DNA of 60,351 nt from Paracoccaceae bacterium (GTDB taxonomy: Bacteria; Pseudomonadota; Alphaproteobacteria; Rhodobacterales; Rhodobacteraceae), in the NCBI GenBank assembly GCA_007116575.1, contig SKIF01000009.1:1-60351 (forward strand). Reading direction: 5' to 3'. Positions within the stretch are counted from its first letter, which is position 1; each line of letters opens with the position of its first letter. The notes beneath the pieces are model-generated. The model made no database searches, was not told the DNA's origin, and saw only the letters and a program-made list of their open reading frames with translations. Of the stretch, positions 1 through 60,351 are shown one piece after another. The position numbers and the translations under genes were made by a program.

Positions 1-447
1 CACCATCAGCCCGCGCGCCGCCGCCAGGGCGAAATTCCCGCCCGAGCCGATGGCCGCCACATCATGCTCTGGCTCGAGCACATCGCCTGCCCCCGTGATC
101 ACGAACAGGTCACGCCCGTCGGTCACGATCAGCATCGCCTCCAGCTTCTGCAGGTATTTGTCGGTGCGCCAGTCCTTGGCCAGGTCGACCGAGGCGCGCG
201 CCAATTGCCCCGGCGTGGCCTCCAGCTTCGCCTCCAGCCGCTCCAGCAGCGTGAAGGCATCGGCGGTCGAGCCAGCAAAGCCCGCGACCACGTCATACCC
301 GCCGGGCGAAAGCCTGCGCACCTTGCGCGCCGAGCCCTTGATGACGGTCTGGCCAAGCGACACCTGCCCGTCACCAGCCACCACCACTTGCCCGCCACGG
401 CGCACCGCGATGATGGTCGTCCCATGCCAGCCGGGAAAATCGCTCAC
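1..447 (-). CDS. hslV: ATP-dependent protease subunit HslV (ClpQ), C-terminus cut by window edge
   Basis: Peptidase subunit of the HslUV (ClpYQ) proteasome-like protease, a cytoplasmic threonine peptidase that degrades misfolded and regulatory proteins with the HslU ATPase. The visible 149 residues start at a GTG and carry the N-terminal pattern [11 protein letters not shown], where the Thr after a short leader is the family's catalytic residue. Further HslV signatures are [29 protein letters not shown] and AIGSGGNFA. The seven or so residues before the Thr (MSDFPGWH) are longer than in enterobacteria but common in Rhodobacteraceae. The last part of the gene and any hslU lie outside the window. 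The gene is downstream of trxA on the same strand, with a terminator-like hairpin between them, so it is probably transcribed separately. Confidence 0.93.
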
Positions 448-511
448 CCTGCCCTCATTTTCTTGCCTTAAATACTCCCGCCGGAGGCGCATCTCGCGTC
501 CCGGACCAACG

Positions 512-534
512 AAAAAGGGGCGGAAGCCCGTCCC
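512..534 (-). terminator. Rho-independent terminator of trxA
   Basis: On the minus strand a GGGACGG arm, a 4-base loop and a CCGCCCC arm (one mismatch) are followed directly by five T residues. It sits 9 bases after the trxA stop and before hslV, as expected for a factor-independent terminator that separates the two. Confidence 0.6.
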
Positions 535-542
535 TCCAACGC

Positions 543-863
543 TCAGACGGCGTCGTCGATCCAGCTTTGCAAGGCCGATTTGGGCGCTGCACCGACCTTG
601 TTCGACACAACCTGCCCGTCCTTGAACAGGAACAGCGCCGGAATGCCGCGAATCCCCAGCGAGGCCGCCGTGTTGGGATTCTCGTCCACATTCACCTTGG
701 CGATCTTGATTCGGCCCTCATATTCCGAGGAAAGCTCTTCCAGCGCCGGGCCGATCTGTTTGCAGGGGCCGCACCATTCGGCCCAGAAATCAACCACCAC
801 GGGGATATCGGACTGGCGCACTTCGGCGTCGAAAGAGGAATCGGTGACAGCAATCGTGGGCAT
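543..863 (-). CDS. trxA: Thioredoxin 1
   Basis: Cytoplasmic thiol-disulfide reductase of 106 residues, the normal length for TrxA. The active site WCGPCK is at about residues 30-35 (Cys31, Cys34), inside the typical [14 protein letters not shown] strand-helix. The cis-Pro loop ([11 protein letters not shown]) and the C-terminal GAAPKSAL region are also present. The ATG at 863 (MPTIAVTD) is preferred over an in-frame ATG four codons upstream because it matches the family N-terminus. It lies 35 bases downstream of addA on the same strand. An addA-trxA arrangement is common in alphaproteobacteria and probably reflects shared transcription rather than a direct role in recombination. Confidence 0.95.
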
Positions 864-898
864 GGGCCCCTCCACTCTGGATCTGTTTCTCGCCTTAC

Positions 899-3800
899 CT
901 ATGCCCAGTCCGGGACGGATTCAAGCACCGCATCGAGCAGGGCATCGGGCAGTTCCATCAATTCGGCCGTCACGGTCCAGAGCAGCGCCACCCGGATGCG
1001 GTGGTCCGGATATACCTGCGCCAGAAGCGCGCGATAGGCCGCCATCTGGCGCAACAGGCCCTCGGGCACCTCGGCGGGCGCGCCGGGGATCACGCGGTTG
1101 GACTTGAAATCCACCGCCAGCACGGCGCCGTCCCCCACCACCAGCCGGTCGATGACGCCATGGAAAGCCCGACCGGACAGCGTGCCGGTGATCTCGACCT
1201 CGGCCAGTGTGCCAGTCGCGAAAAGCTCCGCGAGTGCAGGGCTGTCGAGCACCGCCTCGGCTTCGGCAAGAAGCAAGGCCGAATCCTTTGGCGCGCCACC
1301 CTCGCTGCTGGCCAGTAGGTCGCGCGCGCGCGCGGCGCGGGACGCGGGAGGCCAGTGCGGCAGATGCTCGAGCAGCAGATGCAACCGCGTGCCGCGCAGC
1401 ATCGCCGCCTCGATACTCTCCTCGCCTCCCTCCCCCGGCAGCGCCTTGGCCCCGCCAAGCTGCGAGGGCGAGAGCGGTGGTGGCGCTGCCGCCAAGGGCA
1501 ACGCAGGCTGACCGAACATCTTGGGCAGCACCGGCAGCGGGGCGCGCGCCTCAGGCGCGCCCGCCGCCGCATCGGGCCAGTCCAGATGCTGATGACGCAA
1601 TCCCTCGCCCGTCGGCAGTTCGCAGGGCAGAGCACCCACATGCCTCAACCCCTCGGCCACACGATTATACCAGCATTCGGGCGTTTTCGCCTCCCCCGCC
1701 CCGGCCACGATCAGCCAGCTTTCCGCGCGCGTCATCGCCACATAGAGCAGTCGCGCATCCTCCTGCGCGCGCAGATCAGCCGCTGCATCGATCTCTTGCC
1801 GCAGCGCCTCTGGCGTCTCCTCTGCCACCCCGCGCCAGACCGGCAGACCATCGAGCGCGTAAATCTGCCGCCGGTCGCGCGGGCTCATATCCGCCGTGTC
1901 GGGCAGGATCACCACCGGGGCCTCGAGCCCCTTCGCGCCATGCACCGTCATCACCCGCAGCCGCCCCTCTGCCGCGCCAAGTTCACGCTTGATCTGCACA
2001 TCCCCGTGCTCAAGCCAGGTCAGGAAGCCGGTCAGGCTCGGCGTCTCGACCTGCTCATAGGCCAGCGCCTGCGCCATCAGCGCATCGATCCCGTCCTCGG
2101 CCTCTGCCCCCAGCCGCGCGATCAGGCGGCGGCGACGGTCATGGCGGGTGAGCACGCGTTCGAGCAACTCATAGGGGCGCAGAAAATCGGTCTGGCGGCG
2201 CAGGTCGGCCAGCACCTCAAGCGTCTCGGCATCGCCCGCCTCGCGCAGCCGCGCCCAGAGAAACGCCCCCTCGCGCCCATGTGCCAACCGGAACAGGGCA
2301 TCCTCGGACCAGCCGAAAAGCGGCGAGCGCAAGCTCGCCGCCAGCGAGAGGTCATCCTCGGGCGTGGCCAGAAAGGACAGGAGCGCCGTAAGGTCGCGCA
2401 CCGCCATCTCGCCGCCCAGCCGCAGCCGGTCCGCGCCCGCCATTTCCAGCCCCGCGGCCTTGCAGGCCGCGATGATCTCGTGAAACAGCGTGTTTCGCTT
2501 GCGCACCAGGATCAGCACATCGCCCTCGCTCACCGCCCGCACCTCGTCCCGGTGCCGGATCGGCACCTGTGCGTCGATCATGCGGCGCAACTCGGCGGCA
2601 ATCGCGCGGGCAAGCTGGCGGTGGTGGTGCTCTTCAGGGAGCACGTCAACCGGTTCGTACCAGGCCGGGGTCTCTGGCCGCTCGGGACGCGCGATCAGCG
2701 GCCACATATCGACCCGCCCCGGCAGCGTGTCGAAAAACGCGATATGGGCGGGCGGGCCACCGAGGCCCGTGTCATTGGGCGGGCGGAAAGCGGCATCGAC
2801 CGTGCGCAGCACCGCATCCGAGGAGCGGAAAGAATGCGCCAGCTCCGCCTCGTTCAGCCGCAATCCGACGTGGTCGAGCCGGTCACGAAACTGAGCCTGC
2901 ATCGCATCGAATACCGTCAGATCCGCCCCCTGAAAGGAATAGATCGACTGCTTCTTGTCGCCCACCACAAACAGCGTGCGGCTGGCGTCGCGCGCACCAA
3001 TACCGGCTGTGAATTCCTGCGCCAGATGCTCGATCACCCGCCACTGCCCCGGCGAGGTATCCTGCGCCTCATCGACCAGAATATGATCGACCCCGCCATC
3101 GAGCTTGTAGAGCACCCATTGCGCCACTGCCGGATCGGTCAGCAACTGCCCCGCCCGCGCGATCAGATCGTCGAAATCCAACCACCCGCGCGCGGATTTC
3201 GCGGCCTCCAGCCGGGGCAGGAAGGCGCGGGCGAAGCGATGCAGCGCCGCGGCGCGGATATGGGCCATCAGCCCGACCCGCAAGGGTCGGGCGGATTCGA
3301 CACGTCCCATGAAGGCTTGCAACGGATCGAGCAGCCGGTCGAGCTTGGCGCGCGTGGTCTTGGTCGGGTAGCGGTCGAGCTTCGCCATCGCCTCGCGCGC
3401 GCCGGATTTGTAGAGAAACTCGCCCTCCAGCGCGGCCAGTGTCTCGAGCGATGGCGCGCGCAGGTCGAGTTTGCGCAAGCGCTCGCCGGCCTTCACGTCA
3501 TTGGTGCTGCCCATGTCCAGATAGGGCAGCACATCGGCCAGAAGTTCGGCCTCGCCGCCGCGAAAGACCTGCGCCAGCAACTCCGGTGCCCCCATCCCCT
3601 CGGGCAGGCCGAACGCAGCGCGCAGCGCAGCGCCCGGTTCGTCGCCCTTGAACGCGTCTGCATTGGCGCAAATCTCGCGCAGCAGATCATCCAGTTCCGC
3701 GCCCGTGAACACAGCCGCCAGCGCATCGAACGCGGCCCGGTCCTCGCCCTCGGCCATCCCGTCAAGCACATCCTCGCGCAAGGCGCGGCCCGCGCGTTCC

Positions 3801-4246
3801 TCCATCTCGGTAAAGGCGGGCGAAAGCCCCGCCTCCAGCGGGAACCGGCGCAGGAGGGCGGCGCAGAACGCGTGGATGGTCTGGATCTTCAACCCGCCCG
3901 GTGTCTCGATGGCACGTGCAAAGAGCCTGCGCGGTCCGGCCAGCGCCGGGCCGGGGTCTTCGTCGATCTCGGCCAGCGCGTCGCGCAACTCTGCATCCGG
4001 CAGCATCGCCCATTTGCCCAGAAGTTTGAACAAGCGGTTCTGCATCTCGCTGGCGGCAGCCTTGGTATAGGTCAGGCACAGGATCCGCTGCGGCTCGACC
4101 CCGCGCAAGAGCAGCCGCGCCACCCGGTCGGTCAGCACCTTGGTCTTGCCCGAGCCCGCATTGGCCGACAGCCAGGTCGAGGCCAGCGGGTCCGAGGCGC
4201 GGTTCTGCGCCAGCATGGCCTCCGTCGGTGCGCGCGGCTCAGCCAT
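899..4246 (-). CDS. addA: Double-strand break repair helicase-nuclease AddA
   Basis: Subunit A of the AddAB helicase-nuclease, which processes double-strand DNA ends and loads RecA, replacing RecBCD in most alphaproteobacteria. The 1115-residue protein has a UvrD-type superfamily 1 helicase: Walker [10 protein letters not shown] at residues 27-35, [10 protein letters not shown] as motif [17 protein letters not shown] as motif III, and a [15 protein letters not shown] motif. The C-terminal RecB-type nuclease is marked by VDFKSNR (Asp about 1046, Lys about 1048) followed by QMAAY. The start ATG overlaps the end of addB by 8 bases, indicating translational coupling and the 1:1 complex. Length and motifs look intact. 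Confidence 0.97.
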
Positions 4247-7169
4247 CTGCCGCCCTCCCGACCGCCAAGGTCACAGGCGCGTCCTGCTGGGTCCACTCGC
4301 CGTAACGGGCGAGATGATCGTAATCGGAGGTCTCGCGTTCGCTGAGCAGCATCCGACGCGCGGCGAAGCCGCGCGCCTCCTCGAACCATGCTTTTATCAA
4401 CCGCTCGAAATCAACCCGCGTTTCGGCCATGAGCTCGGACGTCACCTCGGTCACGCGCAGCTTGGGTGGGTTGCCTAGGCCGAGATAGGTGATCCGCGCC
4501 ACCTCGCGCTCGCCCAGCGCCTCGAAGGCCCCGGCCTCTGCCATCATCGCCTCAAGCAGCAACTGCTTGTCGAACTGCGCCTGTTGCTTGTCGGTTGGCG
4601 GGGTGCCGGTCTTGTAGTCGATGATATGCACCTCGCCCGCGGGCCATTCATCGACCCGGTCGGGGCGCGCGGTCAGCCGGAAGACCGGGTCGGCCAGATC
4701 GAATGCGCCCTTTTCCTCGATCATCAAAGCCCGCCCCGGTTGGGCAAGATGAAAGGCAAGGAAGGCCGGGGCCGCGCGCGTCATCCGTGCCTGCCAGAGC
4801 GCGCGCGCGGCAGGCCAGGGCACATCTCGCGCCAGCACCTCATGCGAGAGCCGCAGGAGCTGGGCCAGCGGGTCAGGCTCCGGCGCGGCGCGCGTGAAGG
4901 CTTCCAGAACCTTGTGCAGCACCGTGCCGCGCAAGAGCGCATCCGGGCTGGGGTGCAACGGGTCGAGCTTGCGCAGGCGCAGCACATAGCGCGCGTAAAT
5001 CTCATAGGGGTTGCGGATCAGGCGGCTGATCGCGGTGACTGGCAATTCGCGGGGCCGCGTCGCCTGCGGCGGTGCAGGCGCGGGCCGGGGCGCGGGCGGG
5101 TCATCCGGCAGCCCATTTGGGTCGGCCTCAAACGCCTGCGCCAGATCCAGCCAGTGCTGCCCGCGCGCTTTCATCGCCTTCAGCGCCGCCTCCCCGCCCG
5201 TGGCGGGCAGGCCGCCCAAGAGATTGGTCAACCGATTCAGCCAGCGCGAGGGCACCGTTTGCGCCTCGCTGTCGCGCAGCGCGCGGCTCAGCACCACTTC
5301 GGGCGCGGCAATCGCCTGCAGGAAATCATGCGCCGCAAGCCCGATCTGGCGCTCGGGGGCCAGAAGCCCGGCATCGAGCCGCATCCGCCGGTTCAGCCAT
5401 GGGTCCGGGTCGGGGGCTTTCGGCCAGATACCGTCATTCAGCCCCGCAAGAATGACCAGTTCTGCCCCCTGCACCCGCGCCTCCAGCGTGCCCCAGATCA
5501 TCACGCCGGGATGGGCGGTAACGGCCTCGCGCACCTCGAAACCCTGCAGATAGGCCGTGACGAAACTCTCATAATCGCGCGGCGTGAAGGCACCGCCATG
5601 CCCGGCCTCATGCGCCAGATCAGCCATGACGCGCTGTGCCTCTGCGCCCGCCGCTGCACCCCAGAGATCGCCCGCACCGCCATCCGGCCCGCCCGCCAGC
5701 CGCTCGGCACGCGCGATGTGATCGGCGACCAGATCCGTCAGCGGCACGCGCGCCTCCGGGCGCGCCACGCCCAGCGCTTCGATCAGCCATTCAGCCCAGC
5801 CCGCACAGTCCCGCGCCGCGCCGAAACCGCGCAGGAAGGCCGCATCCGGAAAGGCCACGCCGCCGCGCCGCAGCCGCAATTCCAGATCGCGCGTGTGGCG
5901 CAGATGCTCACCCCGTTCGCCCCCGCCATGGGTGAGCGGATGCTTGAGCAGCGTCAGCAGCGCGACCGTATCGAGCCGCGCCGCCATCAGCCCCGCCACA
6001 TGGCGCAGGAACCGCCCCGGGGCCGAGAGCGCCAGCGGGCGGCCCGCGCTGTCATCGGGCACGATGTGCCAGCGATCAAGCGCGGCGCTGACGCGGCGCG
6101 TCAGCGCCCGGTCGGGGGTGATCAGCGCCGCAACCTGCCCCGCCTCGACCGCCGCGCGCAGGCGCAGCGCGATGGCCAGCGCCTCCATGCGCGGCGACGG
6201 GGCCTCGATCAGGCTCACGCCCGCCGTGGCCGCATCCAGGTCCGAAAGTGCCGCGCCCTCGCTCATCCACTGATCGGTCACCGGCGCGGGCCGCAGCGCG
6301 AGCGAAACCAGCCGGTTGCGCGGCGGGCAGGGTGCGGCTGTGTCGGTCCAGGGCTGCACATCGGTAGAGGTCAGGTCGAGCGCCTTGAGCAGCGCCCGGA
6401 AGCGGTATTGCGGATGGTCCTCGTCTTCGATCATCTCCCACAGGGCTGGCGGCATTGTGTCATCGAACCCCGGCAGGATCACCGCCCCCTGCGGCAGCCG
6501 CGCCACCGCCTGCATCAAGAGCGCCGTTGTCCCGCGCGAGCCCGTCGAGCCCGCGATCAGCACCGGGTCGGGCGGCGGTGCGTCCTGCCAGGCGGCGATC
6601 AGCGCCTCGGCCTGCGCGCGCAACCGGCCCTCGGGGTCGAGCGCATCCGCACGCAGGGCCTTTTCGGCCAGTGTGATGAAACCCAGCGCGCGCGCCCAAT
6701 GGGCCGAATGGCGGCTGACATCCAGCGCCTTGAGCCGTGCAACCGGCACCCCCTCGGCCTGCATCTCGGCAAAGAGCCGCGCAAGGCTCTCGGCCAGATC
6801 ATGCAGCGCGCTGCGCGGGGCAAGCTCGGGATCGACGGTCAGCAGCCGGTCGATCAGTTGCGCCAGGTCAAGCTTGCGGCGCAGGGGCGCGACGGGAGGC
6901 GGCAGGGCGGTGGCTTCGGCAAAGAGCAAGGGTTCGGAAATCAGCCGGATGCGCGGCAGAAACCCCGGCCCTGCCCCGGTCAGCGCCGCGCGCAGCGACC
7001 GGCGCATCCGCGCCGAATTCACGAGGATCGTGACGCGCGCGCGTGCCTCGGGGGACAAGGGTGCCAGCCGCGCCAGCAGCCCCTCGGCCAGCGCGGCGGG
7101 GAAATCGACCCCGCAGGGCAGCGCAAAGACGCGCGCAGTGGCCGGGGTGTCGGGGAAGAGGCCCGCCAT
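4239..7169 (-). CDS. addB: Double-strand break repair protein AddB
   Basis: Second subunit of AddAB. The 976-residue protein has an inactivated helicase-like N-terminus typical of alphaproteobacterial AddB and a C-terminal RecB-family nuclease domain. The nuclease core is seen as VHIIDYKTG ending near residue 855, followed by a QLLLEA helix. A CPSCxx-type iron-sulfur cluster is not obvious, as is usual in this group. The ATG at 7169 (MAGLFPDT) is chosen because upstream in-frame sequence lies within tsaE and reads as an antisense-like frame. It starts 4 bases after the tsaE stop and overlaps addA by 8 bases, so tsaE-addB-addA is one transcription unit. Confidence 0.95.
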   Translation of the reverse strand: MAGLFPDTPATARVFALPCGVDFPAALAEGLLARLAPLSPEARARVTILVNSARMRRSLRAALTGAGPGFLPRIRLISEPLLFAEATALPPPVAPLRRKLDLAQLIDRLLTVDPELAPRSALHDLAESLARLFAEMQAEGVPVARLKALDVSRHSAHWARALGFITLAEKALRADALDPEGRLRAQAEALIAAWQDAPPPDPVLIAGSTGSRGTTALLMQAVARLPQGAVILPGFDDTMPPALWEMIEDEDHPQYRFRALLKALDLTSTDVQPWTDTAAPCPPRNRLVSLALRPAPVTDQWMSEGAALSDLDAATAGVSLIEAPSPRMEALAIALRLRAAVEAGQVAALITPDRALTRRVSAALDRWHIVPDDSAGRPLALSAPGRFLRHVAGLMAARLDTVALLTLLKHPLTHGGGERGEHLRHTRDLELRLRRGGVAFPDAAFLRGFGAARDCAGWAEWLIEALGVARPEARVPLTDLVADHIARAERLAGGPDGGAGDLWGAAAGAEAQRVMADLAHEAGHGGAFTPRDYESFVTAYLQGFEVREAVTAHPGVMIWGTLEARVQGAELVILAGLNDGIWPKAPDPDPWLNRRMRLDAGLLAPERQIGLAAHDFLQAIAAPEVVLSRALRDSEAQTVPSRWLNRLTNLLGGLPATGGEAALKAMKARGQHWLDLAQAFEADPNGLPDDPPAPRPAPAPPQATRPRELPVTAISRLIRNPYEIYARYVLRLRKLDPLHPSPDALLRGTVLHKVLEAFTRAAPEPDPLAQLLRLSHEVLARDVPWPAARALWQARMTRAAPAFLAFHLAQPGRALMIEEKGAFDLADPVFRLTARPDRVDEWPAGEVHIIDYKTGTPPTDKQQAQFDKQLLLEAMMAEAGAFEALGEREVARITYLGLGNPPKLRVTEVTSELMAETRVDFERLIKAWFEEARGFAARRMLLSERETSDYDHLARYGEWTQQDAPVTLAVGRAADG

Positions 7170-7173
7170 CGGC

Positions 7174-7662
7174 TCAGCCCTCCAACGCAGAGGCGAGGCG
7201 CGCGGCCCATCGCGGCGTTCTCGCGGCGAAGCGCAACGCGCGAGCCTCGGGAACCGCACCCACCCCGAGATGGAGATGCAGCGCGTCTTCCGGGGCCAGA
7301 TCGCCCAACCGCTCGGGCCATTCCACGAGGCAAATCGCCTCGTCAAAGGCCAGATCGAGCCCCAGTTCCGGCACCTCGGAAGCGTCAGAAAGTCGGTAGA
7401 GATCGGCATGCCAAAGCGCCACATCACCCAGATCATAGGTCTGGACCAGCGTGAAACTGGGCGATGGCACATCCTCATGGCGACCCAGTTCGGCCAACCG
7501 TGACTGGATCAGCGCGCGCGCGAAATGGCTCTTGCCCGCGCCGAGCGGGCCATGCAGCAACACCACATCCCCCGCATCCAGACAGGCCCCCAGCCGCGTG
7601 GCGATGCGCGCCGTGTCTTCGGGCGAGGCAGAACTCAGCGTCAGGATCGTGTCGGGGCTCAT
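7174..7662 (-). CDS. tsaE: tRNA t6A37 synthesis ATPase TsaE
   Basis: Small P-loop ATPase (162 residues) needed with TsaB and TsaD to make N6-threonylcarbamoyladenosine at position 37 of ANN-decoding tRNAs. Walker A is GPLGAGKSHFAR. The family motifs PSPSFTLV, HADLYRL and VEWPERLG follow in the expected order. The ATG at 7662 gives MSPDTILTL, the usual short N-terminus, and is preceded by GGGTC-rich sequence rather than a strong Shine-Dalgarno. It is first in a tsaE-addB-addA unit and downstream of the divL-like gene, a neighbourhood also known in Caulobacter relatives. Confidence 0.95.
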   Translation of the reverse strand: MSPDTILTLSSASPEDTARIATRLGACLDAGDVVLLHGPLGAGKSHFARALIQSRLAELGRHEDVPSPSFTLVQTYDLGDVALWHADLYRLSDASEVPELGLDLAFDEAICLVEWPERLGDLAPEDALHLHLGVGAVPEARALRFAARTPRWAARLASALEG

Positions 7663-8308
7663 GGGCGGACCCTGCCACGAGTTCCCTCGCCCCGCCAGCC
7701 CCCTTTCGTCCTGCACCGCGCGCCCTGTTCGCCTTGGGTTCACCCGCGCCCGGTCCAGCGTGGTCCGGTCAGCTAGCGCAGCACCCGCGCAGATGCGTCC
7801 GACAATGTCCAGTCACGGCGGCGCGAAGGCGCGGTCAGCGTTCCCGCACAACGATCACGACGTCAGACCACGGCACCCGCCCCGCGGCGCCCCACTGTCC
7901 CGTCCGCGCGCGCTCAGACTGGCACGGAGGGCACTGGGCATGGGCGAAGTGTCGCCCCCCGCATGTTCTGGTTGGAACGCAGGGGATCAGACAGGCACTT
8001 GCCGCAATCGGCGCTGAATCGTTCCACCATCGACACGGCGCGCGCGGGCGGAGCCGAATCGGTTGGGATCGAGTTCCAGCAGATCCTCCTATACCCCGGC
8101 GCGCGCAGCGGGCCGTGTTCGACACCTATCAGCCGGGTGCGCCTGTCCCTTTACCCCGGCGCGCAGGGACAGACCGGCGGGGCGGTACGGTGCAATCTCG
8201 CGCCGGGCCCCGCTGCAACGGCGCGGGCAGGCAGACCGGGGCGCGCGCATGGGCCGCAACCGGCGCAACCGGCGCGACGCCGCACAACCCTTGCCACCGG
8301 ACGCGCGG
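7663..8308. other. 646-base stretch without a recognisable gene between tsaE and the divL-like gene
   Basis: Open frames here on either strand give low-complexity Arg/Pro/Ala-rich translations with no recognisable domain. The segment carries a 13-base direct repeat (TACCCCGGCGCGC at 8092-8104 and 8152-8164, offset 60 bases) and a hairpin at 8143-8172. It must contain the tsaE promoter. It could also be a decayed C-terminal extension of the upstream DivL-like protein, but no histidine kinase ATPase motif was found in any frame. Confidence 0.5.
8143..8172. repeat. Hairpin with 8-base arms enclosing one copy of a direct repeat
   Basis: CTGTCCCT (8143-8150) pairs perfectly with AGGGACAG (8165-8172) around a 14-base loop holding the second copy of TACCCCGGCGCGC. 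There is no T-run, so it is not a classical terminator. It lies about 140 bases beyond the stop of the divL-like gene. Confidence 0.45.
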
Positions 8309-10030
8309 TCAGACCCGCAGGCGACTGCCGGCATGGCGCGCCTTGCGCGGCTTGCGGATGTGCTCGGCCCCTGGCTCAATGCGATCTGTGCGCGCAAGTT
8401 CCGCCACACCGCCAGCAGGGCGCGACAGGTCTGGGGTCTGGACGAGTTCGGAGTGCAGCGTCAGTTCGGCGGGCGGGATGCGGGCGGGATGCGCGGCGCG
8501 CAGTCCGATCTGCTGGAACACGACCATCAGCGTGCCACCGTTCAACCGCCGCGCGGTGATCCCGAGCATGCCGCCATCCTTACACACGATGGTCGCACTC
8601 AGCCGTGGGGGGGCGCTACTGCCTGCGGGGGTGGAGGCGAATTCGGCCAGGCGCGCCCAGAAGGTGGTAGGCTCGGCCTGCGCCGACCACAGCCGGATCG
8701 CCTGCGCAAGCCCTTCATCGGCCAGATCCGCGCAGGGGTCGGCCTGCCAGAGCTGTGTATAGGCGTCATTGGCCAGCAATGTCTGCCCCGACAGGCCGAA
8801 GGTGATGATCCCGTCAGGGAGACCATCCAGCACCTTGTGCACAGTCTCGATCTCGCTGCGGAAACTGCGGCTCAGCGCTGCCTCGGTTGTCACGTCCTCG
8901 ATGAAGAGCGCAATCGCGCCATTGGGTTGCGGTCGCCCCGTCACATGGAAAGTGCGCCCACCCTCAAGGCACCATTCCTCGGAGTAATCGCCCGTCTCGG
9001 CGGATTTTTCCATCTCGATGATCTCGCGCCGCCAGTTGTTGAAATCCTTGGGCTCGGGCAACATGCGCGCCTCGCGCAGCGCATAGAGCACCTGTTCGAA
9101 ACTTGGTCGTGCAGCAAGAAACTGCGGCTCCAGCCCGGTCATGTCGACCAGCGCGGGATTGAAGACCTGTAGCCGCCGCTCGGCGTCGAACAACGCCAAC
9201 CCGATCTGGAGCGAGGCGAAAGTGCGGGTCAGCATCTGCAGGGTTTCCTGCCGCGCGGCTTCAGATTGCACTGCCGAGTCGATGGGGGTGGCGATATGCA
9301 TGTCGCGCGTGCCCAGCGCGATTCGCGCATAGGTGAACCACGAGGTTTGCTCGGCGATGGACAGCGCCAGACGTTCGGCATCCTGACGGGCAGCCTCGGC
9401 AAAGAGATCGGGCAGCGGCCAGCTTAGCAAGGCTCCCGGATCGGCTGCCTGAAGCCGGTCGATATAGCTGGCATTGGCCCAGACCACCTTGCCCGCCGCG
9501 TCGGTGTGCCAGACCAGCGCCGGGACATGGCGGCTGACCTGGCGCAGGGTCTCGACCTCAGATCTCAGGGCATCGAGGCTAAGCCGGTCGAGCGCGATCA
9601 GCGCCCCCTCGGCGCTTGTGTCGCAAAGATGCAGCCGCGTCAGCCCGTTATGGAATCGCGCCGCAAGGGTCATCTCGTTGTTGTTGCCCCCGGTCAGGGT
9701 CAGCGCCCCCTTTTCGGCCAGTTCGCCCAGCCTGGCCGTGATATCGGGAAAATGGCCGCTCAGGTAGCACAGCAGACGGCCCAGCGCATCGTCCTGGCGC
9801 GCGCGATCCGGTTCGGGCGCGAGCGTGTCGAGCAGGTGCCGGGCCTTGTCTGAACAGTCGATCAGCGTCTCATCGCGAAACACGAACACGGCTTCCGACT
9901 CGGGCATCGGGACTGCGGGTTCACCCCCCGGTCGGACGCGCAGCACCCCGGCGAGGATGGAAAGAACGCCCAGCACGACAAGCGAGGCACTGGCGACAAT
10001 GGTGAGCGCGAGCAGCACAGCATCTGACAT
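8309..10030 (-). CDS. divL: DivL-like PAS-domain membrane protein without kinase domain
   Basis: A 573-residue membrane-anchored sensor. One transmembrane helix lies at about residues 5-28, followed by a PAS-like segment (about 45-140) and three clearer PAS domains (about 165-240, 270-400 and 405-520). The last begins HKVLDGLPDGIITF. The protein ends soon after the last PAS with no HisKA or HATPase region. In Caulobacter, DivL controls the CckA-ChpT-CtrA phosphorelay, and the Rhodobacter capsulatus DivL is described as a PAS protein that affects CtrA-dependent gene transfer agent production. Position next to tsaE supports DivL orthology. The ATG at 10030 follows a GAGAGGA ribosome site by 7 bases. 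A CtrA-type box lies about 55 bases upstream. Orthology is inferred from synteny and domains. Confidence 0.72.
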   Translation of the reverse strand: MSDAVLLALTIVASASLVVLGVLSILAGVLRVRPGGEPAVPMPESEAVFVFRDETLIDCSDKARHLLDTLAPEPDRARQDDALGRLLCYLSGHFPDITARLGELAEKGALTLTGGNNNEMTLAARFHNGLTRLHLCDTSAEGALIALDRLSLDALRSEVETLRQVSRHVPALVWHTDAAGKVVWANASYIDRLQAADPGALLSWPLPDLFAEAARQDAERLALSIAEQTSWFTYARIALGTRDMHIATPIDSAVQSEAARQETLQMLTRTFASLQIGLALFDAERRLQVFNPALVDMTGLEPQFLAARPSFEQVLYALREARMLPEPKDFNNWRREIIEMEKSAETGDYSEEWCLEGGRTFHVTGRPQPNGAIALFIEDVTTEAALSRSFRSEIETVHKVLDGLPDGIITFGLSGQTLLANDAYTQLWQADPCADLADEGLAQAIRLWSAQAEPTTFWARLAEFASTPAGSSAPPRLSATIVCKDGGMLGITARRLNGGTLMVVFQQIGLRAAHPARIPPAELTLHSELVQTPDLSRPAGGVAELARTDRIEPGAEHIRKPRKARHAGSRLRV

Positions 10031-10082
10031 CCAACAGTCCTCTCTGACCTGATGTGGTGCTGCCATCATTGCCAAAGATTGG

Positions 10083-10098
10083 TTAAACCTGCGTTAAC
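10083..10098. promoter_or_regulatory. CtrA-type binding box upstream of the divL-like gene
   Basis: The sequence TTAA-ACCTGCG-TTAAC fits the full CtrA consensus TTAA-N7-TTAAC exactly. It is centred about 60 bases upstream of the divL-like start codon. If functional it would place DivL, a regulator of CtrA activity, under CtrA control. Confidence 0.55.
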
Positions 10099-10287
10099 AA
10101 CCGGTCGCCGCGCTCGGGGTGGCGTGGCGCAACCTGACTCGGGCAAGGTCAGGCCCTCGCGCAGCGATGCTGCCGGAACATGGCGCATGGAAGCCGGTAA
10201 AGGTAGAGCCGCGCTCTTCCTGTGGCCTGTGCCGCGACTCAGCCCTGCGCCCATGCGGATCGGAAGACAGGGCTTTCTCCGGCCCGC

Positions 10288-12384
10288 TCAGACCTCGGTA
10301 TTGAGGTCCTTGAGCAACCGACCATGGCGGCGCACCTCGCTGAGCACGTCACCGAACGTCTCGAGCCCGCGTGCGCGCAGCATCGGGATCAGCTTGAGGA
10401 AGGCATCCGCTGTGGCGACCGTGTCGCCGATGGCCGTGTGCCGCGCCTCTTCGGGGATGGTAATCCCCAGCCGCGCCGTCAGCGCGTCGAGCGAGTGCTG
10501 TTCAAGCTGGCCATAGACCACCGCCGACAAGAGAACCGTATCGAGCACCGGGTGATCGAAGCGCGCATTCATGCTCTTTTCGTGGCGACGCAGGAATTCC
10601 ATGTCGAAGGGCGCATTATGCGCGATCAGTACGGCACCGCGGGCGAAAGCATGGAACCGCTTGCCGGCTTCGGCGATGGTGGGCGCGCCCTTCACCATGT
10701 CCTCGGTGATGCCATGCACTTCGGTCGAGACCGGCGGGATTGAGCGCTGCGGGTCGACCAGCGTGTCGAACACCTCGCGGCGCACGCGCCTGCCATTGAC
10801 GATCCGCACCCCCGCGATCTGCACAATTTCGTCGCTTGAGGGGGTCAGCCCGGTGGTCTCGGTATCGAACACAACATAAGTCAGGTCTTCCAGACGGCTT
10901 TCCAGAACGCCCGCATTGCGCTCTTTCGACAGCAATTCGAAATCATAGACCACCTCGCGCTCGATGGGCGCGGGGCGCCGCGTGGCGCGGCGGGCCTTGG
11001 GGATAGGCAGGCGCACGGCGCGGCGGCCGTCGTCCAGCGTCTCGGTCCAGGCCTCGGTGGCATGGGCATTGAGCACGGCGCGCGGGGTCAGGTCGGGCAC
11101 GTCCGAGTCGATCGGCTCTGCGAGCCAGGTGTCGAACTCACCAACATGCAGCGCCTTGCCCTGCCAGATCAGGTCGAGTATCGCGCCAGGGCCGTCTTCT
11201 TCGGCCAGCCGCAGGGTGAAGGCATCACCATAACCCTCTTGCGCCAGTCGCACCCCCAGCCAGCGGAACAGAAGCGCCATCTCGAACCCGTCGCAACTGA
11301 GCATCAGGTCGGGGCCTTCGGTCGCGAGCGTCAGTTTTTGCGCATCGAATTGCGCGCTGATCCCGTCGAGCATGTCGCGGGCGCGGATCTCGGTCTGCTG
11401 GCGCCAGTCGAGGCGGCCCTCGTCATAGCGTTGGCTCAACTCGGTGATGGCCGATGTCAGCAGATGCACCTCGGCCAGCATGGCCTCGGTCATCTCGGGA
11501 ACCTGGGCCATCTCGGCATCTTCCGAGACGACGCCGATCACGGTCTGCAGATTGGCCGCCGGGCGGCGCACGCGGTCGAAGAGTTCGGCCAGCAACCCCT
11601 CGCGCGCGGCATGGGTCGCCATGTCTGCGGTCACGTCGCGCAGGGTGAGCACGAAACCGGGGCGACGGTTGTGATCGGTGCGGCGCAGCACGCGCATGCG
11701 GCCCTGCAACAAGCGCCCGCTGCCAGTGGTGGCGCAGATCAGGTCAGAGGCGGCCTCGGGGTCATCGAGCGTGCTCAGCCGCTGATAGGCATGGCGCACC
11801 GGGCCTTCGCGCAGATAGTCGAGCAGGTTGCGGTCCAGCCCCGGCGCGCCCCCGGCCTCGAGAATCGTCACGGCCTGCCCGTTATAAAAGACAAGCTGAT
11901 AATCCGCGGTGCAAAGCAGCACCGCCACCGGGACATCCGCCAGCAGCTTTTCCAGCCGTGCTTTCTCGGATGACAACCGCGAGGTCTCGCGTGCGACCGA
12001 CTCGGCCAGCGCCGAACGGGTGGCGGCCAGGGTCTTCGTGATCTCGGAGGCAGCCGGGGCCAGATCGCCCAGATAGCGGGCATGTACGCGCTCGTCGCGG
12101 ATGTCATCGCCCACGTCATTATGCGCGCGGGTGCGGATTGCATTGGCCAGCCGGTTGATGGCGCGGGCCACGTTCATGTCGAAGAGATACCAGATGCCCG
12201 TGACCAGAAACAGGATCAGGAATCCGCCCAGGAGCCCCGCCTGCACCATCGCATCCAAAAGCCCCGGCACGTCAGAGCGCGCCAAGACCAGCCAGCCGCC
12301 TACCACCATCGCGCCTATGGCCCCGAGACCCAGGGCTGCGAAGAACAGCAGGATGCGCAGGCGCAGGCTGAGGCGCTCAAGCAT
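10288..12384 (-). CDS. Membrane PAS/pseudo-histidine-kinase fused to a DnaQ-type 3'-5' exonuclease
   Basis: The 698-residue protein begins with two transmembrane helices (about 10-34 and 47-68), a HAMP-like linker and coiled coil (70-150), then a PAS domain (about 145-250). Residues 255-330 resemble a histidine kinase dimerisation helix, but the phospho-acceptor His is replaced: the aligned motif is FDRVRRPA with Asp270 at the His position. The following ATPase-like region (about 335-460) lacks N- and G-boxes. Residues 500-690 are a complete DEDDh exonuclease: VVFDTETTGL (Asp507, Glu509), AHNAPFD (Asp594) and HTAIGD (His649, Asp654). So the sensor keeps its input and membrane parts, has lost kinase residues, and ends in an intact nuclease. 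Its start overlaps the response regulator gene by 8 bases. The substrate is unknown; it need not be the replication proofreader. Confidence 0.88.
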   Translation of the reverse strand: MLERLSLRLRILLFFAALGLGAIGAMVVGGWLVLARSDVPGLLDAMVQAGLLGGFLILFLVTGIWYLFDMNVARAINRLANAIRTRAHNDVGDDIRDERVHARYLGDLAPAASEITKTLAATRSALAESVARETSRLSSEKARLEKLLADVPVAVLLCTADYQLVFYNGQAVTILEAGGAPGLDRNLLDYLREGPVRHAYQRLSTLDDPEAASDLICATTGSGRLLQGRMRVLRRTDHNRRPGFVLTLRDVTADMATHAAREGLLAELFDRVRRPAANLQTVIGVVSEDAEMAQVPEMTEAMLAEVHLLTSAITELSQRYDEGRLDWRQQTEIRARDMLDGISAQFDAQKLTLATEGPDLMLSCDGFEMALLFRWLGVRLAQEGYGDAFTLRLAEEDGPGAILDLIWQGKALHVGEFDTWLAEPIDSDVPDLTPRAVLNAHATEAWTETLDDGRRAVRLPIPKARRATRRPAPIEREVVYDFELLSKERNAGVLESRLEDLTYVVFDTETTGLTPSSDEIVQIAGVRIVNGRRVRREVFDTLVDPQRSIPPVSTEVHGITEDMVKGAPTIAEAGKRFHAFARGAVLIAHNAPFDMEFLRRHEKSMNARFDHPVLDTVLLSAVVYGQLEQHSLDALTARLGITIPEEARHTAIGDTVATADAFLKLIPMLRARGLETFGDVLSEVRRHGRLLKDLNTEV

Positions 12385-12808
12385 CAGCGATACCTTCGGT
12401 CGAAGGAGACGGCACCTCGCTACGCGGCACCGACAGGATCTTGCGCACCTCCTCGCGCAATTCCTTCAGCTCGAAAGGCTTCGAGATGAACCCGTCCGCC
12501 CCCATCGCCAACCCCTTGCGCCGCTCCATGGCCGAGCCGCGCGCGGTCATCATCAGAATGCGCACCAGCCCGCAATCCGGGTCGGCGCGTACACTCTGGC
12601 AGATCTCATATCCCGATACCTCTGGCAGCATCACATCGAGAAGCACCAGATCGGGCTTGCGTTCGCGGATCATCTCGACCGCCCCCGCGCCAGTGGCCAG
12701 CCGGGTCTGGGCATAACCCTCGCGGGTCAGCAGGTAGTTTAGGGCGATGGCGATGTTGTCCTCATCCTCGACGACGAGTATTTCAGCCTTGCGCGCTGTC
12801 TCCTCCAT
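12377..12808 (-). CDS. Single-domain (receiver-only) response regulator
   Basis: A 143-residue CheY-like receiver with no DNA-binding output domain. Acidic pocket residues are in VVEDED (about 13-16), the phospho-acceptor is Asp58 in LVLLDVMLP, the switch Thr is in MMTARG, and the conserved Lys is in SKPFE. The ATG at 12808 follows GGAGGAGG by a good distance and is preferred over an ATG seven codons upstream. The gene overlaps the preceding membrane-protein gene by 26 bases and the exonuclease fusion by 8, so the three are translationally coupled. Because the partner's kinase residues are lost, the phosphate donor is probably another kinase. Confidence 0.92.
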   Translation of the reverse strand: MEETARKAEILVVEDEDNIAIALNYLLTREGYAQTRLATGAGAVEMIRERKPDLVLLDVMLPEVSGYEICQSVRADPDCGLVRILMMTARGSAMERRKGLAMGADGFISKPFELKELREEVRKILSVPRSEVPSPSTEGIADA

Positions 12809-13331
12809 GTGTTCCTCCTCCACAGGCAATTCTCAGAAATGGATCCTCGGGGGCCAGAGCATACCAGTCGGCGCTCTCGGCGACGCTCTCCGGATCCAGC
12901 CGCGAGCCCTCTGTGACATCCGCACGCCGCGAATTGGCGCAGTCAAAGATCGACTGAAACCCCATGGTCAGCGCCCAGCGTTCCTGCAAGATGACGCCGG
13001 TCAGCACCAGATCGGGATTGGACGCGTGGCGCTGACGGATGCGATTATCGACCGCGATAATCCGATTGGTCAGCGGCACCGCATAGGTCCAGGGCCGAAA
13101 CCAGCTTGTGTGCTGATTGCGGCTGACCACGACAACATCTTCGGGCAACCCGGCCTCAAAGCGGGGCGCCCATGTGTATTCCAGCCAGATCACCATCGCC
13201 AGCATCGCCGCTGCGACACCTGCGGGCGTCAGCCATTCGGGCAGCCGCCGCCCACTCAGGCGGCGCAGGATCATGGCCACCCCGCCCCCACCAAAGCCCG
13301 CCACGATCACTGCCAGAAATTCCATCAACAT
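12783..13331 (-). CDS. Conserved membrane protein of the acetate-transport operon, function unknown
   Basis: A 182-residue protein with two N-terminal hydrophobic helices (about residues 3-21 and 35-50), the second followed by WLEYTWAPRFEAGLP, and a hydrophilic C-terminal domain. It matches no domain I can name. The soluble part has two Cys residues (in FDCANSR and RIACGGG) that could form a disulfide if it faces the periplasm. It starts 16 bases after the DUF294 gene and overlaps the response regulator, so it is clearly an operon member, and its constant company suggests a role in the transporter or the signalling complex. The topology assignment is inference. Confidence 0.75.
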   Translation of the reverse strand: MLMEFLAVIVAGFGGGGVAMILRRLSGRRLPEWLTPAGVAAAMLAMVIWLEYTWAPRFEAGLPEDVVVVSRNQHTSWFRPWTYAVPLTNRIIAVDNRIRQRHASNPDLVLTGVILQERWALTMGFQSIFDCANSRRADVTEGSRLDPESVAESADWYALAPEDPFLRIACGGGTHGGDSAQG

Positions 13332-13346
13332 GGCGGTCGCGCCTCT

Positions 13347-15179
13347 CTATCCCAGTGTTCCGGTCAACTGCCCCACGGCAGATTGCATCGTGCGCACGAC
13401 AACAAACGCGTCGCGCAAATGGCTGCGTTCGAAATCCGAAAGATCCGAGGGCGCAAGATAATTGTCCGGCTTGCGCCCCATGCGCACCAGATTGGCCTGG
13501 TTCTCGAGCCGAAGATTGGCGATCAGATCATAGGCCTCGATCAGGTCGCGCGCGCCCGAGATCGAGATGATGCCCTTCTCTTCGGCCTCCAGAAGACGGC
13601 TGCGGGTGTTGGCCGCGCTGATCCGCCCGCGCAGCGCATAGACCCGCGCCAGATCGGTCACCGGCACGACACCACCCAGCTTCATGTCGACATGGTTCTT
13701 GTATTCGCCCGAACGGATCGTGGCAAAGCCACGCAACAGGCCCAGCGGCGGCGTGTGCTTGATCGAGTTCGAGATCATATGTGCGACGAAGATCGAGTTT
13801 TTCGATGCTGCCGTGAGCGTTTCCTCCTGCAGTTCGCGGAACAGGCCAACCTGCCCGCCGATGGGGCGCAGGTCGAACATGACCGAGGCCAGCATCTGCG
13901 CCTCAGGCGACGGCGTGTCGATCCAGCCCCGGAAATAGCGCCGCCATGTCCGCACCGGCTGGCACCAGCGCGGATTGGTCGCCATCATGTCGCCGGGGCA
14001 GTAGAAATACCCTGCCGCATCCAGCCCGTCCGAGACAAAGCGCGCAAGCTGGGCGAAGTAGTCCATATCATCGGGCGTCACGCTGTCATCGATGATGATG
14101 CAATTGTCCTGGTCGGAGACCCCGGTCTGTTCCTGCCGTCCCTGGCTGCCGCAGGCCGCCCACAGATAGGGCACCGGCGGCGCGCCCAGCTTCTCTTCGC
14201 CCAGTTTCAGCAACCGGCGCGTGACCGTGTCGGCGATATCAGTGATCAGCCGCGTGACCACCTCATGCGCGTTATGCGCGCCCACCAGTTGCAACAAGAG
14301 CTGCGGAATGCGCCCGGTGACATGGGCAAGATCTTCATAGCTGTCGGACACAGCGGCATCGCGGACAAGCTGCGCCGAGGAAATAGCCTGAAACCGGGTC
14401 AGATCGGTCTGCGTGATCATGCCAAGGAGCTTGCCATCGCGCACCACCGGCAAGTGGCCGATGCGGTTTTCCAGCATCATGTGCAGGATGTCCGAACCCA
14501 ACGACTGCGGGCTGAGCGCAAGGGGATCTGGCGTCATGATCTCGGCCAGTGGCGTGTCGAGCGCGCGGCCCTCGGCCAGAACGCGCGCCGACAGGTCGCG
14601 CGTGGTGACAATCCCCACCAGAGAGTCGCCCTTGACCACCGGCATGCAGGAGATGCGGTTTTCGCGCATCGCCAGCGCCGCTTCCTGCGCTGTGGTCTCC
14701 AGCGAGCCGGTATAGGGCTTGCGTGCCATCAGATCGGCGACTTTCATCGTCGCAAGATCATTCTGACGCCCGAGCTTGTGGGTATTGCCTTGCCCGCGGC
14801 TGAAGAACCGCTCGAAGGCGGGGAAGTTGCCGATCAGATGGCGCAATTCGGCCCCCGGCAGGGCCAACAGAACCGAGTCGGAACTCGCGGTCGCCGTTGT
14901 CACGGCGCGGCCCTCACGCAACAGGCCGCGCTCGCCGAAGGAATTGCGCGGGCTGAGCATCGAGACCAGCGCGCCATTGCTGTCTGTGACCTCGACCGTG
15001 CCGGTCTTGATCAGCCAGACACGGGTTATCGGGTCTCCGGCGGTATAAATGACCGTACCTTGCGCGACTTCACTGCGGCTGAAGCAACCGGCGACACGCG
15101 CCAGCTCGTCCTGCGGCAGGGAATCATAGGGGTGCACGGAGTGCAGGAATTCGATGATCTTCTCGGCGCTCTGGGTCAT
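13347..15179 (-). CDS. cNMP-binding / CBS-pair / DUF294 nucleotidyltransferase-like protein
   Basis: A 610-residue cytoplasmic regulatory protein. A cyclic-nucleotide-binding fold is at about residues 15-130 (TVIYTAGDP, NSFGERGLL). Two CBS domains lie at about 145-265 (VADLMARKPYTG and IAEIMTPDPL-like starts, with PVV and GIVTTRDL/GMITQTDL ends). A DUF294 nucleotidyltransferase domain (about 300-440) follows, then the DUF294 C-terminal domain. The GlnD-type catalytic motif is intact: G344-S345, R348, E350, D356 and D358 in GSQGRQEQTGVSDQD. CBS pairs bind adenosyl nucleotides, so the protein could sense AMP or ATP and transfer a nucleotide to a partner. The ATG at 15179 is chosen over an upstream in-frame extension. 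It lies 82 bases after the symporter gene. Confidence 0.9.
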   Translation of the reverse strand: MTQSAEKIIEFLHSVHPYDSLPQDELARVAGCFSRSEVAQGTVIYTAGDPITRVWLIKTGTVEVTDSNGALVSMLSPRNSFGERGLLREGRAVTTATASSDSVLLALPGAELRHLIGNFPAFERFFSRGQGNTHKLGRQNDLATMKVADLMARKPYTGSLETTAQEAALAMRENRISCMPVVKGDSLVGIVTTRDLSARVLAEGRALDTPLAEIMTPDPLALSPQSLGSDILHMMLENRIGHLPVVRDGKLLGMITQTDLTRFQAISSAQLVRDAAVSDSYEDLAHVTGRIPQLLLQLVGAHNAHEVVTRLITDIADTVTRRLLKLGEEKLGAPPVPYLWAACGSQGRQEQTGVSDQDNCIIIDDSVTPDDMDYFAQLARFVSDGLDAAGYFYCPGDMMATNPRWCQPVRTWRRYFRGWIDTPSPEAQMLASVMFDLRPIGGQVGLFRELQEETLTAASKNSIFVAHMISNSIKHTPPLGLLRGFATIRSGEYKNHVDMKLGGVVPVTDLARVYALRGRISAANTRSRLLEAEEKGIISISGARDLIEAYDLIANLRLENQANLVRMGRKPDNYLAPSDLSDFERSHLRDAFVVVRTMQSAVGQLTGTLG

Positions 15180-15261
15180 GTGTCCGGTCCTGACTGCACC
15201 GCGCGGGAAAGGGGCGGCCTGCCCCCGTAACACGGGGACAGGCCAATGTCGTTGCGCCAGA

Positions 15262-17028
15262 TCAGTGATCGACGGCGGCACCTGCGCCTTTCGGCACGCG
15301 GATCGATTCCACCAGCTCCTGAATTTCGGCAGGGGCTTCCTTGGTGAAGGACAGCGTGATGTAGGCGGCTGCGAAGTTCAGGATCGCACCCACGGTCCCG
15401 AAGGACAGCGGCGAGATACCGAACAGCCAGTTATCCGGCGTGTTGGGCAGCATGTTGGTGCCGGGGATGAAGAACCAGCCCAGATAGGTGAAGATGTAAA
15501 GCACGGTCGAAAGCAGACCGACCAGCATCCCCACGATGGCACCTGTCGAGTTCATCTTCTTCGAGAAGATGCCCAGCATGATCGCCGGGAACAGCGATGC
15601 GGCTGCCAGACCGAAGGCCAGTGCCACCACCTGCGCGGCAAAGCCCGGCGGGTTGAGGCCCAGATAGGTGGCCAGTGCGATCGCGAAGGCCATCGAGATC
15701 CGGGCGGCCAGCAACTCGCCTTTCTCAGAGATGCCCGGATTGATCATCTTTTTGATCAGATCGTGGGACACCGCCGAAGAGATGGCCAGCAGCAGACCTG
15801 CAGCCGTGGACAGCGCCGCTGCAAGACCCCCTGCCGCGATCAGGCCGATCACCCAGCCCGGAAGCTGTGCAATCTCGGGGTTGGCAAGAACGAGGATGTC
15901 GTTGTTGAACAGCACCATCTCGTTGCCTTCCCAGCCTTCGTCAATCGCACGCTGGGGCGGGTTGGCCGCGTTGTAGTACTGGATCAAGCCATCGCCGTTC
16001 TTGTCCTCGAAGCGCAACAGGCCCGTCTGTTCCCAGTTGTGCATCCAGTCGGGACGCTCTTCAAAGGACAGCGGCTCTCCCTGAATGCCATCGGGCCACA
16101 GCGTGGTGATGATGTTCAGCCGCGCCATCGCACCCACAGCCGGAGCGACCGTATAGAGCAGCGCGATGAAGACCAGCGCCCAACCAGCCGAGGTCCGCGC
16201 ATCGGCCACTTTCGGAACCGTGAAGAAGCGGATGATGACGTGGGGCAGACCGGCGGTCCCGATCATCAGCGACATGGTGAAGAGCACCATGTTGAAGGTC
16301 GAGCCATGATTGCCGGTATAGTCGTTGAAGCCCAGTTCCATCATCACTTCGTTGAGCGTCTGCAGCAGCGGCTGGCCGGACTCGGTGTGGGTCGAGAACA
16401 GGCCCAGTTGCGGCAGCGGGTTGCCGGTCAGGTTCAGCGAGATGAACACGGCCGGGATGGTGTAGGCAATGATCAGCACGCAATATTGTGCAAGCTGCGT
16501 GTAGGTGATGCCCTTCATGCCGCCCAGAACCGCGTAGATGAACACGACGCCCGAGGCGATCAGCAGACCCGTGGTGTTATCCACTTCCAGAAAGCGCGAG
16601 AAGGCCACGCCGGCACCGGTCATCTGCCCGATCACATAGGTGATCGACATGACCAGCAGCGAGATCACGGCCACAAGGCGCGCCGTCTGACTGTAGAAGC
16701 GGTCACCGATGAAATCCGGCACCGTGAAGCGCCCGAACTTGCGCAGATAGGGCGCAAGCAGCATGGCCAGAAGCACATAGCCCCCGGTCCAGCCCATCAG
16801 GAAGGTCGAGTTGCCATAGCCGACGGCGGCGATAAGACCGGCCATCGAGATGAACGAGGCCGCCGACATCCAGTCAGCCGCCGTGGCCGCACCGTTGACG
16901 ACCGGGTTGACCCCACGCGAGGCCGCGTAGAAGTCCGAGGTGGATCCGGCGCGCGCCCAGATGGCGATACCGATGTAAAGCGCGAAAGACGCGCCGACGA
17001 AGATGAGGTTGATTGCAAATTGGCTCAT
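15262..17028 (-). CDS. Sodium:solute symporter, ActP-like (VC_2705 subfamily)
   Basis: A 588-residue inner-membrane transporter of the sodium:solute symporter family with about 13 hydrophobic helices. Family signatures include SAASFISMAG, GYVLLAML, LPHVIIRFFTVP and GGLAAALSTAAGLLLAISSAVSHDLI. Its position after acs and adk and with DUF294 and DUF4212 partners suggests acetate or another short carboxylate as substrate. Between two membrane helices (about residues 300-390) is a long polar insertion that includes an EF-hand-like loop, D342-x-N344-x-D346-G347. This two-component arrangement with a small DUF4212 subunit is the VC_2705 type rather than E. coli ActP with DUF485. The gene starts 14 bases after the small subunit. 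The substrate is inferred from context. Confidence 0.9.
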   Translation of the reverse strand: MSQFAINLIFVGASFALYIGIAIWARAGSTSDFYAASRGVNPVVNGAATAADWMSAASFISMAGLIAAVGYGNSTFLMGWTGGYVLLAMLLAPYLRKFGRFTVPDFIGDRFYSQTARLVAVISLLVMSITYVIGQMTGAGVAFSRFLEVDNTTGLLIASGVVFIYAVLGGMKGITYTQLAQYCVLIIAYTIPAVFISLNLTGNPLPQLGLFSTHTESGQPLLQTLNEVMMELGFNDYTGNHGSTFNMVLFTMSLMIGTAGLPHVIIRFFTVPKVADARTSAGWALVFIALLYTVAPAVGAMARLNIITTLWPDGIQGEPLSFEERPDWMHNWEQTGLLRFEDKNGDGLIQYYNAANPPQRAIDEGWEGNEMVLFNNDILVLANPEIAQLPGWVIGLIAAGGLAAALSTAAGLLLAISSAVSHDLIKKMINPGISEKGELLAARISMAFAIALATYLGLNPPGFAAQVVALAFGLAAASLFPAIMLGIFSKKMNSTGAIVGMLVGLLSTVLYIFTYLGWFFIPGTNMLPNTPDNWLFGISPLSFGTVGAILNFAAAYITLSFTKEAPAEIQELVESIRVPKGAGAAVDH

Positions 17029-17042
17029 GGTTCAGATGCCTC

Positions 17043-17297
17043 TCATTCTTCCACGCCAAACTCGCGATCGAGTCTGTTCATGTACGAGCGATAGAAAAAG
17101 ATCAGCACGATGAAGGTCAGGATCGACCCTTGCTGCGCGAACCAAAATCCAAGGTCGGTGCCTCCGACCGGAATACCCGCCAGAAGCGGGCGTAGAACGA
17201 TGCCAAAGCCGAAAGACACCAGCGCCCAGATCACCATGCAGATGGTGATGATGCGCACATTGGCCTTCCAGTAGGCGTCTGTCGATTTGTCTGACAT
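17043..17297 (-). CDS. DUF4212 small subunit of the sodium:solute symporter
   Basis: An 84-residue protein with two membrane helices (about 18-40 and 52-72 after the start MSDKSTDAYW) and the family patterns YWKANVRII, GFWFAQQGSI and FYRSYMNRLDREFGVEE. This family is the small partner encoded directly ahead of VC_2705-type symporters. The ATG at 17297 follows GGAGACGTCAC-type sequence and gives the conserved N-terminus; a longer in-frame version is unlikely. It leads the transporter-regulator operon, with a gap of 165 bases from adk that probably holds a promoter. Confidence 0.9.
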   Translation of the reverse strand: MSDKSTDAYWKANVRIITICMVIWALVSFGFGIVLRPLLAGIPVGGTDLGFWFAQQGSILTFIVLIFFYRSYMNRLDREFGVEE

Positions 17298-17391
17298 GTG
17301 ACGTCTCCCAGTATCCTCCTGCGCCAACCCCCTCATGGGGCTGGCTTCCTCTCACTCCTCCCGACATGCCATCAGACATGACCCGGGGGTT

Positions 17392-17422
17392 TGCAGGGCG
17401 CGGGGTTGTCCCGCGCACTGCA
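17392..17422 (-). terminator. Strong hairpin downstream of adk
   Basis: Arms TGCAGGGCGCGGG (17392-17404) and CCCGCGCACTGCA (17410-17422) pair over 13 positions with one mismatch around a 5-base loop. No T-run follows, so it may attenuate transcription from acs-adk into the symporter operon or stabilise the adk mRNA end rather than terminate fully. Confidence 0.45.
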
Positions 17423-17462
17423 TTCAGACACCATCAGGTGCCAGACCGGTTGCCCGGATTTC

Positions 17463-18131
17463 TCAGTCGGCCACCCCCTCGACGATGGCCGCCAGATCTT
17501 TTGCGATGCGACCAATATCTCCCATCGCATCGACACGGCGCAGCGCGCCTTTGCCCTCGTAATAGTTGATCAACGGCGCGGTCTCCTGGTGATAGGCCGC
17601 AAGCCGCGCACTGACAGTTTCCGCATTGTCATCGGCGCGGCGCTTGAATTCTGTGCCGCCGCATTTGTCGCAGACACCCTCTGCTGCAGGCGTCTTGTGA
17701 CGGTCGTGATATCCCTCGCCACAATTCGCGCAGGTGTATCGGCCCGAGACACGCTCGACCATGGCTTCGTCATCGACCTCGAGCGAGATCGCCGCGCCAA
17801 GGCTCATGCCCAGATCCGACAGCAGCGCGTCGAGCGCCTCGGCCTGTTTAGCCGTGCGCGGGAAACCGTCGAGAATGGCACCCTTTTCCATGTCAGGCGC
17901 GGCCATGCGATCCTTGAGGATCGCCAGCACGATCTCGTCACTGACCAGCCCGCCCGATTCCATCACCGCCTTGGCCTGCTGGCCCGCCTCGGTGCCCGCC
18001 GCCACTGCGGCCCGCAACAGATCGCCCGTCGAGAGCTGCACCAGCCCGAATTGCTCTTCCAGCATCCGCGCCTGTGTGCCCTTGCCCGCGCCCGGAGGGC
18101 CAAGCAGGATGAGAACCGTGGTGTTTGTCAT
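17463..18131 (-). CDS. adk: Adenylate kinase with zinc-finger LID
   Basis: Converts AMP + ATP to 2 ADP in the cytoplasm. The 222-residue protein is of the long type. The P-loop GPPGAGKGTQ is at about residues 11-20, with STGDLLRAAV and DGFPRT motifs. The LID domain carries two Cys pairs (CANC and CDKC) typical of zinc-binding adenylate kinases. The ATG at 18131 (MTNTTVLILL) is chosen over a start seven codons upstream. It begins only 17 bases after acs, so the two are probably cotranscribed. This is functionally logical because Acs releases AMP. In many relatives an adk also sits in the ribosomal-protein operon, so this copy may be a dedicated paralogue. Confidence 0.95.
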   Translation of the reverse strand: MTNTTVLILLGPPGAGKGTQARMLEEQFGLVQLSTGDLLRAAVAAGTEAGQQAKAVMESGGLVSDEIVLAILKDRMAAPDMEKGAILDGFPRTAKQAEALDALLSDLGMSLGAAISLEVDDEAMVERVSGRYTCANCGEGYHDRHKTPAAEGVCDKCGGTEFKRRADDNAETVSARLAAYHQETAPLINYYEGKGALRRVDAMGDIGRIAKDLAAIVEGVAD

Positions 18132-18148
18132 TGTTTCCACCATTGCTC

Positions 18149-20095
18149 TCACGCCCGGTTCATGCGGTTTTCGATCAGGTCATCGACGACGGCCGGCTCG
18201 GCCAGCGTCGAGGTGTCGCCCAGGCTGCCATAATCATTCTCGGCGATCTTGCGCAGGATGCGGCGCATGATCTTGCCCGAGCGGGTCTTGGGCAGACCGG
18301 GCGCCCATTGAATCAGATCGGGCGAGGCAATCGGACCGATCTCGGCGCGCACCCATTTGACCAGCTCCTTGCGCAGCTCATCCGTCGGCTCGACCCCGTT
18401 CATCAGCGTGACATAGGCATAGATCCCCTGCCCCTTGATATCATGCGGGTAGCCCACGACCGCAGCCTCGGCCACGGATTCATGCGCGACAAGCGCCGAT
18501 TCGACTTCCGCCGTGCCCATGCGGTGGCCGGAGACATTGATCACGTCATCAACGCGGCCCGTGATCCAGTAATAGCCATCCTCATCCCGCCGACAGCCGT
18601 CACCAGTGAAGTAATATCCCTTGTACTGGCTGAAATAGGCCTCCTCGAAACGGTCGTGATCGCCCCAAAGCGTACGCATCTGTCCCGGCCAGCTATCCTT
18701 GATGCACAGCACGCCTTCGGCCTTGGTCTCGGTCTGCACTTCCGCCGTGGCGGCGTCGAGGATTTCGGGTTGCACGCCAAAGAAGGGCTTGGTCGCGGAA
18801 CCGGGCTTGTTCGGGATCGCGCCGGGCAGCGAGGTGATCATGTGACCTCCGGTCTCGGTCTGCCAGAACGTGTCAACGATGGGGCATTTCCCCTTGCCGA
18901 CATGGGTGTTGTACCAGTTCCACGCCTCTGGGTTGATCGGCTCGCCGACGGAACCCAAGAGCTTGAGCGACGACAGGTCGTGCTTCTCGACCCACTCGGT
19001 CCCCTGCCCCATGAGCGCACGGATAGCGGTCGGCGCTGTATAGAACTGGTTGACCTTGTGCTTGGCGCAAACCTCCCAGAACCGCCCCGCATCGGGGTAG
19101 GTCGGCACGCCCTCGAACATCAGCGTCGTCGCGCCATTCGCCAGCGGGCCATAGATGATATAGCTGTGGCCCGTGACCCAGCCCACGTCAGCGGTGCACC
19201 AGAAGATATCGCCGTCATGGTAGTCAAAGGTCATCTGCTGCGTCATCGAAGCATAGACCAGATAGCCGCCCGATGTATGCACCACGCCCTTGGGCTTGCC
19301 GGTCGAGCCGGAGGTATAGAGGATGAACAGCGGATCTTCGGCACCGACCTCGGTATAGGGGCAATAGGGCGAAGCTTCGGCCATTTCCGCCTTCATATCC
19401 ACGTCGCGCCCGTCCACCCAGGTGGTCTGGTCGCCAGTATGCTTCACGACCAGACACTTGACCCGGTCCTTGCAGTTGCGCAACGCCTTGTCGGTATTGG
19501 TCTTGAGCGGGGTGCGCCGGCCGCCGCGCGGGGCGGTATCGGCAGTGATCACCGCCTTCGCATCGCAGCCATTGATCCGGTCGGCCAACGCATCGGGGGA
19601 GAAGCCTGCGAACACGATGGAATGGATCGCCCCTATCCGGGCACAGGCCAGCATTGCATAGGCGGCTTCCGGGATCATCGGCAGATAGATCACCACCCGG
19701 TCGCCCTTACCGATACCTTGGTCCTTCAGCACATTGGCCATGCGCGAAGTTTGCTCGAGCAGCTCCAGATAGGTGATGTGCTGCGCCGGTGTGCTCGGCT
19801 CGTCAGGTTCCCAGATGATCGCGGTCTGGCTGCCGCGCGTCGGGATATGGCGGTCGATGCAGTTGGCCGACACGTTCAGGGTGCCATCCTCGTACCACTT
19901 GATATCTACCTTACCGAACTCGAATGTCGCGTTCTTCACGCGAGAGTAAGGCCTGATCCAATCAATTCGCTTGCCGTGCGCGCCCCAGAACGCTTCTGGA
20001 TCGGACACCGATGCGGCATACATTTCTTCGTACTTGGCGCCATCGACATGCGCATTGGCAATGAACTCATCGGATGCAGGGTAGAGATCGGACAT
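18149..20095 (-). CDS. acs: Acetyl-CoA synthetase
   Basis: AMP-forming acetate:CoA ligase (648 residues, usual length) that activates acetate to acetyl-CoA with release of AMP and PPi. Motifs include [14 protein letters not shown] for ATP binding, [15 protein letters not shown] and the C-terminal [11 protein letters not shown], where the Lys is the residue regulated by acetylation in characterised Acs enzymes. The start [10 protein letters not shown] follows GGAGGAGC. It has a long AT-rich upstream region containing a CRP-like palindrome. It is followed closely by adk and then by the symporter operon on the same strand, which makes an acetate uptake and activation locus. Confidence 0.97.
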
Positions 20096-20251
20096 GAATG
20101 CTCCTCCAGTAGCGGGGGTGGCACAGACACGTCATGGCACGATCCCCCCAAATATTTCGGACGCCGATTTGACGTGGCGTCACACTTCCCCGACGCCCTT
20201 ATAACGCATTCGTCAAAATTTTGGTAACTTTTTTTAAAACAACGATTTTTC

Positions 20252-20267
20252 TGTAAATATGTTCACA
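20252..20267 (-). promoter_or_regulatory. CRP/FNR-family-like site upstream of acs
   Basis: Read on the acs strand the site is TGTGA-ACATAT-TTACA, matching the CRP consensus TGTGA-N6-TCACA at 9 of 10 positions. It is centred about 165 bases upstream of the acs start codon. acs is CRP-activated in enterobacteria, but the relevant regulator here is unknown. Confidence 0.4.
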
Positions 20268-20554
20268 TAAAGGAAGTCAAAAACGTAAATTTCTTTTCGC
20301 TGCATTGCAGAGTTATAAGAAAAACAGGGCCTTCCGGCGTCGCGCTGAATTTCTCGGCAAACCGGCTGGAAACTCGGCAGGGCACAACGGGAAAGGCTTG
20401 TGGGCGCAAACATGCGCGAAAGATTCCGCAAAATTCCCTTGGGTCACTTGAAATATTCTGATTCGCAATCGCGGGCCAAGCGGTGTGTTCCGACACTGGA
20501 ACGTGATTCGCCGCCTCGGCTTTCACCTGCCCGCGCGGGCTTGCGCCCGGGCTC

Positions 20555-20566
20555 GTGACGCGTCAC
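20555..20566. promoter_or_regulatory. 12-base perfect palindrome upstream of the P-loop kinase gene
   Basis: GTGACGCGTCAC is its own reverse complement and ends 35 bases before the ATG at 20601. The position suits an operator or a binding site near the transcription start. No regulator can be named from sequence alone. Confidence 0.35.
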
Positions 20567-20600
20567 TCTGACCTTCCGTCCCTATCCTTTTCGGACCGCC

Positions 20601-21326
20601 ATGCCCGTACCGCCTTCGCCGCCCCAGACCGCCACCGGCCCGACCGACACTGCGGCCCCGGCGCTGCGCAAACCAGAGATTGACGCAGCACTGACGGAAC
20701 TCTTTGCCCGGATCGAAAATGCTGCGCCCACCGCCCTGCCCTCGGTGCTGATCAGCGGCACGATCCGTTGCGGCAAGACCAAGGTGGCAAGCAAGCTGGC
20801 GCGCCGTACGGGGCTTTATCACGTCAAGACGGATGAAATCCGCAATGCGTTTTATCTAGGAGTGAGCGAGGCCGACAAGCGCCGGATCCTCAAATACGTC
20901 TTCCGCCGGTTGCTGCTGCGCTTCCCCAAGGGACTGCTGGTCGACGGCACGGCGCTGATGGATGATCCGTGTGAATTGCCGCTCTGGGCGGCGCGGCGCG
21001 GCTTTGCCTTCCACGCCATTGGCTACAGTTTCGACACGCCCGAGGCCAAGCATCGCGACCTGCTGGCGTTTCGCGCCATCGCGTCATGCTGGACCAAGCG
21101 CAGCAAGAGCGATGACGAAATGCTGCGCTTTGCCCGTAGGCTGATCCGGCGCAGCAAGGCGATCCGAGCCTTCTGCGCCGAACACGGGCTGAGCTATTTC
21201 GACCTCGATTCAGGGCGCTTCGATGCCGAGCGCGACCGGATCGTGGCCGTGATCCGCCGTGATCTTGAAGCGCGGCAGGCGCAAGCCCGCCCCGGTCTGC
21301 TGGCGCGGCTGCGGCGGGCCGAGTAA
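20601..21326 (+). CDS. P-loop kinase-like protein, unknown substrate
   Basis: A 241-residue protein with a Walker A motif GTIRCGKT (about residues 53-60) followed by TDEIRNAFYLG, the pattern of small nucleotide or metabolite kinases (AAA_33-like). LLVDGTALMDDP may serve as the Walker B region, and the Arg/Lys-rich stretch SCWTKRSKSDDEMLRFARRLIRRSK looks like a lid. The first 25 residues are Pro/Ala/Thr-rich and probably disordered. It stands alone, divergent from acs and convergent with the beta-helix gene. I cannot assign a substrate. Confidence 0.7.
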   Translation: MPVPPSPPQTATGPTDTAAPALRKPEIDAALTELFARIENAAPTALPSVLISGTIRCGKTKVASKLARRTGLYHVKTDEIRNAFYLGVSEADKRRILKYVFRRLLLRFPKGLLVDGTALMDDPCELPLWAARRGFAFHAIGYSFDTPEAKHRDLLAFRAIASCWTKRSKSDDEMLRFARRLIRRSKAIRAFCAEHGLSYFDLDSGRFDAERDRIVAVIRRDLEARQAQARPGLLARLRRAE

Positions 21327-21436
21327 GGCCAGATCCGGCCAGCCGCTTCGGTCTCTGCGCGGCCCAACACCCGACACGAGAACACCTCCATAAAGCGCCC
21401 CATGCAACCGGATACCGCCCGGGCATATGCAATCGA

Positions 21437-21457
21437 GGGCGGCGCACAGCGCCGCCC
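21437..21457. terminator. Hairpin between convergent genes
   Basis: GGGCGGCGC (21437-21445) and GCGCCGCCC (21449-21457) pair perfectly around a 3-base loop. It lies between the ends of the P-loop kinase gene and the beta-helix gene and could act in both directions, although no T-run follows on either side. Confidence 0.45.
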
Positions 21458-21480
21458 CGGCCCCCGCAAATACCAGGACC

Positions 21481-23769
21481 TTACAGCGGACGATCCACCC
21501 GCACCGTCACGATCGCGCGCCCGCGCGTCGCCTGGGGCCAGCGCAGCCGCACCTCGTCATTGTTCACCCCCTGCTGCACCTGCACATAGGGCATCTCGTA
21601 GCGGATCGTATCCGAGGCATCGCGCGCAGGGTTTTCCATTACCACCGAAGAGACAGTTCGCGCCCAGCCACCAAAGGGCAGCTTTTCACCCGTGCCAATG
21701 GTCCAGTTGGTGGCTTCGGTATTTTGCTCGTGGATGATCACCGACGGGCTCTCGGCCGGAAAGTCGATCCCGTTATAGGCGTTGTTCTGGAACACGACAT
21801 TGCGGAAACGGTTGAAATTCATCGAGGCATAGGTCGTGTCCAGCTTGTCGGCGCGATCGATACGCGCGCCGGTGGTGCGGAACACATTGCCCGATACCAT
21901 CAGCCCCTGCAGGAAGTGCCCCGGCCCGTAAGGCGTGACCACGACAAAGCTGAACCAGGGCGCCACGTCGATGGCATAGAAGATATTGCCCTCGACCGTC
22001 AGCCCGCCAAAGGAAAAGCCGGTCGTGTGCTGAGGCTCTACATCATGCTCGTTGGTCAGCTCCAGAAAGCAGTTGTCGATGTAGTTGCCCGCAAACGTCG
22101 CCTTGGAATTCTTGTTGGTCAGCACAAGCCCCGCCTGGCGCACACCCTGGCTCTGGTTGTCACCGGCAAAGAAATGGTTGCCCCGGATGATATGGCCCGA
22201 GCCGTTCATGATCCCGAAATGCGCCCAGAGCACCACGCGGTTGTTGCGCACCTTCACGTCATTTCCATTCACATTGAAGGCAATCACCGTGCGGTCCTGC
22301 GCATTGAAGGGCTGTTGCGAACTGCGGAACTGGCAATGGTCGATCCACATGCCCTGACAGCCCTGCCCGATCGAGGTAATGGCGCGGTCGCGCGGTCGGT
22401 CGAAATCGCAATTCATGAAGCGGATGATCCGCCCGCCCTCGGGCAGCATCACTGCCGAACAGCGCCCCCGACAGCGGAACTCGATATTGTGGACTTCGAC
22501 ATTGCGCAGCCCCGAGAAACCCGAGAAGTCGAGCATGTATTGGTAGCGCTCGAAGGTGAAATTCTGCGTGCCCGACCCGCCAAATAGCGGCTGGCACAGC
22601 GTCACGCGGTTTGATCCGATATTGCGCGAGCGCACATAGACCTCGCGCCCGACGCCGACGCCGCTGACCCGCGCACCGACTGGGACGCCGGCGACATTAT
22701 CGATACTGTCGAGCCGCAGCGGATTGGCGACATTATAGGTCGCGACCCGCGTGACTGTCTCGGTCTCCCAGTCCGGGCTGTCCATCGCGTCAAGCTGGCC
22801 ATTGGCGATGATGCGCCGGGTCGAGGTGTCGTCAAACCCCGCCAGCGCAAACACATCGACCGGCGCGCTCAAGAGCACGCGGCGCCCGCGCATGTCAAAG
22901 GTCGTGTGCTGATTGGTGTGGAACAGCGCCTGCACCCCCTTGCGGAAGCCCTGCTCGGCATTGCCGAACGCCGCCTCATAGGCGGGCTGATCGAAATTCT
23001 TCTGCAGGATCAGGATGGCGCTGTCGGGCATTGTCACCGTGCCGCGAAATATGACCGGGGTGGTGATGGTCAGGTCCGAGCCGATGGCATATTCCCCCTC
23101 GGGCACCAGCAGCGACCGGCCCGTCGCGGCGGCCATGGCCGCAACAAAGGCCGCGCGGTCATCGCTTACCCCGTCGCCGACGGCCCCGAAGTCACGCACA
23201 TCGACCACGCCCAGCAACTCGCCGGTGTAGATACTTGTCACATCCTCGATGAGGATGTCATCAATGCGGACCACGCCGCCCGTGGGACCGGTCAGGTCCA
23301 GCCCGAAATGGGCAAAGGCCACATCGCTCGGCCAGACCAGATCGACGCCGGGTCTCGCGCCAGTACCGACAATAGCCGAGATCTCGACAACATCACCATA
23401 GCTCGTCAGCGTCACGGCGGGACCGGAAAGCGGTATGCCCGGGACAGCCCCACCTGCAGCATTACCCGCCCATGCCGCCACAGCAAGATTGGGCAGCACG
23501 CCGCTCATCGCCTTGACCCGCGCGCGAATACGCAGGTAGAGCCCCGGAAGGATCGGCACCTCGCCCATCCAGCGCAGCCGCGTCGTGGCCGTGAGTTTCT
23601 GGATTTCCAGACAACCGCCGAAATCCGGGTCAGTCGGGACGAAGGCCGCGAAGGCCGCGTTGTCATAGGTGTTCGTCCCCGGACGCCCGGTGGTTTGCGA
23701 CCAGACATCGAGCCCGGCAGAGAAAGGCGGCGGCATGATTGCCAGCCCCTGAGTTACGGCCATGTTCAT
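21481..23769 (-). CDS. Right-handed beta-helix (pectate-lyase-3 / GH28-related) protein
   Basis: A 762-residue protein. Residues about 1-180 form a beta-rich domain beginning MNMAVTQGLAIMPPPFSAGLDVW, an N-terminus recurrent in Rhodobacteraceae proteins of this type. At about residue 190 a pectate-lyase-3 motif starts (VVDVRDFGAVGDGVSDDRAAF), followed by a long run of beta-helix coils rich in Asn and Gly with repeated patterns such as VEGNIFYAID and VSGNVFRTTG. No secretion signal of the classical type is seen. The family includes polysaccharide lyases and phage tailspikes; here a surface-polysaccharide role is the likeliest. The ATG at 23769 follows GAGGGTTTGCTTC. It is monocistronic. Confidence 0.8.
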   Translation of the reverse strand: MNMAVTQGLAIMPPPFSAGLDVWSQTTGRPGTNTYDNAAFAAFVPTDPDFGGCLEIQKLTATTRLRWMGEVPILPGLYLRIRARVKAMSGVLPNLAVAAWAGNAAGGAVPGIPLSGPAVTLTSYGDVVEISAIVGTGARPGVDLVWPSDVAFAHFGLDLTGPTGGVVRIDDILIEDVTSIYTGELLGVVDVRDFGAVGDGVSDDRAAFVAAMAAATGRSLLVPEGEYAIGSDLTITTPVIFRGTVTMPDSAILILQKNFDQPAYEAAFGNAEQGFRKGVQALFHTNQHTTFDMRGRRVLLSAPVDVFALAGFDDTSTRRIIANGQLDAMDSPDWETETVTRVATYNVANPLRLDSIDNVAGVPVGARVSGVGVGREVYVRSRNIGSNRVTLCQPLFGGSGTQNFTFERYQYMLDFSGFSGLRNVEVHNIEFRCRGRCSAVMLPEGGRIIRFMNCDFDRPRDRAITSIGQGCQGMWIDHCQFRSSQQPFNAQDRTVIAFNVNGNDVKVRNNRVVLWAHFGIMNGSGHIIRGNHFFAGDNQSQGVRQAGLVLTNKNSKATFAGNYIDNCFLELTNEHDVEPQHTTGFSFGGLTVEGNIFYAIDVAPWFSFVVVTPYGPGHFLQGLMVSGNVFRTTGARIDRADKLDTTYASMNFNRFRNVVFQNNAYNGIDFPAESPSVIIHEQNTEATNWTIGTGEKLPFGGWARTVSSVVMENPARDASDTIRYEMPYVQVQQGVNNDEVRLRWPQATRGRAIVTVRVDRPL

Positions 23770-23905
23770 GAAGCAAACCCTCTTGTCATTCGATCTGAGC
23801 CAGCGCGGATGACAGGGAGGCAGTGTGCCCGTCCCGGTGTCATCCGGATCGGACAAGATGTACGAAAAAGCCGTTAAGCCCGGCTAAGGTCAGCGTGCGC
23901 TGCCC

Positions 23906-24307
23906 TTATGCGCCCACTTCCGGCGCGCGCAGAATCTGGACACCGTTGATCTGCCAGCCCGCTTCGGCCTCAATCATCTCATAGCCAAGAATGTGGATGC
24001 GCCCGTCGCGGTCGCGGATCATCACGCGCTGCAGCACGCGCCCGCCCTGCTCGCGCTGATCGAGCATGGTGACTTCATCGGGACGATGCACCATCGGATA
24101 GCCACCGCGCACCATCTGCCCGAAGCGCTCGGGCGAGCCGAAGAGGCGCTTGATATTGGGGCTGGCGAAGGTGAAAGCAGTATCGAAATCATCGGCCATA
24201 AAGGCCGCGAGCTGGTCGCTGATGACGCGCTCTATCGGACCGGCCAGCGCTGGCAGCGGGGCTGCGAGCGACAGAACGAGTCCGATCCGGGCAAAGATCT
24301 GGGACAT
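23906..24307 (-). CDS. DUF4864 secreted protein
   Basis: A 133-residue protein with a clear signal peptide (IFARIGLVLSLAAPLPALA, cut near residue 22) and a DUF4864 domain: VISDQLAAFMADDFDTAFTFASPNIKRLFGSPERF, then a beta sheet ending WQINGVQIL. The fold resembles small NTF2-like proteins. Start ATG 24307 follows GGAGGG at 7 bases. No function is established for the family. It is isolated, divergent from the CHAD gene. Confidence 0.8.
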   Translation of the reverse strand: MSQIFARIGLVLSLAAPLPALAGPIERVISDQLAAFMADDFDTAFTFASPNIKRLFGSPERFGQMVRGGYPMVHRPDEVTMLDQREQGGRVLQRVMIRDRDGRIHILGYEMIEAEAGWQINGVQILRAPEVGA

Positions 24308-24403
24308 GGTCAACCCTCCATGTTAGGGAAACGCTGCAAAAGCCGTCGCGGATCACTTTTCCTACACTTGCCCAACCCGCGTTCAAGTTTCTAGACTGTG
24401 GCC

Positions 24404-25300
24404 ATGTCACTCGCTGCCCGAAGGTCCGACCGCTCGACACGGGCGGCATTGAAACGCGTGCTGCGAGCCCGCGCCCGAAAGGGGCTGGCCGAGCTTGACC
24501 GCGCAGACGGCGCGCCGGCCGTGCATGAGTTGCGCAAGCGCACGAAAGAGCTGCGCGGTCTGCTCTGCGCGTTGCGACCTGGGTTGCCGGGTGCCAAGCG
24601 GATCGACCTGCAGTTGCGCGCGGCCGCAAAGGCTCTGTCCGTGACCCGCGATCTCGAAGTTATGCTCCAGACGTTCGACACCCTGACCGCAGAGCGCCGT
24701 GATCCGTCCCGCTTCGCCGGTCTGCGCATGCAGATTTTTGATGCATACGCAAAACGCGGCACCAGTAAACAGCGCGTGGCACTTGATGAATATAAGCTTT
24801 GCTTCAAGGTGATGAAGCGTGACATGGCCGGGTTGTCTTTGAAGCGAAAGGCGTCCAGGCTACTTTGGGATGGCATTTTTTCAACATATGCTGACGCGCA
24901 ATCGAAACTTGCCGACGCAAATGAGTCGCTTGACGGCGATTTCGATCCGGGCCCGTTTCACGACATGCGCAAGGCCGTCAAACGGCACTGGTATCAAGCG
25001 CGTTTCCTTGCCGCGATCCGCCCTAAAAAAATGGCCGACCATATCCGCCGGATCGATGATCTGGGCGAAGCGCTGGGGGATCACAATGATCTTGACGTGC
25101 TGATGGTGTTTCTCGACAGCCGCGCGGGACTCTCGCCCGATGATATCGCTGCGCGCGAGAATTTCCGCGCACATCTGCTGGCCCGTCGGAAGGCCCTTGC
25201 CAAACACGCGCTGGTTCTGGCCGATACCGCCCTTGCCACGCCCCCTGAAAAACTGATCCCGAAATGGCGGCGCTGGTGGCGCAAATGGTGCCAGAGGTGA
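24404..25300 (+). CDS. CHAD-domain protein
   Basis: A 298-residue all-helical protein with the CHAD domain, rich in conserved His and basic residues: VHELRKRTKELRGLL near residue 40 and HDMRKAVKRHWYQARFL near 190, each followed by an acidic ALGDHNDLDVL-type helix. CHAD domains bind inorganic polyphosphate in characterised cases. A GTG two codons upstream is an alternative start. It is convergent with lysK with only 3 bases between the stops. A polyphosphate kinase gene lies 5 kb away, which may or may not be meaningful. Confidence 0.9.
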   Translation: MSLAARRSDRSTRAALKRVLRARARKGLAELDRADGAPAVHELRKRTKELRGLLCALRPGLPGAKRIDLQLRAAAKALSVTRDLEVMLQTFDTLTAERRDPSRFAGLRMQIFDAYAKRGTSKQRVALDEYKLCFKVMKRDMAGLSLKRKASRLLWDGIFSTYADAQSKLADANESLDGDFDPGPFHDMRKAVKRHWYQARFLAAIRPKKMADHIRRIDDLGEALGDHNDLDVLMVFLDSRAGLSPDDIAARENFRAHLLARRKALAKHALVLADTALATPPEKLIPKWRRWWRKWCQR

Positions 25301-25303
25301 GCC

Positions 25304-26923
25304 TCAGCTCACCAACTCCCCCGCCAGCGCGCGGTCGATCAGCGCCACGGTCTCGGCCACACCATAAAGCGCGATGAAACTGCCCCAGCGCGGCCCCTGA
25401 CTTGCGCCCAGCAGCACCTCGTAGAGCACCTTGAACCAGTCGCGCAGCGAGTCAAAACCGTGCGCCTTGCCAGTGTCGCGCACGACCGACATGAAGACCT
25501 CTTCGCTCAGGCTTGCGTGATCGGCGGCGTAAGCCTCGGGCACCGCGCCGGTCTCGGCAATCGCGCGCAGCCGCGCGACCAGATCCTCCAGTGCCGCGCG
25601 CTCGGGTTCCGTCGGCGGGCGGCAGGCCAGTGTCGGGGCCACGAAATCTTGGAAATACCGCACAGCGAAGCCCGCCGCCTGATCGAGATCGGGGTGTGTC
25701 TCGGGCGCGGCCTCGGGCGCGTAGCGGCGGATGAAGCCCCAGAGCGTGGCCTTGTCCTCGGCCCGCGCCACCGACACGAGATTGAGCAAGAGCGAGAAAC
25801 TGACCACCATTCCCGAGGCAGGCGGCTGCCCGCGATGGATATGCCAGACCGGATTGGCCGCCTGTTGCTCGGGCGTCTGGTCGGAAAAGGCGCGCAATTG
25901 CTGGTGATACTCGTCCACCGCCTTGGGGATCACATCCCACGACAGGCGCTTCGCCGTGCGCGGCTTCAGGAACATGTAATAGCTCAGGCTCTCGGTCGAA
26001 GCATAGGTCAGCCATTCGTCGATGGTCAGCCCGTTGCCCTTGGATTTCGAGATCTTCTCGCCATTCTCGTCAAGGAACAGCTCATAGACATAGTGTTCCG
26101 GCTTGCGCCCGCCGAGGATCTCGCAGATCCGATCATAGATCGCCGTGTTGGTCGAGTGATCCTTGCCATACATCTCGAAATCAACATCCAGCGCCGCCCA
26201 GCGCGCGCCGAAATCGGGCTTCCATTGCAGCTTGACGTTGCCGCCCGTGACCGGAAGCGTCCATTCGCGCCCGTCCTCATCGTCGAACGTGATCTCACCC
26301 TTGGCGCCGTCCACATGCTTCATGGGCACATAGAGTACACGGCCGGTCTCGGGGTGGACGGGCAGGAAAATGGAATAGGTTTGCTGGCGTTCCTCGCGCA
26401 GGGATTTCAGCATCACCTCCATTAGCGCACCATAGCGTTCGGCGGCGCGCAACAACACCTCGTCGAACTGGCCCGAACGGTAAAAATCCGTAGCCGAGAT
26501 GAACTCGTACTCGAACCCGAACGTGTCCAGAAACCGGCGCAGCATGGCGTTGTTATGATGGCCGAAACTCTCATGCGTGCCGAACGGGTCGGGCACCGAG
26601 GTCAGCGGCTTTTGCAGATGCTCGCGCAGGGCGTCGGGATCGGGCACATTGTCGGGCACCTTGCGCATCCCGTCCATGTCATCCGAGAAACAGATCAGTC
26701 GCGTCGGAATGTCGCTGATCGCTTCAAAGGCGCGGCGGATCATGCTGGTGCGCGCAACCTCGCCGAAGGTGCCTATATGCGGCAGGCCCGAGGGGCCATA
26801 GCCGGTCTCGAACAGGACATGGCCCTTTTCCGGTGTCTCGCCGCCGATGCGCTTCAGAAGCTTGCGGGCTTCCTCGAAGGGCCAGGCTTTGGAAGTCAGG
26901 GCGGCGTCGCGCAGGCTGGTCAT
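25304..26923 (-). CDS. lysK: Lysyl-tRNA synthetase, class I
   Basis: Charges tRNA-Lys using a class I catalytic fold, as in archaea, spirochaetes and alphaproteobacteria, instead of the usual bacterial class II enzyme. The 539-residue protein has the HIGH-equivalent in [13 protein letters not shown], and the KMSKS loop is [10 protein letters not shown]. Other class I LysRS patterns are [26 protein letters not shown] and [11 protein letters not shown]. An in-frame GTG four codons upstream of the chosen ATG is possible. It is a single-gene unit convergent with the CHAD gene and divergent from terB. Confidence 0.96.
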
Positions 26924-27027
26924 GAGCGGGGTCACTTCTTTGTGGGTCGAACAAGCCCCGCTTCCTATTGCCGATGCCCTGCCCCGTCAATAATCTGCGC
27001 GCCAAACGCAGTTTCAGGGAAATGCTC

Positions 27028-27450
27028 ATGGCACCGTTGCCCCACCCTCTCTCACCGCAGGATTCGCTGGTCGCGCTGATGATCGCGGTTTCGGCGGCGG
27101 ATATGGAGATCCACACTTCGGAACTCGTCGCGATTCAGGCGCTGGTCAATCACCTGCCGATCTTTGGCGACTATGACGCGGACAGGATCAAGACCATCGC
27201 GCAGACCGTGTTCGACCTGCTGGAAGAAGAGGACGGGCTGGATGCGCTCTTCGGGCTGATCCGCGACAGCCTGCCCGAGCGGCTTTATGAGACTGCCTAT
27301 GCGCTGGCCTGCGATGTGGCGGCGGCAGATGGCAAGCTTGCGCAATCCGAATTGCGCCTGCTCGAGGAAGTCCGCCACGAATTGCGGATCGACCGCCTGC
27401 ATGCGGCGGCCATCGAACGCGGCGCGCGGGCGCGGCATATGCAGGCATAA
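27028..27450 (+). CDS. TerB-family protein
   Basis: A 140-residue all-helical protein of the TerB-like fold: DSLVALMIAVSAADMEIHTSELVAI and, in a second half, AYALACDVAAADGKLAQSELRLLEEV. The repeated D-x-[ELI] acidic motifs are the presumed metal-binding sites of TerB proteins. The ATG at 27028 is preferred since AGGGA lies 7 bases upstream; a second ATG two codons earlier is too close to it. Tellurite resistance is only the historical family name, and the likely role is stress or envelope related. There is no ter operon nearby. Confidence 0.85.
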   Translation: MAPLPHPLSPQDSLVALMIAVSAADMEIHTSELVAIQALVNHLPIFGDYDADRIKTIAQTVFDLLEEEDGLDALFGLIRDSLPERLYETAYALACDVAAADGKLAQSELRLLEEVRHELRIDRLHAAAIERGARARHMQA

Positions 27451-27585
27451 ACCCTGCCCCATGTGAGTGCCCGCCTGCGCCCGTCCGTTGGGCAAGGCCA
27501 GAGCGCAGGCACTTCTTGACCTGTAACGGGTTGCTCTGACGCCAGCGCCGCGCGATACCTTTTCCCGGCGAATTGTGAGAGGCGT

Positions 27586-28668
27586 ATGGGACTATCATCC
27601 GATCTGCAATTGCGCGCATGGGGCGTGGCGGCGTTGGTCTTCATCGCGCTGCTGTGGTTTCTGGGCGATGTGCTGTTGCCCTTCGTCACCGGTGCGGCGA
27701 TTGCCTATTTCCTCAACCCGGCCGTCACGCGGTTGAGCGAAGCGGGCCTGCCGCGCGCGCTGGCAGTGACGGCGCTGATGCTGGCGATGCTCGGCGCCGT
27801 GGTGCTGGCGGGGCTGCTGATCATCCCGGCCGTGATCGGGCAGGTGATCCAGCTGACCGAGGCCGCGCCCGAATTTCTGGCGCAGCTGCAGGACTGGCTG
27901 CGCGCGCGTCTGCCCGCAAGCGATACATTCGAGGAAACGCTGCGCGACTCGCTCGCGGCGATGGGCGAGACGATCCGCGACCGCGGCGCAGATCTGGCGC
28001 AGGGTGTGTTGCGTTCGGTGACCGGGCTGGTCTCGGTGCTGATCTTTCTGGTGATCGCCCCGGTTGTGGCCTTTTACCTGCTGCTCGACTGGCCGCGCGT
28101 ACTGGCGGGTGCAGATGACCTGCTGCCGCGTCAGCATGCACCCGTCATCCGCAACCTTGCACGCGACATCGACCGCGCCATTGCCGGGTTCGTACGCGGG
28201 CAGGTAACAGTCTGCCTGATCCTTGCGGCCTATTACGCTACCACGCTGGGGCTGGTGGGGCTGCAATTCGGGCTGGCCATCGGGGTGATCGCGGGGCTGA
28301 TCTCGTTCATCCCTTATATCGGCGCGATTGTCGGCGGGGTGCTCGCCATCGGGGTGGCGCTGTGGCAGTTCTGGGGCGAACCGGGCGCGATTGCGCTGGT
28401 GGTGGCCGTTTTTGTCATAGGTCAGGTGCTCGAGGGCAACATCCTCGTGCCGCGCATTGTCGGCAATTCGGTGCGGCTGCACCCGGTCTGGCTGCTCTTC
28501 GCCATCTCGACCTTCGGGATGCTGTTCGGCTTTACCGGGATGCTGATCGCCGTGCCGCTGGCGGCATCGCTGGGAGTGCTGGTGCGCTTCGGCCTGGCGC
28601 AGTATCGCAGCTCACGGCTTTATGGCGCGCAACGAGACACGGACGGCGACGAGGGTGGGGCACCATGA
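27586..28668 (+). CDS. AI-2E/PerM-family membrane transporter
   Basis: A 360-residue inner-membrane protein with about 7-8 helices: a pair at the N-terminus (ALVFIALLWFLGDVLLPFVTG and AVTALMLAMLGAVVLAGLLI), a cytoplasmic coiled segment, then a C-terminal cluster with the family motif FIPYIGAIVGGV and a conserved LEGNILVPRIVG. The substrate is not established for most members. The stop overlaps the hdaA start (ATGA), an arrangement conserved in alphaproteobacteria and indicating coupled translation. Confidence 0.9.
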   Translation: MGLSSDLQLRAWGVAALVFIALLWFLGDVLLPFVTGAAIAYFLNPAVTRLSEAGLPRALAVTALMLAMLGAVVLAGLLIIPAVIGQVIQLTEAAPEFLAQLQDWLRARLPASDTFEETLRDSLAAMGETIRDRGADLAQGVLRSVTGLVSVLIFLVIAPVVAFYLLLDWPRVLAGADDLLPRQHAPVIRNLARDIDRAIAGFVRGQVTVCLILAAYYATTLGLVGLQFGLAIGVIAGLISFIPYIGAIVGGVLAIGVALWQFWGEPGAIALVVAVFVIGQVLEGNILVPRIVGNSVRLHPVWLLFAISTFGMLFGFTGMLIAVPLAASLGVLVRFGLAQYRSSRLYGAQRDTDGDEGGAP

Positions 28669-29354
28669 CCCGCCCGCCCGAACAGATGCCAATACCGCTG
28701 GCGCTGCCTGCGCGGCGGGCGCGGGCCGATTTCGTTACCGCGCCGTGCAATGCGCGCGCGCTCACGCTGATCGAGCGTGGCGACTGGCCCGCGGGCAAGC
28801 TGGTGCTGAGCGGGCCGGAAGGCTCTGGCAAGACCCATCTGCTGCATGTCTGGGCAAAGGCACAAGAGGCAGAGATCGTCGAGGGCAGCGCGCTGCGCGC
28901 TGCTTGCGTCGAAACGCTGGCCTCACGCGGGGCCGTGGCCGTGGATGACGCGGCAGCGGTGGCAGGCGACAGCGCAGGAGAAACCGCGCTGTTTCACCTG
29001 CACAACCTGCTTGCCGCGCAGGGTGGCCAGCTGCTGCTGGCCGCGCGCGCGCCGGTGCGCGACTGGGGCCTGCGCCTGCCGGATCTGGCCTCGCGGCTTC
29101 TCGCAGCATCCCATGTCAGCCTCGGCGCGCCCGATGACGCGCTGCTGGCGGCTGTGATGAACAAGCTCTTTGCTGACCGTCAGGTGAGCGTGCCGGACAC
29201 GCTGATCCCCTATCTGCTGCCGCGCATGACCCGTTCGCTTGCCGCCGCGCAAGAGCTTGTCGCGCGGCTCGATGCCGAGGCCATCGCGCGCAAGAAACCG
29301 ATTTCACTGCGATTGGCGGCAGATGTCATGCAAATGTCACTGTTCCGCGACTAG
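28665..29354 (+). CDS. hdaA: Regulatory inactivator of DnaA, HdaA
   Basis: A 229-residue DnaA-related AAA+ protein that stimulates ATP hydrolysis by DnaA to prevent re-initiation of chromosome replication. The N-terminal clamp-binding motif EQMPIPLALP lies at residues 6-15, Walker A is GPEGSGKTHLL, and AVAVDDAAAV is the Walker B region. The C-terminal lid helices follow (LPRMTRSLAAAQELVARLD). The start ATG overlaps the upstream permease stop. It lacks the DNA-binding domain of DnaA, as expected for Hda-type proteins. Confidence 0.9.
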   Translation: MTRPPEQMPIPLALPARRARADFVTAPCNARALTLIERGDWPAGKLVLSGPEGSGKTHLLHVWAKAQEAEIVEGSALRAACVETLASRGAVAVDDAAAVAGDSAGETALFHLHNLLAAQGGQLLLAARAPVRDWGLRLPDLASRLLAASHVSLGAPDDALLAAVMNKLFADRQVSVPDTLIPYLLPRMTRSLAAAQELVARLDAEAIARKKPISLRLAADVMQMSLFRD

Positions 29355-29431
29355 GATATGGGTGCCGGATCTTGTGTCGTAGCCCCGCCCCGCATACCTT
29401 CAAAGGGTGAATTTCCCCGGAGGCTTTCTTG

Positions 29432-30370
29432 ATGCGCCACCTGTTTGCCCTCGCCTTGGCCCTGTCCACGAGTGCCATGCCCCTCGCCGCCTCCGAAATG
29501 CGCGAGATTTTCGGCGAGGTGATGCTGCTTGAACGTATGGCGCTGCCCGATGATACGGTGTTCATGCTTGATATCACCGACGCGCGCGACCAGTCCGTGG
29601 CCAGCAGCCGGAGGCAGACAGCGGGCACCCAAAGCCCATTTGCCTTCCAGGTCGAGGCCCCGGCAGATGCGCTTCTGGTGCTGCGCGCGGGGCTGCGCAT
29701 GGGCGATGACAGCATTTGGCTGAGCGAGCCCGTCGGGATCGAACCGGACAGCGAACCGCTGGATCTGGGCACCATCCGGGCGCTGCGCACCCCGCGGATG
29801 GGGTTTGCCTCGCTGCTTTCCTGCGGCAATACATTGATCGAGATCGGGTTTCTGCCTGATGAGGTGCGACTGCGCCTGAACGAGCAGGTCATCACCATGC
29901 AGACCGAGCCCGCAGCCTCGGGCGCGCATTTTGTCGCGGCGGACAACCCGTCCAGCTCGATCCACCTGAAAGAGACCTCGGCCATCGTGCGGATCGACGG
30001 GGCGGAACTGTCGGAATGCACCCTGATCCGCCCCGAGGCCGATCTGACCCAGGGGGTCTGGAATATCAGCGCCATCAATGACAAGCCGACGCAGTTTCCG
30101 TCGCGGACCGAGCTGGTCTTCTATCCCGATGGCCGGATGAGCGCCACGGTCGGTTGCAACCGGATGATCGGGGGGTTCCGGCGTCATGGCGGGATGCTCT
30201 CGATCGGGCGGGTGGCCAGCACGATGATGGCCTGCCCCGAGGGACTCGACACGCAGGAACGCAATTTCGCGCAGGCGCTTGAAAGGGTCGATGGCTACAG
30301 GCTGGATACCGACGCGGGACGACTGACCCTGATGGCAGGCGGCAAGGCCGTTATACAGGCGCGGAAATGA
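29432..30370 (+). CDS. Secreted YscW-MliC-like-META three-domain envelope protein
   Basis: A 312-residue exported protein with a signal peptide ([19 protein letters not shown]). Residues about 25-110 resemble the YbaY/YscW beta-sandwich ([37 protein letters not shown]). Residues about 120-205 resemble MliC, the membrane-bound lysozyme inhibitor fold: two Cys bracketing a strand pattern that includes [10 protein letters not shown]. The C-terminal 95 residues are a META (HslJ-like) domain with CNRMIGGF and STMMACPEG. No lipobox is present. The ATG at 29432 follows GGAGG. It may protect the envelope or inhibit lysozyme. A paralogue with the same architecture occurs at 41625. Confidence 0.75.
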
Positions 30371-30452
30371 GCAGCGCGGAAGGGCATGGCCGATGCCTCG
30401 CCTGCGGCGCTACAGGATTGACTTGGGAATCAGGTATCGGACCAGGATGAGC

Positions 30453-32720
30453 ATGCGCGAGAACAGGGGAACTCCAGAGCCGGACAGGCCGGACGCGCTG
30501 ACTGGCGCGGAGAACACGCTTGCAATCGCAAGCGAAGACGCGTTTGAGCAGCCGGGGGCGGATTTCCTCAATGCGCCCTTCCCTGAGCCTGTGGCGCTCG
30601 ATGGCTTCGACCCCGAAGGCCCCGAACGGTTCTTCAACCGCGAGCTTTCATGGCTCGCCTTCAACTGGCGCGTGCTGGAAGAGGCCGTCAACACACGCGT
30701 GCCGCTGCTGGAGAGGGTGCGCTTCCTGTCGATCTCGGCCACCAATCTCGATGAATTCTATACAGTCCGTGTCGCCGGTCTGCGCGAATTGGCGCGGGCG
30801 GGCAACACCACGCCCTCGGATGACGGGCGCAGTCCGGCCGAACAGCTTGTGCTGATCCACGAGGACGCCCGCCGACTGATGGATTATCAGCAGGAAATCT
30901 GGTCGGTGCTGCGTGAGGATCTGGCCAAGGCGGGGATCCTGATCCTGACCCACCATGATCTGAGCGCCGAAGATCGTGCCCTGACGCGCGATTACTTCCT
31001 GACCCATGTCTTTCCGGTGCTCTCGCCACTGGCGATCGACCCCGCGCATCCCTTCCCGTTCATCCCCAATGCGGGCTTTTCGCTGGCGCTGGAGCTGGAA
31101 GACAAGCGCGGCCGCAAGCTGAGCGCCCTGGTCCCGATCCCCAGCCAGATCGCCCGCTTCGTGCGACTGGGCAGCACGCCCATCCGAATGCTCCCGCTGG
31201 AAGAGCTGATCCTGGCCGAAATGGACAGTCTGTTTCCGGGCTACCACCTGCTGGGCTCCTGCACCTTTTCGGTGCTGCGCGACAGCGATCTCGAGGTCGA
31301 GGAAGAGGCCGAGGATCTGGTGCGCGAATTCGAGGTCGCGCTGAAACGCCGCCGCCGGGGCGAGGTTGTGCGCATGAAGATTTCGGCGGGTGCACCGCCG
31401 GATCTGCGCGAGGTCGTGATGGAGGAACTGGGCGTTCCGGCCAGCGATGTGATCGAGGTTGATGGCATCATGGGGATCTCGACGCTCAAGGAACTGGTGC
31501 TCGACGAACGCCCCGACCTCTTGTGGCCCAGTTTCACCCCCCGCGTCCCCGAGCGCGTGCAGGACCATCACGGCGACATGTTCGCCGCCATCCGTCAGAA
31601 GGACATGCTGCTGCATCACCCCTACGAGACCTTCGATATGGTGGTGCGGTTTCTGGAACAGGCCGCGCGCGACCCCGATGTGCTGGCCATCCGCCAGACG
31701 CTCTATCGCACCTCACGCGACAGCCCCATCGTGGCGGCCCTGTGCGAGGCCGCCGAGGCGGGCAAATCCGTCACTGCGCTGGTGGAACTCAAGGCGCGTT
31801 TCGACGAGGCCGCCAACATCCGCCAGTCGCGCAGGCTCGAGCGCGCAGGCGCGCATGTCGTCTATGGCTTCGTTAACTACAAGACCCATGCCAAGATCAG
31901 TACCGTGGTCCGGCGCGAGGGCGACCGTCTGGTGACCTATACCCATTGGGGCACCGGCAATTACCATCCGATCACGGCGCGGATTTACACGGACCTGTCG
32001 CTCTTCACCTGCGACGCCGCGCTGGGACGCGATGCAACGCGGGTGTTCAACTATGTCTCGGGCTATGCCGAGCCCGCGCAACTGGAAAACCTCGCCATCT
32101 CGCCGCTCTCGCTCAAGCCGCGTCTGCTGGAACTGATCGCCGCAGAAGCCGAGGCCGCGCGCGAGGGGCGCCCGGCCTGTATCTGGGGCAAACTCAATTC
32201 GATCATCGACCCGGATGTGATCGACGGGCTCTATGCCGCCAGTCGGGCCGGGGTGAAGATCAGCCTTGTCGTGCGCGGTATTTGCGGGCTGCGACCGGGT
32301 ATCAAGGGTTTGTCCGAGAATATCCGCATCAAGTCGGTGGTGGGCCGGTTTCTGGAACACTCGCGGATCGTCTGTTTCGGCAATGGTGCCGGGCTGCCCT
32401 CAGACCATGCGCGGGTATTCATCTCTTCGGCAGACTGGATGGGACGCAACCTTGTTCGGCGGGTCGAGACGCTGGTTGAAATCCTCAACCCGACAGTCAA
32501 GGCGCAGATCGTGCGCCAGATCATGGCGGCCAATCTGGCTGATGAGGCGCAAAGCTGGGTGATCCGCCCCAACGGCCCGGCGCTGCGCACCCTGCCCGAT
32601 GCGGGTGAGGCCCGGCGACTGTTCAACTGCCACCGCTTCTTCATGGAGAACCCCTCCCTGTCGGGGCGCGGCTCGGCCGGGGCGGATGACGTGCCGGAAC
32701 TGACTCATACCGATGGCTGA
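30453..32720 (+). CDS. ppk1: Polyphosphate kinase 1
   Basis: Makes inorganic polyphosphate from ATP. The protein is about 755 residues with the four PPK1 domains: N-terminal [19 protein letters not shown], a head domain with [14 protein letters not shown], and two phospholipase-D-like C-terminal domains. Catalytic patterns include [20 protein letters not shown], the His loop [13 protein letters not shown] (autophosphorylated His) and [15 protein letters not shown]. The start is uncertain: ATG 30453 is favoured because AGGA lies 5 bases upstream, but an ATG two codons earlier is possible. The first 45 residues are not conserved. No ppx follows. Confidence 0.95.
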
Positions 32721-32955
32721 GCGGTGGTATCGCGGCTCGGCGAATGTCACCACACAGGATAACGGTCGAACCGCAATTGCCCTGCGCGCAGGCCAGTCGC
32801 CCTTCCGTCGCTGCCCGAGAGTGCGCGGGTGGGTGGCTGGAAAGCGCTCTTGGGCGGGGGCAGTGCCGGGGCACAGCCACGCGAACGGATAGCCTCGGCG
32901 CCCCCCCCCTGCACGCAGCCTTGCCTTTCGGGCAGCGCGCGCGTAGCTCTGGCCC
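32721..32955. other. Intergenic region with a C9 homopolymer ahead of the AMP-ligase gene
   Basis: This 235-base gap holds no gene I can support. It contains nine consecutive C residues at 32901-32909, about 47 bases upstream of the ligase ATG. The run is a potential slippage site and might alter promoter spacing. Confidence 0.5.
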
Positions 32956-34464
32956 ATGCGCGCGCTCACTGATCCTGCCCCGTTTCCGCCCTGCCCCGCA
33001 CCCTTCAACATGGCGCGGCATGTTCTGGCGGCGGGCGCGGCATCGCCCGACAAGATCGCGCTGCAGATCCTGCGCGCGAGCGGGGCCGAGCGGTGGTCCT
33101 ATGCGCGGCTGATCGCGGCGGTGCGCGGCACCGGAACCGGGCTCTTGCGCGCCGGGCTGCAACCGGGGGACCGGGTGCTGATGCGGCTGGGCAATACGGT
33201 CGATTTTCCGCTCGCCTATCTGGGCGCGCTGGCCGCAGGGCTGGTGCCGGTGCCAAGCTCGACGCAGCTCACTGGCCCCGAGATCTCTGCCATTGCCCAC
33301 GAGATCGACCCCGCTCTGATCCTTGCTGCCGAAGGTGTGGCTCTGCCTGACCATCCCGCCCCGGCGCTGGCGCAAGACGCACTTCGGGCAATGCAGGACC
33401 TGCCGCCCTGCGACTGGCATATGGGCAGCCCCGAACGCCCCGGCTACATCATCTACACCTCAGGCAGCGCCGGCGGCCCACGCGCGGTGGTCCATGCCCA
33501 TCGCGCGATCTGGGCGCGGCAGATGATGTGGGACGGCTGGTACGGGCTGAGCCCCGAGGACCGGATGCTTCATGCCGGGGCCTTCAACTGGACCTACACG
33601 CTGGGCACCGGGCTGATGGACCCCTGGGCGATCGGCGCAACCGCACTCATTCCCGAACCGGGCGCGCCGCTGGCGCTTATGCTCAAGCGCTTCGACGCAA
33701 CGATCTTTGCGGCCGCGCCGGGGGTGTACAGGCAACTGCTGAAGGACGGGCGCAAGCTGGACCTGCCACGCCTACGCCACGGGCTGTCGGCGGGTGAGAA
33801 ACTGCCCGAGACAACCCGTGCCGACTGGCACACGGCGACGGGGCGCGAGATTTACGAGGCGCTCGGCATGTCGGAATGCTCGACCTTTATTTCCTCCTCG
33901 CCGGGGCGCCCTGCTGCGCCAGGCTTGGCAGGCTATCCGCAGGCAGGGCGGTGCGTAGCAGTGCTGGGCGCGGATGGTGAGCCGGTCGCGCGCGGGCAAG
34001 AGGGTATGCTGGCGGTGCATCGCTCGGACCCGGGGTTGATGCTGGGCTATCTCGGGCCGGGCGGGCCGGACCTGCCCTTGCGCGGGGAATGGTTCGAAAC
34101 CGGCGATTGCGTCACCATGGCCGAGGACGGGGCCATCACCTATGTCGGGCGGCATGATGATATGATGAATGCAGGCGGCTTCCGCGTCTCGCCGCTGGAA
34201 GTCGAGCGCGCGCTGGCGCGCGCGCCCGGTATCCTCGATATCGCCTGCACGGAAGTCACAATCCGCGAGGGGGTGAGCGTGATCGCCGCCTTCTACACCG
34301 CCGAGGCCCCGCTGGACGAAACAGCACTGATGGACTATGCCGCCACCCGGCTTGCCCGCTACAAGCAGCCGCGCCTCTATCGCCATTGCGCGACCCTGCC
34401 GCGCTCGGCCAATGGCAAACTGTCACGCCGCGCGCTGCGCGCGGCTTTTGAGGGGGCGGCGTGA
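32956..34464 (+). CDS. AMP-binding acyl-CoA synthetase / benzoate-CoA-ligase-like enzyme
   Basis: A 502-residue member of the ANL adenylating family that activates a carboxylic acid to an acyl-CoA. The P-loop-like motif is YIIYTSGSAGGPRAVVHAH. Other conserved parts are YEALGMSECS, WFETGDC (adenine ribose Asp) and the C-terminal catalytic Lys in RSANGKLSRRAL. The substrate pocket cannot be read reliably; the shortness of the N-terminus and GMSECS region suggest aryl or short branched acids. Its stop overlaps the downstream DsbA-like gene (ATGA/TGATG overlap), and that gene overlaps an MFS gene, so the three form an operon. Confidence 0.85.
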   Translation: MRALTDPAPFPPCPAPFNMARHVLAAGAASPDKIALQILRASGAERWSYARLIAAVRGTGTGLLRAGLQPGDRVLMRLGNTVDFPLAYLGALAAGLVPVPSSTQLTGPEISAIAHEIDPALILAAEGVALPDHPAPALAQDALRAMQDLPPCDWHMGSPERPGYIIYTSGSAGGPRAVVHAHRAIWARQMMWDGWYGLSPEDRMLHAGAFNWTYTLGTGLMDPWAIGATALIPEPGAPLALMLKRFDATIFAAAPGVYRQLLKDGRKLDLPRLRHGLSAGEKLPETTRADWHTATGREIYEALGMSECSTFISSSPGRPAAPGLAGYPQAGRCVAVLGADGEPVARGQEGMLAVHRSDPGLMLGYLGPGGPDLPLRGEWFETGDCVTMAEDGAITYVGRHDDMMNAGGFRVSPLEVERALARAPGILDIACTEVTIREGVSVIAAFYTAEAPLDETALMDYAATRLARYKQPRLYRHCATLPRSANGKLSRRALRAAFEGAA

Positions 34465-35099
34465 TGCGGCTGGAAATCTGGTCCGATCCGGTTTGCCCGT
34501 GGTGCTTTATCGGCAAGGCGCGACTTGAGCGCGCGCTGGAATCGCGCCCCGGTCACCCGTTCGTGATCTCTTGGCAGCCATACCTTCTTAACCCCGACAT
34601 GCCGCGCGAGGGTATGGCGCGCGACGACTACATGGCACTGAAATTCGGCGATGCCGAAGGTATCCTGAACGCCTACCGCCCGGTGATCGAGGCTGCCGAG
34701 GAAACCGGTCTGGCGCTCGACCTTCCTGCGATAACGCATATGCCCAATACGCTGGACGCGCAGCGGCTGGTCCACTGGGCGGGGCTGGAAGGCAGGCAGA
34801 ATGCAATTGTCACGGCGCTGTTTCGGGCCTTTTTCCAGCAAGGGCGCGATATCGGCGACCTCGCGACCCTGACTGAAATTGCCGCTTCGACCGGGATGGA
34901 CCGAACCATGACCGAGCGCCTGCTGGCCAGCGAGGCCGATCTGGACCTGATCCGCGAGGGCGCGCGCGCCGCGCGCGCGCGGGGCATTCAGGGCGTGCCC
35001 TGCTTCATCCTCGACGGGCAATATGCGATCTCTGGCGCGCAGCCGGTTTCGCTATGGCAAGAAGTGATCGACGATCTGACGCGGGGCGGCTCTGCATGA
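34464..35099 (+). CDS. DsbA-family FrnE-like oxidoreductase
   Basis: A 211-residue cytoplasmic thioredoxin-fold protein with a CPWC active site (SDPVCPWCFIGKARLE, near residue 10) and a cis-Pro loop GVPCFILDG. There is no signal peptide, which fits the FrnE branch of the DsbA family rather than periplasmic DsbA. The ATG overlaps the preceding stop. Close relatives are often annotated as 2-hydroxychromene-2-carboxylate isomerase homologues; the conserved CxxC argues for a redox role. It is coupled to an MFS exporter-like gene whose start overlaps its stop. Confidence 0.85.
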   Translation: MRLEIWSDPVCPWCFIGKARLERALESRPGHPFVISWQPYLLNPDMPREGMARDDYMALKFGDAEGILNAYRPVIEAAEETGLALDLPAITHMPNTLDAQRLVHWAGLEGRQNAIVTALFRAFFQQGRDIGDLATLTEIAASTGMDRTMTERLLASEADLDLIREGARAARARGIQGVPCFILDGQYAISGAQPVSLWQEVIDDLTRGGSA

Positions 35100-36319
35100 G
35101 CCCCTGGACCCCGACGCGCCCGCTGCGTTTTGGCGAGTTCGTGGCGCTGATGGCGCTTCTCACCTCGACCGTGGCCTTTTCCATCGACGCGATGCTGCCC
35201 GCGCTGCCCACCATCGGGCAAGAGCTTTCGCCCGAAAACCCGGCGCGCGGGCAACTCATCATCACGAGTTTCGTCTTCGGCCTCGGCATGGGCACGCTGA
35301 TCTGCGGGCCGGTCTCGGACGCGTTCGGGCGAAAATCGGTGCTTCTGGCGGGCCTCACACTCTATCTTCTGGGCGCGGTGATGGCGGTCTGGGCCCCCAC
35401 GATCGAGACGCTGCTGGCCGCGCGCTTCCTTCAAGGGCTGGGGGCTGCGGCACCGCGTGTGGTGGCCACGGCTATGGTGCGCGACCTCTATTCAGGGCGG
35501 CATATGGCGCGAGTGACCTCGTTCATCATGACCGTCTTCGTGCTGGTCCCCGCACTCGCCCCATCGGTCGGCGCAGGCATTATCTGGTTGTCGGACTGGC
35601 GCATGGTGTTTTTCAGCTTCGTAGCCTTTGGGCTGGTCTCGGGGCTATGGCTGATGCTGCGCCAGCCGGAATCGCTGCCGCCCGAGCGCCGCCGCCCGCT
35701 GCATCTGCGCAGTCTTGGCCGCGCGGTGGTCGAGATCGTGACCAATCCGGCGGTGATGGTCTATGTGCTCGCCCTCACTTTCGCCTTTGCACCGCTCTTT
35801 GCGTGGTTGTCGAACCTGCCTATGATATTCGACGACGTCTACGGTCGCGCCAGCACCTTCCATTTCTGGTTCGCGGCGACGGCGCTGATCGCGGGTACGG
35901 CGGCGATTGCCAATGCGAAACTGGTGCTCAAGCTCGGCATGAAGAAGATCGCCACCTGGGCCTTCGCCTGGCAGGCGGGCGTTTCAATACTAGCCCTCCT
36001 GCTGATGCAGACGGGTCTGCCCGCGCCCTGGGATTTCGCGCTTTTCTTTGCTTTCATGTGCACGGCCTTCTTCTCGATCGGGCTGACCTTTGGCAATCTG
36101 AACGCGCTGGCGTTGCAACCTCTGGGTCATATGGCCGGGATCGGGGCCTCGGTGGTGATGTCCCTCTCGACTATCGGCGCGGCGCTGATCGCAGTACCGA
36201 TCTCGCTGGCCTATGACGGCACGCCCATGCCATTGATCTTTGGCATGATCCTTTGTGCCATCACTTCGCTGGCGCTGATGCTGATCGCGCGCAGAGTTGC
36301 GCAAGACGAGCCGGCGTGA
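35096..36319 (+). CDS. MFS transporter, Bcr/CflA drug-resistance family
   Basis: A 407-residue inner-membrane protein with 12 predicted helices. Family motifs are FSIDAMLPALPTIG in helix 1, GPVSDAFGRKSVLLAG in the loop 2-3 signature and RFLQGLGAAAPRVVATAMVRD. Bcr/CflA members export bicyclomycin, chloramphenicol, sulfonamides or dipeptides. Its ATG overlaps the DsbA-like stop by 4 bases. The operon context with an acyl-CoA ligase gives no clear substrate. The predicted loop between helices 6 and 7 is short and polar, as normal. Confidence 0.88.
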   Translation: MSPWTPTRPLRFGEFVALMALLTSTVAFSIDAMLPALPTIGQELSPENPARGQLIITSFVFGLGMGTLICGPVSDAFGRKSVLLAGLTLYLLGAVMAVWAPTIETLLAARFLQGLGAAAPRVVATAMVRDLYSGRHMARVTSFIMTVFVLVPALAPSVGAGIIWLSDWRMVFFSFVAFGLVSGLWLMLRQPESLPPERRRPLHLRSLGRAVVEIVTNPAVMVYVLALTFAFAPLFAWLSNLPMIFDDVYGRASTFHFWFAATALIAGTAAIANAKLVLKLGMKKIATWAFAWQAGVSILALLLMQTGLPAPWDFALFFAFMCTAFFSIGLTFGNLNALALQPLGHMAGIGASVVMSLSTIGAALIAVPISLAYDGTPMPLIFGMILCAITSLALMLIARRVAQDEPA

Positions 36320-36386
36320 TTTAACTTTGGACAGGGTCAGACGCGGCCCGGATTATCCGAAAACAACTTTCGCGCGAGGTCGCACC

Positions 36387-37241
36387 ATGGAACTCATTCT
36401 CGGGCTGGTCGTTCTGCTGGTCCTGATCGTCATCCTTGGGCTCAAGATCGTGCCCCAGGCGCAGAATTTCGTCGTGACACGGCTCGGGGCCTATCACCGC
36501 ACGCTCGATGCCGGGGTCAATGTGATCGTGCCTTTTCTCGACAAGGTCCATTCCAAGGTGCCGGTCAATGATCAGGTGCTCAATGACATCGCGCTCGAGG
36601 TGGTCTCGGCCGATAACGTCGTGTTCGGCTGTCAGCTGCTGGTCGTCTACAGGATCGAGAACCCCGAAGCGGCGGTCTTCCGCGTCAACAATATCGACAA
36701 TCTGGTGATTGGTCTGGTGCAGTCGCTGGTCCGGTCCGAACTGGGCAAGGTGGAACTCGATCAGGTGCAGTCGGATCGCGGCTCGCTGAACGTGGCGCTG
36801 CTTGAAGCGCTGGAGGATGCGGGCCAGACCTATGGTATTCGCATCTCGCGTTCGGAAATCACGGATGTGAAGCTGAACGAGACCACGCAGAAGGCCATGG
36901 CCGAGGTTCTGGCCGCCGAACGCGAGCGCCGCGCGGCCATCACCCGCGCCGAAGGGTTGCGTCGCGCCGCCGAACTCAACGCCGATGCCGAGCTTTACGA
37001 GGCCCAGCGCCGCGCCGACGCGATCCGTGCCATCGCCGATGCCAATGCCGAGGCCAATCGCGCCATCGCCGCCTCGCTGGTAGGCGAGAATGCACGCGAA
37101 GCGCTGACCTTCCAGACCGCTCGGATGCAGGTCGAAGCGCTGGAAGGGCTATCAAAATCCGAAAACGCGAAACTGATCATGCTGCCCGGCGGGCCGTCCA
37201 ACGCCTTCCGCGAGGCCGCCGCGATCCTCAAGGAGATCTGA
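36387..37241 (+). CDS. qmcA: SPFH/band-7 family membrane protein (QmcA type)
   Basis: A 284-residue protein with one N-terminal membrane helix (about residues 2-22, ELILGLVVLLVLIVILGL) and an SPFH domain (QAQNFVVTRLGAYHRTLDAGVNVIVPF through EITDVKLNETTQKAMAEVLAAERERRA), followed by a coiled coil rich in Ala/Glu/Arg. These stomatin-like proteins scaffold membrane microdomains and partner with NfeD proteins. The ATG at 36387 is the first Met consistent with the family N-terminus; upstream in-frame sequence runs through the preceding MFS gene. The NfeD partner starts 3 bases after its stop. Confidence 0.9.
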   Translation: MELILGLVVLLVLIVILGLKIVPQAQNFVVTRLGAYHRTLDAGVNVIVPFLDKVHSKVPVNDQVLNDIALEVVSADNVVFGCQLLVVYRIENPEAAVFRVNNIDNLVIGLVQSLVRSELGKVELDQVQSDRGSLNVALLEALEDAGQTYGIRISRSEITDVKLNETTQKAMAEVLAAERERRAAITRAEGLRRAAELNADAELYEAQRRADAIRAIADANAEANRAIAASLVGENAREALTFQTARMQVEALEGLSKSENAKLIMLPGGPSNAFREAAAILKEI

Positions 37242-37244
37242 GCG

Positions 37245-37580
37245 ATGGACCTCTTTGCCTTGCCCGACTGGATCATCTGGGGCCTGGTTGCCATCGTGCT
37301 TGTGGTGGCCGAGATGCTGACCACGGTCTATGTCGCGTTGGGCTTCGCCATCGCGGCTGCTGTGGTCGCGCTTGTCACCTGGCTCTTTCCGGGGATGCAT
37401 ATCTTCTTTCAGGGTCTGATCTGGGCATCGATCGGGCTGATTGTCTGGCTGGGCCTGTCGCGCTGGCACAAGCTACGGCGCAAGGCGCGGCGCGACATCA
37501 ATGATTTTGACTCCGTCAGCTCGCTGCCGCGCGCGGATCGCGAACGGCGCGACGCAATGCGGTCGCGCAACGGCGACTGA
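37245..37580 (+). CDS. NfeD-like short membrane protein
   Basis: A 111-residue protein with two or three close hydrophobic helices (PDWIIWGLVAIVLVVAEMLTTVYVALGFAIAAAVVALVTWLF) and a short basic tail without the OB-fold, that is the short NfeD1 type. It immediately follows the SPFH gene, the classic stomatin-NfeD partner pair thought to work together in membrane quality control. Confidence 0.85.
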   Translation: MDLFALPDWIIWGLVAIVLVVAEMLTTVYVALGFAIAAAVVALVTWLFPGMHIFFQGLIWASIGLIVWLGLSRWHKLRRKARRDINDFDSVSSLPRADRERRDAMRSRNGD

Positions 37581-37633
37581 CCCGCACCGAGGCTTTGCGC
37601 GTTCAGGAGCAGGGCCATTGAGAACCGCAGGGG

Positions 37634-37801
37634 TCATACGACCTCTGTCTGATCAGATCGTTCACATGCGGGGCATGAGAGCAGTTCGGAGAACGCCACC
37701 ACAAGCTGCCCTCGATACGTGAACTCGCGGTTCGAGGGCGCTTTGCTGACACCGCAAAACTGGCAGCCGGATGGCGTATCAGACCCCGTAGAGCCCCTCA
37801 T
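37634..37801 (-). pseudogene. Fragment with YgiT-like zinc-finger pattern downstream of prs
   Basis: Between nfeD and prs a short minus-strand frame reads SGCQFCGVSKAPSNREFTYR, then a hydrophobic strand and SCPACERSD before a stop. Two CxxC pairs 26 residues apart with a TYRG-type strand between them resemble the zinc-binding N-terminus of YgiT/MqsA antitoxins. There is no convincing start or Shine-Dalgarno; the nearest ATG (37801) lies within the end of prs. No DNA-binding half or toxin gene follows. It may be a remnant or a small coupled protein. Similarity is by pattern only. Confidence 0.35.
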
Positions 37802-38795
37802 AAATCGGCATAAGCGTCTCGGTGTCAAAGAGCGACGAAACCGAGGTGCCTTTCCAGGTGTTCAGGATGCCCTGCGCGAACATCGGCGCACTTGGCACGA
37901 TGCGGATATTCTCGGCCGCCTTCACCGCCTCCGTAGGTGCGATGGAATCGGTAATGACCAGTGATTTCATCACCGAATTGGTGATCCGCTCGACCGCAGG
38001 GCCGGACAGAACACCATGCGTGATGTAGCTGTGCACCTCGACCGCCCCGGCCTCGATCAGCACTTCGGCGGCCTTGCACAGCGTCCCGGCGGTGTCGCAG
38101 ATGTCATCGACGATGATACAGGTCTTGCCTGACACATCGCCGATCACGGTCATCTCGGCAATCTCGCCTGGTTTCTCGCGGCGCTTGTCCACAATGGCAA
38201 GCGCGCAGCCGATCCGCTTGGCCAGCTCCCGCGCCCGCGCCACGCCGCCGACATCGGGCGAAACCACGACCACATCCTGCAGCCGCCCGTTGAAATGGTG
38301 CATCACGTCCAGCGCGAAGATCGGTGCGGCGTAGAGGTTGTCCACCGGAATGTCGAAGAAACCCTGAATCTGGGCCGCGTGCAGATCGAGCGTCAGGATA
38401 CGCTCGATTCCGGCCTGAGTGATCATGTTGGCCACCAGCTTGGCCGAGATGGGCGTGCGCGCCTTGGTGCGCCGGTCCTGCCGCGCATAGCCGAAATAGG
38501 GAATCACTGCCGTGATCCGTGCCGCCGACGAGCGTTTGAGCGCATCGGCGATGATCAGGAGTTCCATCAGATGGTCATTGGCCGGTTTCGAGGTGGACTG
38601 GACGATGAACATGTCCTCGCCGCGGACATTCTCGAACACCTCGACGAAGACCTCGCCATCGTTGAACCGCTCGACCCGCGCATCGACAAGGCTGACCGAC
38701 ATGCCGCGGTGCAGGCTCATGCGCCGGGCGATGGCCTTTGCCAGCGGCTGATTGGCATTTCCGGCGATCAGTTTGGGTTCGGAGCGATCGATCAT
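37779..38795 (-). CDS. prs: Ribose-phosphate pyrophosphokinase
   Basis: Makes PRPP from ribose-5-phosphate and ATP for nucleotide, His and Trp synthesis. The 338-residue protein has the N-terminal pattern [19 protein letters not shown], the catalytic loop KRREKPGE, and the PRPP-binding loop [12 protein letters not shown]. The flag region YGYARQDRR is typical. ATG 38795 (MIDRSEPK) is preferred to a GTG twelve codons upstream. It is divergent from the HCCA isomerase gene. Confidence 0.96.
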
Positions 38796-38887
38796 CTGCA
38801 GTGAGTCCCTGGCATTGCGCAACGTTGACACCGCTTATCACCCCGTTACGGTCTTGCAAACCATTCCACTGGCCTGAAGGACACCCC

Positions 38888-39484
38888 ATGGCGCATATCG
38901 ATTATTATCTCAGCCCGATCTCGCCCTGGACACATCTGGCCGGGCAACGCCCCGCCCGGATTGCCGAGGCCGTTGGGGCCAGCATCCGCTACAAGCCAGT
39001 TGATCCGCAGGCCCTGTTCGCGCGCACCGGTGGCAAATCGCTGGCCGAACGGCACGAGAGCCGACAAGCCTATCGGCTGCAGGAACTTGAGCGCTGGGCG
39101 CGCAGGCTCGATGTGGCCCTGAACCTGCGCCCGGCCTTCTTTCCGACCAACCCCGCCCCGGCTGCCTATGCCATCATCGCCGCGCAAGAAGCGGGCGGCG
39201 GCGATCTGGCGGGGCTGGTACAGGCACTGACCCGCGCCTGCTGGGAAGAAGACCGCAACATCGCCGAGGATGACGTGATCCGTGACTGCCTGAGCGCAAA
39301 CGGTTTCGATACCGGCCTTGCTTTCAGCGGTATGCTGCAGGGGGCCGAGATCTATAGCCGCAATCTGGATGAGGCCGTGCTGGCAGGCGTGTTCGGCGTG
39401 CCGTTCTTCGTGACGGGCGAGGCGCGGTTCTGGGGACAGGACCGGCTTGATTTCCTGGCCGAGGAACTGGGCGTCAGCGCGTGA
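38888..39484 (+). CDS. 2-Hydroxychromene-2-carboxylate isomerase family protein
   Basis: A 198-residue kappa-class GST-like thioredoxin-fold protein with a Ser in the active-site position (YYLSPISPWTHLAG) instead of a CxxC, and the loop GVFGVPFFVTGEARFWGQDRLDFL. Family members isomerise hydroxychromene carboxylates in aromatic degradation or conjugate glutathione; the native substrate here is unknown. Its stop overlaps the next gene (GTGA), which encodes a hydrolase, so the pair is coupled. No aromatic-degradation genes are nearby. Confidence 0.88.
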   Translation: MAHIDYYLSPISPWTHLAGQRPARIAEAVGASIRYKPVDPQALFARTGGKSLAERHESRQAYRLQELERWARRLDVALNLRPAFFPTNPAPAAYAIIAAQEAGGGDLAGLVQALTRACWEEDRNIAEDDVIRDCLSANGFDTGLAFSGMLQGAEIYSRNLDEAVLAGVFGVPFFVTGEARFWGQDRLDFLAEELGVSA

Positions 39485-40263
39485 TTGCCGCCTATGACTG
39501 GGGCGAGGCCGGAACACCCGCGCTGATGCTGCACTGCATGTTGGGACGCGCGGAGACCTGGACGGGCCTCATGGGCGCACTGCAGACCCCGCTTGTCGCG
39601 CGCGGCTTCGATCTGCCGGGGCATGGCCGCTCGTCCCCCTGGGACGGCACAGAGGATCTGCACGCGCACTGCACGGCGCTTGCGCAGGCCGAGTGCCCGC
39701 CTGACGCTGTGGTGATTGGGCATTCCTTCGGGGCGACGCTCGGGCTGCGGCTCGCACTGGAAGGGCGCCGCGCACTGCGCGCGCTGGTGCTGATCGAGCC
39801 CGTGCTGTTCGCCGCCGCGCGCGGCAGCCCGGAAGCAAAGGCACAGGAACCACATGACGCGACCTTGGCCAGTGCTTTCGCCACCGGAGATCTTGCGCGG
39901 GCCGCACGCAGCTTTCTGGCGCAATGGGGCGTGGGTCCGTCGTTTGAGGCGCTGCCGCCCGACCAGAAGGCGCGCGTCCTCGCGCGAATGCCCATGATCC
40001 GCGCGACCGCCCCGGTACTGAATGACGACACCGCCGGACTGTTGCGCCCCGGTGGCCTGGAGGGGCTGGACCTCCCTGTGCTGCTGCTGCGCGGCACGGA
40101 CTCGCCTGCTGTGACCGGGGCTATCAACCGGGCGCTGACCGCCCGCCTGCCCCGCGCCGAGACGGACGAGATTGCCGGAGCCGGGCATATGGCCCCGCTG
40201 ACCCACATGCGCGAGACGGCCAGCCGGATCGACAGGTTTCTGGCCGCCTTGCCCACAGCGTAA
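39481..40263 (+). CDS. Alpha/beta-fold hydrolase
   Basis: A 260-residue alpha/beta hydrolase starting with GTG that overlaps the isomerase stop. The nucleophile elbow GHSFG (Ser near residue 83), an oxyanion HC/HGR pattern near the start (LHCMLGRAETW), and the catalytic His in GAGHMAPLTH are visible; the acid is probably Asp in LRGTDSPAV. The substrate is unknown. A bidirectional terminator follows about 95 bases downstream. Confidence 0.85.
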   Translation: MIAAYDWGEAGTPALMLHCMLGRAETWTGLMGALQTPLVARGFDLPGHGRSSPWDGTEDLHAHCTALAQAECPPDAVVIGHSFGATLGLRLALEGRRALRALVLIEPVLFAAARGSPEAKAQEPHDATLASAFATGDLARAARSFLAQWGVGPSFEALPPDQKARVLARMPMIRATAPVLNDDTAGLLRPGGLEGLDLPVLLLRGTDSPAVTGAINRALTARLPRAETDEIAGAGHMAPLTHMRETASRIDRFLAALPTA

Positions 40264-40356
40264 GACCATGTCCCAGCGCACACGCTGGTCGCGCTCTGGG
40301 TATCGCTTTGCAGTAGCTGTGACCCGCTGAGGGGTGACTTTCACCAATCCGCCACG

Positions 40357-40393
40357 AAAAAGCCCCGCGCAGCCAGGACTGCACGAGGCTTTT
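40357..40393. terminator. Bidirectional terminator between hydrolase and DUF6280 genes
   Basis: The arms AAAAGCCCCGCGCAG (40358-40372) and CTGCACGAGGCTTTT (40379-40393) pair over 15 positions with two G-U type mismatches around a 6-base loop. Each strand ends in a T-run, so the hairpin can serve the convergent hydrolase (plus) and DUF6280 gene (minus). Confidence 0.75.
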
Positions 40394-40412
40394 CACATGG
40401 CGCTGAAAAGGC

Positions 40413-40742
40413 TCAGGCCGCTTCGGCTTCTGCCGCTGCTGCGGCGGCGTTACGCCGCTCGCTTTCCTCGCGCGACAGTGCGACGGACGTACGCACGCCC
40501 TTGGCCACGAACTCCATCAGACCCGCAACAACGCGTTCATTGGGGTCGATGCCGGCACAGCTCAGCACTTCGCGACCGTCGCGCGAGCGTGCCCAGCGGG
40601 CAATCTGCTCGGGGCCATTGCCGTATTTCTTGTCATCAGCGATGGCATCATCCAGCGCAGCCAGAACCACGGCCGCAAAAAGCTTGCGCGACCGCGCGCC
40701 CTGCTCATGCGTGAAAGCTGTTCCATCTGCTGCATCAAACAT
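40413..40742 (-). CDS. DUF6280 family protein
   Basis: A 109-residue helical protein with no membrane helix, beginning MFDAADGTAFTHEQGARSRK. The core AALDDAIADDKKYGNGPEQIARWARSRDGREVLSCAGIDPNERVV is highly conserved in Rhodobacteraceae relatives I recall, with an Ala/Glu-rich tail. ATG 40742 follows AAGGA at 7 bases; a start 16 codons upstream is possible. It is divergent from efp. Function is unknown; strong conservation suggests a structural or regulatory role. Confidence 0.72.
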   Translation of the reverse strand: MFDAADGTAFTHEQGARSRKLFAAVVLAALDDAIADDKKYGNGPEQIARWARSRDGREVLSCAGIDPNERVVAGLMEFVAKGVRTSVALSREESERRNAAAAAAEAEAA

Positions 40743-40767
40743 CTTAGGTTCCTTTGTTCTTGCGTCT

Positions 40768-40816
40768 ACCGCGTATTCTTGCTCTTGCATCTGCCGCGAG
40801 GGACTGAATACGCGGT
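40768..40816. promoter_or_regulatory. 11-base inverted repeat between DUF6280 and efp genes
   Basis: ACCGCGTATTC (40768-40778) and GAATACGCGGT (40806-40816) are perfect inverted copies with a 27-base spacer. They lie in the promoter region of the DUF6280 gene, about 25-75 bases from its ATG and 155 or more upstream of efp. They may bind a dimeric regulator at two sites or form a stem. Confidence 0.45.
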
Positions 40817-40971
40817 TTGCCCCTTGATTCGCTACGACAAGATTGCATGGCTGCCATGCGCCAAACGCATACCAGCGGGTTCCCGCACAGAATATCCTGT
40901 CCTTGCACGATGCGCATCCCCGCGATATAGGGACGCTGCTTCCTGCTTCAAGCTCAGCGCAAGGTAATCTC

Positions 40972-41535
40972 ATGCCCAAGATCAATGGTAACGAAATCCG
41001 CCCCGGCAATGTGCTGGAACACGATGGCGGACTATGGGCAGCCGTCAAGGTCGGCCATGTCAAGCCCGGCAAGGGCGGAGCCTTTGCCCAGGTCGAGCTG
41101 AAAAACCTGCGCGACGGGCGCAAACTGAACGAACGGTTCCGCTCGGATGACAAGGTCGAACGCGTGCGGCTGGAACAGAAGGACCAGCAGTTTCTTTATG
41201 AAAGCGACGGTCGCCTGGTCGTGATGGACATGGAGAGCTTCGAGCAGGTCGAACTCGATGCCGAAATTCTGGGCGAGCGGCGGCCTTTCCTGCAAGACGG
41301 CATGACCGTCACGGTCGAATATTACGGGGAAGAGCCGCTCAATGTCGCGCTGCCGCAAAAGGTGATCTGCAAAGTGGTCGAGACCGAGCCAGTGGTGAAG
41401 GGCCAGACTGCGGCCAACAGCTTCAAGCCGGCAGTTCTGGACAATGGCCTGCGCGTTCTGGTGCCGCCCTTTGTCGGGCAGGACGAGGATATCGTCGTCA
41501 ATACCGAGACGTTTGAGTATTCCGAACGCGCCTGA
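40972..41535 (+). CDS. efp: Translation elongation factor P
   Basis: Binds between P and E sites of stalled ribosomes and promotes peptide bond formation at polyproline stretches. The 187-residue protein has the three-barrel EF-P layout, with Lys34 in KPGKGGAF at the tip of domain I, the position modified by lysylation in organisms with EpmAB. The domain III end [15 protein letters not shown] to [12 protein letters not shown] is normal. The start [14 protein letters not shown] follows AAGGTAATCTC. It is divergent from the DUF6280 gene. Confidence 0.97.
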
Positions 41536-41551
41536 GGGCGCATCACTTTTT
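41528..41551 (+). terminator. Possible weak terminator of efp
   Basis: A short GCGCC / GGCGC stem spanning the efp stop is followed six bases later by five T residues on the plus strand. The stem has only five pairs, so the call is weak. Confidence 0.3.
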
Positions 41552-41624
41552 CGCAGACCGCTCTTGCTGCAACGGGCGCTTCTGGCCTAAGCCTGTCGCA
41601 ATCCCTCCACGCGGAGCGACCGGA

Positions 41625-42824
41625 ATGCGCCTGCTGTCTTTAGCCTACGCCCTGATCGTCTTTGCCGCAGGCGCGTCTGCCCGCGAGGGCGAGGTGGATA
41701 TCCGCTGGACCCTTCCTGCCCCCGACGCCAGTGAACTGGTGCTCAGCGTACGAAGCGCGGATGGCACGCCGCTCATGAGCATGCGCGAACCGGTCGCGGA
41801 AGGCGCCACGGAGGCAAGTCTACGCATCCCGCCGCTGACCAGACAAGCGTCCAGCGTGCAAGCGGGCCTGGTCGAGATGGGGCGCGTGGTCGCACAAAGC
41901 CCGTTGAAACCGGTCTCAGCGCGCGAGATCGAAATAAATCTGGAAATGCGGAGCCTGCTGGCGGTGGGGTTCGACGATCACTGGCGTTGCGAAGAAAGCG
42001 ATGCCACGCTGCGGATCACCCGCTTGGAAGATACGCTGCACGCACGGCATGGACAGGACAGCGTTAAGCTTGACGCAGAGGATGCGGAGGACGTCTATTC
42101 CGGCCCGGATGACAGCCGGATCGTCCTGACCGGCAACCAGGCCGAAATCACTCTTGCGGGTCAAGAACACGGCACCTGCCACCCGGCGCTTTTCCCGCCG
42201 ATCATACCGATGCAGATTGTCGCGCTAGACGCCTCCTGGTCAGTCGCGATGGGGCTGGACACTGCGCTTCTGGATCTGCCGGGATTGAGTGAGGACAGTG
42301 TCGCGGCCAGTGGACTTCATGTCCGCGCGCAGCGCGATGGCAATATCCGGATCACCGGGGAGACGCTGTCAATCACACTCACGGATGAACTCTGCCGGGT
42401 GCTGGACGGGATGCTGCCCTGGCCATTTTCAGCGCGGCTGCAGATGGGCCACGGCAGTGACGGCGCACCGGGATGCGCCGGGAACCCGCTTGACCTGCTG
42501 TCCGGGGCCGAATGGCAGGTTCGCAGCATCTATGGTCAGCCGCTGAGCCCGGAAACACCCGTACTGTCGCTGCAGATATCGGGCAGCGAGATCTCGGGCC
42601 GGACGCCGTGCAACCGTTATGTCGGGACGGCGGCAATCGTCGACGGGCAGCTTTCGTTCCGCGAGTTGGGTGCAACCCGGCTGGCCTGTCCGGCAGAGCA
42701 GCGAAATATCGAGGCGCGGTTCCTGGACGCGCTGGAGATCGCCACCGGCTTTGATCTGTGGCGTAATGGGGGGCTGAGCCTGCGCGCGGGTTCCGTTGCT
42801 GTGCTGACCGCGCATCGCGACTGA
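41625..42824 (+). CDS. Second secreted META-domain protein
   Basis: A 399-residue exported protein with a signal peptide (LLSLAYALIVFAAGASA). Its order of segments resembles the protein at 29432: a YscW-like N-terminal beta-sandwich, an MliC-like region around residues 110-200 with paired Cys, an additional segment containing LDASWSVAMGLDTALLDLPG, and a C-terminal META domain (CNRYVGTAAI, ATRLACPAEQRNIEARFL). Identity between the two is low apart from the META core, so they are old paralogues or parallel fusions. Function is unknown; an envelope-stress or lysozyme-inhibitor role is a guess. It lies downstream of efp, convergent with ispG. Confidence 0.7.
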   Translation: MRLLSLAYALIVFAAGASAREGEVDIRWTLPAPDASELVLSVRSADGTPLMSMREPVAEGATEASLRIPPLTRQASSVQAGLVEMGRVVAQSPLKPVSAREIEINLEMRSLLAVGFDDHWRCEESDATLRITRLEDTLHARHGQDSVKLDAEDAEDVYSGPDDSRIVLTGNQAEITLAGQEHGTCHPALFPPIIPMQIVALDASWSVAMGLDTALLDLPGLSEDSVAASGLHVRAQRDGNIRITGETLSITLTDELCRVLDGMLPWPFSARLQMGHGSDGAPGCAGNPLDLLSGAEWQVRSIYGQPLSPETPVLSLQISGSEISGRTPCNRYVGTAAIVDGQLSFRELGATRLACPAEQRNIEARFLDALEIATGFDLWRNGGLSLRAGSVAVLTAHRD

Positions 42825-42832
42825 CAGACCGC

Positions 42833-43963
42833 CTATTCCGCGGCCTGTTCAGCAGGTTGCGCTGTCTCAATCTCGGCGGCCCTTCGTTCGACCTGCTCGA
42901 CGATGTGATCGATCATCTGCTCGTTCGAGAGTTTGTGGCTCTGCTTGCCCGCCAGATAGACCATGCCCGACCCGGCCCCGCCGCCGGTAAAGCCGACATC
43001 GGTCATCAGCGCCTCGCCCGGCCCATTGACCACGCAGCCGATGATCGACAGGCTCATCGGGGTCTTGATATGCGCGAGCCGTTCTTCAAGGATGCTCACG
43101 GTTCTGATCACGTCAAAACCCTGCCGCGCACAGGAGGGGCAGGAGATGATGTTGACTCCCCGGTGCCGCAACCCCAGCGATTTCAGGATCTCGTAGCCGA
43201 TCTTGACCTCTTCAACCGGATCGGCAGAGAGCGAGACGCGGATCGTGTCGCCGATGCCCATCCACAACAGGTTGCCCAGTCCGATGGCGGATTTCACTGT
43301 GCCCGAGATCATGCCACCCGCCTCGGTTATCCCGAGATGGATCGGCGCATCGGTCGCATCGGCCAGCCCCATATAGGCGGCAGAGGCGAGGAACACATCC
43401 GATGCCTTCACGCTGATCTTGAACTCATGGAAATCATTGTCCTGCAGGATGCGGATATGGTCGAGCCCGCTCTCGATCATCGCATCGGGGCAGGGTTCAC
43501 CATATTTTTCCAGCAAATGCCGCTCCAGCGAGCCGGCATTCACCCCGATACGGATCGAGCAGCCATGATCGCGCGCCGCCTTGATCACCTCGCGCACGCG
43601 GGTTGCATCGCCGATATTGCCGGGATTGATGCGCAGGCAGGCAGCCCCGGCTTCGGCGGCTTCGATTGCGCGTTTGTAGTGGAAATGGATATCGGCCACG
43701 ATCGGCACCGGGCTTTCGCGCACCACCTCGCGCAGCGCGTGGGAGGCCGCTTGATCGGGCACCGAGACGCGGACGATATCGGCCCCGGCCTCGGCACAGG
43801 CCAGAACCTGCGCGATGGTAGCGGGCGCATCGCCTGAATCCGTATTGGTCATGGTCTGGACCGAGATCGGCGCATCCCCCCCGACCGGGACCGAGCCGAC
43901 CATGATCCGGCGCGACTTGCGCCGTGTGATATTCCGCCAGGGCCGAATGTGATTATGGTCCAT
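42833..43963 (-). CDS. ispG: 4-Hydroxy-3-methylbut-2-enyl diphosphate synthase
   Basis: Iron-sulfur enzyme of the MEP isoprenoid pathway. The 376-residue protein has the TIM-barrel start [16 protein letters not shown] and the C-terminal domain with the [4Fe-4S] ligands: CPSCARQ and GCVVNGPGE (three Cys). ATG 43963 (MDHNHIRPW) is preceded by AGGACAG, and the longer in-frame N-terminus is not conserved. It is downstream of rodZ but beyond a clear terminator, so it should have its own promoter. Confidence 0.96.
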
Positions 43964-44050
43964 CTGTCCTGACACCTTCTGTCCTGCTGTCTGGACATAA
44001 GGATAAGCCAAACCCTTGGCAGCGGCAACGGGCGCACCTGCACGCGGCAC

Positions 44051-44082
44051 GAAAAAGCCCGCACAACTGCGGTGCGGGCTTT
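44051..44082 (-). terminator. Rho-independent terminator of the rodZ-like gene
   Basis: On the minus strand AAAGCCCGCAC pairs perfectly (11 bases) with GTGCGGGCTTT around a 7-base loop and runs into TTTTT. It lies 26 bases beyond the rodZ stop, and on the plus strand it faces the ispG upstream region. Confidence 0.85.
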
Positions 44083-44107
44083 GGACGCTGCTGTTACGCG
44101 CGTGAAC

Positions 44108-45337
44108 CTAGTTGTCGGTTCCGGCCATGGCGACGAAGGTCTGCAGGTCTTGGTCAGAACTCAGATCTGCCTCGGCAAATCGTTCGGTGACGGCCTCAGC
44201 CGAGAGTGCAACCTGATCGACCACCTGCGCGCCCGGTGCAGTCGGGCCGAAGGGCACGCCATCGACCAGCATATAGACAGAGCCCGAATTGCCTGCACGA
44301 AGTGTCGGCGCGGTTTCGGTCTGCGGGACGACATAGCGTTCGCCCGCATCCAGCACTTTTTCGAACAGCACCGTACCATCGGCCCCGCGCACGCGAATCC
44401 AGCTTGGCCGGACGGCCAGCAGCTCGAGTTTCGGCGGGCCATCACCGGTCACGCGCACCGTACCGGGCATGTCGACCCCTTCTTCGGCCTCGGACAGCGC
44501 CATCTCGATGGCCGAACGGATCGGATCGCCATCATTGTCGACCATCTCGTTGCGCGGATTGATCGCAGCGATGGGGCCATCACGCGAAACCACAACCGGC
44601 GCATCCAACGCCTCGGGCCGGTAGTCGCGCACCACACCATGCGCCAATGACACGGAGTCCTCGCGCTCCTGCCCCACACGCAGTGCAGGCTCTTCGGCCA
44701 CACCCATCCGTGGGCTGGCCCCCGCGATGACCGGGTCAAGCTCTGCCAGCACCTCGGGCGGCTGATCGGCCGGGGCGAGATTGACGCGCTGCACCTCGCG
44801 CAGCACCGTCCAGCCACCAAAGGCAATGCCCGCTGTCAGCAAGAGCATGACTGCAATCGAGCCGATTGCCACCGGATCTACGCGCTGCCAGATCGGGTCC
44901 GGGTCGGATGCCATCTTGGTCCTTGCAAGCAAGCCTTGCGAAAACTCGCCATTGGTCGGCGAAGCGACCACGGGACCATTGCCGGAGCCAAGCCCGCCAC
45001 TGCGAGTCAACTCGGGCGAAATGCTGAAATTCGTTTCCGCGCAGAATTTCGCGTAGCACCAATCCGGGTCCATCCCCAGATAGCGCGCATATGAGCGCAC
45101 ATAGCCCGCGACAAAACTCGTCGCCTCGAATGCCGAAAGATCACCTGCTTCGATCGCCGCGATATAGGTTGCCCGTATATGCAATTCGCGCTGAACATCG
45201 AGCAGCGACTTGCCCAAAGTCGCCCGTTCCCCGCGCATGAGGTCGCCAAGGCTGACTTCGAACTCGTCGAAGCCAATGGTCCCTTCCGGAACCTGCTCCC
45301 TGTCCTCATCCTTGGGCTTACCGCCAAACCATTTCAT
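44108..45337 (-). CDS. RodZ-like helix-turn-helix membrane protein
   Basis: A 409-residue protein with an N-terminal HTH_25 (GDLMRGERATLGKSLLDVQRELHIRATYIAAIE, residues about 30-75), GYVRSYARYLGMD, one membrane helix near residue 160 (PVAIGSIAVMLLLTAGIAFGGW), and a periplasmic DUF4115-like beta domain (WIRVRGADGTVLFEKVLDAGERYVVP). RodZ proteins link MreB to cell-wall synthesis. ATG 45337 follows AAGGGG; a GTG twelve codons upstream also has a plausible ribosome site. It is followed by a terminator, then ispG. Confidence 0.85.
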   Translation of the reverse strand: MKWFGGKPKDEDREQVPEGTIGFDEFEVSLGDLMRGERATLGKSLLDVQRELHIRATYIAAIEAGDLSAFEATSFVAGYVRSYARYLGMDPDWCYAKFCAETNFSISPELTRSGGLGSGNGPVVASPTNGEFSQGLLARTKMASDPDPIWQRVDPVAIGSIAVMLLLTAGIAFGGWTVLREVQRVNLAPADQPPEVLAELDPVIAGASPRMGVAEEPALRVGQEREDSVSLAHGVVRDYRPEALDAPVVVSRDGPIAAINPRNEMVDNDGDPIRSAIEMALSEAEEGVDMPGTVRVTGDGPPKLELLAVRPSWIRVRGADGTVLFEKVLDAGERYVVPQTETAPTLRAGNSGSVYMLVDGVPFGPTAPGAQVVDQVALSAEAVTERFAEADLSSDQDLQTFVAMAGTDN

Positions 45338-45463
45338 TGCCCGCCCCTTGAGACCGCCTATTGATTGCGTCACCCGCTCTCTCCACGCGTGCAGCTTTTA
45401 AATCTGCATCGCGCACAGCCGCATTATATTGAAAATAACAGCGATTTGAAGCGTTAACAGCGG

Positions 45464-46687
45464 TCAGGCCGAAATTTCGGCACGATTTAGCGCACAATGC
45501 GACCACAAACCGTCCATTGCGCGCACAAGATCATCGATCATGCGCGGGTTGTGTACGGGTGAGGGCGTGAAACGCAATCGCTCCGTTCCGCGCGGAACGG
45601 TCGGGAAGTTGATCGGCTGGACATAGATGCCGTGCTGGTCAAGCAGCATGTCCGAGATATGCTTGCAATGCACCGGATCGCCAACATGCACCGGAACGAT
45701 ATGGCTGCCATGATCGATGATCGGCAGCCCCAGGCCACGCAGCCGCAGCTTGAGAATACGCGCGTGTTCCTGCTGCTTGTCGCGCAGATATTGGCCGGTT
45801 TTCAGATAGTTGACCGAAGCGGCAGCCCCCGCCGCCACCGCTGGCGGCAATGAGGTGGTGAAGATGAAACCGGGCGCGTAGGAACGCACCGCGTCACACA
45901 TTTTCGCCGAGGCCGCGATATAGCCGCCCATGACACCATAAGCTTTGGCCAAGGTGCCGTTGATGATGTCGATCCGCCCCATCAGGCCATCGCGTTCGGC
46001 CACGCCCGCACCGCGGGGGCCGTACATGCCGACGGCATGGACCTCGTCGATATAGGTCAGCGCGCCGAATTCATCGGCCAGATCACAAATCTCGGCAATC
46101 GGCCCGAAATCGCCATCCATCGAGTAAATCGACTCAAAAGCGATGAGTTTCGGTGCCGCCGGATCATCGGCTGCCATCAATTCGCGCAGATGCGCGACAT
46201 CATTATGCCGGAAAATCCGCTTTGCCCCACCATTGCGCCGGACCCCCTCGATCATCGAGGCATGATTGAGTGCATCGGAATAAATTATCAGCCCCGGAAA
46301 CAGTTTTGGCAGGGTCGAGAGCGTGGCATCATTGGCGATATAGGCCGAGGTGAAGATCAGGGCCGCCTCTTTCTGGTGCAGATCGGCCAAGGCCGTTTCC
46401 AGCCGTTTATGATACACTGTCGTGCCCGAGATATTCCGCGTGCCGCCCGAGCCCGCACCGGTGGCATCGAGCGCCTCATGCATCGCCTGCAGCACAACAG
46501 GGTTCTGGCCCATGCCGAGGTAATCATTGCCGCACCAGACCACAATCTCGCTCTGACGGCCGTCCGGGCGCGTCCAGAGCGCATGCGGGAACTGCCCCTT
46601 GCGGCGTTCGATATCGATAAAGGTGCGATAGCGACCTTCCTCGTGCAAACGGTTCAGGGCGGTATCGAGTGCAGCAGTATAGTCCAA
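45464..46687 (-). CDS. hemA: 5-Aminolevulinate synthase
   Basis: PLP enzyme condensing glycine with succinyl-CoA to 5-aminolevulinate, the first step of haem, bacteriochlorophyll and vitamin B12 synthesis in alphaproteobacteria. The 407-residue protein has the ALAS signatures [48 protein letters not shown] and [12 protein letters not shown] with the PLP-binding Lys. Its upstream region holds an FNR-type site. The cobalamin genes cobS and cobT in the same window use tetrapyrrole derived from this enzyme. Confidence 0.97.
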
Positions 46688-46804
46688 GACCCTCTCCTCA
46701 ATAGTCAGCGGGTAGCCCCATGAGTATTTTTACCTTCCCCAGTCACAAAACGCAAAGCAAGGCGCGGTATGGCTACGGATATCAGCCCATCTTTCGGGCA
46801 CGCC

Positions 46805-46818
46805 ATGACTTAGATCAA
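46805..46818 (-). promoter_or_regulatory. FNR/FnrL-type box upstream of hemA
   Basis: On the hemA strand the sequence TTGAT-CTAA-GTCAT matches TTGAT-N4-ATCAA at 8 of 10 positions, including the whole first half-site. It is centred about 125 bases upstream of the hemA start. Oxygen-responsive FnrL control of hemA is known in Rhodobacter sphaeroides. Confidence 0.5.
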
Positions 46819-46965
46819 TTCTACAAACAGCTTATGGCATGAAACGCCACGCGACCCCTTGTCGCGACCCTGGCAAACGGGTGTTTCCAACATGCCTTGT
46901 GGAAGTCCGACGCTGTACGGTCCCGAATCCAGGTCTCGCACGGCCAAACGGGCCGAATCGCGGGT

Positions 46966-47355
46966 TCAGTCGGGGCTGATTTCCAGCACGATCTGACACT
47001 CTGCTCCGCCACTGCGCGCCGCGTTGCAGCCCTCAAGCGCCGCCGCGCGGGCCTCGGCCAGATCGGGCAGATTGCCGATGGCGACCGCCGACTCAACGGG
47101 AATACCGTCTCGGATGAAGCCTTCATCCGGGGCGACGGCCAGCGCAGCGAAGCGCCCACCTTCGGGCAGGAACAGTTCCAGCGCATCGGGGCTCTGGCCG
47201 ATGATCTGCAGAGTCGAGTTTTCTTCTTCGGTCAGGAAGTCATGCAGCGTGACCGTCACCTGCGCGCCCGGCAGATTGTAGGTTTCGGCCTGTTGCGCAA
47301 GCGCGGCTGGCACAAATGCCCCCAGCGCCAACGCGGCAAGAAATGGTCTGAGCAT
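46966..47355 (-). CDS. Small secreted protein of unknown function
   Basis: A 129-residue protein with a signal peptide (FLAALALGAFVPAALAQ, cut near residue 20) and a beta-rich mature part: VTVTLHDFLTEEENSTLQIIG, FAALAVAPDEGFI, and a C-terminal pair of Cys (EGCNAARSGGAECQIVLEIS) that probably forms a disulfide. Similar genes sit next to hemA in relatives, where they are sometimes labelled after the enzyme, but there is no PLP-enzyme feature here. Divergent from the M20 peptidase gene. Confidence 0.75.
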   Translation of the reverse strand: MLRPFLAALALGAFVPAALAQQAETYNLPGAQVTVTLHDFLTEEENSTLQIIGQSPDALELFLPEGGRFAALAVAPDEGFIRDGIPVESAVAIGNLPDLAEARAAALEGCNAARSGGAECQIVLEISPD

Positions 47356-47467
47356 GGTCGCCTCCGGAATCGTCTTTGCTTGGGGCCGTTATAGCCGTCT
47401 TCGAGGCTCTGGACAGCCCCATTCCCTCTGTTACGTTGCGCCCGACGCAATAAGGAAAGGGCGCGCA

Positions 47468-48853
47468 ATGCAACAGGATGTTTCAGCAGTTTTGGACCGG
47501 ATCGACTCGGATCTGTCTGCCAGTCTGGACCGGCTTTGCGAACTGCTGCGCATTCCCTCGATCTCGACGGACCCGGCCCATGCGCCGGATGTGGACCGCG
47601 CCGCCGACTGGCTGGTGCGCGAATTGTCCGGACTTGGTCTTGCAGCGCGCAAGGATGCAACAGACGGGCACCCGATGGTCGTGGCCGAAGGCGGTGCCGA
47701 GGGCAGCGCGCATCTGTTGTTCTATGCGCATTATGACGTGCAGCCCGTGGACCCGCTGGACCTGTGGGACCGTCCGCCTTTTGACCCCGAGATTCAGGAC
47801 ACCCCAAAAGGCCGCGTAATCCGGGCGCGCGGGGCTTCGGATGACAAGGGGCAGATGATGACCTTCATCGAGGCCTGCCGCGCCTGGATCAGCGTGCATG
47901 GCGAACTGCCCGTCAAACTGACTTTCTGCCTGGAGGGCGAAGAGGAATGCGGCTCGCCCTCGCTGGTCCCTTACCTGAAGGCCAATCGCGACGCGCTCAA
48001 GGCTGATCTGGCGCTGATTTGCGACACGGGGCTGTTTGATGCCAGGACCCCCGCCATCACCACCATGCTGCGCGGGCTTCTGGGAGAGGAGATCATCATC
48101 CACGGCCCCGACAAGGATCTGCATTCGGGCATGTTCGGCGGTGCCGCGATCAACCCGGCACGCGTGCTGGCGCGGATCCTGGCGGATCTGCATGACGATC
48201 AAGGCCGCGTCATGCTGCCGGGGTTTTATGACGGCGTGCCCGAGTTGTCAGATGACCTGCGCGCGCAATGGGAGGGGCTGGGCTTTGACGCGGATGGTTT
48301 TCTGGGCTCTGTGGGCCTGTCACGGCCTGCGGGCGAGGTCGGACGCTCGGCGCTCGAGATGATCTGGTCGCGCCCGACCTGCGAAATCAACGGCATGATC
48401 TCGGGCTATACCGGCGCAGGGTTCAAGACGGTACTGCCCGCACAAGCCTCGGCGAAACTCAGTTTCCGACTGGTGGGCAGCCAGGACCCGCATAAACTTC
48501 GCGAGAGCCTGCGCGCCTTCGTGCGGGAACGCCTGCCCGAGGATTGCCGGGCCGAGTTTATCGAGCATGGCGCCTCACCCGCCTCGGTGATGGAGACTGG
48601 CCACCCGGCCTTCGAGGCCGCGCGCGGAGCGCTGTCGCAGGAATGGCCCAACCCGGCAGCCTTTGTCGGTTCGGGCGGGTCCATCCCGATTGCGGGTTAC
48701 TTCAAATCCATCCTTGGCATGGATTCGATGCTGATCGGGTTTGCCAAAGACGATGACCAGATCCACTCGCCAAATGAAAAGTATGACCTGGACAGCTTTC
48801 ATCGGGGAATCCGGTCATGGGCGCGTATTATTGACGCAGTTGCAAGGTCTTGA
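47468..48853 (+). CDS. M20-family metallopeptidase (dipeptidase type)
   Basis: A 461-residue zinc hydrolase of the M20 family, ArgE/DapE/carnosinase type. Metal and catalytic motifs are FYAHYDVQPVDP (His/Asp), RGASDDKGQMM (bridging Asp), LEGEEECGSP (Glu pair) and the C-terminal DDDQIHSPNEKY (His). The lid domain has HSGMFGGAAINP. Acts on dipeptides or N-acyl amino acids; the exact substrate is unknown. ATG 47468 is the first Met after GGAAAGGGC. Its stop overlaps the start of the cytochrome P450 gene. Confidence 0.92.
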   Translation: MQQDVSAVLDRIDSDLSASLDRLCELLRIPSISTDPAHAPDVDRAADWLVRELSGLGLAARKDATDGHPMVVAEGGAEGSAHLLFYAHYDVQPVDPLDLWDRPPFDPEIQDTPKGRVIRARGASDDKGQMMTFIEACRAWISVHGELPVKLTFCLEGEEECGSPSLVPYLKANRDALKADLALICDTGLFDARTPAITTMLRGLLGEEIIIHGPDKDLHSGMFGGAAINPARVLARILADLHDDQGRVMLPGFYDGVPELSDDLRAQWEGLGFDADGFLGSVGLSRPAGEVGRSALEMIWSRPTCEINGMISGYTGAGFKTVLPAQASAKLSFRLVGSQDPHKLRESLRAFVRERLPEDCRAEFIEHGASPASVMETGHPAFEAARGALSQEWPNPAAFVGSGGSIPIAGYFKSILGMDSMLIGFAKDDDQIHSPNEKYDLDSFHRGIRSWARIIDAVARS

Positions 48854-50037
48854 CGGGCAATCTTCAGAATCTGCCTGAATTCCGGCAGGATCTGCGTGAT
48901 GCTGGATTTGTGCAAGATCCCTATCCAGTCTACGATCAGATGCGCGCGCTTGGTCCGCTTGTTTACTGGCACGAATTCAACATGCCCTGCGCTGTCAGTT
49001 ATGCGGCGGCCAATGCCATTCTGCGCGACCGCCGTTTCGGGCGAACGCCTCTGGACGCACCCAACCACCCCGACCACCTCGCGCCCTTCTATGCGGTCGA
49101 GGCGCATTCGATGCTGGAACTGGAACCCCCGCGCCACACCCGGTTGCGCGGGCTGGTGCTGCGCGCCTTTACCTCGCGCCGAATCGCGGAACTGGAGCCC
49201 GAGATCGAAGCACTGGCGCACCGGCTGATCGACGCCCTGCGTGATGACGAGACCGACCTGATCGCGGGCTTTGCCGAGCCGCTGCCGGTGACGATCATCG
49301 CGCGGCTTCTGGGCGTACCCGAGGAGATGGTCCCCGAATTGCGGCGCTGGTCGCAGGCGATGGTCGGCATGTATCAGGCCGGGCGCACCCGCGCCGATGA
49401 GGATCGCGCTGTGACGGCCACATCGGAATTCGTGACCTTCCTGCGCGAGTATATCGCACAGCGCCGCTCCAAGCCGCGCGACGATCTGATCACCCATCTG
49501 ATCGTCGCCGAGGACGATGGCGCGACGCTTTCCACCGACGAAATGATCTCGACCTGCATCCTGCTTCTGAATGCCGGCCATGAGGCGACGGTCCACAGCC
49601 TTGGCAATGCGGTCAAGACGCTGCTGGAGCAGGGCCATTACGGCACCCCCGTGTCCGAAGCGCTGGTCGAGGAATGCCTGCGTTTCGATCCGCCGCTGCA
49701 TCTGTTCACCCGCTGGGCCTATGACGATATCGACGTGATGGGCCGGGTCATCCCAAAGGGCACGCAGGTTGCCTGCCTGCTGGGGGCCGCCAATCGCTGC
49801 CCGCGCCACTGGGACGCGCCCGACCACTTCAACCCCGGGCGCGTAGGCAAGTCGCATCTGGCCTTCGGTGCCGGGCTGCATTTCTGCCTTGGCGCGCCGC
49901 TCGCGCGGCTGGAACTGCAGGTGGCCCTCTCGGTGCTTGCGGCCCGCCTGCCCCGCCTGCAGCTTGCCGCTGCCCCGCGTTATGCCGATATCTACCATTT
50001 CCACGGGCTCGAGGCGCTGATGACCCACCCGCGCTGA
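48850..50037 (+). CDS. Cytochrome P450, translationally coupled to the M20 gene
   Basis: A 395-residue soluble class I P450. Motifs: I-helix LNAGHEATVHS (acid-Thr pair for O2 activation), ExxR in EECLRF, and the haem loop FGAGLHFCLGAPLARLE with the Cys ligand. Start is a TTG overlapping the M20 stop (TTGA); no better Met exists before the conserved RQDLRDAGFVQDPYPVYDQMR. So expression is probably coupled to the upstream peptidase. No ferredoxin or reductase is adjacent, and the substrate cannot be inferred. Confidence 0.92.
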   Translation: MTGNLQNLPEFRQDLRDAGFVQDPYPVYDQMRALGPLVYWHEFNMPCAVSYAAANAILRDRRFGRTPLDAPNHPDHLAPFYAVEAHSMLELEPPRHTRLRGLVLRAFTSRRIAELEPEIEALAHRLIDALRDDETDLIAGFAEPLPVTIIARLLGVPEEMVPELRRWSQAMVGMYQAGRTRADEDRAVTATSEFVTFLREYIAQRRSKPRDDLITHLIVAEDDGATLSTDEMISTCILLLNAGHEATVHSLGNAVKTLLEQGHYGTPVSEALVEECLRFDPPLHLFTRWAYDDIDVMGRVIPKGTQVACLLGAANRCPRHWDAPDHFNPGRVGKSHLAFGAGLHFCLGAPLARLELQVALSVLAARLPRLQLAAAPRYADIYHFHGLEALMTHPR

Positions 50038-50109
50038 GCCCTTTCCCTTGCACCTGCGCCGGATATGTTTCACATGAGGCGCAAGGATGGATCAGGCGGG
50101 ACAGGACGC

Positions 50110-51081
50110 ATGACGAGTATGGCAAAACCCACAGAAGAGATTTCAGTCCGCGATGTGTTCGGCATCGACTCGGACATGAAGGTGAAAGCCTTTCCCGAGG
50201 CTTCGGACCGCGTGCCCGTGATCGACCCGACCTACAAATTCGACCCCGACACCACGCTCGCGATCCTCGCAGGGTTTGCCTATAATCGGCGGGTCATGAT
50301 CCAGGGCTATCACGGCACTGGCAAATCCACCCATATCGAACAGGTGGCCGCTCGGCTGAACTGGCCTGCGGTGCGGGTCAATCTCGACAGCCATATCTCG
50401 CGTATCGACATGATCGGCAAGGATGCGATCAAGCTGCGCGACGGCGTGCAGGTGACCGAGTTTCAGGAAGGGATTCTGCCCTGGGCGCTGCGCAACCCGG
50501 TGGCGATTGTTTTTGACGAATATGATGCAGGCCGCCCCGATGTGATGTTCGTCATCCAGCGCGTGCTGGAACATGACGGCAAGCTGACGCTTCTGGATCA
50601 GAACGAAATCATCACCCCGCACCCCTCTTTCCGGCTCTTCGCCACGGCCAACACGGTGGGCTTGGGCGACACGACGGGGCTGTATCATGGCGTGCAGCAG
50701 ATCAACCAGGCGCAGATGGACCGCTGGTCTCTGGTCGCCACGTTGAATTATCTGTCCCACGATGCCGAAACCGCCATCGTGCTGGCCAAGAGCCCGGCCT
50801 ACAACACTGCCAAGGGACGGCAGGAAATCAGCCAAATGGTGACGGTCGCCGATATGACACGGACGGCCTTCATGAACGGTGACCTCTCGACCGTCATGAG
50901 CCCGCGTACGGTTATCAACTGGGCCGAGAATGCGCGGATCTTCCGTTCGGTCGGCTATGCCTTCCGGCTATCTTTCCTCAACAAATGCGATGAGCTGGAA
51001 CGCAAGACCGTGGCCGAGTTCTATCAGCGCTGCTTTGATGAGGAATTGCCCGAGAGTGCCGTGAGCATGGCGCTGGGGTGA
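50110..51081 (+). CDS. cobS: Aerobic cobaltochelatase subunit CobS
   Basis: AAA+ ATPase subunit of the CobNST cobaltochelatase that inserts cobalt into hydrogenobyrinic acid a,c-diamide. The 323-residue protein has Walker [10 protein letters not shown], Walker [11 protein letters not shown], and sensor 1 [21 protein letters not shown] and [12 protein letters not shown] are also family patterns. Start uncertain between ATG 50110 and ATG 50119. cobT lies 1.3 kb downstream, separated by an inverted FMN reductase gene and a gap, so they are not strictly an operon here. Confidence 0.92.
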
Positions 51082-51203
51082 CCGCCCTGGGCAGCCGCAA
51101 GTCGTTGTTGGGCCGATGGAAAGCCGCGCGGGTCCAGTAACCTTGGCGGGGCTTTAGTGAATGACAAATGCGTGGCCGGAATGTGACCGGATCATTCCCC
51201 GAG

Positions 51204-51237
51204 AAAAGGGCGCGCATCCTGCATAGGTTGCGCGCCC
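51204..51237 (-). terminator. Rho-independent terminator of the FMN reductase gene
   Basis: Arms GGGCGCGCA (51208-51216) and TGCGCGCCC (51229-51237) pair perfectly, with an inner CCT/AGG extension, and on the minus strand the hairpin ends in TTTT. It lies 27 bases after the reductase stop and could also end cobS transcription from the other side. Confidence 0.8.
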
Positions 51238-51263
51238 CTGTCGGTGTCAGTCTGGCGTGATGC

Positions 51264-51878
51264 TCAGGCCGCAGTGTCCAGAGCCGCCGAGCCGCCCCGC
51301 GCTGCCATGGTGGCACGGGTCCACCAGTCAAGCTCGTCCAGCATCGCATCGGCCGAATTTCCGATCGAGCCTTCGATCGCCTCCATCGGCTTTGGATCGC
51401 CCCCCAGCGGATGAACGGCAAAGAAATCGCCGCCACCGATATGCACGGCGGACCGCGTCGCAGCCATCTGAAGCTCGATTCCAATTGTGCGCAGATGCTC
51501 GGCGGCACGAGTGCCCCCGACAGAACCGTAGCTGACAATGCCGAATGCCTTGCGATTCCATTCGACATAGGCCTGATCGGGCGCATTCTTCAGTGCGCCG
51601 GGGATCGAGCGATTGTATTCCGGCGTAACGAAAATGAACCCGTCAAACCGTGCGAGCGCTTCTTGCCATTTGCGGGCATTGGCGTCTTCAGTCGGCATCC
51701 AGGCGTTCGATGCGACCTCGTTGAACAGCGGCAGGTCAAAATCCTTGAGGTCGAGCAACTCCACCTCCCAGCCGTCGCGGGCTTTGGCCCGCTCCAGAAT
51801 CCACTCGGCGGGCTTTGCGCCAAAGCGCGACTCGCGCGTCGCACCAAGGATAATGGCGATACGGGGTGTTGCGGGCAT
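51264..51878 (-). CDS. NADPH-dependent FMN reductase family protein
   Basis: A 204-residue flavodoxin-like protein: the FMN phosphate loop is in LGATRESRFGAKPAEW, with TPEYNRSIPGALKNAPD and SYGSVGGTRAAEHLR as the other signature loops of the NADPH-dependent FMN reductase family (ArsH/ChrR/azoreductase group). ATG 51878 is placed 6 bases after AGGAG. It sits opposite to the cobS and cobT genes; a B12-related reductase role is possible, since aerobic B12 synthesis needs cobalt reduction by a flavin reductase, but nothing in the sequence proves it. Confidence 0.85.
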   Translation of the reverse strand: MPATPRIAIILGATRESRFGAKPAEWILERAKARDGWEVELLDLKDFDLPLFNEVASNAWMPTEDANARKWQEALARFDGFIFVTPEYNRSIPGALKNAPDQAYVEWNRKAFGIVSYGSVGGTRAAEHLRTIGIELQMAATRSAVHIGGGDFFAVHPLGGDPKPMEAIEGSIGNSADAMLDELDWWTRATMAARGGSAALDTAA

Positions 51879-52369
51879 CATTTACTCCTGTTTTGATACT
51901 CTCCTGGGATATCGTTTTTCCGGCGCGGCATGAAAACGCCCACGACCGCACAGGGTCTGTGCGCCAAAACACCTTGGCCGGGCATGCAATGCGGCAGCGC
52001 CGCGCGCAATTGGACCTGAATCCGAAACAATTCCCTGCATTCACCTAAAATGTTCTCCGACTTGACCACAATCCGACCAGGGCAATCCGGGCGGGGTTCT
52101 GTACGCTGCGGGGCAACCACATATTGACGAGATCGAGGCAACCATGTCCTGAAATGCCGAGGGCGGGTACAGGTCTCTCGGTTGGTTTCTCGCAACGATC
52201 TTTTGGTCGATTGTCGCTGCACCCGCGCCGGCGGTGGCGCATCAAGCTGCCTTGCCCCCATGCCAGAAATTTGCCCCGCGACCCGGCGCAGCACCGACTG
52301 CGACGGTGCTTTCCATTTGCAGGGGGCTGGTCTATCTCTGGGCAGGATCGTTGAACAGCGGAACCCTGC
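51879..52369. other. 491-base intergenic region between the FMN reductase and cobT
   Basis: No supported gene. The region should contain the divergent promoters of the reductase and cobT. I looked for a cobalamin riboswitch in front of cobT and saw no convincing B12-box or surrounding stems. Open frames here translate to Arg/Pro-rich sequence without domains. Confidence 0.55.
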
Positions 52370-54241
52370 ATGAGCCCCCGGAACGACAACCCCGCCGACC
52401 CTTTCAAGAAAGCCTTGACCGAAACCGTGCGCACCATGGCCGATGCGCCCGAGATGAGCGTCACCTATTCGGTTGACCCGGCAGGGCTGAGCGGCGACAC
52501 GATGCGCCTGCCGCAGGTGACGCGGCGCATGACCCGTGACGAGGTGCTGCTCGCGCGCGGCACGGCCGACACGCTCGCCCTGCGCCACCGCTATCACGAC
52601 GCGCCCACCCATGCGCGCTACCTGCCGCAGGGCCAGATGGCGCGCGATCTCTATCAGGCGATGGAAGAAGCCCGCTGCGAGGCCGTGGGCGCGCGGCACA
52701 TGCCCGGCACTGCAGGCAATATCGACGTGCGCATCGCGCATGATGCTGCACGCAAGGGTTATGCGCAAATCCGCGACCGGCAGGACGCGCCACTGCCCGT
52801 CGCCGCGGCCTACATGATCCGGCAGGCCGCGACCGGGCGTCCGCTGCCCGAGGGGGCAGAGCATGTGCTCGACCTCTGGCGCGGCTTCATCGAGGAACGT
52901 GCGGGCGGCACGCTGGAGGATCTCGAAAGCGTGCTGGCCGATCAGGCCGCCTTTGCCCGCTTTGCTCGTCAGATGATCGAGGATCTTGGCTATGGCGACC
53001 AGTTGGGCGACGATCCCGATGACACCGGCGACGAGGACGAGGGCACCGAAGACGAGAGCGACGAACAGCCCGACGAGCCCGAAAATCCCGACAGCCAGGG
53101 CCAGGAAGACGAGGGCGAGGACGACACCGAAGATGACGGCACCGCGCAAGACAGCGCGCAGGCCGATATGGCGCTCGACGAGGATGCCGATGACGAGATG
53201 TCGGACGAAAGCCAGATGCCCGAGGCCGAGGCCCCGCTGGAGCCGCCTGCGCCCCCGCCCCATTCCGAGGCCAGTGCCGATTACAAGGTCTTTGTCACCC
53301 AGTTCGACGAGGAACTGCGCGCCGAGGAACTGGCCGACCCGGCGGAACTGGAACGGCTGCGCGCCTATCTCGACAAGCAGCTCGAGCCGCTGAAAGGCGC
53401 GGTTTCGCGGCTGGCCAACAAGCTGCAGCGGCGTCTTCAGGCACAGCAGAACCGCTCGTGGCTGTTCGATCTGGAAGAAGGCATCCTCGATGCCGGTCGG
53501 CTGGCGCGGGTTGTGGCCAATCCCACCACACCGCTCAGCTTCAAGCAGGAAAAGGACACCGAATTCCGCGATACTGTCGTCACGCTTCTCTTGGATAATT
53601 CCGGGTCCATGCGCGGCCGACCCATCTCGATCGCCGCCATCTGCGCCGATGTACTGGCGCGCACGCTGGAACGCTGCGATGTGAAGGTCGAGATCCTTGG
53701 CTTCACCACACGGGCCTGGAAGGGCGGGCAATCGCGTGAGAAATGGCTGGCCGAGGGGCGCAGCCTGCAGCCCGGACGGCTCAATGACCTGCGTCACATC
53801 ATCTACAAACAGGCCGATGCGCCCTGGCGTCGGGTACGACTCAATCTCGGGCTGATGATGAAAGAGGGGCTCTTGAAGGAAAATATCGACGGCGAGGCGC
53901 TGGAATGGGCGCATCGGCGGATGCTCGCTCGCCCCGAGACCCGGCGCATTCTGATGGTCATCTCGGATGGCGCGCCAGTGGATGATTCCACGCTCTCTGT
54001 GAACCCTGCGAATTATCTCGAAAAGCACCTGCGCGACGTGATCGCCATGGTCGAGCGGCGCAAACAGGTCGAGTTGCTGGCGATCGGTATCGGCCATGAC
54101 GTGACGCGCTATTATGAGCGCGCGGTGACGATCACCGATGTCGAGCAGCTTGCGGGGGCAATGACCGAACAGCTCGCGGCCCTCTTCGACACCGACCCGC
54201 GGGCGCGGGCGCGCTTCAAAGGCATCCGCCGCGCGGTCTGA
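52370..54241 (+). CDS. cobT: Aerobic cobaltochelatase subunit CobT
   Basis: Second regulatory subunit of the CobNST chelatase (623 residues). The middle (about residues 210-300) is extremely acidic, rich in Asp and Glu, typical of CobT. The C-terminal von Willebrand A domain starts near residue 400 with the MIDAS pattern [10 protein letters not shown], followed by FTTRAWKGG and [14 protein letters not shown]. It forms the ring complex with CobS and drives CobN. The stop is followed by a hairpin. Confidence 0.95.
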
Positions 54242-54264
54242 CGCCTGACCGCCGGGTGACGCCC

Positions 54265-54286
54265 GCCAATGCGCTTGCGCATTGGC
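54265..54286. terminator. Hairpin downstream of cobT
   Basis: GCCAATGCGC (54265-54274) and GCGCATTGGC (54277-54286) pair perfectly over 10 bases with almost no loop, between cobT and the ABC-F gene. There is no T-run, so it may be a transcript-end stem or a short repeat element rather than a true terminator. Confidence 0.45.
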
Positions 54287-54390
54287 AGCGCCCATAAAGG
54301 GCAACAGGGCGGGTGGGCGCGCCCTGAATGGGCACTTTTCTCACGTTCCTTGCGCTTGACCTCGGGCCTGCAAGCAGGCAGGTGAACCCC

Positions 54391-56268
54391 ATGCTGCAGA
54401 TCGACGATATCAGCTTTTCAATCGAGGGTCGGCCCCTCTTCACCGGAGCCTCGGCGCGGATTCCGGCGGGCCACAAATTGGGGCTGGTGGGGCGCAACGG
54501 GGCGGGCAAGACAACGCTGTTTCGGCTGATCCGGGGCGAGTTGGCCCTTGAAGGTGGCACGATCTCCCTGCCCGCGCGGGCGCGTATCGGCGGCGTGGCG
54601 CAGGAGGTGCCTTCGTCTTCGACCTCGCTGCTCGATACCGTGCTCGAAGCCGATAGCGAACGCGCGGGCCTGATGGCCGAGGCCGAGACCGCCTCGGACC
54701 CCGACCGCATTGCCGCCATCCAGACCCGGCTGGCCGATATCGACGCCTGGTCCGCCGAAGGTCGGGCGAGTGCCATCCTCAAGGGGCTGGGCTTCGATGC
54801 GCAGGCACAATCCCGCCCCTGTTCCGATTTCTCCGGTGGCTGGCGGATGCGGGTGGCGCTGGCGGGTGTTCTCTTCGCGCAGCCCGACCTGTTGCTGCTG
54901 GACGAGCCGACCAATTATCTCGACCTCGAAGGCGCGCTCTGGCTCGAATCCTATCTCGCGCGCTATCCGCATACGGTCATCATCATCAGCCATGATCGGG
55001 GACTGTTGAATCGCGCTGTTGATCATATTCTCCATCTCGAGGACCAGAAACTGACGCTTTACGCGGGTGGTTATGACAGTTTTGCGACATTGCGTGCCGA
55101 ACAACGTGCCGTGCTTGCGGCCGAGGCCGCCAAGGTCGCCGCGCGCCGCGCGCATATGCAGAAATTCGTGGACCGTTTCCGCGCGCAGGCGACCAAGGCG
55201 CGGCAGGCGCAGTCGCGCCTCAAGATGCTGGAGAAACTGCAACCCATCACGCCGCCCTCCGAAACCGCGCGCCATGTCTTTACGTTCCCGGCGCCCGAAG
55301 AACTCTCCCCCCCCATCCTGCGGCTCGAGGATGTCGCCGTCGGCTATGGCGGCCCGCCCGTGCTGCGCAACCTCAACCTGCGCATCGATCAGGATGACCG
55401 CATCGCGCTTCTGGGTCGCAATGGCGAGGGCAAATCGACGCTCTCCAAACTGCTGGCGGGCAAGCTCGACGGCAAGGGCACGCTCACCCGCGCCTCGAAA
55501 TTGCGCGTGGGCTATTTCGCGCAGCATCAGGTCGATGAACTGGAACTTGACGAGACCCCGCTGCAGCATCTGCAACGCGAACGCCCAACCGAGGCGCAGC
55601 CGAAGCTGCGCGCGCGGCTCGCCGGGTTCGGGCTGATGGCCGATCAAGCCGAGACGGTCGTGGCGCGGCTTTCAGGCGGACAGAAGGCGCGGCTGTCGCT
55701 GCTTCTGGCCACGCTCGATGCGCCGCATCTGCTGATCCTTGACGAGCCCACCAACCACTTGGACATGGAAAGCCGTGAAGCGCTGGTCGAGGCGCTGAGC
55801 GCCTATTCCGGCGCAGTCATACTGGTCAGCCATGACATGCACCTGCTCTCGCTGGTGGCCGACCGGCTGTGGCTGGTCTCGGGGGGGCGCGTTACGCCCT
55901 ATGACGAGGATCTGGAAAGCTACCGCGCCATGCTGCTTGCGGGCGAGGGCAAACCCGCGCGCGACAAACCCGGCAAAGCGGCCCCGACCACCCCTCGCCG
56001 CGCCACGCGCGACGAGATTCAGACGCTGCGCAGCAATCTGCGCAAATCCGAGGCGCGGGTCGAGAAGCTGGAAGCGATGCGCGACAAGCTGGCCAGCAAA
56101 CTGGCCGACACGGCGCTTTATGAAGACGTGCGCATTGCTGAGCTGCAGGTCTGGCAGGCGAAATATGCCGAGGTGATGGAAGGGCTCGACCGGGCCGAGG
56201 CGCTCTGGGTCGCGGCGCAGGAAGCCCTCGACAAGGCAGAAGGCGCAGCCGCGCTCAGCCAATCATGA
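54391..56268 (+). CDS. ABC-F family ATPase
   Basis: A 625-residue protein with two ABC ATPase domains on one chain and no membrane part: Walker A GRNGAGKTT and GRNGEGKST, signatures FSGGWRMR and LSGGQKARLS, and Walker B LLLLDEPTNYLD and LLILDEPTNHLD. The linker between them (about residues 240-290) is the basic P-site tRNA interaction motif region (RRAHMQKFVDRFRAQATKARQAQSRL). The C-terminus is a coiled coil. ABC-F proteins act on ribosomes; the layout fits the Uup/YheS branch. ATG 54391 gives the conserved MLQIDDISFSIEG. The end overlaps the convergent DUF6456 gene by 14 bases. Confidence 0.9.
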   Translation: MLQIDDISFSIEGRPLFTGASARIPAGHKLGLVGRNGAGKTTLFRLIRGELALEGGTISLPARARIGGVAQEVPSSSTSLLDTVLEADSERAGLMAEAETASDPDRIAAIQTRLADIDAWSAEGRASAILKGLGFDAQAQSRPCSDFSGGWRMRVALAGVLFAQPDLLLLDEPTNYLDLEGALWLESYLARYPHTVIIISHDRGLLNRAVDHILHLEDQKLTLYAGGYDSFATLRAEQRAVLAAEAAKVAARRAHMQKFVDRFRAQATKARQAQSRLKMLEKLQPITPPSETARHVFTFPAPEELSPPILRLEDVAVGYGGPPVLRNLNLRIDQDDRIALLGRNGEGKSTLSKLLAGKLDGKGTLTRASKLRVGYFAQHQVDELELDETPLQHLQRERPTEAQPKLRARLAGFGLMADQAETVVARLSGGQKARLSLLLATLDAPHLLILDEPTNHLDMESREALVEALSAYSGAVILVSHDMHLLSLVADRLWLVSGGRVTPYDEDLESYRAMLLAGEGKPARDKPGKAAPTTPRRATRDEIQTLRSNLRKSEARVEKLEAMRDKLASKLADTALYEDVRIAELQVWQAKYAEVMEGLDRAEALWVAAQEALDKAEGAAALSQS

Positions 56269-57319
56269 GATGGCCATCCCCACTCGCTTCGTGATGGCGA
56301 CACAGACGCTGCAGCGCGATACGCAACACGATCTTGCCCGAGCGCGCCGACCAACCCAGCGCGTTTTCGGCTGATTCCACCCCCTCCAGCCGACAGCAGC
56401 AGCGCAGCACCATATCACCCAACCCCGGCCCCAATTCGCGCAGCACGTCAAGCACACGCTGGCGTGCGGCGCGGGTGCCCGGCGGGGCGATATTCGGGCC
56501 GGGGACCGTCTTTCGCTCCAGCGCAGTGACGAAATCCTGCGCGCTTGCGATCTCGACCGACTCTAGTTGCGCCATGACGAAATCCTCGCGCAGGCGCTCG
56601 GCAGCCTGCACCAGGCATGGCGCAAGAAAGGGCGCGCCGGTCTTGTCACGCCGCCGTGCCAAGACTGTCACTGGGCTTTCGGTGGCCCCGTATCGGATGC
56701 GCCGCGCGGGGCTCTCATCCTCGCAATTTCTGCCTCCGGCATCGCGCAATGCGGTCCGTCCCGCCGCCGAGATGCCATAGCTCAGCACCCGGCCCTGACG
56801 GCGGCAGGTAATCCACTCCCTAAGCGCCATCGCCTCGGCCAGGGCGCGGTCGATGACCGCGACCCGTTGCGCCACGCCTTCGGCATCCTCGCGCGTGATC
56901 ACGGCCTTGGGCATGTCGGGTGCCACGATCAGCAACGCATCGCCTCGCGCCAGATGGGCAAGACAGCGCAGGCTGTCATCATCGAGCACAGTATCCATCA
57001 GCGGTTCGGCGGATCTGGGCGAAGTGGAGATCATCGGGGCTGGCTCCGGTTCGGAAAGGGGGGCGGGGTCGTGGCGCAACGCCTGGTCGAGTTTGCGCAG
57101 CGCATCATCGACCAGCGGATCGTCGCGCCGGTTCTCGAAGCGTCGCACCTGACGCAGCACGGTCGAGGCGTGGCAACCCAGATCACGCGCAAGCGCGCGC
57201 AGCGAGCGCCCTTCGGCAGTGTGGGACAGATACAGCCGCACGCCAGCAGGAACCCATTCCGGCAGACGGTCCACCTGCCGCAAATCACCACTGTCTGCGA
57301 CCCTGACATGAGCAGACAT
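56255..57319 (-). CDS. DUF6456 helix-turn-helix protein
   Basis: A 354-residue protein with an N-terminal HTH-like region (GRSLRALARDLGCHASTVLRQVRRFENRRDD, residues about 40-70) and a C-terminal DUF6456 domain (about 230-350) with LREDFVMAQLE, ERLREDF and RIALQRLCRHHE. The middle is variable. ATG 57319 (MSAHVRVADSGD) is chosen over a start seven codons upstream. It is divergent from the DUF6477 gene, a pairing found in related genomes. The HTH suggests DNA binding, and a cell-cycle or basic regulatory role is possible but unproven. Confidence 0.75.
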   Translation of the reverse strand: MSAHVRVADSGDLRQVDRLPEWVPAGVRLYLSHTAEGRSLRALARDLGCHASTVLRQVRRFENRRDDPLVDDALRKLDQALRHDPAPLSEPEPAPMISTSPRSAEPLMDTVLDDDSLRCLAHLARGDALLIVAPDMPKAVITREDAEGVAQRVAVIDRALAEAMALREWITCRRQGRVLSYGISAAGRTALRDAGGRNCEDESPARRIRYGATESPVTVLARRRDKTGAPFLAPCLVQAAERLREDFVMAQLESVEIASAQDFVTALERKTVPGPNIAPPGTRAARQRVLDVLRELGPGLGDMVLRCCCRLEGVESAENALGWSARSGKIVLRIALQRLCRHHEASGDGHLMIG

Positions 57320-57513
57320 AGCGCGCCTTGCTCCCTTCACGTTGCACTACCATTGGTTGTCTTACTTACCAGAGGATTAATCGATAACGGCACAGGCCCA
57401 GAATGCTAACGATTCGATAAATCCTGCTGAATCGAGCGCGCGGTCACTTACACAACAACGCAACGGGCGCAATTTCATGCCATTATGCAGACACCAAAAG
57501 ACGGAGACCCGGA
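57320..57513. promoter_or_regulatory. Divergent promoter region of DUF6456 and DUF6477 genes
   Basis: AT-rich compared with the surroundings. It contains two GANTC sites (57411-57415 GATTC, 57429-57433 GAATC), the recognition sequence of the CcrM methyltransferase, and a repeated TCGATAA motif about 33 bases apart. A GGAG ribosome site precedes the DUF6477 ATG. Confidence 0.4.
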
Positions 57514-57861
57514 ATGAGCGCCCTGCCCTTTTGCCTTGATACTCTGATCAGACCTCGCCTTATGGTTGTTTCCGCGCGTTATGCGCTTGGCGACTATGAC
57601 CGTGATGTGCTGCTGCCACGGCTGCTGGGCCTGCCGGTCGGTCGTGCCCTTCCCGCCCCTGTCGAGGCACTACGCCAGCTTGTCGCGCTGGAGAGGTCGC
57701 TGGACCAGGCCCGCAGGCGCCACGATGCAAGCTGGCGCGCGTCTGACCATGTGGCCGTGATGACAGCCCTGCTGCATGAGGCGCAGTGCTGCGCCCCCGC
57801 CATCGGGAGCATGGCCGCACCCACTGCACCCGCATCTACTTGTGCGTGCGCCGTGTCATGA
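57514..57861 (+). CDS. DUF6477 family protein
   Basis: A 115-residue basic, mostly helical protein: DTLIRPRLMVVSARYALGDYDRDVLLPRLLG and a second conserved segment EALRQLVALERSLDQARRRHDASWRASDHVAVMTALLHEA. It matches the small Rhodobacteraceae family DUF6477, with no known function. The C-terminus carries an unusual Cys/Ala/Ser tail that may be poorly conserved. It overlaps the convergent dusA end by 6 bases. Confidence 0.75.
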   Translation: MSALPFCLDTLIRPRLMVVSARYALGDYDRDVLLPRLLGLPVGRALPAPVEALRQLVALERSLDQARRRHDASWRASDHVAVMTALLHEAQCCAPAIGSMAAPTAPASTCACAVS

Positions 57862-58878
57862 GACCGCGCGCGCGTCCTCGGCAGGCTGCATCGCCGCCAG
57901 CGCCGCATCGATCACCTCAAGCCCCGCTCCCGGTCGGTGCGCCTGTTCCGAGAGCACCCGCCGCCACGTCCGCGCGCCGGGCTCGCCCGCGAAGAGGCCC
58001 AGCATGTGCCGCGTGATCGCCGCAAGCCGCGTGCCCGCCGCGCATTCGCGCGCGATGTAGGGGCGCATTGCCGCGAGCACGTCCATGCGGTCTTGGGTGG
58101 CTTCTGCGCCGTATATCTCGGCATCGGCGCGCAGCAACAGATCGCCCGGACGCTGATAGGCCGCCCGCCCGATCATCACCCCGTCCAGCCCCTGCGCGAG
58201 GAACCCATGCGCCTGCGCAAGCGAGGTGATGCCGCCATTGATCGTGATCCGCAATTCGGGAAAGGTGCGCTTCATTGCGAGGACCAGATCGTGATCGAGC
58301 GGCGGGACCTCGCGGTTTTCCTTGGGCGACAACCCCGCCAGCCATGCCTTGCGCGCATGAATGATGACATGGCCGATCCCGGCCCCGGCGAGCGTTTCGA
58401 GAAAGCGGGGCAGCACCTGCGCGGGGTCCTGCTCGTCCACCCCGATGCGGCATTTCACAGTGATCTCGGCGGGACTGGCGGCAATCATGGCGCGGCAGAT
58501 CGCGGCCACGCGCGCGGGCTCTTCCATCAGCACCGCGCCGAAACAGCCTGACTGCACTCGATCCGAAGGGCAGCCGCAATTGAGGTTGATCTCGCGATAC
58601 CCGGCCTCCCAGCCGATCCGCGTCGCCTGCGCCAGTTCCGCGGGATCCGATCCGCCCAGCTGCAGGACGACCGGATGTTCATCCGGCTGATGCTCGAGCA
58701 GATGGAGCGCTCCGCCGCGCACCAGTGCGGGGGCCGTCACCATTTCGGTATAGAGTGTGGTATAATGCGTCAGTTGGCGATGGAAATACCGGCAGTGCCG
58801 ATCAGTCCAATCCATCATCGGCGCGACCGCCAAAAGGGGCATATTGAAATTATTGGATTTTTTATCTTTATCAGCCAT
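57856..58878 (-). CDS. dusA: tRNA-dihydrouridine synthase A, integration target
   Basis: Flavin enzyme that reduces uridine 20/20a in the tRNA D-loop. The 340-residue protein has the FMN-barrel pattern LAVAPMMDWTDRHCRYF, the catalytic Cys in NLNCGCPSDRVQSGCFGAVLM, ARKAWLAGLSPKENR and INGGITS, and GRAAYQRP near the end. The first twelve codons (MADKDKKSNNFN) are strikingly AT-rich against the GC-rich rest, and an internal ATG at 58842 exists. Together with the adjacent integrase this suggests the 5' end was replaced when an element inserted at dusA, a known target of dusA-associated integrases. The enzyme should remain functional. Confidence 0.93.
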   Translation of the reverse strand: MADKDKKSNNFNMPLLAVAPMMDWTDRHCRYFHRQLTHYTTLYTEMVTAPALVRGGALHLLEHQPDEHPVVLQLGGSDPAELAQATRIGWEAGYREINLNCGCPSDRVQSGCFGAVLMEEPARVAAICRAMIAASPAEITVKCRIGVDEQDPAQVLPRFLETLAGAGIGHVIIHARKAWLAGLSPKENREVPPLDHDLVLAMKRTFPELRITINGGITSLAQAHGFLAQGLDGVMIGRAAYQRPGDLLLRADAEIYGAEATQDRMDVLAAMRPYIARECAAGTRLAAITRHMLGLFAGEPGARTWRRVLSEQAHRPGAGLEVIDAALAAMQPAEDARAVS

Positions 58879-58911
58879 TTATCGCCACGTCCTCAAGCCC
58901 GTTCTTGTCTC

Positions 58912-58956
58912 ATTTGTTGTAAATCGCGCCCATTTCGGGTAGGATTTACAACAAAT
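58912..58956. repeat. 13-base inverted repeat between dusA and the integrase gene
   Basis: ATTTGTTGTAAAT (58912-58924) and ATTTACAACAAAT (58944-58956) are perfect inverse copies with a 19-base spacer. Sited at the element junction and ahead of the integrase, they could be integrase or excisionase arm sites or an operator. Confidence 0.55.
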
Positions 58957-58983
58957 GTTGTAACTTGGGCCAAATGTTGTAAC
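58952..58983. repeat. 13-base direct repeat upstream of the integrase start
   Basis: CAAATGTTGTAAC occurs at 58952-58964 and again at 58971-58983, 19 bases apart and ending 3 bases before the integrase ATG. It shares the TGTTGTAA core of the neighbouring inverted repeat, so one protein may recognise all copies. Confidence 0.5.
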
Positions 58984-58986
58984 CCC

Positions 58987-60171
58987 ATGGGTACCATCAT
59001 CAAGCGAAAGCGCAAAGACGGCACGGCCTCCTGGCTTGCCCAGATCGCTGTACGGCGGGCTGGAAAAACCGTCTGGCGCGAGAACCGGACCTTCGAGCTG
59101 CGCTCGACCGCCGCGGCCTGGATCGAGAAGCGCGAGAAGGACCTCGCCAAGCCCGGCGCCCTCGAAAATCTGCCCATCGGGGAGACGCGCCGCCGCGAAG
59201 TGACCCTCGGCGACGCCATCGACAAATATGTGGAAGACAGCGCGAAGGCAATCGGTCGGACCAAGGCGCAGGTGCTGAAAAGCATCAAGGAGTTCAACAT
59301 CGCGAACAAGCTCTGCGCTCAGATCGACAGCGCCGACATCGTGACCTTCGCCAAGGAGAAGCTGAATACCGGAGTCTCGCCGCAGACCGTGTCTAACTAC
59401 CTGTCACATCTCAGCGCGGTCTTCACGGTGGCCGGCCCGGCCTGGAACTATCCGCTGGACGAGCGCGCGATGCGCAATGCGATGATCGTTGCGAAGAGGC
59501 TGGGCCTGACCCAGAAGAGCCGCCACCGCGACCGGCGGCCAACGCTGGATGAACTCGAGCAGTTGATGGCGCATTTCCTCGACCGCTCGATCCGTCGTCC
59601 CTCCTCTGTCCCCATGCATCGCATCATCGCTTTCGCGATCTTCTCGACGCGTCGGCAGGAAGAGATCACCCGGATCAAATGGGCGGACCTCGACACGGAG
59701 GGCAAACGCGTCCTCGTGCGCGACATGAAGAACCCCGGTGAGAAGGTGGGTAACGACGTCTGGTGCGACCTGCCCGATCCGGCGCTGGCAATCATCGAGG
59801 CGATGCCCAAACACGCGATCCAGATCTTCCCGTATTCCACCGATGCGATCAGCGCTGCGTTCACTCGGGCAACGCAATTTCTGGGGATCGAGGATCTGCG
59901 CTTCCATGACCTGAGGCACGAGGGCGTCTCGCGGCTGTTCGAGATCGGCTACAACGTTCCACACGCAGCTGCTGTTTCCGGCCACCGGTCATGGACGTCG
60001 CTCAAGCGCTACACCCACTTGCGCCAAACCGGCGACAAGTTCGCAGATTGGGCCTGGAATGCGGAAGTTACCGCGCGGGATCCAAGGCAGCGCAAGAGAA
60101 ACCCCGCGCGGCCGGGTTCTACAGCCAAACTTCGGACAAGACCGGTTCGACGCCCCGGAGAAGACACATGA
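58987..60171 (+). CDS. Tyrosine site-specific integrase of a dusA-inserted element
   Basis: A 394-residue phage-type integrase. Residues about 1-60 form an arm-type DNA-binding region (KRKRKDGTASWLAQIAVRR), residues about 80-170 a SAM-like core-binding domain, and the rest the catalytic domain. The active residues are visible as STRRQEE (first Arg), HDLRHEG (His and second Arg), GHRSWTSLKRYTH (His and nucleophile Tyr). The start ATG sits just after the direct repeat. Divergent orientation next to dusA is the arrangement of dusA-associated integrases in integrated phages and islands. The C-terminal tail is basic. Confidence 0.93.
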   Translation: MGTIIKRKRKDGTASWLAQIAVRRAGKTVWRENRTFELRSTAAAWIEKREKDLAKPGALENLPIGETRRREVTLGDAIDKYVEDSAKAIGRTKAQVLKSIKEFNIANKLCAQIDSADIVTFAKEKLNTGVSPQTVSNYLSHLSAVFTVAGPAWNYPLDERAMRNAMIVAKRLGLTQKSRHRDRRPTLDELEQLMAHFLDRSIRRPSSVPMHRIIAFAIFSTRRQEEITRIKWADLDTEGKRVLVRDMKNPGEKVGNDVWCDLPDPALAIIEAMPKHAIQIFPYSTDAISAAFTRATQFLGIEDLRFHDLRHEGVSRLFEIGYNVPHAAAVSGHRSWTSLKRYTHLRQTGDKFADWAWNAEVTARDPRQRKRNPARPGSTAKLRTRPVRRPGEDT

Positions 60172-60205
60172 GCATCGTCCCTCAAGTTTCTGTAATGAAT
60201 TATAA

Positions 60206-60351
60206 TTATTCGTCCAGATACTGCCGTCGATAGCGCTCATCCGGCGCGACCCACAGCTCCAGGAATTCCAGCGGATCGAGCGTTCCCATCATGGACCGCG
60301 CCAGATCAAGCCGAGAGGACAAGGCCTGGCGCCTATCGGTCTCGACGCCGG
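60206..60351 (-). CDS. Partial element-encoded protein of unknown function, running off the window
   Basis: The C-terminal 47 residues of a minus-strand gene read GVETDRRQALSSRLDL, then MMGTLDPLEFLELWVAPDER and YRRQYLDE before the TAA stop at 60206-60208. The sequence is mostly helical and charged. I do not recognise the family. It is convergent with the integrase and should belong to the inserted element. Confidence 0.5.
   Translation of the reverse strand, partial: GVETDRRQALSSRLDLARSMMGTLDPLEFLELWVAPDERYRRQYLDE

Follow-up and report, generated by a model that had tools for sequence, protein, structure and literature searches.

A membrane sensor with a dead kinase part and an intact DEDDh exonuclease domain, encoded in an acetate operon beside a DUF294 nucleotidyltransferase

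Nucleic acids are the common substrates of DEDDh enzymes, some of which, such as Orn, cleave dinucleotides. The nearest studied gene pair to the one described here is PP_0354/PP_0353 of Pseudomonas putida, which belongs to the MxtR/ErdR (CrbS/CrbR) regulon and encodes a protein with CBS, cNMP-binding and DUF294-type parts together with an RNase_T exonuclease. ErdR binds the PP_0354 promoter according to the accessible part of PMC8402216. In the accessible text of PMC9927547, growth on pyruvate was poor in a PP_0353 mutant and in an actP-I mutant and not in a PP_0354 mutant; the authors, who saw no acetate phenotype by that same text, favoured a role of PP_0353 in mRNA decay. For a DUF294-type protein of Pseudomonas, nucleotidylation is mentioned as the predicted mode of action (PMC5715377, excerpt), and DUF294_C is classed with GlnD/GlnE (PMC3710099, excerpt). 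A further described system is DivL, a pseudokinase in which the histidine is replaced and which binds phosphorylated DivK, without kinase or phosphatase activity as far as the available portion of PMC4211667 goes. No published description of a pseudokinase-exonuclease fusion was found in the open-licence literature searched. We have analysed such a fusion in a 60,351-nt stretch of DNA (the window) from Paracoccaceae bacterium (GCA_007116575.1, contig SKIF01000009.1, positions 1 to 60,351).

Architecture of the fused protein

The gene is located at 10288..12384 on the minus strand, on which a first-pass annotation of this DNA had been silent, and is an ORF of 698 aa with an ATG start. Residues 1-150 (11935..12384, minus strand) comprise two membrane helices, visible as hydropathy peaks at residues 11-29 and 46-73 and as long helices there in the structure model, and a putative, HAMP-like helix-linker-helix. 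Residues 151-251 (11632..11934, minus strand) make up a PAS fold. The PAS matches fall below the Pfam cut-offs (PAS_4, 21.3 versus 23.1 bits; PAS, 18.4 versus 22.6 bits), the order of strands and helices at residues 154-250 of the model is PAS-like, and in one relative (L251) the PAS domain clears the cut-off at 29.8 versus 22.6 bits. The first-pass annotation had read membrane helices, a HAMP-like part and a PAS part from the sequence; the helices and the PAS part are upheld by these data, and the HAMP-like part is not, as the 698-aa protein has zero Pfam matches to HAMP and the model gives a helix-linker-helix at most. The full-length AlphaFold model (55 rows) has a mean pLDDT of 76.9 and a pTM of 0.35, so that the individual domains are credible and their mutual packing is not.

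The next two segments appear to be remnants of a histidine kinase. By alignment, model and Foldseek, residues 252-328 (11401..11631, minus strand) form a DHp-like hairpin without histidine (Asp270), which we propose as the dock of a receiver, and residues 329-470 (10975..11400, minus strand) a degenerate ATP-binding (CA) fold. Pfam gave no match to HisKA or HATPase_c in the 698-aa protein at an E-value of 0.1. Sub-threshold likeness to HisKA (E=0.0057 in L189, 0.03 in L244 and 0.14 in L201) and to HATPase_c (E=0.19 in L202) in distant relatives supports descent of this part from a kinase. When residues 255-469 were modelled separately (pLDDT 83, pTM 0.64), the model had the DHp-CA fold of sensor histidine kinases, with 4u7o as the best Foldseek match (E=1.1e-10) and DivL (4q20) at E=2.3e-8; the 50 matches listed were kinases, photoreceptors with a kinase core, DivL, RetS and the hybrid regulator LvrB. 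The full-length model likewise matched kinases and, in addition, the PolC, DnaQ and DinG exonucleases. At position 270, the 128 loci with an aligned DHp have Asp in 97, Glu in 23, other residues in 8 and His in none. An active histidine kinase is therefore rejected, and the earlier reading of a kinase-derived region that has lost its phospho-acceptor histidine is confirmed. The N, G1 and G2 ATP boxes appear to be absent when the alignment is read by eye.

A linker with a conserved YDF motif (residues 471-501; 10882..10974, minus strand), modelled with pLDDT <50 at 470-491, leads to the DEDDh exonuclease domain at residues 502-671 (10372..10881, minus strand), which is supported by Pfam, alignment and fold match. 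RNase_T matches residues 504-662 with E=2.1e-37 and 129.6 bits against a cut-off of 24, and the nearest solved structures are the exonuclease domains of PolC, DnaQ epsilon and DinG. Asp507, Glu509 and Asp594 are kept in 158/158 related loci and His649 and Asp654 in 157/158, the sole miss being L034, in which these residues lie off the end of a cut contig; since the 158 loci were selected by exonuclease score, these counts show that there is no decay inside the family, not that decayed copies are absent. The intact DnaQ-type exonuclease with five catalytic residues that had been claimed before stands in this sense, and catalysis is predicted from it.

Conservation of the fusion and of its operon

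Structure prediction and the search for related fusions together describe a membrane sensor/pseudokinase protein that ends in an intact DEDDh domain. A scan of species genomes yielded 180 candidates, of which the best 80 were kept; after choice of the start codon these have 617-710 aa, the protein of 617 being cut. Within the family of the window, matches at 1e-60 occur in 136 of 295 genomes, and 134 of these matches lie in open frames of at least 439 aa. The two exceptions are G320 (a 307-aa frame with the match 159 bases from the contig end) and G544 (238 aa). At the level of the phylum, 28 of 299 genomes match the sensor profile and 48 of 299 the exonuclease profile at 1e-33; all 41 exonuclease matches of at least 170 bits are in frames of at least 467 aa. 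The first-pass annotation had named two outcomes that would weaken the fused-sensor idea, separate genes with independent histories for the two halves and an inactive exonuclease. At the level of sequence neither is seen: the fusion is retained, with 134/136 family matches and 41/41 phylum matches in long frames, and the catalytic residues are intact. A fusion by chance or by assembly is rejected, because the same protein is present in 80 loci (the best of 180) and across classes. From the 136 family matches, 60 were fetched, chosen by frame length before the status of the receiver was known. The 158 loci contain four repeats (L027/L253, L028/L254, L065/L255 and L078/L257) and hence 154 distinct sequences. 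One copy (L021), in a record of Caenispirillum salinarum, shares 76% identity with the 698-aa protein and falls within a set of sequences from Rhodobacteraceae; a transfer or a mislabelled contig are possible alternatives.

The fused gene is the last of the order acs-adk-DUF4212-symporter-DUF294-membrane protein-receiver-exonuclease, all on the minus strand. Acetyl-CoA synthetase (acs, 18149..20095, Pfam) is followed by adenylate kinase (adk, 17463..18152), of which the genome has two full copies, by a small DUF4212 membrane protein (17043..17336; 112.9 bits in Pfam, confirmed in the window only) and by a sodium/solute symporter of the VC_2705 family (15262..17028; NCBIfam TIGR03648, 818 bits). 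Next come a protein with cNMP-binding, CBS, DUF294 and DUF294_C nucleotidyltransferase parts (13347..15281, Pfam), a 182-aa membrane protein (12783..13331) for which Pfam and NCBIfam give nothing above cut-off, and a single-domain CheY-like receiver (12377..12829, Pfam Response_reg), which we propose as the input. The receiver gene overlaps the fused gene by 8 bp, and the gaps between the DUF294, membrane protein, receiver and exonuclease genes of the window range from -47 to 15 bp. Among the 80 loci (the best of 180), counting for each gene only those with enough upstream DNA, the receiver is retained in 80/80, the 182-aa membrane protein in 78/78, DUF294 in 75/75, the symporter in 56/56, adk in 49/52 and acs in 51/52. 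This operon content makes acetate a fair guess for the sensed ligand.

Other observations concern the neighbourhood. The 182-aa membrane protein is also found near the symporter in distant genomes (L174, L178, L185, L196 and L206). Downstream of the fused gene, a PAS-only protein without a kinase domain match is encoded at 8309-10075 (minus strand), beside a gene that we take to be tsaE-like, and in L012 a 569-aa protein of similar length lies downstream of the fused gene. The PAS gene was considered as the missing kinase partner and rejected, the protein encoded at 8309-10075 having no HisKA or HATPase_c match.

Asp65, the phospho-acceptor, and Lys117 of the adjoining receiver are present in 124/124 sequences (123 plus the window). 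Segment profiles applied to the 158 loci gave 123 with DHp and receiver, 4 with DHp and no adjacent receiver (L245, L250, L282 and L291), none with a receiver and no DHp, and 31 with neither; in the 154 distinct sequences the same categories count 119, 4, 0 and 31, and the DHp profile behind these numbers was built from DHp-bearing proteins nearly all of which have the receiver. The kinase part is dispensable: in 20 of 78 additional loci PAS is joined straight to the exonuclease, with membrane helices and PAS retained. By the length of the joint, 20 of the 31 DHp-less proteins have 12-46 residues between PAS and exonuclease; in the other 11 the CA part is still there and just the DHp signature is gone. 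L295 keeps the length of the DHp and not its signature.

On a tree of 90 rows the DHp changes at least 7 times, the receiver 11 times and the CA part 5 times. Supported branches yield five independent pairs that differ in the DHp, in which the receiver changes with the DHp in an average of 4.5 and against it in none (sign test, p=0.0625). When whole genomes were searched for the receiver, three positive controls scored 203-218 bits and the top scores of nine DHp-less genomes were 109-138 bits; in the genomes with L245, L250, L282, L291 and L295 the best receiver reached 105-131 bits. Diverged receivers that do adjoin the fused gene (L244, L272 and L277) score only 80-81 bits against the first profile, so loss of the receiver is firm only near the lineage of the window. 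Adjacency of the receiver extends to the distant lineages L173, L189, L201, L223 and L242. The pseudokinase goes with the CheY-like receiver, a conclusion for which the tree offers few independent events (p=0.06).

Pairing of the exonuclease with DUF294

Judged by gene order, DUF294, a GlnD-like nucleotidyltransferase, is a standing partner of the DEDDh exonuclease. A DUF294 search of the 299 phylum genomes found a match at 0.001 in 226 of them, 220 above cut-off, many being weak and GlnD-like. Among the matches listed, 120 DUF294 regions were fetched by hand and three that were centred on the exonuclease were removed. The resulting 117 regions hold 120 DUF294 ORFs. In 84 of these a separate exonuclease ORF of the same strand is at most 300 bp away, and in 5 the exonuclease and DUF294 are fused in one ORF; a sensor-exonuclease is present in the region in 13, a more distant exonuclease in 4 and none in 14. 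Without the 11 regions that had been picked or widened in the knowledge that an exonuclease was there, the same categories count 84, 5, 4, 2 and 14 of 109. Seven of the 14 ORFs without an exonuclease belong to genomes that have a sensor-exonuclease elsewhere (G270, G262, G093, G121, G097, G034 and G061), and several others sit at contig ends. In two of the fused proteins (L239 and L224) Pfam gives the order RNase_T-CBS-DUF294-DUF294_C. The G-S...D-Q-D motif of DUF294 is intact, with both aspartates (DxD) in 237/238 sequences. Conversely, DUF294 lies within 10 kb on the contig for 36 of the 41 long-type exonuclease matches of the 299 genomes, a comparison made by hand in which nine matches are on short contigs or went without further check and in which the DUF294 place of G077 and G097 is outside the listing or on another contig. 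With two RNase_T matches in the 2.65 Mb of this genome, a rough yardstick used in place of a formal null, chance neighbours should be rare.

Some of these regions have features of their own. In L212, L213 and L221 pairs of DUF294 genes stand back to back on opposite strands beside a symporter-like gene, with an exonuclease next to one or both. The DUF294 frame of L229 is broken into two ORFs by one internal TAG, and an exonuclease adjoins it. Just upstream of the DUF294-exonuclease pair of L147 is a 1152-aa frame with a receiver match, possibly, as a guess, a hybrid kinase of the CrbS type.

In the exonuclease tree the sensor type forms one group (support 90), the DUF294-fused type another (support 97), and the standalone type falls into several, with the DnaQ controls nearer to the sensor type. 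With Orn and one long row removed, all 114 linked exonucleases lie on one side of a branch with support 80 (five controls). Most standalone exonucleases score 34-93 bits against the sensor-type profile, compared with 97 for E. coli DnaQ, 118 for the DnaQ-like protein of this genome and 9 for Orn.

A possible mechanism, its alternatives and known systems

It is plausible that a sensor acts through a nuclease here, and a receiver and a nucleotidyltransferase are now connected with this logic. The reading that we prefer, and in which we place somewhat less than even confidence, is that of a membrane-anchored, receiver-gated DEDDh phosphodiesterase of the acetate operon that would oppose DUF294. 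We assume that the receiver would be phosphorylated by some other kinase and would then dock on the pseudo-DHp hairpin, by analogy to DivK on DivL. The docked receiver and the signal sensed by PAS may alter the shape of the dimer and in this way set how active the C-terminal exonuclease is. The DUF294 protein, GlnD-like and presumably sensing adenylates or cNMP, would install a nucleotide on a protein, for which the symporter and Acs are candidates, or make one as a free product. Hydrolysis of its phosphodiester by the DEDDh domain would restore uptake and activation of acetate or pyruvate. It is possible, and rather doubtful, that this amounts to a two-component-type system with a nuclease output, in which a dead kinase reads a receiver and gates a DEDDh eraser of the DUF294 mark; the same doubt applies, jointly with that statement, to a writer/eraser switch on acetate uptake in which the DEDDh enzyme serves as de-nucleotidylase or messenger hydrolase. 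To our knowledge, de-nucleotidylation of proteins by a DEDDh enzyme has no precedent. The reading also has to face the 14 of 120 DUF294 ORFs that lack a neighbouring exonuclease, the four DHp-bearing proteins whose receiver is not adjacent, and the missing acetate phenotype in P. putida. Some encouragement may be drawn from P. putida: on pyruvate, loss of the putative eraser is harmful, loss of the putative writer is not and the former mutant resembles the transporter mutant, which would fit an inhibitory nucleotide mark on uptake, if an analogy is allowed to an exonuclease that may not be an ortholog.

The same domain could instead belong to a membrane-tethered RNase or mRNA-decay factor that is switched by receiver and PAS and trims transcripts of acetate metabolism. 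The usual action of DEDDh enzymes on nucleic acids and the closeness of the PolC, DnaQ epsilon and DinG domains speak for it, as does the mRNA decay proposed for PP_0353 by the P. putida authors (PMC9927547, accessible text); we consider it unlikely, while giving it real weight, as it leaves the standing pairing and the fusion with a nucleotidyltransferase unexplained. The pairing would be explained equally well if DUF294 made a soluble nucleotide messenger that the exonuclease hydrolyses, in the manner of a cyclase and phosphodiesterase pair. The CBS and cNMP-binding parts of DUF294 proteins and the cleavage of dinucleotides by DEDDh enzymes such as Orn would suit such a messenger; Orn, however, reaches only 9 bits against the profile and DUF294_C is classed with the protein-modifying GlnD/GlnE (PMC3710099, excerpt), and this explanation seems fairly unlikely to us. 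A nuclease of DNA repair or of anti-phage defence is highly improbable. PADLOC does match the exonuclease part with a generic DEDDh model and the candidate defence family PDC-S48 (E=1.2e-39 and 1.4e-30), but these matches span the shared nuclease fold only, and the operon is metabolic (acs 51/52, symporter 56/56, DUF294 75/75).

Another objection is directed at the input rather than the output. The receiver might be unrelated to the fused protein and merely share its operon, DHp and receiver having disappeared from the same lineages in separate, coincidental losses. The small number of supported independent pairs (five, p=0.0625) and the four loci that keep the DHp while the receiver is absent are in line with this. 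Against it, the receiver occurs in 0/31 DHp-less loci, its adjacency reaches distant lineages, and nine DHp-less genomes have no receiver of ortholog score (109-138 versus 203-218 bits), the last point being firm near the lineage of the window only. We regard an unrelated receiver as distinctly unlikely.

Single-domain receivers and pseudo-histidine-kinases often lack a known output, and DUF294 proteins lack an assigned reaction; here one operon joins receiver, dead kinase, nuclease and nucleotidyltransferase. Nature has provided trimmed versions (full, DHp-less and PAS-only), with which the role of each part could be tested directly. Were the writer/eraser reading true, two-component signalling would gain a nuclease output, and DUF294 and its exonuclease partner would gain a reaction across many Pseudomonadota.

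With exonucleases of the DnaQ, PolC and DinG type the fused protein has fold and catalytic residues in common; it differs from these in being membrane-tethered and in having no polymerase, helicase or clamp context. The SSS-STAC kinases CrbS/CrbR (MxtR/ErdR) share with this locus the two-component control of acetate use, yet in CrbS the kinase is active and the symporter is fused to it, whereas the present locus encodes its symporter separately and has a dead kinase. The likeness to DivL-DivK of Caulobacter comprises a histidine-kinase fold without the histidine, PAS and a single-domain receiver as input (PMC4211667, available portion), and the co-occurrence of genes places a phospho-competent receiver with a His-less kinase fold here as well. 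DivL acts on the kinase CckA and not via a nuclease; in our locus the genes of receiver and pseudokinase are neighbours, and docking would follow by analogy. PP_0353 is a separate, soluble-looking protein without sensor, pseudokinase or receiver and may not be an ortholog. What PP_0354/PP_0353 and this operon have in common is a DUF294-type protein and a DEDDh exonuclease side by side, with ActP-type transport and acetate or pyruvate as the setting (PMC9927547, PMC8402216 and PMC5715377, each in its accessible part), and this company of DUF294 is found in 75/75 loci of the present family with enough upstream DNA.
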